Source: Spirochaetes bacterium GWE1_32_154
Lineage (GTDB): Bacteria > Spirochaetota > GWE2-31-10
Length of the DNA: 41,916 nucleotides
Assembly: GCA_001829315.1 (NCBI GenBank)
Contig: MIAY01000016.1
Location: 1 to 41,916 of the forward strand
Direction: 5' to 3'
Part shown: in pieces, positions 1 through 41,916 of the stretch
Numbering within the stretch: position 1 is the first letter of the stretch
Layout of the letters: each line of letters starts with the position of its first letter
Program-made: the position numbers and the translations under genes
Notes under the pieces: model-generated
The model's input: only the letters and a program-made list of their open reading frames with translations
Told to the model about the DNA's origin: nothing
Databases searched by the model: none

Positions 1-231
1 ATTGACGAAGAACCAATGATTGACGAAGAACCAATGATTGACGAAGAACCAATGATTGACGAAGAACCAATGATTGACGAAGAACCAATGATTGACGAAA
101 AACCAATGATTGACGAAGAACCAATGATTGACGAAAAACCAATGATTGACGAAGAACCAATGATTGACGAAGAACCAATGATTGACGAAGAACCAATGAT
201 TGACGAAGAACCAATGATTGACGAAGAACCA
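1..231 (+). repeat. In-frame 18-bp tandem repeat (MIDEEP units)
   Basis: Twelve full copies of an 18-bp unit beginning ATGATTGACGAAGAACCA run from 16 to 231, after a partial copy at 1-15. The only differences are GAA to AAA in units five (88-105) and seven (124-141), which change Glu to Lys. Synonymous positions are identical in all units, indicating recent expansion or homogenisation. The unit length keeps the frame, so copy number can change without breaking the gene. The window begins inside the array, so the total copy number is unknown. Confidence 0.97.
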
Positions 232-939
232 ATAAAATTTAATATAATTAATGAAAATAACGAACAACTATATATTTCAAATGATATAAATGATACTATT
301 GAAATAACATTACCGGAGATTATTGAAGATTATCAAAATCAACCTAATCTGGAAGATATAATTCAATCTCAAGAATTTAATATTATTGAACCAATAGACG
401 AACAAATTAATTTTTCAGCTGAAATATTTGAAAATATATCTCAAAATAATCAAGAAGAAAAAGAAGAGAATGAATCTGCGATCGAACAAAAATCTATAGA
501 AAATGCAGTTGACTTAAAAGAATTATTTGAAGAAAAATATCATCGAATACTATTTTATTTAAAAAGAACAATTTCATCAAACCCGAATATTACTCTCTCA
601 ATAATAAAAGTAAAAATTACTAATGGTGAACAATTAGAATTGGAACTACCAAACTTTAAAATTGATACATTTATTTCAGATGTTCAGTTTATTGTAATGA
701 ATATAGTCGGAACAGATGGACTGGTTAGTATGTTTAATGATTTTTCAATATATGCAATTTTACCTGAAGTCGACTCATCAAATAGTAAAGAAATTTTAAA
801 TAGAATTGTTGAAGAAATTGAAATTATGTTTAGTGAAATATTTGGTTCGTCGCAAATTGATTTTGAAAACAAAATAGTAAACTATCCGGATGACTCTGAT
901 AATTTTATTGAACTATTTTTTCTTGCTCAAAATGCATAA
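1..939 (+). CDS. MIDEEP-repeat acidic protein with GGDEF-like C-terminal domain (5' end outside window)
   Basis: The reading frame is open from base 1, so the first ATG at 16 is probably internal and the true start lies upstream. The visible N-terminus is a run of twelve hexapeptides MIDEEP (two as MIDEKP), preceded by a partial copy. Then comes an acidic, Asn/Glu-rich linker to about residue 165 (counted from the ATG at 16), and a folded region of about 140 residues. That region has alternating strands and helices that resemble a diguanylate-cyclase fold (LSIIKVKI, then FSIYAILPE followed by a long helix), but the GGDEF signature position reads FNDFS, so catalysis is unlikely. The stop codon directly abuts the start of the following Maf-like gene, which implies co-transcription and translational coupling. 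No specific function is recognised; the domain match is by eye only. Confidence 0.75.
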   Translation: MDEEPMIDEEPMIDEEPMIDEEPMIDEEPMIDEKPMIDEEPMIDEKPMIDEEPMIDEEPMIDEEPMIDEEPMIDEEPIKFNIINENNEQLYISNDINDTIEITLPEIIEDYQNQPNLEDIIQSQEFNIIEPIDEQINFSAEIFENISQNNQEEKEENESAIEQKSIENAVDLKELFEEKYHRILFYLKRTISSNPNITLSIIKVKITNGEQLELELPNFKIDTFISDVQFIVMNIVGTDGLVSMFNDFSIYAILPEVDSSNSKEILNRIVEEIEIMFSEIFGSSQIDFENKIVNYPDDSDNFIELFFLAQNA

Positions 940-2232
940 ATGTTAATAGAAAAAATTATTGGGAAAAAAGGTATAGAAACCTTTAAACTAGACAATAAAT
1001 TGCTCTATTCTTTTTATGATCCTTATAAAGAAGCCGAAAATTATTTATCGACTTTAACCTTAAATGAAACAGTAATAACATTTTGTGGTGCTGATTATAT
1101 CAATTCCTGTTTGGATAAAAATAAAATAGTAAAAAAGATATACTCATTTGAACCAATTTCATTTCCTAATCAAATTAAAAGTAATAAAATCGTTCGTTTT
1201 AAAACAATATTTGAATTATTGTCTATAGTAAAATTGGAAAAACTTAAATCAGAATTAACATGTATAGTCGTATGGATACCATTTATTGAAAGTAATCCTA
1301 ATAATTATATTCAATATTTGAATGATATTAAAAATGAACTAATTAAATCAACTTTATCAAATCTAAATATAATTTCTTTTTCTACTTTAGAAAAAAGAAA
1401 TATTAAACGAAATCTTTTTAAATTAAATAGTATAAAATACTTAAAAAATGAAATTATTACCAATCCACCTCCCGCATTAATTCTAAGTTCAGGAGGTTCT
1501 CTTCAATTAAATATTGAATTAATAAAAAAAATTCAATCTAAATGCATTACATTTGCATATAGCTCATCTCTTGATTATCTTTATTCAAAGAATATAATTC
1601 CAGATTACATAATAGCTGTTGATCCTGGATATGGAACATTCTATCATTTACAAAAATTCAAACAAATTAGTAAAATAATAACTACTTTATCAATTACTCC
1701 TTCTGTTATAAACCTGAAAAATTATGATTTTATTTTTTTTAATTATGGAAGCGAAATTGAAAATGAACTTTATAAAAAAACAAATATTATTAAATCTATT
1801 CCAGAAGGAAGTGTTGCTTTTAATCTATTAGATTTATTAAAGAAACTCAATTTCAATACTATATATTTATTTGGACAAGATTTTGCATTTTTTAATAATA
1901 AATCTCATATTGAAGGCGGAAATTTTGAAACAGAATTTCTTGCAAAAAATAATTATTTTAATTCATTTGAATCAAATATATTCAATCATGAATCTTCATC
2001 AATAAAAAATTTTATAACTGACAATCATATAAAGCTAAACAGTAATATTCCCATGTCTATTTATTACAATCATTTTCTTTCTAAATCGAAAGAATATCCA
2101 ATTAAATTAACAGGAAAAATATTTAATTCATATAATAATTCATTAGAATTTATTGGTGAACATATTTTTAAAAGTTTACATGCTATAAATAAAAATGATT
2201 TAATAATTAAAACTGGAATTTTAAACAGGTGA
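940..2232 (+). CDS. Motility-associated factor (Maf/DUF115) glycosyltransferase-like protein, divergent
   Basis: This 430-residue protein has the architecture of the Maf/DUF115 (6-hydroxymethylpterin diphosphokinase MptE-like) family, members of which modify flagellins in several bacteria. The core nucleotide-binding-like loop is SSGGSL at residues 183-188, where the family usually has GxGPSL. It is followed by an IIAVDPG segment near 224-230 and LFGQDFAF near 312. The ATG directly follows the stop of the upstream repeat protein with no gap. A second Maf-like gene starts 3 bp downstream. The substitutions in the loop make it more divergent than its neighbour. The family assignment is fairly secure; the sugar or acceptor is not visible. 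Confidence 0.8.
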   Translation: MLIEKIIGKKGIETFKLDNKLLYSFYDPYKEAENYLSTLTLNETVITFCGADYINSCLDKNKIVKKIYSFEPISFPNQIKSNKIVRFKTIFELLSIVKLEKLKSELTCIVVWIPFIESNPNNYIQYLNDIKNELIKSTLSNLNIISFSTLEKRNIKRNLFKLNSIKYLKNEIITNPPPALILSSGGSLQLNIELIKKIQSKCITFAYSSSLDYLYSKNIIPDYIIAVDPGYGTFYHLQKFKQISKIITTLSITPSVINLKNYDFIFFNYGSEIENELYKKTNIIKSIPEGSVAFNLLDLLKKLNFNTIYLFGQDFAFFNNKSHIEGGNFETEFLAKNNYFNSFESNIFNHESSSIKNFITDNHIKLNSNIPMSIYYNHFLSKSKEYPIKLTGKIFNSYNNSLEFIGEHIFKSLHAINKNDLIIKTGILNR

Positions 2233-2235
2233 CTT

Positions 2236-3711
2236 ATGAATAAAGAAAATCTAAAATACTTATCAAAAAGACTATTATCTTATTTGGAAAAAAGCTACAA
2301 ACCTTCATTTACAATACAGTGGTCAATTTCGAAAGACAATTGTATGATTCCAGAAATCAATGGTAGAAAATTACATTCAAAATACTATGCTTTAAAAGAA
2401 GCAAATAAATACATTCCATTAAATAATACTAGTCAAAAAATAGCCATTGGAATTGGATGCTTATACCATTTAATTAACTATTCCGCTGATTATAAAATTA
2501 TAGCTATTTCAGATGACCCAAATTTTACTTTACAATTATTAGAAAAAATAGATATTTCAAAGTATTTTAATCCAGATAATTTAATAATTTGTTTTTATGA
2601 TGAAATTGATTCTTATTTTGATTATATTAAATATAACTCAATAGAGCCAATTATTAATTATACAATATCCGAAATATTTCAAGAAAATACAAAAAGTATC
2701 TTAAATTATTTAAAAAATAATATTTCACCAAAATTACTAGAATACAATACTCAAAGAACTTTTGGGAAAAAATGGTTAACAAATTCGTTAAATAATTTGC
2801 GAGATATAAAAGAATATAGTTCATCACCGTTTATAGTAAATGGAAAAGCAATTTTAATTTGTGGAGCAGGTCCATCATTAGATGATAATTTACAAAAAAT
2901 AATTCAAAATAAAAAAGAACTATGCATTATCGCAAGTGACACTGCATTACCAATTTTATTATCACACAACATTCTCCCACAAGCTGTTTTTACAATGGAT
3001 GCCTCTCCCTATTCTCAGTATCATTATATGGAATATTTGAATAATATTAGGATATTTATAGATTATACTTCATCGATAAAAATAAATAAAAAAAACACTT
3101 CTTTGTTATTTTCAAACTTCCCCTTACTTAAGACATTACCAATTGACAAGTCTTTATTACCCTGTATTGACACAGGATTTGGTAATATAGGAAATACTAT
3201 AATATCTTTTTTTGAAAAGTATGCAAAAGATTTCCCAATTATTACAACCGGTATCGACTTTGGATTTAAAAATAAAAAAACATACTCTAAAAGTTCTTAT
3301 TTGGATATTTATAGAATTTCTAAAAATACTTATTTAAATTCAATAGAAAATATAGATTGTTTTTTAACATATAAGAATAGAATACTAAAAAAAATCAATG
3401 GTTGGGAAAACAACGTTTTGAATGAAACTTTTTCTAATAAAATGGATGCAAGTATTATTTCTTTATCAGACTCACCATTTGTACATTGTAATAAAATTAT
3501 TAATTTAAATGATTTTTTAAAAAAACAAAAAACAAAAGAAATTGAGATCAACTTTAATTATAAAGAACTTTATAAATTGGATATTAAAAATGAATTACTC
3601 AACATTCCTAATTCATCACTTTCTAAAAATTTATTAAGTTATAAATTATTTTCAAGAAAAAAAGATGTAATAAGTGAAATAAAGGGTAAGATAATAAGTA
3701 TTTTTAAATAA
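2236..3711 (+). CDS. Motility-associated factor (Maf/DUF115) glycosyltransferase-like protein
   Basis: This 491-residue protein is a clear member of the Maf/DUF115 family. The GAGPSLDDN loop lies at residues 210-218, SDTALPILL at about 234-242 and a FTMDAS strand-loop at about 252-257, followed by the central TGIDFGF segment. These are the family's conserved core. A Shine-Dalgarno AGGTG overlaps the end of the upstream gene, so the two Maf genes are probably coupled. In the family, such proteins transfer sialic/pseudaminic-like sugars to flagellin; that role here is an inference. The gene ends convergently against the small membrane-protein gene, overlapping its tail by 8 bp (3704-3711). Confidence 0.85.
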   Translation: MNKENLKYLSKRLLSYLEKSYKPSFTIQWSISKDNCMIPEINGRKLHSKYYALKEANKYIPLNNTSQKIAIGIGCLYHLINYSADYKIIAISDDPNFTLQLLEKIDISKYFNPDNLIICFYDEIDSYFDYIKYNSIEPIINYTISEIFQENTKSILNYLKNNISPKLLEYNTQRTFGKKWLTNSLNNLRDIKEYSSSPFIVNGKAILICGAGPSLDDNLQKIIQNKKELCIIASDTALPILLSHNILPQAVFTMDASPYSQYHYMEYLNNIRIFIDYTSSIKINKKNTSLLFSNFPLLKTLPIDKSLLPCIDTGFGNIGNTIISFFEKYAKDFPIITTGIDFGFKNKKTYSKSSYLDIYRISKNTYLNSIENIDCFLTYKNRILKKINGWENNVLNETFSNKMDASIISLSDSPFVHCNKIINLNDFLKKQKTKEIEINFNYKELYKLDIKNELLNIPNSSLSKNLLSYKLFSRKKDVISEIKGKIISIFK

Positions 3712-4285
3712 AAAAAATTGTTTTTAAATAAAAAATAATAAAAATAAATACCACACAAAAATTTAAAGTAAATATTTTATTTAATGTATTTTTGTCTAAA
3801 TGTAATAGTGTCATATCAATTTCATTAATATCATCTAGAATCTTTTGAAAATTATATATTAAATTTTTATCAATTGTTAAACTATGAAAAAAAGAAAAGA
3901 AAAGAAATAATGAATATGTAAGTTTTGATTTAAATTTTGATATAAAAACTAAAACTAAACTTCTAAAATCAAAAAAAATATTAGATGAAAACAAAAAAAG
4001 ATTTTGAATTGAAAAAGATCTTTTAATTGATAAAAATAAAGAATGTTCTGTAACTGAAAAATTAAATAATTGAAAAATTATTTTACCTTCACCAACAAAA
4101 ATATTTATCAAAAAAATAAATATTGATATAAATAATATATTTAAATATTTTATTTTACTTTTTTTAATTATAAAATAATAAAACGAAAACAAAAGAAAAA
4201 AAACAATTGAAAATTGAATTGAAAAAAAAGATAAAATTAAGGAAATAAAACTAGTAATTAATAATAATAAATAAATATAATTCAT
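3704..4285 (-). CDS. Small polytopic membrane protein, possibly EcfT/CbiQ-like
   Basis: The 193-residue product is dominated by Phe, Ile, Leu and Ser, with about five predicted membrane segments (near residues 3-40, 48-63, 88-103, 122-137 and 170-190). The stretch around residues 64-105 (VGEGKIIF, FSVTEHSLFLSIKRSF) resembles the central part of EcfT/CbiQ transporter subunits, where a turn is followed by a G-L-x-x-x-x-K/R-x helix. The usual C-terminal ATPase-contact motif is not evident. The gene lies 49 bp downstream of rplQ on the same strand, beyond a weak terminator, and has no good Shine-Dalgarno sequence. In other bacteria ecfA-ecfT often follow rplQ, which fits, but no ATPase gene is present. 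It is low-complexity, so a spurious frame cannot be excluded. Confidence 0.5.
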   Translation of the reverse strand: MNYIYLLLLITSFISLILSFFSIQFSIVFFLLFSFYYFIIKKSKIKYLNILFISIFIFLINIFVGEGKIIFQLFNFSVTEHSLFLSIKRSFSIQNLFLFSSNIFFDFRSLVLVFISKFKSKLTYSLFLFFSFFHSLTIDKNLIYNFQKILDDINEIDMTLLHLDKNTLNKIFTLNFCVVFIFIIFYLKTIFFI

Positions 4286-4298
4286 GTTATTTAAATAT

Positions 4299-4323
4299 AA
4301 ACAGGGCTATAATCACCCTGTTT
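4299..4323 (-). terminator. Weak hairpin terminator after rplQ
   Basis: An 8-bp perfect stem (AAACAGGG/CCCTGTTT) with a 9-nt loop lies 11 bp beyond the rplQ stop. On the - strand the stem ends in TTT and continues ATATTTAA, so the U tract is short and interrupted. It probably causes partial termination at the end of the alpha operon. Confidence 0.55.
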
Positions 4324-4334
4324 ATTAAAATAAA

Positions 4335-4802
4335 CTATTCTTTTGTAGTTTCGAGAGGTAAATCTATTTTCGTATCAGAATCAGCTTTAGTTTCTGAAGC
4401 TTTTATAGATACCTTTTTAATAGGTTTCTTTTTTTTTGCTTTAGTAGCCTCTTCAACTAATTCTATAATACATAAATCAGCTCCATCGCCTTTTCTTTTT
4501 GCTAATTTATATATTCTTGTATAGCCACCTGGTCTCTCTGTATATCTAGGTGCTATTTCATTAAATAATTTCATTAACATTTCTTCATCTTTAATAAGTC
4601 GATTAACTAATCTTATATTATGAAGATTTTTTATTTTAGCTCTAGTAATAAATTTATCAACGACACGTCTTAATTCTTTAGCTTTTGTAACTGTTGTTGT
4701 AATTTTCTCATGTTTAAATAAAGCTTCAACCATATTTCGATATAAAGCTTTTCTATGAGAATGAGTTCTATTAAGAGTTCTGAATCCCTTAAGATGTTTC
4801 AT
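4335..4802 (-). CDS. rplQ: 50S ribosomal protein L17
   Basis: L17 sits near the peptide exit tunnel of the large subunit. The N-terminus (MKHLKGFRTLNRTHSHRKAL) and the RNMVEALFKHEKITTT segment are diagnostic, followed by the KAKELRRVVDKFIT helix and RPGGYTRIYKL. At 155 residues it is longer than the usual 115-130 because of a charged Lys/Ser/Asp-rich C-terminal tail after about residue 118. It is the last gene of the alpha block, 13 bp after rpoA, and is followed by a weak hairpin. Confidence 0.97.
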   Translation of the reverse strand: MKHLKGFRTLNRTHSHRKALYRNMVEALFKHEKITTTVTKAKELRRVVDKFITRAKIKNLHNIRLVNRLIKDEEMLMKLFNEIAPRYTERPGGYTRIYKLAKRKGDGADLCIIELVEEATKAKKKKPIKKVSIKASETKADSDTKIDLPLETTKE

Positions 4803-4815
4803 TTTTCACACTCCA

Positions 4816-5841
4816 TTATTTCTTATTCATGACTTTAGAAACTATATCTTTCATACCGAAGGATAATTTATATTTCACAAGTTTTTCTTTGATTTCAGTA
4901 AGTGATTTCTTTCCAAAATGTTGTATTTTTGAAACTTCATCTTCTGTTTTACAAACTAAATCACCAATCGTCCTGACATTTTCACTTCTTAAACAATTTC
5001 CTGCTCTAACTGATAACTCTAATTCTTCAACAGGTGTAGATAGAATTTGTTTAAGTTCCTGATCTTCATCTTTTTCTACTTTTTCTTCACTTACTTCTTC
5101 TACTTTAAAATTAATAAAAGTTGAAAAATGATCGGTTAAAATCTTAGCAGCTATTCCCATTGTATCTTCAGGTGATTGAGTTCCATCTGTCCAGAGTTCA
5201 AAAATTAATTTATCATAATCAGACCTTTGGCCTATTCTGGTATCCGTTACTTCGTATTTAATTTTTCTAACTGGTGAAAAATCTGCATCAATTAAAATAG
5301 TAGAAATGTCATGTTCACCATAACTTTCCTGTCTATCAATATCAACATAACCTCTTCCAGAGTCAATTTGTAACTCAATTGAAATATTCGCATCTTTCGT
5401 TAATGTCATTATATGCAAATCTTTGTTTGTAATTTCTATGAAATCATCAACTTGCAAATCTAATGCTGTAATGTCACCAGCACCTTTTTTTTCAATTTTT
5501 ATAGTTCTTGACTCAATATCTTGTAATAATTTAATTTTAACATTTTTTAAATTATTAATAATATCAAATGTATCTTCTTTAACCTCTGGTATAGCCTCAA
5601 AAGGAGAAGGTAAAATAGAAAGTTCATTCTTATCATTCCACGTTTGAACTCTTATTGCAGTAATTGCATAACCTGGTATTGAAGATAATAAAACTCTTCT
5701 AAAAACATTACCTACAGTATGACCAAAACCTCTTTCAAATGGATAAATTACAAATTTACCATAATTAGGAGTTAAAACATCTTTTTCATATTGAATACCT
5801 TTGGGCTTGGTAAAGCTCTTAACAAGTAAATTTTGATTCAC
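4816..5841 (-). CDS. rpoA: DNA-directed RNA polymerase subunit alpha
   Basis: This is the assembly subunit of RNA polymerase; the C-terminal domain contacts UP elements and activators. The N-terminal dimerisation domain shows YGKFVIYPFERGFGHTVGN at residues 27-45 and LLSSIPGYAI. The C-terminal domain (after about residue 265) contains LSVRAGNCLRSENVRTIGDL, holding the DNA-contacting arginine, and a helix-hairpin-helix KIQHFGKKSLTEIK. The length of 341 residues is normal. The early KPKGI motif and overall wording resemble Treponema RpoA. It lies between rpsD and rplQ as in the ancestral alpha operon. Confidence 0.98.
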   Translation of the reverse strand: MNQNLLVKSFTKPKGIQYEKDVLTPNYGKFVIYPFERGFGHTVGNVFRRVLLSSIPGYAITAIRVQTWNDKNELSILPSPFEAIPEVKEDTFDIINNLKNVKIKLLQDIESRTIKIEKKGAGDITALDLQVDDFIEITNKDLHIMTLTKDANISIELQIDSGRGYVDIDRQESYGEHDISTILIDADFSPVRKIKYEVTDTRIGQRSDYDKLIFELWTDGTQSPEDTMGIAAKILTDHFSTFINFKVEEVSEEKVEKDEDQELKQILSTPVEELELSVRAGNCLRSENVRTIGDLVCKTEDEVSKIQHFGKKSLTEIKEKLVKYKLSFGMKDIVSKVMNKK

Positions 5842-5857
5842 TGATGTCTCCTATAGA

Positions 5858-6481
5858 TTATTTAGAATAAAGTTCAACTATAAGCTGCTCATTTATTTCC
5901 ATAATATCTGGTATATCTTTCTTTTCAGGTACATTTTTAAATGTTCCTGTGCAATTATCAGCATCAACTTCTATATGTGAAAGAACTCCATAAGAACCAA
6001 CACTTTTTAATGCTTCTAAAACTAAAATATTTTTTCTATATCCTTCGGTAACAGAAACAACATCTCCAGCTTTTAGCTGATAAGAAGGAATATTTACAGT
6101 TTGACCATTAACCGTAATATGTTTGTGCAAAACAATTTGCCTGGATTGCCTTCGAGATTGAGCAAAATGCATTCTATAAACAACATTATCCAATCTTGAC
6201 TCTAAAATACTGATTAAATTTTCACCAGTTTTACCTTTTTTACTTGTAGCTATTTCAAAATATCTTTTAAACTGTCTTTCTAGAACCCCATACATTAATT
6301 TGGCTTTTTGTTTTTCAATTAATTGTGTTCCATATACTGATAATTTCTTTTTTCTATAAGAAAGATCTTTACCAGGCATATTAGGTTTCTTTTGTAATAA
6401 TTTATTAAATTTTTCACTTCCGAATATATTGATACCAAATCTTCTTACTATTTTTCCTCTTGGACTTGTGTTTCTTGCCAT
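5858..6481 (-). CDS. rpsD: 30S ribosomal protein S4
   Basis: S4 is a primary 16S rRNA-binding protein and in E. coli represses its own operon. The 207-residue product shows the S4 RNA-binding domain with SRLDNVVYRMHFAQSRRQSR at about residues 91-110 and HKHITVNGQTVNIPSY. There is no cysteine knuckle in the N-terminus, so this is the zinc-free form. Retention of rpsD between rpsK and rpoA is the gamma-proteobacterial-like order; in Bacillus rpsD is elsewhere. Confidence 0.98.
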   Translation of the reverse strand: MARNTSPRGKIVRRFGINIFGSEKFNKLLQKKPNMPGKDLSYRKKKLSVYGTQLIEKQKAKLMYGVLERQFKRYFEIATSKKGKTGENLISILESRLDNVVYRMHFAQSRRQSRQIVLHKHITVNGQTVNIPSYQLKAGDVVSVTEGYRKNILVLEALKSVGSYGVLSHIEVDADNCTGTFKNVPEKKDIPDIMEINEQLIVELYSK

Positions 6482-6495
6482 TTTTTTCTCCTAAA

Positions 6496-6897
6496 TTAAA
6501 CCCTTCTTCTTTTCTTTGGTCTACAACCATTATGTGGAACAGGTGTAATATCTCGAATCAAATTTACTCTTAAACCACATCCATCCAATGCTCTAATTGC
6601 AGACTCTCGACCAACACCAGGACCTTTAACAAAAACATCTACATCTTTTAAACCATAACCTTCAATAGCTTTTTTTGCAGCACTCTCTGCAACTATTTGA
6701 GCAGCAAATGGAGTAGATTTTTTTGCACCTCTAAATCCTTGTATTGAACCTGAAGATGACCATGACAAAACATTTCCTTTTTTATCTGTAACAGTTATAA
6801 TTGTATTATTAAAAGAAGCTTGTACATATACTTTACCGCTTGAAATAATCTTTTTTTCTTTTTTCTTTGTTGTAGTATTACCTTTAGCTTTTGCCAA
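6496..6897 (-). CDS. rpsK: 30S ribosomal protein S11
   Basis: S11 lies in the small-subunit platform close to the mRNA exit. The 133-residue protein has the family core [41 protein letters not shown] and the C-terminal [18 protein letters not shown]. The Lys-rich N-terminal leader is normal. It is 15 bp after rpsM and 14 bp before rpsD. Confidence 0.98.
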
Positions 6898-6912
6898 TTT
6901 TCAACTCCTTAC

Positions 6913-7278
6913 CTATTTCTTCTTATTTGCAACGGTCTTTTTTCTTCCCTTTCTAGTTCTCGCATTAGTTTTAGTTCGCTGACCTCTAGCCGGTAAACCT
7001 TTTCTATGTCTCAAACCTCTATAACAACCGATATCCATAAGTCGTTTGATATTAAGTTGAACAAAACTTCTTAATTTACCTTCTATCATATATTCATTTT
7101 CAAGAATCTTTCTAATTTCATTTATTTCAGATTCTGTTAAATCATTAGTTCTTGTTCCTAATTTTATTCCAGCTTTTTCTAATATTACCAGTGAGTTTTG
7201 TCTGCCAATACCATAAATATAAGTTAAAGCAATCTCTATTGGTTTATTAGGTAATTCTATACCTGCAATTCTAGCCAT
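6913..7278 (-). CDS. rpsM: 30S ribosomal protein S13
   Basis: S13 is a head protein that contacts the P-site tRNA and bridges to the 50S subunit. The 121 residues begin [20 protein letters not shown] and include the YGIGR turn, [20 protein letters not shown] and the basic C-terminal tail [15 protein letters not shown] that reaches the P site. The length is standard. Confidence 0.98.
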
Positions 7279-7289
7279 TTATCAACTCC

Positions 7290-7403
7290 TTACTTTTGTT
7301 TCTGTTTATGTCTTGGATTTTCACAAACTATTCTCACTACACCAGCTCTTCTAATTACTCTGCATTTATCGCAGATCTTTTTTACACTTACCCTTACTTT
7401 CAT
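7290..7403 (-). CDS. rpmJ: 50S ribosomal protein L36
   Basis: This 37-residue gene encodes a protein beginning [17 protein letters not shown]. Zinc ligands are Cys11, Cys14, Cys27 and His32 (the C+ form of L36), followed by a KQKQK tail. It lies 11 bp before rpsM and 17 bp after secY. infA, adk and map are not present between secY and this gene. Confidence 0.96.
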
Positions 7404-7420
7404 TTTTTACAACCTCATTT

Positions 7421-8752
7421 TTAAAAATTTCTAGATCTAATTCGACCTTTTTTAACAATACCATCATGATGGTGCATTTTTAAATGCCCTTCTATCTGAC
7501 TCATAGTATCAAGGTCTACACCAACAATAATAATTAATGATGTTCCACCCAGGAGGAAAGCCATACTATGAGGGAATTCTGGTATCAAATTTATAATTAT
7601 AGATGGTATAATAGCTATCAATGCCAGAAAAAACGAACCTGGTAAAACAATTCTATTTAAAACTCTTGTTAAATGTTCTTCTACTTTATTCGAAGCAACA
7701 CCAGGAATTGAACCTCCGTTTTCTCTAATATTTTTTGCTATTTCTATTGGATTTAATGTCACTTGTGTATAAAAATATGCAAAAAATACAATTAATAAAC
7801 CATAGACCACCATATAAGTAACAGTGTCACTTTGCAAAGCTCTACTTACAAATTGCAACCATTTTACATTTGAAAACATAGAAGCAATTGTATGTGGAAA
7901 AGATAGTAAAGAACTAGCAAAAATAATAGGAATAACGCCTGAAGGATTAATTTTTAAAGGTAAATAAGTATTTGGAGCACCATATACTTTTCTACCAACA
8001 ATTCTTCGTGCATAACTTATTGGTATTTTACGTTGACCTTGTTGTTCATAAATAATTAATGCAATAACAAAAACAAACATAATCAAAATAAACAATACTA
8101 ATGGTATTTCTAATGACCCCTTGCTAACTTTATTAAATAACTCATTAAAAGCACCTGGTAAACGAGCAGCTATTCCTGCAAAAATTATTAATGAGATACC
8201 ATTACCAATACCCTTTTCCGTTATTCTCTCACCTATCCACATTAGTAGTAGAGTTCCAGTTGTTGTTATAATTACTGTTGAAATATAAAAAAATAACTTT
8301 GGTTCCATAGCGATAATATTAGGTGCACTAGCTTCATAACTTTTTATTAAATTAATAGTTAAAAAACTTTGAACCAAACAAATTGGAACAGAGCCCATTC
8401 GTGTGAATTGTGTTATTTTCTTTCTCCCACCTTCTTCTTCAGAGATCCTTTTTAATGCCGGTACGATTAATAAAAGTAACTGTAAAATTATTGAAGTTGT
8501 AATATACGGCATTATGCCTAAAGCGAAAAGAGATAAATTATCAAAAGCACCACCTGCAAAAAAATTAAAATATTCCATCAAAGGATTATTTCCAGAGTTA
8601 TTAGATTGCATAAATAGTTTTAACGCACTAATATTTACACCTGGTACAGGTATTTGAGCTCCAATTCTAAATACAATTAATAGAGATAGTGTATAAAATA
8701 TTCTTTCTCTCAATTCTTTAATTTTAATGATACTAGTCAATGTATTCGACAT
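7421..8752 (-). CDS. secY: Preprotein translocase subunit SecY
   Basis: SecY is the channel-forming subunit of the SecYEG translocon in the inner membrane. The 443 residues give ten expected transmembrane helices. Recognisable segments are FRIGAQIPVPGVN near residue 29, the plug region after it, GIMPYITTSIILQLL near residue 78, WIGERITEKGIGNGISLIIF, the cytosolic loop QGQRKIPISYARR and the C-terminal loop PGVASNKVEEHLTRVLNRI. The protein starts without the usual longer N-terminal tail. Its partner SecE is encoded at 33197-33379. Confidence 0.97.
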   Translation of the reverse strand: MSNTLTSIIKIKELRERIFYTLSLLIVFRIGAQIPVPGVNISALKLFMQSNNSGNNPLMEYFNFFAGGAFDNLSLFALGIMPYITTSIILQLLLLIVPALKRISEEEGGRKKITQFTRMGSVPICLVQSFLTINLIKSYEASAPNIIAMEPKLFFYISTVIITTTGTLLLMWIGERITEKGIGNGISLIIFAGIAARLPGAFNELFNKVSKGSLEIPLVLFILIMFVFVIALIIYEQQGQRKIPISYARRIVGRKVYGAPNTYLPLKINPSGVIPIIFASSLLSFPHTIASMFSNVKWLQFVSRALQSDTVTYMVVYGLLIVFFAYFYTQVTLNPIEIAKNIRENGGSIPGVASNKVEEHLTRVLNRIVLPGSFFLALIAIIPSIIINLIPEFPHSMAFLLGGTSLIIIVGVDLDTMSQIEGHLKMHHHDGIVKKGRIRSRNF

Positions 8753-8769
8753 TTTAAATCCCTTAAATT

Positions 8770-9210
8770 TTATTTAATGATAACAATTTTCCCACCGGCT
8801 TTTTCTATTTTGTCAATAGCACTTTTAGAAAAAGCATTTGCATGAATCTCAAGTTTTTTAGTTAAATTACCAAAACCAAGAATTTTCAAACCTAATTTAG
8901 ATTTTTTTATAAGATGAAATTCATTATATTTTTCTAAATTAAAAACAGTAACATTTTCAAATTTTTCTAAATCACAAATATTGATTACATTATAAATGGT
9001 TGTGAATAAAGAATTTTTAAAACCTCTTTTAGGCAATCTTCTAACTAAAGGAGTTTGCCCTCCTTCAAATCCAGGTCTAACACCACCGCCAGATCTTGAA
9101 TTTTGACCATTCATACCCCTACCGGATGTTTTTCCAATTCCTGAACCAGGGCCTCTACCAACAATTTTCTTTTTTTTAACCGCACCAACTGGTGGTCTTA
9201 AGTTTTTCAT
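8770..9210 (-). CDS. rplO: 50S ribosomal protein L15
   Basis: L15 is a late-assembly large-subunit protein. The 146 residues begin MKNLRPPVGAVKKKKIVGRG and carry the glycine-rich RNA-binding extension GRGMNGQNSRSGGGVRPGFEGGQ, then the RRLPKRGF motif; the C-terminal KAGGKI strand is typical. It is directly upstream of secY, the usual position. Confidence 0.97.
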   Translation of the reverse strand: MKNLRPPVGAVKKKKIVGRGPGSGIGKTSGRGMNGQNSRSGGGVRPGFEGGQTPLVRRLPKRGFKNSLFTTIYNVINICDLEKFENVTVFNLEKYNEFHLIKKSKLGLKILGFGNLTKKLEIHANAFSKSAIDKIEKAGGKIVIIK

Positions 9211-9226
9211 ATCAATCCTTCCCGTA

Positions 9227-9406
9227 TTATAGTATTTCTACAAGATGTTTAACTTTAAAAATCATTCCTCTTATGACAGAATTGTCTTGATGTTCAGTTG
9301 ACTGACCAATTCGCCACAATCCAAGAGCCTTTAAAGTTCCCCTTTGCTTAGGGTTCGGTACAAATCTGGATTTAACCAATTTTACATTTATATTCTTTAC
9401 GGCCAT
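9227..9406 (-). CDS. rpmD: 50S ribosomal protein L30
   Basis: The product is 59 residues, beginning MAVKNINVKLVKSRFVPNPK. The diagnostic L30 segment RGTLKALGLWRIGQSTEHQD is followed by GMIFKVKHLVEIL, matching the short bacterial form. It lies between rpsE and rplO, as expected for the spc operon. Confidence 0.95.
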   Translation of the reverse strand: MAVKNINVKLVKSRFVPNPKQRGTLKALGLWRIGQSTEHQDNSVIRGMIFKVKHLVEIL

Positions 9407-9421
9407 TTTAAACCCCTTTTC

Positions 9422-9940
9422 TTAGAAAATCTCTTGCATACTCTTATTTCTTCTTTTAGCTACATCTTTAACAGTAGAAAGTTTAGATAGACCATCTAAA
9501 GTGGCTTTGGAAACATTAATTTTATTTTTGGATCCAACAACTTTCGCTAAAACATTATGTACACCAACTGCATCCATTATTGCTCTTACAGCACCGCCTG
9601 CAATAACACCTGTACCAGGAACAGCAGGCTTCATTATTACATGTGAACTTTTATATTTACCAATAATTTCGTGTGGTAAAGTACTATTTTTTGTTAATTT
9701 AATGCTTTTCATATTCTTTTTGGCATCCGAGCTTGCTTTTGATATTGCATCAGAAACCTCGTTCGCTTTACCAAAACCAAGACCTATATTACCACCACCG
9801 TCACCAACAGCAACTAAAGCAGAAAAACTAAAACGTCTTCCACCTTTAACTACCTTTGCTACACGACTTAAATTAACTATAGATTCTTTATATTTAGTTT
9901 CTGAATCATCAAAAACATCATTTAATTTTAATTTATCCAT
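9422..9940 (-). CDS. rpsE: 30S ribosomal protein S5
   Basis: S5 is involved in translational accuracy and mRNA unwinding. The 172 residues contain the N-terminal double-stranded-RNA-binding fold with the spectinomycin-site loop VVKGGRRFSFSALVAVGDG (no resistance-type change seen), GKANEVSDAISKA, and the C-terminal domain with AIMDAVGVHNVLAKVVGSKN. Normal length. Confidence 0.98.
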   Translation of the reverse strand: MDKLKLNDVFDDSETKYKESIVNLSRVAKVVKGGRRFSFSALVAVGDGGGNIGLGFGKANEVSDAISKASSDAKKNMKSIKLTKNSTLPHEIIGKYKSSHVIMKPAVPGTGVIAGGAVRAIMDAVGVHNVLAKVVGSKNKINVSKATLDGLSKLSTVKDVAKRRNKSMQEIF

Positions 9941-9959
9941 TTACTTCCTCGAGTCTTTA

Positions 9960-10310
9960 TTAAATTTTAATACCATTTTCTCTAAGACTATCAGCAAAAA
10001 CTTTAATTCGTCCCGTATAAATATATCCATTTCTATCAAATACAGCCGAATCTAATTTTAGTTCTTTTAATTTATTAGCTAAATCAATTGCAACTAATTT
10101 ACAAGTTTCTGCATTTACAGGTTTATTAGATTTAATACTTGATGCTGATGCTAGAGTAACATTTTTAGTATCATCAATTACTTGAGCATAAATATATTTA
10201 TTACTTCTAAATATTGTTATTCTTGGTAATACAGCAGTACCTGAAATTTTAGATCTAATTCTAAATTTAGTTCTTATTCTTCTAGATTTTTTTAATTCAA
10301 TCTTATTCAT
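9960..10310 (-). CDS. rplR: 50S ribosomal protein L18
   Basis: L18 binds 5S rRNA with L5 in the central protuberance. The 116 residues carry the basic N-terminal helix KSRRIRTKFRIRSKI, the strand PRITIFRSNKYIYAQVIDD, and the C-terminal FDRNGYIYTGRIKVFADSLRENGIKI, which match the family well. It starts 12 bp after rplF. Confidence 0.97.
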   Translation of the reverse strand: MNKIELKKSRRIRTKFRIRSKISGTAVLPRITIFRSNKYIYAQVIDDTKNVTLASASSIKSNKPVNAETCKLVAIDLANKLKELKLDSAVFDRNGYIYTGRIKVFADSLRENGIKI

Positions 10311-10322
10311 AGCTACCTCATA

Positions 10323-10862
10323 TTATTTTTTAGCTGCTTTTCCCGCTTTCCTTCTAATTACTTCATCACTATACTTAATACCTTTTCCTTTATATGGCTC
10401 AGGTGGCCTGAAACCTCTTATTACAGAAGCAACATGACCTACTAATTGTTTATCAATACCTGATATTGTAAGTTTAGTATTATCATCAACGGTTACTTTA
10501 GCTCCTTCTGGAACAGAAAAATCAACAACATGAGAATAACCAATATTTAAAGTAAGTTTTTGACCTGAAATTGCAGCTTTAAAACCTGTACCATTTATTT
10601 CAAGTTTTCTTTCAAACCCCTTACTAACCCCAACTACCATATTGTTTAATAAAACCCTGTAAAGACCGTGAAGTGATTTAGACTCTTTTAAATCATTTTT
10701 TCTAGTTAAGACAATATTCTTTCCATCATTAACCACGTTAATGACTGGTTTAACATTTAAAGACAATTTACCTTTTTGTCCTTCTACAATTATATTACTG
10801 CTTACTATATTTACTTTAACATTTGCCGGAATTTCTACTGGCATTTTACCTATTCTTGACAT
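10323..10862 (-). CDS. rplF: 50S ribosomal protein L6
   Basis: L6 has two tandem L6 domains near the factor-binding site. The 179 residues begin MSRIGKMPVEIPANVKV; the second domain ends with the signature RPPEPYKGKGIKYSDEVIRR and a Lys-rich tail. It is preceded by an unusual 89-bp gap with a strong promoter (10917-10945), so it is probably the first gene of a transcript as well as part of the longer operon. A GAGGAATTATT stretch supplies the ribosome-binding site. Confidence 0.98.
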   Translation of the reverse strand: MSRIGKMPVEIPANVKVNIVSSNIIVEGQKGKLSLNVKPVINVVNDGKNIVLTRKNDLKESKSLHGLYRVLLNNMVVGVSKGFERKLEINGTGFKAAISGQKLTLNIGYSHVVDFSVPEGAKVTVDDNTKLTISGIDKQLVGHVASVIRGFRPPEPYKGKGIKYSDEVIRRKAGKAAKK

Positions 10863-10916
10863 AATAATTCCTCTTATTAATTTTTCGCCAATTATCAGAA
10901 TAACAAACCAAAAAGG

Positions 10917-10945
10917 TTTATATAATAGTTAACTACATTTGTCAA
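10917..10945 (-). promoter_or_regulatory. Internal sigma70-type promoter between rpsH and rplF
   Basis: On the - strand a perfect -35 TTGACA (10940-10945) is separated by exactly 17 bp from TATAAA (10917-10922). The -35 lies just 4 bp upstream of sequence adjacent to the rpsH stop, and the expected start point is about 50 bp before rplF. This is one of only two gaps over 60 bp within the S10-spc-alpha block. It would drive rplF through rplQ. Confidence 0.75.
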
Positions 10946-10951
10946 GGTCAA

Positions 10952-11350
10952 TTACCATACATAACATAGAATTTCGCCACCAACATTTCTTTCTACTGCT
11001 TTTTTTGCAGTGGTAATTCCCGTTGATGTTGAAACTATTACTGTCCCCATACCATTCATTATTCTTGGCATATCTTTACACCCTTTATATATTCTTCTTC
11101 CAGGTGTACTAATTCTTTGTATCCCTAAAATTGCAGGTTCATTCTTATCATTATACTTAAGAAATAATTTAACCTGATTTTTACTTTCTTCAGAAAGTTT
11201 TTTGAAATTTTTAATATATCCTTCATTTTTTAATATCTTAATAATTTCAAGTTTTTCATTAGAAATAAAAAAAGATACACTTTCATGTTTAGCCATTATG
11301 GCATTTCTAATTTTTGTAAGCATATCCGCTATTGGATCATGACAAGCCAT
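10952..11350 (-). CDS. rpsH: 30S ribosomal protein S8
   Basis: S8 is a primary 16S rRNA binder and the spc-operon repressor in E. coli. The 132 residues begin [17 protein letters not shown]; the C-terminal RNA-binding domain shows [12 protein letters not shown] and [19 protein letters not shown], with GGEILCYVW at the end. Its stop lies only a few bases before the -35 of the internal promoter. Confidence 0.98.
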
Positions 11351-11370
11351 TTATTACTCCTTCATAGTGA

Positions 11371-11556
11371 TTACCAAGACGATTTTGTTACGCCAGGTAT
11401 TTGACCTTTACCAGCTAAGTTTCTAAAACATATTCTACACATACCAAAAGCTCTTAAAAAACCTCTAGGTCTTCCACAGATAGGGCATCTATTATGTTTT
11501 CTAACTTCAAATTTAGGCTTTCTTAAAGCCTTTTCCATTAATGCTTTTCTTGCCAT
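11371..11556 (-). CDS. rpsN: 30S ribosomal protein S14 type Z (zinc form)
   Basis: The 61-residue protein is the short zinc-binding S14 (type Z), with [20 protein letters not shown] providing two CxxC pairs at residues 24/27 and 40/43. The C-terminus [13 protein letters not shown] is typical. It sits between rplE and rpsH. Confidence 0.97.
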
Positions 11557-11565
11557 ACTGATCTC

Positions 11566-12111
11566 CTACTTTTTTACAAAAGGCATTCTAAACTTCTCTA
11601 ATAATTTTTTTGTATCAGAATCATTTTTGGTATTAGTTACAAAAGTTACATTCAATCCCTTCACATCATCTATCTTATCAAAATCAATTTCAGGAAAAAT
11701 CAAATGCTCTGTAATCCCCATAGAAAAAGACCCTCTACCATCAAAACCACTGGCTTTAACACCTTTAAAATCCTTAACTCTTGGTAAAGCAATGTTAATT
11801 AATTTTTCAAGAAAAATATACATTGTGTCGCCACGTAGAGTTACTTTGCAACCAATTTCCATTCCTTCTCGTAATTTAAAACCGGCTATTGATGTTTTTG
11901 CTTTTGTCTTTACAGCTTTTTGACCAGCTATTAATGATAATTCACCAACAGCAGATTCAAGTTTCTTTTTATCAACAATCGCAGTCCCAACACCCATGCT
12001 TAAAACTATTTTCTGAAGTTTAGGTACAAGCATAACATTCTTATAGTTATTCTCTTTCATAAGCTCTTTCGACAGAACTTCATTATATTGTTTTTTTAAA
12101 TTTGGTATCAT
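11566..12111 (-). CDS. rplE: 50S ribosomal protein L5
   Basis: L5 binds 5S rRNA and contacts the P-site tRNA. The 181 residues include [55 protein letters not shown] and [12 protein letters not shown], all in the expected order. The ATG is preceded by an AGTTAGGG ribosome-binding region 9-14 bases upstream. Confidence 0.98.
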
Positions 12112-12122
12112 TACCCTAACTC

Positions 12123-12443
12123 CTAATCAATTTCTGCTTTGCATTTCCTGCAAATTCTTTTCTTCTCTTCATTTACTATTACAAAGCCAACTCTTGTTTC
12201 TTTTTTACATTTAGGACAAACTAACATAACCTTTGAGATATTAAGATACGCTTCTATATCTTTTATACCACCAGCCTGATTTTCATTGGTTTTTTTCATT
12301 GTTTTTTTAACCATATTTAAACCATCTACAAGGACTCTTCCTTTTTCTCTGTCTACAGATAATATTTTACCATTTTTTCCGGCATCTTTACCTGCAATAA
12401 CTTTTACATTATCATCTTTTTTTATTTTTTTGAATATCAACAT
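12123..12443 (-). CDS. rplX: 50S ribosomal protein L24
   Basis: L24 initiates 50S assembly near the exit tunnel. The 106 residues have a KOW motif ([20 protein letters not shown] at residues 9-28) and the C-terminal zinc-ribbon-like [12 protein letters not shown]...CRKCKAEID with two CxxC pairs, the form found in many bacteria. Start chosen at the ATG 6 nt after GGAG. Confidence 0.97.
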
Positions 12444-12457
12444 TCCATACTCCTATT

Positions 12458-12826
12458 TTACAGTACTTCCGGTGCAAGGGAAATAATTTTCATAAAATCT
12501 TTATCTCTCAATTCTCTTGCAACAGGACCAAATACACGAGTACCTTTAGGATTATTATTAGCATCGATAATAACAACAGCGTTATCATCAAAACCGATAT
12601 AAGACCCATCTTTTCTTCGATATTCTTTTGCCTGTCTTACAATAACACCTTTCATAACAGTTCCTTTTTTCATTGGACCATTAGGTATAACTTGCCTTGT
12701 GGATACAACTATTATATCACCAACTCCAGCATATCTTCTGTGAGATCCACCAAGAACTTTAATACACTTAACTAGTTTTGCACCACTGTTATCAGCAACC
12801 TTTAAAACACTTTCCTGCTGTATCAT
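12458..12826 (-). CDS. rplN: 50S ribosomal protein L14
   Basis: L14 lies at the subunit interface and binds initiation/silencing factors. The 122 residues start [20 protein letters not shown] and include the [19 protein letters not shown] strand-loop and [20 protein letters not shown], ending in LAPEVL, the canonical full-length form. Confidence 0.98.
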
Positions 12827-12844
12827 TTTAACAATCCTCCCGCA

Positions 12845-13099
12845 CTACTTAGCATGACTTAAAATTTCTAATACTTTCCAGGTTTTATCCTTACTTACAG
12901 GATTACAACTCTGGATTTTTACTGAATCACCAATTTTACAACTATTGTCAACATCATGCGCTTTAAATTTTTTAGATTGTTTCACATATTTTTTGTACAA
13001 TGGGTGCATAACTCTGTAATTGACAAGAACAACAACTGTTTTGTCCATCTTATCACTAACAACCTGACCCAACATGGTCTTTATTAGTTTATTGCTCAC
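12845..13099 (-). CDS. rpsQ: 30S ribosomal protein S17
   Basis: S17 is a small OB-fold primary 16S rRNA-binding protein. The 84 residues carry [20 protein letters not shown], the basic loop [18 protein letters not shown] and [20 protein letters not shown], which are diagnostic. It is located between rpmC and rplN. Confidence 0.97.
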
Positions 13100-13114
13100 T
13101 TTTCCACTCCATTA

Positions 13115-13324
13115 TTATAATTTCGCTTTCACTTCAGCAATCTTCTTTTCTTGAAGAATTGTATTAATTCTAGCGATGTCTTTTCTGATAAATCTCATTC
13201 TAACTGGGTTTTCTACCACACCTATTATCTTTTTAAATCTTAAATCATGTAATTCTTTTATCAATTTATCTTTTTCTACCATCAGTTCTTTATCTGATTT
13301 TTCTCTTAGTTCATTAGCAATCAT
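13115..13324 (-). CDS. rpmC: 50S ribosomal protein L29
   Basis: L29 forms the trigger-factor and SRP docking site with L23. The chosen start gives 69 residues beginning MIANELREKSDKEL, matching the family N-terminus. An in-frame GTG four codons upstream (13336) would add MRLG, but that GTGAGG sequence is better read as the Shine-Dalgarno for the ATG at 13324. The two-helix coiled hairpin (LHDLRFKK...RMRFIRKDIARINTIL) is clear. Confidence 0.93.
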   Translation of the reverse strand: MIANELREKSDKELMVEKDKLIKELHDLRFKKIIGVVENPVRMRFIRKDIARINTILQEKKIAEVKAKL

Positions 13325-13340
13325 TCCAAGCCTCACTTTC

Positions 13341-13754
13341 TTATAAAGTCTCTTTTTTAATCATCTTTGTACCAATTGGGAGCTTTTGTCCGGCTAACCA
13401 GAATGCTTCTTTTGCTATTTCTTCGCTAACACCTGAAATTTCAAATAAGACTCTTCCGGGAAGAACTTTAGCAACATAATACTCTAGATTACCTTTACCA
13501 TTACCCTGTCGTGTTTCTGCAGGTTTTTTTGTATAAGGAACATCAGGGAATACTATAATCCAGATTTTACCCTGTCTTTTCATAGTTCTAGTAATAGTTC
13601 TTCTGGCCGCTTCAATTTGTCTATTTGTTAATAATTTACCTTCAGTAGCAACAATTGCATATTCACCGAAAACAACTCTATTACCCCTAGACGCAACTCC
13701 AGTAAATCTCCATCTCTGTGCTTTTCTATATTTTGTTCTCTTAGGCATTAACAT
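13341..13754 (-). CDS. rplP: 50S ribosomal protein L16
   Basis: L16 stabilises the A-site tRNA elbow. The 137 residues start [19 protein letters not shown] and contain [36 protein letters not shown] and the [20 protein letters not shown] segment. The first ATG is selected because GGAG lies 7 nt upstream; the rpsC stop is only 2 bp away, suggesting coupling. Confidence 0.98.
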
Positions 13755-13756
13755 GG

Positions 13757-14503
13757 CTATTCTCCATTACTCTCATTTTTCTTATTTGTTGTTTTCTTAG
13801 GTGATTTAACAACTTTACCAACTTCAGTTGCAGTTTCTTTTTTCAAAACTTCTTTTTTAAAAACCCAAACTTTAATACCAGTACAACCATATGTTGTAAC
13901 TGCAGTTGCCACACCATAATCAATATCAGCTCTTAAAGTATGCAAAGGGACTCTACCTTCTTTATACCATTCTGTTCGAGCCATATCAGCACCACCCAAT
14001 CTACCAGAACATTGAATTTTAATCCCCCCAACACCAGACTTCTTAGCATCTGCAATAGCCTTTTTCATAGCTCTTCTAAAAGGGGTTCTAGATTGTAATT
14101 GCCTTGCAACATTTTGAGCAATTAACTGTGCATTTTTTTCAGGCTGTTTTTCTTCTTTAATTTTTATTTCAACTTTTAAAGCAACCATATCACCAATAAC
14201 TTTTGAAAGATGAGCGATATTTCTACCCTCAACTCCTATAACAACACCAGGTCTTGATGAATGTATAACAAGTAAAAGACGATCGGGTTTTCTTAAAATT
14301 TCAACTTTAGCTATTTCAGCAGATTGAACTTTTTTTGAATTCTTATCAGCATCTTTTGTAAAATTATAATCTGCAATCAACTTCTTTATTTTAATATCAT
14401 CGTGGAGATTTTTAATATACTTCTTTTTATCAGCATACCAAATAGAATCCCATGTAGATATTACACCAATTCTAAATCCTATAGGATTAACTTTTTGTCC
14501 CAT
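13757..14503 (-). CDS. rpsC: 30S ribosomal protein S3
   Basis: S3 lines the mRNA entry channel. The 248 residues begin [20 protein letters not shown] and include a KH type II domain with the VIGVEG (GxxG) loop around residues 88-93, [20 protein letters not shown], and [20 protein letters not shown] in the C-terminal domain. A Lys/Thr/Ser-rich tail of about 30 residues extends beyond the VWVFKKE core. Confidence 0.98.
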
Positions 14504-14512
14504 ACCATCTCC

Positions 14513-14848
14513 TTATTTAACACTCACTTCTACAGTTACATGCGATGTTCTTTTTAAAATTTTAGAAGCTCTACCTTTGGATATCGGATGATACCGCTTT
14601 AATGTAGGACCACCATCGATCATTATTTTAGTAATAATCATCTGTTCTTCATCTATATGTTTATTTGAAAACAAAAGATTAGATCGAGCAGAATGGATTG
14701 TCTTCTTAAGAACATAAGCACCTTTATTTGTTAAAACTGAGAGATAAGCCTCAGCAGCAGGAACACTTTTACCTCTTAATTCATTTGCAATTCTTCTAAT
14801 TTTAAAAGGTGATATTCTTATATATTTTGTTATAGACTTACCTATCAT
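14513..14848 (-). CDS. rplV: 50S ribosomal protein L22
   Basis: L22 has a long beta-hairpin lining the exit tunnel. The 111 residues contain YIRISPFKIRRIANELRGKS, LKKTIHSARSNLLFSN and the hairpin GGPTLKRYHPISKGRASKIL followed by RTSHVTVEVSVK. No deletion of the macrolide-site hairpin is seen. Confidence 0.97.
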   Translation of the reverse strand: MIGKSITKYIRISPFKIRRIANELRGKSVPAAEAYLSVLTNKGAYVLKKTIHSARSNLLFSNKHIDEEQMIITKIMIDGGPTLKRYHPISKGRASKILKRTSHVTVEVSVK

Positions 14849-14853
14849 CTGAA

Positions 14854-15132
14854 CTACCCCTTACCTTTTTTTTCTGAGCCAGCATGCCCTTTATATGTTC
14901 TCGTAGGAGAAAATTCACCAAGTTTATGTCCTACTAAATTTTCTGTAACATAAACTGGAATAAATTTTTTACCATTGTAAACATTGACAGTCAAACCTAC
15001 CATTTCCGGGAATATAGTTGATCTTCTTGACCATGTCTTAATAGGTTTTTTTTTATCGGTATTTTTCATTTCTATAATTTTTTTATATAAATGTTTATCG
15101 ATAAAAGGACCTTTTTTAACACTTCTAGCCAT
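14854..15132 (-). CDS. rpsS: 30S ribosomal protein S19
   Basis: S19 binds the 3' domain of 16S rRNA with S13. The 92 residues begin [19 protein letters not shown] and show [20 protein letters not shown] and [20 protein letters not shown], a complete family match. It is 5 bp before rplV. Confidence 0.98.
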
Positions 15133-15144
15133 CGTAAACTCCTG

Positions 15145-15969
15145 TTATTTCTTTCTTCTTCTAATAATAAACCTAGAAGAAACCTTTTTCTTACTTCTAG
15201 TTTTTAAACCTTTTGCTTTCTGTCCCCATGGAGATACTGGCTGGCAACCTTTATTCTTACCTTCGCCACCACCGTGAGGATGATCAACAGGATTCATTAC
15301 TATACCACGAACAGACGGTCGAATACCCTTCCATCTTGATCTTCCGGCTTTTCCAAGTACTTCATTCATATGATCAATATTACTTACTTGACCAATAGTA
15401 GCCATACATTCAGAATGTATTAATCTTAATTCACCTGAAGGCATTTTCAAAGCAGAATAAACGCCTTCAAAACCAGTTAACTGAACACTACTTCCAGCAG
15501 ACCTACAAATTTTAGCTCCTTGAAGAGGAATCATTTCAACATTATGCACAATGGTTCCAATTGGAATATTCTTCAACTTCATTGCATTTCCGGTCTTAAA
15601 ATCACAGATTTCACCAGAAACAACAGTATCACCAACTTTTAACCCCTCAGGTGCAATAATATATCTTTTATCTCCATCTTTATAAAACAACAAAGCAATA
15701 TAAGCAGTTCTATTTGGATCATATTCAATACCAGCAACCTTTGCAGGAACTCCAAATTTATTTCTCAAAAAATCTATCGTTCTATACTTCTTCTTATGAC
15801 CACCACCTCTTCTTCTAACAGATATAGTACCAGTACCAGCTCTTCCACTAGTTGTACCTTTACCTTTTGTTAAAGATTTTAATGGAGCATTTACACTTAA
15901 TTCTTCATTATAAATGACTGTTTTTTGTCTTAATCCGGGTGTAATCGGGTTAAACTTTTTTACTGACAT
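15145..15969 (-). CDS. rplB: 50S ribosomal protein L2
   Basis: L2 supports the peptidyl-transferase centre and subunit joining. The 274 residues contain GRAGTGTISVRRRGGGHKKK, YDPNRTAYIALLFYKDGDKR, PLQGAKICRSAGSSVQLTGF and the PVDHPHGGGEGKNKGCQPVS loop holding the essential histidine, followed by GLKTRSKKKVSSRFIIRRRK. Normal length and position between rplW and rpsS. Confidence 0.99.
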   Translation of the reverse strand: MSVKKFNPITPGLRQKTVIYNEELSVNAPLKSLTKGKGTTSGRAGTGTISVRRRGGGHKKKYRTIDFLRNKFGVPAKVAGIEYDPNRTAYIALLFYKDGDKRYIIAPEGLKVGDTVVSGEICDFKTGNAMKLKNIPIGTIVHNVEMIPLQGAKICRSAGSSVQLTGFEGVYSALKMPSGELRLIHSECMATIGQVSNIDHMNEVLGKAGRSRWKGIRPSVRGIVMNPVDHPHGGGEGKNKGCQPVSPWGQKAKGLKTRSKKKVSSRFIIRRRKK

Positions 15970-15981
15970 CGTTATCTCCTA

Positions 15982-16269
15982 TTACGCACCTTCAAAAATA
16001 GATATTTTATCACCTTGTTTTAAAGTAACAATTGCTTTTTTGAAAGATGCTGTCTTACCGTATTTATATCTTACTCTTTTCATTTTGCCTTTGTTATTAA
16101 TAACATTAACACTTACAGGGTCCACATCAAAAAGTTCTTTTACAGCATTTTTAATCATTATTTTATTAGCTTCTTTACTAACAACAAAAACAATTTTATT
16201 GCTTTTTTCTCTTAATGCAGTACTCTTCTCAGATAAAACCGGTCTAAGTATAATTTCTTCACTTCTCAT
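15982..16269 (-). CDS. rplW: 50S ribosomal protein L23
   Basis: L23 sits at the exit tunnel and recruits trigger factor and SRP. The 95 residues include ILRPVLSEKSTALREKSNKI, EANKIMIKNAVKELFDVDPV and the hairpin NVINNKGKMKRVRYKYGKTA. The terminal KQGDKISIFEGA is typical. Confidence 0.97.
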   Translation of the reverse strand: MRSEEIILRPVLSEKSTALREKSNKIVFVVSKEANKIMIKNAVKELFDVDPVSVNVINNKGKMKRVRYKYGKTASFKKAIVTLKQGDKISIFEGA

Positions 16270-16291
16270 TTTTAAAGCCTCTTTTTTCTAA

Positions 16292-16921
16292 TTACTTATT
16301 AAGATAATCACCTAATAGCTTAGCTGATTCTTCAGTTAATAAAACTTTTTCTGAATAATATAAGGCATGCGCAGTTAACATATTATAATTTAAACAGGTT
16401 AAATTAGGGAGATTATTTCCTGCTCTTTTTATTAACTTATCACTTTCAGAACCTGAAAGAATAATACTTACCTTACTTTCATTTAGTAACTTACTAACCT
16501 GAATTCTTAAATCTTTAGTTTTTCCATTTTCAACCACTAACTTATCAAGTATAACCATATTTTTTTCTAAATTTTTTAATGAAAATATGGACTTATAAGC
16601 TAGAGTCTTTACTTTCTTAGGAATAGAATACGAGAAATCTCTCGGTTTTGGACCAAATGCGATTCCACCATGTCTCCACACTGGATTTCTTGAAGTACCA
16701 AAACTAGCTCTACCTGTTCCTTTTTGTTTCCATGGCTTTTTACCCGTTCCAGAAACTTCTGCTTTTGTTTTAGTTGATGAAGTACCCTGTCTTAAATTAG
16801 CAAGCTCGTTTTTGATTGCTTCATATATAACAGATTTGTTTGGTTCAATACTAAACACATCATCTAAAAGATCAATTTCCCTAAGTTCTTTTCCATTTAA
16901 ATCCACTACTTTAGCTTTCAT
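16292..16921 (-). CDS. rplD: 50S ribosomal protein L4
   Basis: L4 binds 23S rRNA and its loop reaches the exit tunnel; in E. coli it also regulates the S10 operon. Three consecutive ATGs occur; the third (16921) is selected because GGG lies 7 nt upstream, giving 209 residues beginning MKAKVVDLNGKE (211 if the first, 16927, is used). The tunnel loop KKPWKQKGTGRASFGTSRNP and WRHGGIAFGPKPRDFSYSIP are intact. Confidence 0.96.
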   Translation of the reverse strand: MKAKVVDLNGKELREIDLLDDVFSIEPNKSVIYEAIKNELANLRQGTSSTKTKAEVSGTGKKPWKQKGTGRASFGTSRNPVWRHGGIAFGPKPRDFSYSIPKKVKTLAYKSIFSLKNLEKNMVILDKLVVENGKTKDLRIQVSKLLNESKVSIILSGSESDKLIKRAGNNLPNLTCLNYNMLTAHALYYSEKVLLTEESAKLLGDYLNK

Positions 16922-16944
16922 CATCATTCCCTTTTAACCTTAAA

Positions 16945-17565
16945 TTATTTTTTTACAGCTTTTCGTATAACCAGTTCAGTATTTTTTCTTCCAGGAACCG
17001 ATCCGTAAACTGCAATAATTTTTTTCTCAGCATCTACTTTTACTACTTTAAGGTTAAGTGTTGTTACTTGTTCAAATCCCATATGTCCAGCACGTTTTAA
17101 ACCTTTAATAGACTTTGCAGGCTCTGTATTTTGACCAGTAGAACCATTTTGTCTATGAAATTTTGAACCATGAGTCGCTCGACCACCACTAAAACCCCAC
17201 CTTTTCATAACACCTTGAAAACCTTTACCTTTTGAATAACCAGAAACATCAACAAATGATACATTATCCAAAAACTCTAATCCGATTGATTGACCTCTTT
17301 CAAAATTCTGGATATCATCAACTCTAAATTCTTTCAATACTTTTTTTGGAGCCAAATCTTTAAAAAAACCTTTTGCAGATTTATTTAACCTTTTTTCTTC
17401 AACATCAATTGTACCAATAATTAAAGCATTATACCCATCTTTTTCAATTGTCTTCTTTCCAACAATAACATTTGACTCAACTTGAAGCAAAGTAACTGGT
17501 AACAATTCACCACTATCATTGAAAATTTGGGTCATTCCAATTTTCTTTCCTATAATTCCTAACAT
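16945..17565 (-). CDS. rplC: 50S ribosomal protein L3
   Basis: L3 is an early assembly protein whose loop approaches the peptidyl-transferase centre. The 206 residues begin MLGIIGKKIGMTQIFNDSGE; the GFQGVMKRWGFSGGRATHGS, FHRQNGSTGQ and KGLKRAGHMGFEQVTTLNLK segments match the family, with the HGSKFHRxNGSTGQ wording common among spirochetes. It follows rpsJ by 16 bp. Confidence 0.97.
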   Translation of the reverse strand: MLGIIGKKIGMTQIFNDSGELLPVTLLQVESNVIVGKKTIEKDGYNALIIGTIDVEEKRLNKSAKGFFKDLAPKKVLKEFRVDDIQNFERGQSIGLEFLDNVSFVDVSGYSKGKGFQGVMKRWGFSGGRATHGSKFHRQNGSTGQNTEPAKSIKGLKRAGHMGFEQVTTLNLKVVKVDAEKKIIAVYGSVPGRKNTELVIRKAVKK

Positions 17566-17581
17566 TTTGCCACCTTACCTA

Positions 17582-17887
17582 TTAATATTGTTTAATATCC
17601 ACATCGACACCAGCAGCAAGCTCTAACTTCATCATTGATTCGAGCGTCCCCTCAACGGTCTCAATATCAATCAACCTCTTGTGTGTCCTCATTTCAAACT
17701 GTTCCCTAGATTTAACATTTACATGAACCGACCTAAGAACAGTAACCTTATTAATTTTCGTCGGAAGTGGAATTGGGCCGGAAATTCTAGCACCTGTCTT
17801 CTTTACCGCACCTACTATAGACTTAGCAGCTTGATCAACGAGCTCAATATCATAACCTCTAAGCCTAACTCTAATTTTGTTTGCCAT
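17582..17887 (-). CDS. rpsJ: 30S ribosomal protein S10 / NusE
   Basis: S10 is a 30S head protein and, as NusE, a partner of NusG in antitermination. The start at 17887 gives 101 residues beginning [20 protein letters not shown]; a longer frame to 17938 has no suitable ribosome-binding site, whereas AAGAGG lies 9 nt before the chosen ATG. Core motifs [20 protein letters not shown] and [20 protein letters not shown] are present. It heads the S10 block, after the tuf terminator. Confidence 0.96.
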
Positions 17888-17973
17888 TCTCAAAAACCTC
17901 TTCTTAACAGTTGATTTAAAATCGTATGAAACTATCATAATTAAATAAATAAATCAATAATAAATTAAATTTA

Positions 17974-18001
17974 TTTATATGATGATAAAAGTATTGAACA
18001 A
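17974..18001 (-). promoter_or_regulatory. Candidate promoter of the S10 operon, abutting the tuf terminator
   Basis: On the - strand TTGTTC (17996-18001) is followed after 16 bp by TATAAA (17974-17979). The -35 begins in the T run of the tuf terminator. The fit is weaker than at the three TTGACA promoters, but this is the only suitable site in the gap before rpsJ, and it lies immediately after a strong terminator. Confidence 0.45.
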
Positions 18002-18032
18002 AAAAAAATGGCGATGTTAAAACATCGCCATT
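18001..18032 (-). terminator. Strong intrinsic terminator after tuf
   Basis: A 10-12 bp perfect stem AATGGCGATG(TT)/(AA)CATCGCCATT with a small AT loop is followed on the - strand by a run of T (18001-18006 and the stem end). It starts 14 bp past the tuf stop and is GC-rich relative to surroundings. It closes the str operon. Confidence 0.9.
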
Positions 18033-18046
18033 TAATACAAAATTAA

Positions 18047-19237
18047 CTACTCTACTATTTCAATAACAGATCCAGCACCAACAGTTCTACCACCCTCACG
18101 AATAGCAAATCTCAATCCTTTATCCATTGCAATTGTATTAATTAATTCACACTCTAACGTAACAGTATCACCAGGCATAACCATTTCCATACCAGGATTT
18201 AAATGTACGGTTCCAGTTATATCAGTTGTTCTAAAGAAAAACTGTGGTCTATAACCTTCAAAGAATGCAGTATGTCGACCACCCTCTTCTTTTTTAAGAA
18301 CATAAATAGTTGCCTTAAATTTCTTATGAGGCGTAATTGAACCCGGTTTCGCAAGAACCTGACCTCTTTGAATTTTAGTTTTATCTATACCTCTTAACAA
18401 CAAACCAACATTATCACCTGCATTACCTTTATCAAGTGTTTTATTAAACATCTCTACACCAGTACAAGTTGTTTTTTGTGTTGCCTTAATACCAACTAAT
18501 TCAATTTCATCACCAATCTTAACAATACCTTTTTCAATTCTACCAGTAGCAACAGTTCCTCTTCCAGAGATTGAGAAAACATCTTCAACCGGCATTAAGA
18601 AATCCTTATCAATATCTCTTTGTGGTAATGGAATATAACTATCTAACGCATCCAATAAATCTTGAATACACTTAGTTTTAACCGGATCAGTTAAATTCTC
18701 ACTTGCCTGAAGCGCAGAACCTTTAATTACAGGAATATCATCTCCAGGAAAATCATACTGAGACAACAACTCTCTAATATCCATTTCAACTAACTCTAAC
18801 AATTCAGCATCATCAACCATATCACATTTGTTTAAAAAAACTACTATGTACGGTACATTAACTTGTTTTGCCAAAAGTATATGCTCTCTTGTCTGTGGCA
18901 TCGCACCATCAGTTGCAGCAACTACTAATATAGCTCCATCCATCTGAGCAGCACCAGTGATCATATTTTTAATATAATCGGCATGTCCAGGACAGTCAAC
19001 GTGAGCATAATGTCTTGTTACAGTTTCATACTCAACATGTCTGGTATTAATAGTAATACCTCGCGCCTTTTCCTCTGGTGCATTATCAATATCAGCATAA
19101 TTCATTGCTTTAGCAAATCCTTTTGTAGAGCTATATTGACACAATGCAGCAGTAAGTGTCGTTTTACCATGGTCAACATGACCTATTGTTCCAACATTAA
19201 CATGTGGCTTATTTCTTACATAAACATCTTTTGCCAT
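18047..19237 (-). CDS. tuf: Translation elongation factor Tu
   Basis: EF-Tu is the GTPase delivering aminoacyl-tRNA to the ribosome. The 396 residues carry G1 GHVDHGKT (19-26), the switch I stretch [16 protein letters not shown]3 DCPGHADY (near 80), G4 NKCD (near 135) and G5 GSAL. Domain II/III segments [16 protein letters not shown] and [16 protein letters not shown] are intact. [19 protein letters not shown] and the overall wording resemble spirochete EF-Tu. AGGAGG precedes the ATG. It is the last gene before the terminator at 18001-18032. Confidence 0.98.
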
Positions 19238-19280
19238 AATTAAATCATCCTCCTAATTGTAATTATAAATAAATATAATT

Positions 19281-21350
19281 TTATCCTTTTTTAATAATCT
19301 CATCAGCAATAGCCCTAGGCATTTCCTCATAACAATCAAATTGCATTGTATAATTAGCACGTCCTTGAGACATTGATCTAAGATCTGTTGAATAACCAAA
19401 CATATTTGCCAAAGGAACTTTAGCATGTATCGTTTTAGCATTATGCTTATCATCCATATTTTCAATTCTTCCTCGACGGGAATTTATATTACCCATTATA
19501 TCTCCAGCATAATCATCCGGAGTTACAATTTCGACAGCCATAATCGGTTCTAACAAAACAGCATTACACTTCTTCATACCTTCTTTAAAAGCCTGAATAG
19601 CACAAATCTTAAAAGCCATTTCTGACGAATCGACATCATGATACGAACCATCATAAAGAGTTGCCCTAACACCCAAAACTGGATACCCCGCTAAAACACC
19701 ATTTGGTAACGCTTCCTTAAAACCCTTTTCAACTGCTGGAATGTATTCTTTGGGTATTTTACCACCAACAACTTTATTAACAAATTCAAAACCTTTATCA
19801 ATATCGATTGATTCAAATTTAACAACAACATGACCATACTGACCTTTACCACCAGTTTGTTTAACATATTTATTATTAATATCAGCACTTCCTTTAATTG
19901 TTTCCCGATAAGCAACTTGTGGAGCACCAACTTGAGCCTCTACTTTAAATTCACGCTTGATTCTATCAACAATAATTTCTAAATGAAGCTCTCCCATTCC
20001 GGCAATTATCGTTTGCCCAGTCTCTTCATCAACCCTAACCCTAAATGTAGGATCTTCTTCTGCCATTTTTTGTAAAGCAACACCTAGCTTATCATTATCA
20101 GCTTTTGACTTAGGCTCAATTGCAATATGAATAACAGGCTCAGGAAAATTCATTTTTTCCAAGATTACAGGAAATTTTTCATCACACAAAGTATCACCTG
20201 TAGTAGTTGCCTTTAAACCAACCGCTGCACCAATATCTCCGGCAAAAACTTCATCAATCTCTTCTCTTTTATTAGCATGCATCTGCAATAAACGTCCTAC
20301 TCTTTCTTTTTGCCCAGTCGTAGCATTTAAAACATAAGAACCAGATTTTAAAGTGCCAGAATAAACCCTAAAAAAAGTTAATTTACCAACAAAAGGATCT
20401 GTCATAATTTTAAACGCTAAAGCACTAAAAGGTTGATTATCACCTGTAACTCTATGCATTTCATTCCCATCAAGATCATGCCCCTTAATATCAGCAACAT
20501 CCAATGGAGATGGCATATAATCAATAACAGCATTCAACAACAATTGAACACCTTTATTTTTAAAAGAAGAACCACACAACATTGGAAAAATATGACAACT
20601 TAATGCACTTTTTCTTATAGCTATTTTTATTTCCTCTACAGGTATTTCTTTCCCCTCTAAATAAAGCTCCATTATTTTATCATCAAATTCTGATATAGAA
20701 TCAAATAATTTTTCTCTATATTCTTTAGCCTTTTCAACTAAATCAGCAGGAATTTCTTTAATTTCATAATTAACTAAAGTTTTTTCTTCTGAAAAATAAT
20801 AAGCCTTCATCTCAACAAGATCAATTACACCTTGAAATTCATCTTCAGCTCCAATAGGAATTTGAATCGGAACTGAATTTGCACCTAACTTACTTTTAGT
20901 CTGCTTTAACACTTCATAAAAATCGGCACCTACTCTATCCATTTTATTAACAAATATTAAACGAGGAACACCATATCTATTTGCTTGTCTCCAAACCGTT
21001 TCTGATTGAGGTTGCACTGCCCCTACTGAACAAAAAACACCAACAGCACTATCTAAAACCCTTAACGATCTTTCAACTTCAACAGTAAAATCAACATGTC
21101 CCGGAGTATCAATTATATTTATTCTATTATCATTCCATGCACACGTAGTCGCAGCAGAAGTAATGGTAATACCACGCTCCTGCTCTTGCTCCATCCAATC
21201 CATAACGGCTTCACCATCATGAACCTCACCAATTTTATGTGAAACACCAGTGTAAAACAAAATACGCTCTGTAGTCGTTGTCTTACCAGCATCAATATGA
21301 GCCATTATACCAATGTTTCTTGTTTTTTCCAAAGATATCTTTCTTGCCAT
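19281..21350 (-). CDS. fusA: Translation elongation factor G
   Basis: EF-G is the translocation GTPase. The 689 residues include G1 [19 protein letters not shown] (17-35), [17 protein letters not shown]3 [21 protein letters not shown]4 [10 protein letters not shown], domain [23 protein letters not shown], and domain [21 protein letters not shown] with [20 protein letters not shown]. This is the canonical str-operon EF-G; spirochetes often also have a second paralogue elsewhere. It lies between rpsG and tuf with 43-bp gaps on both sides. Confidence 0.98.
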
Positions 21351-21393
21351 TAAATTTTCCTTATTATAAACTAAATCAACCTAAGATGCTTTT

Positions 21394-21864
21394 TTACCAT
21401 CTAAAATGAGAAAAAGCCTTATTTGCTTCCGCCATCTTATGAGTATCTTCTTTCTTTTTATATGAAGAACCTGCTTTATTAAAACCATCCAAAAGCTCAC
21501 CTGCAAGCTTCAACGCCATTGTCTTTTCTGATCTTTTTCTAGAACTTGCAATAATCCAACGAATAGCTAAAGCCTTTCCTCTCGCCTCATCAACTTCTAT
21601 AGGAACTTGATAAGTAGCACCACCAACTCGTCTAGACTTAACCTCTACCAGAGGTCTTATATTATCAATAGATTTCTCAAAAACCTCAGCACCACCTTTA
21701 CCAGTTTTCTTTTCGCATTCATTTAATGCAGTATACATGATTGATTGAGAAACTGCTTTTTTCCCCTGCAACATCATTACATTTATAAATTTAGATATTA
21801 AAACATTATTAAACCTAATATCCGGAAGAATCTCTCTTTTTGGTATAAACCTGTCTCTAGCCAT
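21394..21864 (-). CDS. rpsG: 30S ribosomal protein S7
   Basis: S7 is a primary assembly protein of the 30S head and, in E. coli, the str operon repressor. The 156 residues show [60 protein letters not shown] and [20 protein letters not shown], ending in AFSHFRW. Length and order are normal. Confidence 0.98.
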
Positions 21865-21876
21865 TACTATCTCCTA

Positions 21877-22251
21877 TTATGCTTTTGGTTTCTTAGCACC
21901 ATATTTACTTCTACTTCTTTTTCTACCATCTACTCCAAGAGTATCTAAAGCACCACGAACAACGTGATATCTCACCCCTGGTAAATCTTTCACTCTACCA
22001 CCTCTAATCAAAACAACTGAATGTTCCTGTAAGTTATGTCCAACACCAGGAATATATGAAGTAACTTCAAAACCCGATGTTAATCTTACTCTACATGCTT
22101 TTCTTAAAGCGGAATTTGGTTTTTTTGGAGTAAGTGTCATTACTCTTGTACATACGCCTCTTCTTTGAGGACAATTTTTAAGAGCTGGCGATTTAGTTTT
22201 ACTAACAGTCTTTTTTCGACCATTTCTTATCAACTGATTAATTGTTGGCAT
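21877..22251 (-). CDS. rpsL: 30S ribosomal protein S12
   Basis: S12 is the decoding-centre protein. The 124 residues begin [20 protein letters not shown] and contain the streptomycin loop [20 protein letters not shown] with the wild-type lysines, and [20 protein letters not shown]; nothing suggests streptomycin resistance. It is the first gene of the str operon, 50 bp downstream of a near-consensus promoter, with GGGAG before the ATG. Confidence 0.98.
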
Positions 22252-22300
22252 TATCTATCTCCCATGAATAAATACATAATTTACCTTTATAAGTAAATGT

Positions 22301-22329
22301 TTTATATCAGATTAATTATTTAGTGTCAA
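22301..22329 (-). promoter_or_regulatory. Sigma70-type promoter of the str operon (rpsL-rpsG-fusA-tuf)
   Basis: On the - strand TTGACA (22324-22329) and TATAAA (22301-22306) are exactly 17 bp apart. A run of eight A residues lies directly upstream of the -35, a position consistent with an UP element for the alpha C-terminal domain. The predicted start point is about 40-45 bp before the rpsL ATG. Confidence 0.85.
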
Positions 22330-22340
22330 CTTTTTTTTCA

Positions 22341-22373
22341 TATCCTGAGAACCACCGAAATTCTCAAGATATA
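22341..22373 (-). other. Imperfect hairpin between rpoC and the str promoter
   Basis: Arms TATCTTGAGAA and TTCTCAGGATA (read on the - strand) form an 11-bp stem with one G-U-type pair and an 11-nt or shorter loop. It lies about 30 bp past the rpoC stop. The transcript after the stem is UGAAAAAAAAGU, so there is no U tract in this direction, nor on the other strand. Role unclear: possible RNA-processing or 3'-end-protecting stem, or Rho-assisted termination. Confidence 0.55.
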
Positions 22374-22402
22374 AAATTATTGTGTTGTTTAAATTTTCAA
22401 CC

Positions 22403-25400
22403 TTAATTATCAATACCTGCTAAACTTTCTTGATCTAATATCGCATTTAAACCAATAGGATTAACATTTTTTTCCTCTCTAATTTTATTAATAGTTACAT
22501 CAAGATCTTCCATATTCTCATCAAATAGTTTAATTTTTTTATAAACTTTCATTCCGGTTCCAGCTGGAATCATATGACCGATTATAACATTTTCTTTTAA
22601 ACCTGAGAGTTTATCCGTTAACCCCTTAATACAACCATTAGTTAAAACTTTTGTTGTTTCCTGAAATGAAGCAGAACTTAACCAGGATTCAATAGCCAAA
22701 GACGCTCGGGTAATACCTAAAAGAATAGGCCTAGCTATTGATGGCTTTCCGCCTTCTTTAATAATTTTTTTATTTTGATCAAAAAATTCAACTTTATCAA
22801 CTTGTTGACCTAAAATAAAATGCGTATCCCCTACATCAATAATTTCAACTTTCTTCATCATTTGACGAACAATAACACCAATATGTTTATCGTTTATACT
22901 AACAGATTGTAACCTATAAACACCTTGAATTTCATCCATCATAAATCTTTGAAGTTCATTTTCGCCGAGAATATTAAGAATATCATGCGGATTTACATTA
23001 CCTTCAGAAATTCTATCCCCAGCTTTAATTAAATCTCCATCTCTTACAAGAAGATAAGAACCGGAAGGAACAGTATGTTTGAATTCATTATTATAACTAT
23101 CTCTAATTACAATAATATCATTCCCCTTTACCTTTCCTCTAAAAGAAACAACCCCACTCACTTTGGCAAGAACAGCTTGATCCTTAGGCTTCCTAGCTTC
23201 GAAAAGCTCTGCAACTCGCGGAAGACCTCCGGTAATATCACCAACTTTTTGTGATTTTTTCGTTATTTTAGCTACGATATCACCTTTCTTTACCTCTTCA
23301 CCTTCTTTAACATTAAGATAAGCACCCCCTGGAAGAAGATAACTACCAATCTCCTCTCCATCAGCATTTAGAATAATTATCTTAGGTTGTAAAGTATCAA
23401 AAAATGAATCTGTAACTTTATGTTTTTTATTTCCCGTAGTTTCATCTATTTCCTCTTTAATAGTAATACCTATTTTAAGATCAATGAATTTAGCCTTTCC
23501 AGCCTGCTCAGAGATTATCGGCTGAACAAAAGGGTCAAATGTTAAAATAACATCTTTTGCCTCTACTGTCGAACCAACATCTTTATATAATATAGCTCCA
23601 GGCGGAACCTCTACTTCATGAGTTGTATTTACAACAAGTAATCGATCATTAATTATTTTTACAGAACCAACTTCTGTAGATTCTACAATTTGACCAGTCT
23701 TTGTTTTATACAATGGTTTTGTTATATTTACTCTATCATTATCTGAAACCAATAGCTCACAATTAGTTACATCAAATTCATGATTAACTCTTCTAACAGT
23801 CATATAACCTTTTCTCGCAAAAAGAATATTTTCTTTTTGTTTAAGATAAGACCCCTGAATATTATCAATGTACACCTTATAATTGAACTTAATATTGTTT
23901 TCCTGAACAAAACCCGTAGCGGCACCACCGACGTGAAACGTTCTCATTGTTAACTGAGTTCCAGGTTGTCCGATAGATTGGGCTGCAATAATTCCAACAG
24001 ATTCACCAACATGAACGGTTGAATTTGATGCCAAATTTCTACCATAACATTTAACACAAACACCTTTCTTTGACTCACAAGTTAATACAGTTCTAATTTT
24101 AACCGATTCAATAACAAGTCTATCAATTTCATCTGCCAGAGATTCAGTGATTAATTCATTTGCTTTTAAAAGAATATTTCCATTTATCGGATCTATAATA
24201 TCTTCAGCAGAAAACCTTCCAATTATTCTATCTTTTAATGCCTCTATAACATCATCACCTTCTTTAATCGCATAATGCTCTAAACCATTAATTGTTCCAC
24301 AATCATCTTCATTGATAACAACATCCTGAGCAATATCAACAAGTCTTCTTGTTAAATAACCGGCATCTGCTGTTTTTAATGCAGTATCAGCAAGTCCTTT
24401 TCGAGCTCCATTAGTTGAAATGAAAAATTCAATTACAGACAAACCTTCGTAAAAGTTAGATTTAATTGGTAATTCAATAATATCACCACCTGGCTTCGCC
24501 ATAAGACCTCGCATACCAGCCAACTGTCTCATCTGAGTAGTTGATCCTCGCGCTCCCGAATCTGCCATCATATAAACAGGATTAAATCCATTTCTATCTT
24601 TTTTCAGCGTTTCAATTAATGCTGTAGCAACTTCATTACTAGCACGCGTCCAAATATCCTGAATTTTATTATATCTTTCTTCAGCAGAAATAATACCCTT
24701 TCTATATTCTTCATATAATTCATCAGCTTTTTTTTGAGATCTATCAACTATTGTCTTTTTTTCTGCAGGAACAATTATATCTTCCATACCAATAGTTGCA
24801 CCAAAAACCATTGCATATTTAAAACCAACATCTTTTATTGCATCAAGCATTCTTACGGTAATACCACCACCCATTTCTTTATATACTTTGGCAATAATTC
24901 TATTAACAGCTTTATCATTCAAAGGTTCATTAATAAACGGTATCCCTTCCGGTAAATAATCATTAAGAATTACTCTTCCACCGCTGGTTTCAACATATGC
25001 ATCCTCAATTTTTACTTTTATCTTTGCTTGCATATGTATAGCACCAACATCACATGCTATCATAACTTCATTAACGTCTTTGAAAACTTTATTCTCACCT
25101 TTTACACCAGGTTGAATTCTTGTTAAATAGTTAATACCTAAAATCATATCCTGTGAAGGACCGACTATCGGATTACCTGATGCGGGGTCAAGTAAGTTTT
25201 TTGCAGATAACATTAACATCCAGCACTCAGTTTGCGCTTCAATTGAAAGAGGTACATGAACAGCCATTTGATCCCCATCAAAATCGGCATTAAAAGCCTT
25301 ACAAACTAATGGATGAAGACGAATAGCTTTTGATTCCATAAGAACAGGTTCAAATGCCTGAATACCAAGTCTATGAAGAGTTGGAGCTCTATTTAATAAA

Positions 25401-26626
25401 ACCGGATGTTCAGAAACAACTTCTTCAAGTATTTCATACACATCAGGATGCCCTTCTTCTATATAATTTTTTGCTTTCTTCATATTGAAAACAATTTCTC
25501 TTTTAACTAATTGATTCATTACAAAAGGTTTAAACAACTCTAAAGCCATTTTTACTGGAAGGCCACATTGATACATTTTTAATTGAGGCCCGATTACAAT
25601 AACACTTCGACCTGAATAATCAACTCGTTTTCCTAAAAGATTCTGTCTGAATCGACCTTGTTTACCTTTTAATAAATCTGATAACGATTTTAACGGTCTG
25701 GACGAAGCACCTTTAACTACTTTCTTTTTTTTCGAATTATCAAACAAAGCATCAACGGCTTCCTGTAACATTCGTTTTTCATTTTTTATAATTATTTCAG
25801 GAGCATTAAGATCAATTAATCTTTTCAATCGATTATTTCTATTAATTACCCTTCTATACAAATCATTTAAATCTGAAGTGGCAAATCGTCCTCCATCCAA
25901 TTGAACCATCGGTCTCAAATCAGGAGGAATAACAGGAACAACTTCTAAAAGCATCCACTCAGGTCTGTTTTTTGAAGCTATAAAATCCTCAATTAATTCA
26001 ATTCTTTTAAGAAGTCTTTTATCGATTTTCTTCTTATCAAGCATTCCACGTCTGAGCTTTACAGCTTCTTTTTTTAAATCAACAGCTTCAAGCATTGTTC
26101 TAATTGCTTCAGCTCCGGTTTCAGCATTAAAAACTATACCGTATCTTTCTCTTAAATCATAATACTCTTCTTCAGTAAGAATTTGCTTTTCTTTTAAGTC
26201 AGTATCACCTGGATCAATGACAATATATTTCTCAAAATATAAAATTGATTTTAAAGCAGTAACAGCAATATCTAGTAATAAACCAATTCTCGATGGAACA
26301 GATCTATAATACCAAATATGCGCTACAGGACTTGCTAATTCAATATGTGCACATCGTTCTCTTCTAACACGAAAACTTGAAACCTCAACTCCACATCTTT
26401 CACAAACAACTTTTTTATAACGCATCGACTTATATTTACCGCAATAACATTCCCAGTCTTTCGTTGTTCCAAAAATTCTTTCACAAAACAATCCATCTTT
26501 CTCAGGCCTGAGAGTTCGGTAATTGATAGTTTCAGGCTTTTTAACTTCCCCATAAGACATGGATTTTATCAATTCAGGTGAAGCTACACTAATTTTTATT
26601 GAATCAAAATCTGCTAAATCTCTCAT
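22403..26626 (-). CDS. rpoC: DNA-directed RNA polymerase subunit beta'
   Basis: This is the catalytic subunit of RNA polymerase. The 1407 residues include the N-terminal zinc ribbon (Cys60, Cys62, Cys75, Cys78), the active-site loop NADFDGDQM with Asp448, Asp450 and Asp452 binding magnesium, the bridge/trigger region ([20 protein letters not shown], about 723-742), the second zinc site (Cys776, Cys850, Cys857, Cys860) and the C-terminal [20 protein letters not shown] segment. The length is typical of bacteria without very large insertions. It follows rpoB by 21 bp. Confidence 0.99.
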
Positions 26627-26647
26627 TTAATAGCTCCTTATTTTATA

Positions 26648-29600
26648 TCAGTTCTGAAAGTTATCAACTCTAGTCAACAATTCTTCTTCTTTTTCAGAAA
26701 GAGGAATCTGTTTACCCCTTGCATCCCATACAGTCACATTTACTGCCAACCCTCTAAGCTCCTGAACAAGAACATTAAATGATTCTGGAATACCAGGAGA
26801 TGATGTATAATCACTCTTTACAATATTTTCATACATTTTGGTTCTACCATTCATATCATCTGATTTAACAGTTAAAAATTCTTGTAATGTATGTGCCGCA
26901 CCATAAGACTCTAAAGCCCAAACTTCCATTTCCCCCAATCTCTGACCACCAAATTGAGCTTTACCCCCCAATGGCTGCTGAGTAACAAGTGAATAAGGAC
27001 CTGTAGATCTTGCATGCATTTTATCATCAACAAGATGTGATAATTTCAACATATAGGTTATACCAATTCCGACCGGATTTACAAAAGGAGTGCCAGTTCT
27101 ACCATCATAAAGCACCATTTTAGCACTTCTCGGCAAGCCGGCTTCTTCCAGTTTATCTTGAATTTGAGAAACTGAAGCAGACTCAAAAACGCTTGTTGCA
27201 AATTTAACTCCCAAAGCCTTACCAGCGAGTCCTAATTGAGCTTCCATTATCTGACCAATATTCATTCGTGATGGAACCCCTAATGGATTTAAACAAATAT
27301 CAATTGGTGTACCATCTGCCATATATGGCATATCTTCAATAGGTAATACAATTGAAACAACACCTTTATTACCATGTCGCCCGGCCATTTTATCACCAAC
27401 TTTGATTTTTCTTTTGTTAGCAACATATACTTTTACAATTTCTTCAACGCCTGGAGATAACTCCTCACCACTGTCTCTTCGTAATCTCTGAACATCAATA
27501 ACAATACCCTGTGCACCATGTGGAGCTTTTAATGAAGATTCTTTTACATCTTTTGCTTTTTCACCAAAAATTGAATTTAATAATCTATATTCCGGTGTAG
27601 TTTCAACATCTGATTTAGGAGTCACTTTTCCAACAAGAATATCATCCGGTTTAACAGAAGCACCAATTCTTATAATCCCATCTTCATCAAGATTTCTTAA
27701 TTTGAATTCAGAAACATTTGGTATATCCCTTGTTATTCGTTCAGGACCTAATTTAGTTTCTCTAACATCACAAATGTATTCTTTAATATGAACAGAAGTA
27801 AAAACATCATCTTTTACAAGTCGTTCAGACAATACAATAGCATCTTCATAATTATAACCATTCCATGGCATATATGCTACCAAAACATTTTTACCAAGAG
27901 CAAGTTCACCCTTATCTGTCGCAGGACCATCAGCTATTGCTTGACCTTTTAATATTTCATCACCGAAATTAACTGTTGGTTTTTGATTAAAACAAGTATC
28001 CTGATTAGTTCTTTTATTTTTTAACATCGGATATTTTTTTTCATTCCCATCAGCATCTAATATTCTTACTTCTTTAGAAGTTACATATGAAACCTTTCCT
28101 GATTTTTTAGCAATTGTACAAACACCGGAGTCATAAGCTGCAATTTCCTCCATCCCTGTTCCTACGTATGGTGCATCAGTTATTAACAGAGGCACAGCTT
28201 GACGTTGCATATTAGACCCCATTAACGCTCTATTCGCATCATCATGCTCTAAAAATGGAATTAAAGATGTCGCAACTGATATAATTTGTTTTGGAGAAAC
28301 GTCTATATAATCAATTTCTTCCGGATTTTTAACTGTATAATCGCCTGACTTTCTACATGAAATTTGTTTTTCAAGAAAATTACCATCATCATCAACAAGG
28401 GCACTCGCCTGTGCAATAAAATGTCTTTCTTCATCCATTGCTGATAAATAATGCATTTCTTCAGAAACTTTACCATTTATAACTTTTTTGTAAGGAGTTT
28501 CAAGAAAACCATAATCATTTACTCTTGTAAAATTACATAGTGATACAATTAAACCGATATTTGAACCTTCCGGAGTTTCTATTGGACACATTCTACCATA
28601 ATGTGTATAATGAACATCTCGAACTTCGAAACCAGCTCTATCTCTCGATAAACCGCCGGGACCTAATGCGTTCATTCTTCGTTTATGAGTCAACTCAGCT
28701 AATGGATTAACCTGATCCATAAACTGGGATAATTGTGATGTTGAGAAAAATTCCATAAGAGCAGTTGAAATTGGCTTAACACTTATTAAATCTTGTGGTT
28801 TAGCATTTTCAATATCTTTCAATTGCATTCGTTCTTTTGCAATTCTCTCTACTCGTATTAAAGCAACTTTTAGCTGATTAATCAATAATTCACCAACACT
28901 TCTTATACGTCTATTTCCTAAATGATCAATATCGTCAACAGTTCCTTCACCATCATAAACCATTATTAAATATTTAATAATTGAAATAATATCATCTTTT
29001 CTTAAAACAGAATCATCAATTTCCATAGAAAAATTAAATTTTTTATTTATTTTATACCTGCCGACAGCGCCTAAATCATATTTTTTCTCTGAAAAGAATA
29101 ATGAATTAATATCTTTTTCAGCAGCATCTAAAGTTATTGGTTCACCAGGTTTTAATATGCTATGAATTTTTTCAATACTATCATATTTTGAAGGTTCATC
29201 TTTAAATTGTTCATCTTTTGTTACAGCAAAATCTTCTTTTTCAAAGCAATTTATGATGATTTGATTATGTAATGATTGTGGATTTGCAAAATCTATAACT
29301 TTTACTTCTTTTATATTTTCCTGAACTAATTTATCAATTTCAAGAGGAGATAATTTTGTACCAGCTTGAATAATTTTATCTGAACGATCAGAATCAGATA
29401 TATTTTTATAAATATCCCTTGTAAGTATTTCTCTTGTAGCACTCTCCTGTTCTTCTTTTGTTGATAACTTAATAGTTTTTTCTTTATAAAATAATTCTAT
29501 TATTTTTTCTCTTGTATCAAAACCTAAAGCCCGTAGAAAAAAAGTAACAAGAAGCTTTTTCTTCCTATCAATTTTTACATAAACAAGTTTTTTCTTTTCA

Positions 29601-30160
29601 TCAACCTCAAATTCCAGCCAGGATCCTTTATAAGGAATAATACGAGAACTAAACATTCCTACTTTTTCATCAAAATTAAAAATAACACCAGGAGATCTAT
29701 GTATTTGACTGACAACAACTCTTTCCGCACCATTTATAATAAAAGTCCCCCGATCAGTCATTAAAGGTATATCACCCAAATAAATATCTTTCTGTCTAAT
29801 TTCACCAGTATCTTCTACTCGTAAATTAATTAATACTTTAAGAGGAATAGAATAACTTTGCCCCTTAACTTTTGCTGTATATTCATCAAATTTTATATCA
29901 TCTTCACAAAGAATATATTTGTCGTATTCAAGAGTCATTTTCTCATCATGACTTTTTATAGGAAATATTTCTTGAAATAATTGATGTAATCCATGATTCA
30001 CTAATTGACCATTTTCAACTAAGTTTTGTCTTTGCAAAAACCACTCAAAACTTTTAAGTTGAATTTCAATCAACTCTGGTAAATTAATTAAATTCGCTTT
30101 TTTCTTACCAATTAAAACTCTATTATTCCTTAAAACCCTATTTTGATTATAAAGGCTCAT
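26648..30160 (-). CDS. rpoB: DNA-directed RNA polymerase subunit beta
   Basis: The 1170-residue beta subunit shows [20 protein letters not shown] (about 137-156), the rifampicin region [20 protein letters not shown] followed by [20 protein letters not shown] (about 471-510), [20 protein letters not shown], and the C-terminal HKxNKGV-like [10 protein letters not shown] and [20 protein letters not shown]. Position 497 is Asn where E. coli has Ser531, a change associated with natural rifampicin resistance in spirochetes. AAGGAG precedes the ATG by 9 nt. A 276-bp gap with a terminator separates it from rplL. Confidence 0.99.
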
Positions 30161-30385
30161 ATAATTACACTCCTTAATCTAAGAACGTACTTCATCACTT
30201 ATGTTTTTAGAATATCAGTTAAAAAAAACATTAAAAAATATATTTAAAATAATTGAAATTATTAATACAAAAAATTGACTTTTTTAACCTTACTTAAAAA
30301 GTTAAAAAAAATCGAAAAATAAAAATATGAAATATAATTAAATTCTAATATCTTATTAATAAAGACCGCCTTTTGATAAGATCAG
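30161..30385. other. AT-rich leader between the rplL terminator and rpoB
   Basis: This stretch of about 225 bp is extremely A+T-rich and has no gene on either strand. Possible rpoB promoter elements can be drawn on the - strand, for example TTGTAT followed after 17 bp by TTAAAT, but none stands out from the background. A promoter is expected here because a strong terminator precedes it, unless polymerase reads through. No tRNA-like or convincing large stem structure was seen. Confidence 0.5.
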
Positions 30386-30424
30386 AAAAAAATAGGTAAC
30401 CACTCGAAAGCAGTTACCCTATTT
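30386..30424 (-). terminator. Intrinsic terminator after rplL
   Basis: On the - strand arms AAATAGGGTAAC and GTTACCTATTT pair over 11 bp with one bulged G, and the stem runs into seven T residues. It begins 12 bp past the rplL stop. It would end or attenuate the tRNA-Thr to rplL transcript and set rpoBC expression separately, as in several bacteria. Confidence 0.85.
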
Positions 30425-30436
30425 TCTTACCGAAAA

Positions 30437-30817
30437 TTACTTTAATTCAACTGTACAACCAGCTTCAACAAGCTTTTTTTTCAGTTCATCAGCTTCTGCC
30501 TTAGTAGCACCTTCTTTAAGTACTTTATTTCCAGCATCACAGATATCTTTTGCTTCTTTAAGACCTAAACCGGTTATTTCTCTAACCACTTTAATAGCCT
30601 TAATTTTGTCAGTACCTGCATTTACAAGAAGTACATTAAATTCGTCCTTTTCTTCAACAGCAGCAGCGGCAGCAGCAGGAGCAGCTGCACCAGCAACAGC
30701 AACAGGAGCAGCACTTACACCGAATTTTTCTTCCATAGCTTTTACAAGCTCAGAAATTTCGAGTACAGTCATGTTAGAAATTGCGTCTAGTATTTGGTCT
30801 TTAGTCAAAGTTGCCAT
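30437..30817 (-). CDS. rplL: 50S ribosomal protein L7/L12
   Basis: This is the stalk protein that recruits translation GTPases. The 126 residues comprise an N-terminal dimerisation helix pair ([20 protein letters not shown]), an Ala-rich flexible hinge around residues 36-54 and a C-terminal domain with [20 protein letters not shown] and [23 protein letters not shown] gives a strong ribosome-binding site, in keeping with the multiple copies per ribosome. It is separated from rplJ by 101 bp. Confidence 0.98.
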
Positions 30818-30918
30818 ATTTTCTCCCTTCTCATTTAATATATTTTTTACACTTTAATCAATTGAAATAATGCAGGCAACACCTGGAGACATATTTTCAT
30901 ATTGACCAATGTAATAAA

Positions 30919-31440
30919 TTACGCATCTGCTTTTTGTTTAGCAACCTGATCAAGAACTCTAACCAATCTTCCTGCAACATCATTACAACAAGCAACAAAA
31001 TTTTGTGTAGGAGCATTCATAGTTGACATTAACATAGCTATTAACTGATTTCTTCCCGGTAATTTTGATAAAGCCTCAACATCTTTTGCTGATAAAACCT
31101 TTCTACCTACAAAACCACCTTTAATTTGAAGCTTATCAGATTCTTTTTGAAATGCAAACAAAGTCTTAGCAACTTCATTAATTTCTTTATCTGAGAAAGC
31201 AACTGCAGTTGGTCCTTTTACTATAGCATCTAAAGCCGGGTAATCCTTTTCTTTTGCTATAACATTTATATAATTATTCTTCATAACCATATATTTAGAA
31301 CCCACTTTAGTAAGCTCTCGTCTTAATTTTGATAATTTATCTACACTAAGACCTCTATAATCAGTAAATATAAAATCTTCGCTTTTATCAAAATATTTTT
31401 TTAAATCATTTACTTTATCTAATTTATATTGTTTTGGCAT
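30919..31440 (-). CDS. rplJ: 50S ribosomal protein L10
   Basis: L10 anchors the L7/L12 dimers on the stalk base. The 173 residues contain FIFTDYRGLSVDKLSKLRRE, YMVMKNNYINVIAKEKDYPA, KGPTAVAFSDKEINEVAKTL and the C-terminal stalk-binding helix (about 130-170). It is only 10 bp from rplA, so there is little room for the long L10 autoregulatory leader found in E. coli. Confidence 0.97.
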   Translation of the reverse strand: MPKQYKLDKVNDLKKYFDKSEDFIFTDYRGLSVDKLSKLRRELTKVGSKYMVMKNNYINVIAKEKDYPALDAIVKGPTAVAFSDKEINEVAKTLFAFQKESDKLQIKGGFVGRKVLSAKDVEALSKLPGRNQLIAMLMSTMNAPTQNFVACCNDVAGRLVRVLDQVAKQKADA

Positions 31441-31450
31441 AGAACTCCCC

Positions 31451-32128
31451 TTAAATAGCTTTATGGTTTATTTTTACTGAAGGACTCATTGTAGAAGATA
31501 CATAAACCGATGCTACATAATCTCCCTTTAAGTCTGAAGGTTTTTTTCTTAAAACTTCATCAAAAAGAGCTTTTATGTTTTCATAAACTTTACTAGATGG
31601 CATAGACGATTTGCCTATACCCATATTTAAAATACCTTCTTTATTTGCCCTAAATTCAATTCTACCTTTTTTTAATTCACTTACAGCACCTTTTACATCA
31701 TTCGTAACAGTACCGGTTTTTGGATTTGGCATCAATCCTTTTCGTCCAAGAATCGGACCCAATTTTCCGACCTCTTTCATCATGTCAGGTGTCGCAACAA
31801 CTACATCGAAGTCAGTCCAACCAGCCTTTACTTTTTCGATTAATTCATCACCACCAGCAAAAGCTGCACCAGCGTCAATTGCTTCTTTTTCCTTATCTGC
31901 TTTAGTAAAGACTAAAATTTTCTTCTCAGCACCAAAAGAATTTGGAAGAACCACAGTATCTCTTACAGTATGACTTTTCTTCAGGTTTAAATTAATTGAA
32001 ACCTCAACAGTCTCATCAAATTTAGCATATTTAAGTTCTTTAACTAAATCCAATGCTTTTACAACATCTAACTCTTCTTGAGGGTTATATTTTTTTAAAA
32101 CCTCTAAATATTTCTTTCCTCTCTTCAT
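31451..32128 (-). CDS. rplA: 50S ribosomal protein L1
   Basis: L1 forms the mobile stalk at the E site and represses the L11 operon in E. coli. The 225 residues include [60 protein letters not shown] and a [20 protein letters not shown] stretch, in normal order and length. Confidence 0.98.
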
Positions 32129-32138
32129 GACGATCCCC

Positions 32139-32564
32139 TTATATCTCTACTTCAACGCCCATTGATCTGGCACTACCAGCAACAATTTTCATTGCTGCTT
32201 CTAAATCATTTGCATTAACATCAGGCATCTTTATTTCTGCTATTTTCTTTAATTGTGCCTTAGTTATTTTTCCAACTTTATCTTTATGAGGTACAGCTGA
32301 CCCTTTAGTCAAACCCAATTCTTTCATAATCAAAATTGCCGCTGGAGGAGTCTTAATAACAAATGTAAAAGATCTGTCCTGATAAACTGTTATAACAACA
32401 GGCAAAATCATACCAGGCTGATCTTTTGTTTTATCATTAAATTGCTTACAAAACTCAGCTGCTGATGCTCCATGAGGACCCAACGCAGGTCCAATACCTT
32501 TTGCGGGTGTAGCTTGTCCGCCCGGTGCTTGTAATTTCACTACTACTTTTATTTTTTTTGCCAT
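32139..32564 (-). CDS. rplK: 50S ribosomal protein L11
   Basis: L11 organises the GTPase-associated centre. The 141 residues begin [20 protein letters not shown]; the C-terminal RNA-binding domain has AKIT-type [20 protein letters not shown] and [12 protein letters not shown]. The usual APPVGPALG turn reads AKGIGPALG, so the proline pair including the thiostrepton-site proline is Lys22-Gly23. It follows nusG by 43 bp. Confidence 0.97.
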
Positions 32565-32607
32565 TTTTTAGTTCCTTATTCACAAAATTATCTAATATAT
32601 GTTAATA

Positions 32608-33177
32608 CTAAATCTTTTCAACTTGAGTAAAATCCAACTCAACGGGCGTAGATCGACCAAAAATACCAACCATAACTTTAATTTTACTTTTTTCTAAATT
32701 AACTTCTTCTATTGTACCACTAAACGAATTAAAAGGACCATCAATTATCTTAACAGTTTCGCCTCTATTAAAATCGTATTTTTGTTTCATAAAAACATCA
32801 TTCTTAGAGTCATTTGATGACAACAAGATACTTCGAACTTCATCATGATTTAACGGTTGTGGCTTTTTATTTTTATTAGCGCCAACAAACCCTGTAACAC
32901 CATGGATATTCTTGATAATTGGATATACATCCTGCCAATTATTTTTATCTAAATCCATTTCTAACAAAACATACCCAGGAAATATCTTTTTTTCAGAAAC
33001 CTTCTTCTTTCCATTTTTCATTTCAAATACTTCTTTAACAGGAACTTTTACCTGAAATAAAATTTTCGAAACAACACTATTATCTTCTATAGAATCTTTG
33101 ATTAAAACCTTCAAAGAATCTTCTACTTTTTTTTCATATCCTGAATAGATATGAAGTATATACCAATTCTTAGCCAT
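32608..33177 (-). CDS. nusG: Transcription termination/antitermination factor NusG
   Basis: NusG binds the beta' clamp helices and couples transcription to Rho or the ribosome. The 189 residues start MAKNWYILHIYSGYEKKVED (NGN domain), include KKIFPGYVLLEMDL and GVTGFVGANKNKKPQPL, and end in a KOW domain (GETVKIIDGPFNSFSGTIEE, about 138-157). Position after secE is canonical. Confidence 0.98.
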   Translation of the reverse strand: MAKNWYILHIYSGYEKKVEDSLKVLIKDSIEDNSVVSKILFQVKVPVKEVFEMKNGKKKVSEKKIFPGYVLLEMDLDKNNWQDVYPIIKNIHGVTGFVGANKNKKPQPLNHDEVRSILLSSNDSKNDVFMKQKYDFNRGETVKIIDGPFNSFSGTIEEVNLEKSKIKVMVGIFGRSTPVELDFTQVEKI

Positions 33178-33196
33178 TTATAACCACCTGTTAAGA

Positions 33197-33379
33197 TCAA
33201 AAAGTTATGATCTTTGTGATCAACTGTAAAGAACCAAAATCAACTACTGCAAGAGCAATAGACAAAACAACTAAAGAAACAACAACAACAACAGTTTGCG
33301 AAATCACTTCATCTCTTGTTGGCCAATTTACTTTTTTTAATTCTAAATAACTTTCTTCAAAAAAATTAAATATTTTCAT
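33197..33379 (-). CDS. secE: Preprotein translocase subunit SecE
   Basis: This is the short, single-membrane-span form of SecE (60 residues). The amphipathic helix with the conserved YLELKKVNWPTRDEVISQT (residues 11-29) precedes one transmembrane helix (about 30-48). It partners SecY, encoded at 7421-8752, at the inner-membrane channel. It lies between tRNA-Trp and nusG. Confidence 0.96.
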   Translation of the reverse strand: MKIFNFFEESYLELKKVNWPTRDEVISQTVVVVVSLVVLSIALAVVDFGSLQLITKIITF

Positions 33380-33410
33380 AAAATCCTCATTTGGTTAAAA
33401 AATATAAAAA

Positions 33411-33483
33411 CAGGGTAGGCAGGACTTGAACCCACGACATTCGGTTTTGGAGACCGACGTTCTACCGACTGAACTACTACCCT
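33411..33483 (-). tRNA. trnW: tRNA-Trp (CCA anticodon)
   Basis: The 73-nt sequence folds with acceptor stem AGGGTAG/CTACCCT and discriminator G, D arm GTTC...GAAC, an anticodon stem TCGGT/ACCGA around loop CTCCAAA with anticodon CCA, and a T arm with the TTCAAGT loop. The 3' CCA is not encoded. It sits between rpmG and secE, a placement known from many bacteria. Confidence 0.96.
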
Positions 33484-33492
33484 AAATATCTT

Positions 33493-33669
33493 TTATTTTA
33501 TTTTAGTTTCTTTATGTACTGTATGTTTTCTTTCCCATTTACAATACTTACTCAATTCAATCTTACCTTGCACATTTTTTTTATTTTTAAATGTTGTATA
33601 ATTTTTTCGTTTACACTCAGAACACTGTAACGCAATCTTTTCAACACCAGCACCTTTTTTTGTAGCCAT
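33493..33669 (-). CDS. rpmG: 50S ribosomal protein L33
   Basis: The 58-residue protein begins [20 protein letters not shown]. The first zinc-knuckle pair is intact (Cys16, Cys19), but the second is KYCKWERKH with only Cys43, so the ribbon lacks its fourth cysteine; a YCxxERKH form is common in spirochete and related L33 proteins. The ATG has an AGGTG ribosome-binding site. Flanked by tRNA-Trp (9 bp) and tRNA-Thr (37 bp). Confidence 0.95.
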
Positions 33670-33706
33670 TTATATTCACCTGCCTTGCAAAAATTATTAA
33701 CTAACC

Positions 33707-33779
33707 AGCCTCCAATCAGAATCGAACTGACGACCACTTCCTTACCATGGAAATACTCTACCAACTGAGCTACGGAGGC
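33707..33779 (-). tRNA. trnT: tRNA-Thr (GGT anticodon)
   Basis: The 73-nt cloverleaf has acceptor stem GCCTCCG/TGGAGGC (with a G-U-type pair), D arm GCTC AGTTGGTA GAGT, anticodon stem TTTCC/GGAAG around loop ATGGTAA giving anticodon GGT, and T arm GTCAG TTCGATT CTGAT. The 3' CCA is not encoded. It is the first gene after the promoter at 33796-33824, so its 5' end is near the transcript start. Confidence 0.96.
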
Positions 33780-33795
33780 ATAAAAAATCTTCGTG

Positions 33796-33824
33796 ATATT
33801 ATGTTTTTTTAACTACTATGTCAA
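33796..33824 (-). promoter_or_regulatory. Sigma70-type promoter of the tRNA-Thr-rpmG-tRNA-Trp-secE-nusG-rpl operon
   Basis: On the - strand TTGACA (33819-33824) is exactly 17 bp from TAATAT (33796-33801), with A-rich sequence upstream of the -35. The expected start is about 10 bp before the tRNA-Thr 5' end, leaving only a short 5' leader for RNase P to remove. Confidence 0.85.
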
Positions 33825-34053
33825 CCATTTTTTGATTTTTTTTGAATAAAACTAATTTTAATGATTTTCTACTTAATTAACCAACATTTTATATTAACAT
33901 TTTTCTATTTTATTAGCAATCAAATTTACCATTTTCATCCAAACATTATTACTGACATATAAACACACTACCAGAACCTATTTTAAATTATTTTTTCACC
34001 TACATTAACATTTATCTTGATAAATATCCGTTATTTATTTATTACTTTATCTT

Positions 34054-34080
34054 AGCTTTTCCAAAAAGCTCTATTATAAT
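34054..34080 (+). promoter_or_regulatory. Candidate promoter with inverted repeat upstream of the RlmD-like gene
   Basis: A perfect TATAAT (34075-34080) lies 19 bp before the ATG. No good -35 is present; instead a 7-bp inverted repeat AGCTTTT-CCA-AAAAGCT (34054-34070) fills the spacer/-35 area. This could be an operator or chance in AT-rich DNA. GAGG at 34088-34091 is the ribosome-binding site. Confidence 0.4.
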
Positions 34081-34098
34081 ATATTTTGAGGTTAAATA

Positions 34099-35310
34099 AT
34101 GGATATTGAAAATATAGAAAAAAGAAAAATAAAAAGTGTTCAACGGGAAATTATTTGTAAAATAGAAAATTGGGGTGCTGAAGGCGTTACCATTGCACAT
34201 GACAATGAAAATAAAGCAATTCTTATACGATATGCAATTCCTGGTGAATTGTGCAGAATCAACATATATAAGGAAGCTAAAGACTACGCATTAGGAGAAC
34301 CTGTTGAAATATTAGAAAAATCAGAATTCAGAATAACACCTCAATGCGAATACTTCTCCATGTGTGGCGGTTGCGATTTACAAATGATTAACTACAAGAA
34401 ACAAATCGATGTTAAAATGAATGTCATTAAAGAATCCTTCAGAAGAATTGGCGGAATAGACTTTGAATTTACCGGTCTAATTACCAGTCCAAATGAATCT
34501 TACTATAGAAATACTGTTACATTCAAAGTAAATCCCAAAAAAAATCTTATTGGATTCTTCAGAAAAGATACAAAATCAATAATCGATATTTCTGAATGTA
34601 AAATAGCATCAGGCGAAATTAATACAGCATTAAACAAAATTCGAAATTCAAATATATCACTGCCTCATAATTTTAAAGTTAGATCTACTGCTGATGGCGA
34701 CACCGTAGTTAATATGGTTAAAACAGATTTATACGAAGATCGTGAAGTATACGAAACAATCAACGCATGTGGAAGATCACTTAAATTTAAGATTTCAAAA
34801 GACAGCTTTTTTCAAATCAACAACTCCGTTATTCCTTTGTGGATTGAGAAAATCGTAAGTTTCTTAGATGACACAAAAAGCGAAAGAATATTTGATCTTT
34901 ACTGTGGAATCGGATTAATAACTTTATTTGTAAGCTTTTTTGCTAAAGAAACAATTGGGGTTGAAATTGCAAAAAGTTCTGTAAATGACGGGAACCATAA
35001 CATTAAAGTCAATAACATAACTACAAACATAAAAATTATTCAATCAGCAGTAGAAGATACAATTGATGAATTAGGATATGCCGACGTAATGATTGTAGAC
35101 CCACCAAGAAAAGGGTTAGACGAAATTACAAGAGGTGTGTTACTAAAAATGAAACCAAAAAAAATTATATATTCATCATGTAAAGCATCAACAATGGCAA
35201 GAGACATTAAGGAATTATCGTCATTATATTCAATACAAGAACTAATTCCCGTTGATATGTTCCCCCAGACCCATCATATGGAAATGCTATCACTTCTTGT
35301 TTTAAAATAA
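34099..35310 (+). CDS. 23S rRNA (uracil-C5)-methyltransferase, RlmD/RumA family
   Basis: The 403-residue protein is a TrmA/RumA-type SAM-dependent RNA uracil C5-methyltransferase. An N-terminal TRAM-like region (about 15-75) precedes a [4Fe-4S] site with Cys83, Cys89, Cys92 (CEYFSMCGGC) and Cys167. The SAM-binding loop is FDLYCGIGLITLF (265-277), then VDPPRKGLD (333-341) and the catalytic SSCKASTMARD with Cys361, and the general base in HHMEMLSLL (Glu395). The family norm SCNP reads SCKA here. It is a monocistronic-looking + strand gene divergent from the ribosomal block. The exact uridine modified cannot be told from sequence. Confidence 0.88.
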   Translation: MDIENIEKRKIKSVQREIICKIENWGAEGVTIAHDNENKAILIRYAIPGELCRINIYKEAKDYALGEPVEILEKSEFRITPQCEYFSMCGGCDLQMINYKKQIDVKMNVIKESFRRIGGIDFEFTGLITSPNESYYRNTVTFKVNPKKNLIGFFRKDTKSIIDISECKIASGEINTALNKIRNSNISLPHNFKVRSTADGDTVVNMVKTDLYEDREVYETINACGRSLKFKISKDSFFQINNSVIPLWIEKIVSFLDDTKSERIFDLYCGIGLITLFVSFFAKETIGVEIAKSSVNDGNHNIKVNNITTNIKIIQSAVEDTIDELGYADVMIVDPPRKGLDEITRGVLLKMKPKKIIYSSCKASTMARDIKELSSLYSIQELIPVDMFPQTHHMEMLSLLVLK

Positions 35311-35319
35311 ATTATAAAA

Positions 35320-35369
35320 AAATTGTTTTATCAAAAATATGTGATAAATTAGTTTTTTTAAAACAATTT
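35320..35369 (+). promoter_or_regulatory. Nested inverted repeat with candidate promoter before the CsgG-like gene
   Basis: Outer 11-bp arms AAATTGTTTTA (35320-35330) and TAAAACAATTT (35359-35369) enclose a smaller hairpin. A promoter can be read within: TTGTTT (35323-35328), 16 bp, TAAATT (35345-35350). The outer right arm lies just before the ribosome-binding site AGAGG. Such an arrangement could hold an operator or sequester initiation signals; this is inference. Confidence 0.4.
35327..35359 (+). terminator. Possible weak terminator after the RlmD-like gene
   Basis: A 7-bp AT-rich stem TTTATCA/TGATAAA with an 8-nt loop is followed within 5 bp by seven T residues (35353-35359). It starts 16 bp past the stop. 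The stem is weak, and the same bases may belong to a promoter for the next gene. Confidence 0.45.
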
Positions 35370-35381
35370 AAGAGGTTATCT

Positions 35382-36206
35382 ATGAAAATAAATTTTATAC
35401 TATTTGCAACAGCTTTTACAATCTGCAATTTATTTCCTGAAACACGTGTTGTTGTTTTAAATTTCAATAATGTTAACATCGATAAAACAGTTGCTGAAGC
35501 AGCAACTGAAATATTATCAACAACAATTGCTCAAGAGAAAATTTTTCAAGTTATTGAAAGAAACCAATTAGACAAAATCTTTAATGAATTAAAATTAAAC
35601 TCTAATGATGAATTTAATGAGAATCAAGCAATCGAAATTGGAAAACTTGCAAAAGCAAATTCAATTATAATTGGGAGCCTGACAAAAATTGGGGATACAA
35701 TTTCAGTAAATGCACGATTAATTGATGTTGCAACCGGCTCTATCATACTAGCAAAACGAGTTTCTACAGACAATATAAATTCCCTGGATTCTCAAATTGT
35801 AAATCTGGCAATGTCTTTTAATACCAACTCGAAAATTAAAGAAAATACAGTTATTGAAAACATTATTTTAAACAAAGATTACGGAAAACATATAAAAAGT
35901 TTTGAAATAGAATTCAAGAATACAAGAATAAGTGTTCGCCCAAGAAAACATTTTAATACTTTCAAATCAATTAATCTATTAGCATCACTTAACGATATTG
36001 AAATAAAATATGTACTTATTGAATTTGATGACAAAACAAAATTTGAAATTTTTCAACCTTTCAAAATTCAAAATGGTCACAATCACATCATATCATTTTC
36101 AAATGAACAAAAAAAATTAAAAAAAATAAAATTAATTGCAAAAATTGACAGATCTATAACTAAATCATGGATAAAACCACACCTAACAATTTCCGGAAAA
36201 AATTAA
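35382..36206 (+). CDS. CsgG-like secreted/periplasmic protein
   Basis: The 274-residue product has an N-terminal hydrophobic signal-like segment (residues 1-16). Residues 22-145 resemble the CsgG/TolB-N-like alpha/beta domain: RVVVLNFNN, then IFQVIERNQLDKIFNELKLN, AKANSIIIGSLTKIGD and NARLIDVATGSIILAKRVST. These repeat the 'VVERxxLDxILxE...GxLxxxGxxxxxxxRLID' pattern of the family, often found in spirochete envelope proteins. The C-terminal 120 residues are beta-rich and Lys-rich and not recognised. A cysteine at residue 15 has no clear lipobox, so lipidation is uncertain. No curli genes are nearby. Confidence 0.65.
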   Translation: MKINFILFATAFTICNLFPETRVVVLNFNNVNIDKTVAEAATEILSTTIAQEKIFQVIERNQLDKIFNELKLNSNDEFNENQAIEIGKLAKANSIIIGSLTKIGDTISVNARLIDVATGSIILAKRVSTDNINSLDSQIVNLAMSFNTNSKIKENTVIENIILNKDYGKHIKSFEIEFKNTRISVRPRKHFNTFKSINLLASLNDIEIKYVLIEFDDKTKFEIFQPFKIQNGHNHIISFSNEQKKLKKIKLIAKIDRSITKSWIKPHLTISGKN

Positions 36207-36269
36207 TTTTATCTTTATTTCTTTTATATAAAATGTTACAAGAAATGAATTAATTAGTAAGGAATACAA

Positions 36270-36752
36270 ATGGCAACATTTATTTTAAATAAATATGAAG
36301 CTGCAAAATTCAAACCGACATCTTCAGGTACTAATGTTATGATACGCGTAACAAGTCCTGAAGATAATTTTTTACCTTTAGAACACGAAAATGATTTCGA
36401 TGATATCCTAACGCTTAAATTCTACGATTTTACTGAAGAGCAGAATGGTTTAACTGTTTTTTCAGAACAACATTATGATTCAATAATAAATTTTTTCCAA
36501 AAACATAAAATGTGCGACAACATGATTATTCATTGTGATCAAGGAATGAGCAGGAGTGCCGGTATAGCAGTGGGCTGGTTTTTATTTAAAGATGAAAGGT
36601 CATCAATTTACAAACTTTATCATAGCGGGAAACACATGCCAAACAGATTAATTGTTAAAACATTCTGTAAAATGTTACAAAAAGATATGACCCTTATTAA
36701 TAAATGGGAAAAAGAAAAACTTGATATTTTCAAAAAACAAGCCGGACTTTAA
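36270..36752 (+). CDS. Dual-specificity/tyrosine phosphatase-like protein
   Basis: The 160 residues contain the Cys-based phosphatase P-loop HCDQGMSRS (H88-C89-x5-R95-S96) preceded by the strand MIIH, and an upstream acidic segment (NDFDDILTLKFYDF, about 41-54) where a general-acid aspartate would be expected. The helix after the P-loop (AGIAVGWFLF) is typical. The small size fits compact bacterial phosphatases that may act on phosphoproteins or RNA ends. AAGGAA supplies the ribosome-binding site. Its stop converges with the DUF2156 gene, 7 bp away. Substrate unknown. Confidence 0.75.
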   Translation: MATFILNKYEAAKFKPTSSGTNVMIRVTSPEDNFLPLEHENDFDDILTLKFYDFTEEQNGLTVFSEQHYDSIINFFQKHKMCDNMIIHCDQGMSRSAGIAVGWFLFKDERSSIYKLYHSGKHMPNRLIVKTFCKMLQKDMTLINKWEKEKLDIFKKQAGL

Positions 36753-36759
36753 TGATAAA

Positions 36760-37626
36760 TTATTTTTTAAAACTAATTCTGAATTTTTTTGCCATAGTAT
36801 CCGGCAAATAAGATGTTTTTGTATTTCTTAGATTCTCTTTTCCCATATCTTGTTCAAGGTTTATATATTTATACATCTCTATATGAATTTCTGAACATCG
36901 GGAAAACATATATTGTGAAATACCTTTTATACTTTTTAAACCTTTAGCAAAATGAATACCATACATTTCACTATTAATTTCTTCACCTATTAAAAAACCA
37001 ACAGGCTTATCATCAGCTTTAAATATTCCCCCACATAATTTTAATTTTTCAAAATTTTCTATTGCTTCAACACATGGTATATAATCGGTTTCATTTTTTC
37101 CAGAACCAGACTCTGATTGCCAGATATCAAGTAAATCTAATGCGATGTGAATATTATCTTTACTAAACCGCTCCATAGAGGGGGTATAATTATTTACAAA
37201 CTGATTAAGAAGATTTTTTTTACTATGAAGTTTACGCCCTGCATAATTTCTAAATTTATCAATATTAAAAATATAATCTGTATCATCATCATTACTTATT
37301 CTAATAAATTCAGACTCAGGAAAAAGATACAGCCATTCCTCAGGAATAGGAAATATATAATCATGGGATTTTAAAAGTTCAATGAGTTTTTGTAAATATC
37401 TTTCATTTGACAATGAAATAGTAATTGTCGGCATTATATAAGATTTACCATCATAAGTAACACCGGATACGAATAAATCACCATCAATATCGAGAATATG
37501 ATAATTATGTGCGGTACGAAAAAGAAAAAGATTTGAAAACGAATACTCGGATAATGGTATCTGAATTTCAAACAACGGTTGAAATAATATTGATATATGT
37601 TCTAAATTAAGTAATTGCTTATTCAT
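36760..37626 (-). CDS. DUF2156 protein (phosphatidylglycerol lysyltransferase C-terminal-like)
   Basis: The 288-residue protein has the DUF2156 pattern: LSEYSFSNLFLFR (about 21-33), FNIDKFRNYAGRKLHSKKNL with the GRxxHxKKN motif (about 120-139), a W-containing helix, GGIFKADDKPVGFLIGEEIN, the HFAKG strand and INLEQDMGKENLRNTKTSYL. This is a GNAT-related fold shared with MprF-type aminoacyl-phospholipid synthases, but without their membrane domain, so it is a soluble member with unknown acceptor. It is the last gene of the kinase-methyltransferase group, 18 bp after the methyltransferase. Confidence 0.8.
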   Translation of the reverse strand: MNKQLLNLEHISILFQPLFEIQIPLSEYSFSNLFLFRTAHNYHILDIDGDLFVSGVTYDGKSYIMPTITISLSNERYLQKLIELLKSHDYIFPIPEEWLYLFPESEFIRISNDDDTDYIFNIDKFRNYAGRKLHSKKNLLNQFVNNYTPSMERFSKDNIHIALDLLDIWQSESGSGKNETDYIPCVEAIENFEKLKLCGGIFKADDKPVGFLIGEEINSEMYGIHFAKGLKSIKGISQYMFSRCSEIHIEMYKYINLEQDMGKENLRNTKTSYLPDTMAKKFRISFKK

Positions 37627-37644
37627 AAAAACCTCACAAAATAA

Positions 37645-38265
37645 TTACTTGAATATAATAACTGTAAAGTCATTAGTCAAGTAATCATCAATTATTTTAA
37701 TTCTTTTATGGGGTATATCATGATTCACTATTAAAGAATGAATTTTATCAGGATCACAATAATAATATCCCGCTTCCTTATTGATTGATCTTTTATGTAG
37801 TAGATTAAATACAATATACTTTTCGGATAATTCATCAAATTTACTAATTGCAGAATTCAAGAAATCGTCATTATTTCCAAGATCAATATTAAAAATTCCT
37901 GAAGAATAAACAATATCAAATTTTCTATGAGTAAAAATAGTATTTTTAAAAATATCAACCACTCTAAAATCACCATGTGGCTTTTTTTGCCCTGCAATAG
38001 ATATCATTTTGGATATAATGTCAATACCTGTATAATAAACATGATGGTTTGCCGAATCAAAATAATCAAGAAGATTACCAAGCCCGCACCCGACATCAAG
38101 AATAGTCATGTTATTATCAATTATTTCATTAAGAACTGAAAACCGCTTAAATTGTGCATCTTTATTTTCCCATCCAAGCATTAAATAATCTTCTGTATTA
38201 CACTCTAATCGTGGTAAATAATACTTTTCAATTTTCTCATATTTTCCTTTTATAGGATTTATCAT
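37645..38265 (-). CDS. Class I SAM-dependent methyltransferase
   Basis: The 206-residue protein has motif I ILDVGCGLGNLLDYF (about 55-69), the acidic strand YYTGIDIISKMI (about 77-88), DFRVVDIF and FDIVYSSGIFNI (motif IV). The fold is that of small soluble methyltransferases. The target is not recognisable. It lies 27 bp downstream of the hybrid kinase and 18 bp before the DUF2156 gene, so the three are probably co-transcribed. Confidence 0.8.
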   Translation of the reverse strand: MINPIKGKYEKIEKYYLPRLECNTEDYLMLGWENKDAQFKRFSVLNEIIDNNMTILDVGCGLGNLLDYFDSANHHVYYTGIDIISKMISIAGQKKPHGDFRVVDIFKNTIFTHRKFDIVYSSGIFNIDLGNNDDFLNSAISKFDELSEKYIVFNLLHKRSINKEAGYYYCDPDKIHSLIVNHDIPHKRIKIIDDYLTNDFTVIIFK

Positions 38266-38292
38266 TATTCTAAAAGCTCCATTTTTTTACAT

Positions 38293-40929
38293 TCAATATT
38301 TTTTTAGTAATTCATTTATTACCGACATTAATTGCTCAGCAACATACGGTTTAGATACAACTCCGTCAAAGTTATATTTCTTGAATTCGGAAACTACCGG
38401 ATCATTTGAATAACCGCTTGATACAATAGCTTTTATACCGGGTTCTATATTTTTAATTGTATCAATAACTTCGCGACCACCGGCTCCACCAGGCACTGTT
38501 AAATCAAGAATTATCAAATCAAATTTATTAGCGGAATTATGAGCTGCTTTTATTTCATTAACTGCATCCATTCCATTAAATACAGTAACCACTTCGTATT
38601 CGTAATATGACATAATACCATTAGCAACTTTTAAAACAATATCATCATCATCCATAACAAGTATTTTTCCTTTCCTTGTTTTCGTTTGATTAATTGGCTT
38701 ATTTTTTATTACCGGTTTTTCAAATTGCTGTACACTAAGATCTTCTATCGATATATTGTTTGAAACGGGTAAATACATTATGAACGACGCGCCATGTCCG
38801 AGTTGAGAATCAATCGTAATATACCCGTCATGTTTTTTTATAATTGAATATGATGTCGCTAAACCAAGACCACTCCCTTCTTTTTTTGTTGAGAAATAAG
38901 GATCAAATATTTTTTTCTTTATATCATCCGAAATCCCATCTCCGGTATCTGTAAATGTAATTCTTATATAATTTTTTTTATCAAGCAGGGGATTTATCTT
39001 TTCTGAGTTATTAAAATTTTCTGCTGTTACTGACAAATATCCGCCAACGGGCATAGCTTGTCGTGCATTTATCACAATATTTGAAAAAACCTGATATATT
39101 TGACCTTCGTCAATATCGACTGCCAAAATATCAGGAGCAATATAAATATCCCATTTAATTGTTGATCCACTTAAACCGAACTCAACTGAATCTGTTAATA
39201 CCTGCTTTATATGAGTAGTCTTCATTAATGGGAATCCACCTTTTGAAAACGTCAAAAGCTGTTGTGTCAGATCTTTTGCTTTTAATGTTGATTTTTCAGC
39301 TGATGCCAATTTATCATAAATTTCATCACCATCTTTCGCATAGCACTTTGCCAAAGAAATCATCCCAAGGACACCGGTTAAAATATTATTAAAATCATGG
39401 GCTATACCACCGGCCAAAACACCTATGGATTCAAGTTTCTTTATATTTAACAACTCATTTTCCATAATAATTCTATCTGTAATGTCACGAGCTTCAAAAA
39501 TTATAAACAAAATACTTCCCTTCTCATTTTTAACAGGTCTCAATGAATATTCTATTGAAAAATAACCATACTCACCTTTTAAAATAGTTTCTTCACCACA
39601 AATAATTTCGGATGTATTAGTTTTTAATAAATTTTCCCGTATTCTTTCTATAGAATTTATATTATTTGAAAACCATTCAATATCCCATATCTTTTTCCCT
39701 AATATATCCTTTGATTGCAGATTAAGTTTTGTTATCATTGTCTGGTTTGCGATAAGAATATTTCCTTCAGAACTGATCTTACCGTTAAAAGTCGTAAGAT
39801 GATCAATATATTCTTTAAGTTCATTCCCCTTCTCAGCGACACGATTTACAAGTATTTTATTTCTTTCCATTAATTGATTAAAACACAAAGCCACCTCACC
39901 TATTTCATCAGTACTTTCAAATTCGACTCTAACATCAATAATATCACCTAATAAACCATGCTGAAAAACATTTCGTAATTTGATAATAGGATCTGATATT
40001 GTACGTGCAAATAAAAACGCCAAAAATACAGATAAAAATAAACAAAGTGTCATTGTAATTAATAGAACAAGTATCATATTATAAACAGGTTTATTTAAAT
40101 ACTCTTTCGATATTCTAGTAACAATTTTCCAATTTGATGTCCCTTCAATTGTTTTAAAATACGCATACGAATCAATATTCTCAAATTTATATTGAATTTT
40201 ACCTTCATTTTTATAAAATAAATTAATATCTCCACGTGTACTTTTTAAATAATCAAATAAATTAAAATTCATTATCAATGACTCGTCAGGATGGGTTATT
40301 ACAAGCCCCGAATTATCAATTATATAGGAATACGACTTATCATTTGATATAAGAAATTCTTTCATCCAGATATTAAGCTCTTTAAGCTCAATATTTGCTG
40401 CAAAAAGCCCAACAATATTGCTTTTATTATCATATACCGGAGTAGCGACAACAGAAATTTGCCTTCCCGTTGATTTTGATATAAGCGGATCTGAAATAAT
40501 AGTTTCTCCATTCATAACTCTGTTAAAATACTCTCTATCTCTGATATTACCGGCATTTCGTTGCATTGTCGTATGATAATCACCATTTTTATCTGCCAGA
40601 AAATACATAAAATAACGATAATTATCTTTGGCTATTAACTCTTGTAAATATGGTTCAATTGAATTCCAATCCATTTCTTTTATTGCAGGAAGCATCGATA
40701 AATTCGTAATATCTCTTTTCCTCTCTTTTATCCAATTAGTAATTGTTTGTTCAAAAGAATTAACAAGAGCCGTTGAGTTATAATCTAAATTTTTAATTGA
40801 AATATTCATTGAATAAAATTGTGATAATAAAAGAAAAAAAATTGAAATAATAACAGATTGTGCTGCAAATAATAGAACGATTCTGCCTTTGATACTTTTA
40901 AAACCTTTAAAATGAAACATATATACCAC
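38293..40929 (-). CDS. Hybrid sensor histidine kinase (Cache-HAMP-PAS-HisKA-HATPase-REC)
   Basis: The 878 residues comprise a membrane helix (about 16-40), a periplasmic Cache-like sensor (about 45-275, with RDREYFNRVMNGETIISDPL and GLFAANIELKEL), a second helix (about 283-308), a HAMP domain (to about 360), a PAS domain (about 375-490), HisKA with the phospho-acceptor in GGIAHDFNNILTG (His511), HATPase_c with NARQA (N box, Asn621), DTGDGI and GSGLGLA, and a receiver domain (about 755-878) with DDDD at 760-763, phospho-acceptor Asp809 and Lys860. The ligand is unknown. The internal receiver lets it signal without a local response regulator. GAGTGG lies before the ATG. Confidence 0.92.
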   Translation of the reverse strand: MVYMFHFKGFKSIKGRIVLLFAAQSVIISIFFLLLSQFYSMNISIKNLDYNSTALVNSFEQTITNWIKERKRDITNLSMLPAIKEMDWNSIEPYLQELIAKDNYRYFMYFLADKNGDYHTTMQRNAGNIRDREYFNRVMNGETIISDPLISKSTGRQISVVATPVYDNKSNIVGLFAANIELKELNIWMKEFLISNDKSYSYIIDNSGLVITHPDESLIMNFNLFDYLKSTRGDINLFYKNEGKIQYKFENIDSYAYFKTIEGTSNWKIVTRISKEYLNKPVYNMILVLLITMTLCLFLSVFLAFLFARTISDPIIKLRNVFQHGLLGDIIDVRVEFESTDEIGEVALCFNQLMERNKILVNRVAEKGNELKEYIDHLTTFNGKISSEGNILIANQTMITKLNLQSKDILGKKIWDIEWFSNNINSIERIRENLLKTNTSEIICGEETILKGEYGYFSIEYSLRPVKNEKGSILFIIFEARDITDRIIMENELLNIKKLESIGVLAGGIAHDFNNILTGVLGMISLAKCYAKDGDEIYDKLASAEKSTLKAKDLTQQLLTFSKGGFPLMKTTHIKQVLTDSVEFGLSGSTIKWDIYIAPDILAVDIDEGQIYQVFSNIVINARQAMPVGGYLSVTAENFNNSEKINPLLDKKNYIRITFTDTGDGISDDIKKKIFDPYFSTKKEGSGLGLATSYSIIKKHDGYITIDSQLGHGASFIMYLPVSNNISIEDLSVQQFEKPVIKNKPINQTKTRKGKILVMDDDDIVLKVANGIMSYYEYEVVTVFNGMDAVNEIKAAHNSANKFDLIILDLTVPGGAGGREVIDTIKNIEPGIKAIVSSGYSNDPVVSEFKKYNFDGVVSKPYVAEQLMSVINELLKKY

Positions 40930-40955
40930 TCAATTTTATTTTAATAATAACTTAT

Positions 40956-40987
40956 ATACTATAGTATTGTTCAGATAATTTCAACAA
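40956..40987 (-). promoter_or_regulatory. Candidate promoter with palindrome upstream of the histidine kinase
   Basis: On the - strand TTGTTG (40982-40987) and TATAGT (40958-40963) are 18 bp apart, about 30 bp before the ATG. The -10 lies inside a perfect 12-bp palindrome ATACTATAGTAT (40956-40967), a possible operator for autoregulation. Confidence 0.45.
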
Positions 40988-41120
40988 TTAATCTTTAATA
41001 TATTTAGTTTTTATTATTTTTCAATAATAATGGCTCTTGCAAAAATCAAGAGTACTTGATGAAAAAAAGGATATTTTCTTTATGCTTCCACCAATACGCA
41101 ATAAAATAGCAGGAATTTGA

Positions 41121-41161
41121 GAAAAAAAAAGTAATACTTTTGCAGTAATTTATATTACTTT
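41121..41161 (-). terminator. Intrinsic terminator of the cysteine-rich protein gene
   Basis: On the - strand arms AAAGTAATA and TATTACTTT (9 bp) flank a 16-nt loop and the right arm continues into a run of T. The left arm overlaps the stop codon of the upstream gene. A smaller alternative stem AGTAAT/ATTACT is nested inside. Confidence 0.65.
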
Positions 41162-41435
41162 ATTTTTTTTTACAACAACAACGATGTAATAAATCATCAC
41201 GATTAACAATTGCTACAATATTCTTACTGCAACAATCTTTACAGATAATTCCTGATTTATGATTTACCCCGATAATTAAATATGGTAGTTTTAAAAAAAT
41301 CCTGAATCTGATAAATAATGAAATTTTGAATATATTTATTTCATCCTCAACTTTAATCCTTTTTGAGAATTTGCAATGACATGACTCACAAATAAAGTTA
41401 TAATTTTTAATTACTCTTCCGATTTCATCTGCCAA
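41160..41435 (-). CDS. Small cysteine-rich protein, probable metal-binding
   Basis: The start chosen is a TTG at 41435, because a perfect GGAGG lies 5 nt upstream (41441-41445); this gives 91 residues. The alternative ATG at 41447 (95 residues, MEDI...) has no ribosome-binding site and its own second codon is part of that GGAGG. Numbering from the ATG, cysteines lie at 20, 23, 25 and at 69, 72, 73, with CCC at 90-92, so two CxxC knuckles resemble a zinc ribbon; a hydrophobic stretch (about 40-60) sits between them. No family is recognised. Confidence 0.6.
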   Translation of the reverse strand: MADEIGRVIKNYNFICESCHCKFSKRIKVEDEINIFKISLFIRFRIFLKLPYLIIGVNHKSGIICKDCCSKNIVAIVNRDDLLHRCCCKKK

Positions 41436-41543
41436 GATATCCTCCATTTAAGATAAATTAAATATAAAACAATTATAATTGATCCTCTATGCAATATAAC
41501 TTCACAGAAATACTATTTTTTCTCAAAAAATCTATAAACCCCA

Positions 41544-41577
41544 CAAAAAAAGGGCTGATACTTGCGTATCAGCCCTT
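41544..41577 (-). terminator. Strong intrinsic terminator of the GH13 gene
   Basis: A perfect 12-bp stem AAGGGCTGATAC/GTATCAGCCCTT with a 4-nt loop is followed on the - strand by seven or eight T residues. It begins 14 bp past the stop of the partial glycoside hydrolase gene. Confidence 0.93.
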
Positions 41578-41591
41578 GAAAATTTTCTAAA

Positions 41592-41916
41592 CTATCTTGC
41601 AGCTTCCTGCATAACTACGATACTTCGTGCTTTCACACCGTACCAGTAATCAGCTGTTGCAGATGGTGACCAGCCTGTAGTTACAGGCCATACATTGTCA
41701 TTTGCTTCTGCCCATGTTGCTGTATCTACTATTCTAACCCACTTCTTTGTGGCATCGGCAGCAGGTATTTTAAAATTCACATCTGCTGAGTATGAGTTAA
41801 TCATAACTAAGTAATCTTTATCCCCGACAGCTGAACCGTCAAGTCTGACCCAGACACATTTGTCGGTACTGGCTAAAGTACTAACACCGTCTTCTTTCTT
41901 TAAATAAATTGCCATA
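41592..41916 (-). CDS. C-terminal end of a GH13 glycogen-debranching/pullulanase-type enzyme (5' end outside window)
   Basis: Only the last 107 or so residues are visible and the frame continues past the window edge, so the ATG at 41915 is probably internal. The segment is a small all-beta domain with CVWVRLDGSAVGDKDYLVMI, VNFKIPA, KKWVRIVDTATW and YWYGVKARSIVVMQEA. This is the pattern of the C-terminal beta-sandwich in isoamylase, GlgX and type I pullulanases (IVDTxxW followed by V-x-x-RS-I-V-V). The catalytic barrel is not in view. Its base composition is about 45-50% G+C, well above its neighbours. Confidence 0.65.
   Translation of the reverse strand, partial: MAIYLKKEDGVSTLASTDKCVWVRLDGSAVGDKDYLVMINSYSADVNFKIPAADATKKWVRIVDTATWAEANDNVWPVTTGWSPSATADYWYGVKARSIVVMQEAAR

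Follow-up and report, generated by a model that had tools for sequence, protein, structure and literature searches.

An in-frame acidic minisatellite within a putative adaptor gene of an acidic-protein and Maf-type glycosyltransferase operon in spirochaetes

The window, by which we mean the whole stretch of DNA that was analysed (41,916 nucleotides), corresponds to the entire contig C16 of the source genome G000 (Spirochaetes bacterium GWE1_32_154), read from base 1. Its strongest tandem array lies at its very start, within an open reading frame that is followed directly by two MptE-like (Maf-type) genes, as the initial annotation had proposed (Table 1). Tandem Repeats Finder assigned this array 98% matches and a score of 452, and 13 units encoding MIDEEP were read in frame with the open reading frame; thus the claim of at least twelve in-frame copies of 18 bp holds, as does the start of the array at position 1, whereas its end lies near position 233 rather than 231. 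The array had also been called perfect, and this is true of 10 of the 13 units, which are identical; however, units 6 and 8 carry a GAA to AAA change (E to K), and the thirteenth unit closes with ATA. Synonymous differences between units are absent, in agreement with the annotation, and the presence of an identical E-to-K change in units 6 and 8 is most simply explained by a single mutation that was then copied by unit duplication, so that both the identical units and the copied change support the proposed recent expansion. The G+C content is 39% in the unit (not 44%) and 21% in the stretch immediately after the array. Since the array is tandem, lies inside an open reading frame, has a period that is a multiple of three and is of high identity, it is an in-frame coding minisatellite of the VNTR type, and the suggestion that its length can change without a change of frame is supported.

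Table 1. Features of the locus, on the window unless another contig is named
Feature	Position	Strand	Basis
Adaptor gene, 3' part ("MGLL protein")	1..939	+	ORF open at 5' end; halves match intact genes in G001, G005, G004
Minisatellite array (MIDEEP)n, period 18 bp, 12.9 copies	1..233	+	TRF; linker between GAF (contig C25) and GGDEF-fold domain
Acidic low-complexity linker, non-repetitive	234..498	+	Sequence
C-terminal GGDEF-fold domain, no GGDEF signature (SMFNDFSIY at hairpin)	499..936	+	Alignment A1, AlphaFold, Foldseek, hhalign
MptE-like / Maf-type glycosyltransferase gene 1	940..2232	+	PF01973 E 7e-26; FlagModPseD 7.5e-8, below cut-off
MptE-like / Maf-type glycosyltransferase gene 2	2236..3711	+	PF01973 E 1.6e-22
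Adaptor gene, 5' part	L004 (G000:C25):2-1180	minus	Matches intact genes in relatives

The background of repeats was measured in a 456-kb sample of the source genome, consisting largely of contig starts. Arrays of short period (9-60 bp) with a score of at least 80 were found only in the adaptor gene, in the gene just upstream of it and in one further place in this sample, and they are so few that chance is excluded as the origin of the array. Arrays of 48 bp that are rich in proline are present elsewhere in the source genome (L122 7429-7729). Taken alone, the MIDEEP repeat is of a common type and a modest finding.

The only other site at which the MIDEEP unit was found in the source genome is the end of contig C25 (positions 1-99, minus strand), where 5.5 perfect copies are present. 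As the array lies at the ends of both contigs, these data indicate that the assembly was broken at the repeat, as had been suspected. When read from C25 into C16, the parts follow one another as MGLLARSLKYRELF...GLLAKALAYRE, an ELENEI array, a folded domain, the MIDEEP array and the C-terminal domain, and the same order is found in single intact genes of three relatives (Table 1). The halves on C25 and C16 are therefore probably one gene joined through the array, reconstructed by comparison with relatives from the same order and referred to here as the adaptor gene. The first five units of the window are also perfect, so the two contig ends may overlap, in which case the true unit number would be at least 13; without an overlap, it would be at least 18. 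The ELENEI array, likewise of 18 bp, occupies L004 690-1021 on the minus strand and contains 117 N, and because this gap is off the repeat phase, its length is probably a scaffolding estimate. Contigs that end in the array on both sides, together with the 117-N gap in the second array, make the copy numbers unreliable, and they would also be expected if the array or its copy number had been created by the collapsing or chaining of repeats during assembly. However, the unique flanks of both contig ends give the expected domain order, and independent arrays are present in the same linkers of relatives, which makes an artefact of this kind extremely improbable. It should be noted that these genes can be split by an assembly break and are then easily mistaken for two fragments.

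From its N terminus to its C terminus, the adaptor consists of short GLLxKA motifs, an acidic linker that carries the ELENEI array, a GAF domain, the MIDEEP linker and a GGDEF-fold domain. The region between the two arrays was modelled by AlphaFold with a pLDDT of 92, and its best Foldseek matches were GAF domains (E 9e-8). Pfam did not detect this GAF domain in the adaptor of the source genome; it was detected in the orthologue L088, and both the Pfam GAF and GGDEF models match orthologues of the adaptor from the operon. The C-terminal domain was modelled with a pLDDT of 90, its top Foldseek matches were all GGDEF domains, and hhalign aligned it with a set of GGDEF sequences at E 8e-9. The catalytic signature GG(D/E)EF is absent from all seven rows of alignment A1, and for this reason the domain would not be classed as a diguanylate cyclase by sequence. 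The source genome's adaptor and acidic protein matched no Pfam or NCBIfam model above cut-off, nor did the counterparts of these two proteins match any in NCBIfam; when PDB sequences were searched with profiles A1 and A2 (hmmsearch), nothing meaningful emerged, and a comparison of folds was needed. Of the weak matches of profile A2 elsewhere in the phylum that were inspected, most were other GAF proteins; the exceptions, G020 and G029, brought the operon to light. A scan of genome contigs and the genome search gave an identical set of MAGs. The density of the GLLxKA motif is 3.3 per 1000 residues, versus 0.05 in other open reading frames, although the pattern was picked after the sequences had been seen. 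In the G171 orthologue (L104 5503-8316, minus strand), six GLLxRA copies fall within the first 171 residues, and the sequence of this protein suggests a multivalent short binding motif. The adaptor is only weakly similar in sequence to its Treponema counterpart, with an hhalign probability of 75% for the GAF domain and 43% for the C-terminal part, and its link to the short proteins of the Treponema type is based in part on gene order and on the motif at the N terminus.

The initial annotation had envisaged a surface or scaffold protein. Surface antigens commonly have acidic tandem repeats, and the repeat has a weak similarity to an IgA-binding repeat protein (NCBIfam, E 3e-4), a match that lies far below cut-off and was rejected as compositional. 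The idea that this is a surface or antigenic repeat protein is, however, largely contradicted by the GAF and GGDEF folds and by a hydropathy scan and the sequence start, in which neither a hydrophobic segment beyond the core strands of the domains nor a signal-like start was found. The lack of a hydrophobic segment makes a cytoplasmic location likely and a surface role not, and the adaptor is probably a non-surface protein; a surface antigen is thus very improbable, while the scaffold part of the proposal is plausible.

Upstream of the adaptor gene on C25 lies a gene for a very acidic protein of 724 residues with the conserved tail VLSYLDQLLDALPEEKIKEFA..., and this gene carries a 57-bp acidic array of its own (L004 2154-2304, minus strand). 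In the source genome, this protein had one weak, unrelated match in Pfam and no match to a known scaffold family. The operon is phylum-wide, and its order is the very acidic protein, the adaptor, and then one or two Maf-type (MptE-like) glycosyltransferases, and PF01973, the Maf / MptE-like domain, is above cut-off in both genes downstream of the adaptor. In 24 of the 26 loci sampled, a gene whose start is GLLxKA-like lies a short distance after the acidic gene on the same strand, and 19 of the 26 have a Maf-type gene nearby; acidic and adaptor genes with no adjacent Maf-type gene were found, for example, at L054, L091, L103, L104 and L018. A small membrane-protein-like gene with no Pfam match is located at 3704-4285 of the window, between rplQ and the Maf genes, and open reading frames are similarly placed in G001 and G005. 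The profile of the acidic-protein tail matched 269 of 393 spirochaete genomes (146/168 genera), and one operon locus lies in a Treponema genome of 1,139,633 bp. Searches of the open-access literature yielded no account of what the operon does. Altogether, the interest of the locus lies in a conserved spirochaete operon, with two proteins that have no Pfam or NCBIfam match above cut-off in the source genome and an acidic gene that occurs in most genera sampled, a Treponema genome among them.

Flagellin was found in 351 of the 393 genomes, and the acidic-protein tail was present in 266/351 flagellin-positive versus 3/42 flagellin-less genomes (Fisher p ~1e-18, a value inflated by relatedness). 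The association with flagella is confounded by phylogeny, because most of the listed flagellin-less genomes belong to one family; the flagellin-positive genomes without the tail are mostly from two families (36 and 24 genomes). The three genomes with the tail and no flagellin match, G237, G362 and G371, may have lost flagellin recently or be incompletely assembled. In the source genome, flagellin gave four matches and NeuB one, which is what Maf-dependent glycosylation would need. The gene set is common to most flagellated spirochaetes and appears undescribed, and a flagellar role can be tested directly, since flagellin-less genomes almost entirely lack the acidic gene.

Arrays in the two genes were compared in relatives, with one genome per species. 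The linkers of the adaptor gene contain other units: EQEPII (18 bp) in G006, also at a contig end, long acidic units of 93-207 bp in G003, and EIDN (12/24 bp) in G005. The acidic gene has arrays of its own, such as 8.4 copies of a 75-bp unit in G029. Arrays with a score of at least 80 were present in 13 of 53 acidic or adaptor genes, with the split gene counted once, versus 4 of 327 other open reading frames (Fisher p ~3e-9). Of these 13, the array in the L054 adaptor (period 492) reflects a duplicated domain and not an acidic linker. The acidic arrays in a given linker differ from one relative to another, which indicates that in-frame arrays arose repeatedly in these two genes; however, a repeat content above average is to be expected of acidic genes of low complexity, so the difference reveals a hotspot and not its cause. 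Purely neutral slippage would mean that the codons of acidic low-complexity stretches slip easily, that the linker is tolerant, and that repeat and length carry no functional meaning. It is consistent with the variation of units among relatives and with linkers that are without strong arrays in G004 and in the adaptor gene of G001, and these observations imply that neither a particular unit nor a particular length is needed. It is nevertheless an unlikely explanation, because the linkers never lose their acidity or the reading frame and arrays recur in just these two genes, which points at least to selection for linkers that are acidic and flexible. By analogy with arp and tp0470 of T. pallidum, the unit number could instead be selected to vary across cells or strains as a contingency-type device that tunes the activity of the Maf operon. 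The MIDEEP units are very homogeneous and in frame, the adaptor gene has two arrays, and another spirochaete is known to vary in repeat copy number (PMC9531955, PMC11318916); but units that are in frame cannot switch the gene off, and the adaptor is predicted to be cytoplasmic, making such a device quite improbable.

The array, the contig ends within it, the domains, the operon and the association with flagella were established by computation, and the reading that we favor, with moderate confidence, is that the array forms an acidic spacer, probably disordered, within the cytoplasmic adaptor encoded by an operon of acidic-protein and Maf genes, and that it grew by slippage or unequal exchange. 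The MIDEEP array would encode an acidic, probably disordered spacer between the GAF domain and the catalytically degenerate GGDEF-fold domain, and gain or loss of units through replication slippage or unequal exchange would change the length of the spacer in steps of six residues. Acidity and flexibility would be maintained while the sequence of the unit is free, which could account for each lineage having its own unit, and variation in unit number would for the most part be tolerated and would not act as a switch. In this reading, the protein itself would serve flagellin glycosylation as a scaffold or multivalent adaptor. In broader terms, we tentatively propose that an undescribed system of three or four genes in flagellated spirochaetes, composed of an acidic scaffold, a GAF/pseudo-GGDEF adaptor and Maf-type glycosyltransferases, might organise the glycosylation of flagellin before its periplasmic secretion, with acidic spacers that evolve via the repeated birth of in-frame minisatellites.

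With the flagellin glycosyltransferase loci of Maf (motility accessory factor), the locus shares two PF01973 genes, flagellins and a NeuB match; unlike the described Maf loci, it has acidic and GAF/GGDEF-fold partners with no Pfam or NCBIfam family above cut-off, for which no description was found. PopZ-type acidic scaffolds have a long acidic, probably disordered region and a short conserved C-terminus, and the upstream acidic protein is alike in layout; this is an analogy only, however, and the acidic protein has no Pfam match to that family and belongs to another phylum and another context. Degenerate GGDEF proteins, such as the GGDEF domain of FimX (PDB 3hva), share their fold with the adaptor, and the catalytic signature is absent in both, although the adaptor's domain is only about 9-18% identical to solved GGDEF domains. 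In T. pallidum, arp (tp0433) and tp0470 contain in-frame tandem repeats of variable unit number that encode charged residues (PMC9531955, PMC11318916). A SPOR domain at the C-terminus and a proposed role in the envelope distinguish ARP from the adaptor, which has GAF and GGDEF folds, no SPOR match in Pfam and no membrane segment, and which lies in a Maf operon. The adaptor does not belong to the same family as these proteins. Like the adaptor gene, arp and tp0470 are spirochaete genes with in-frame charged repeats, and the variation of their repeat number is the closest documented parallel.
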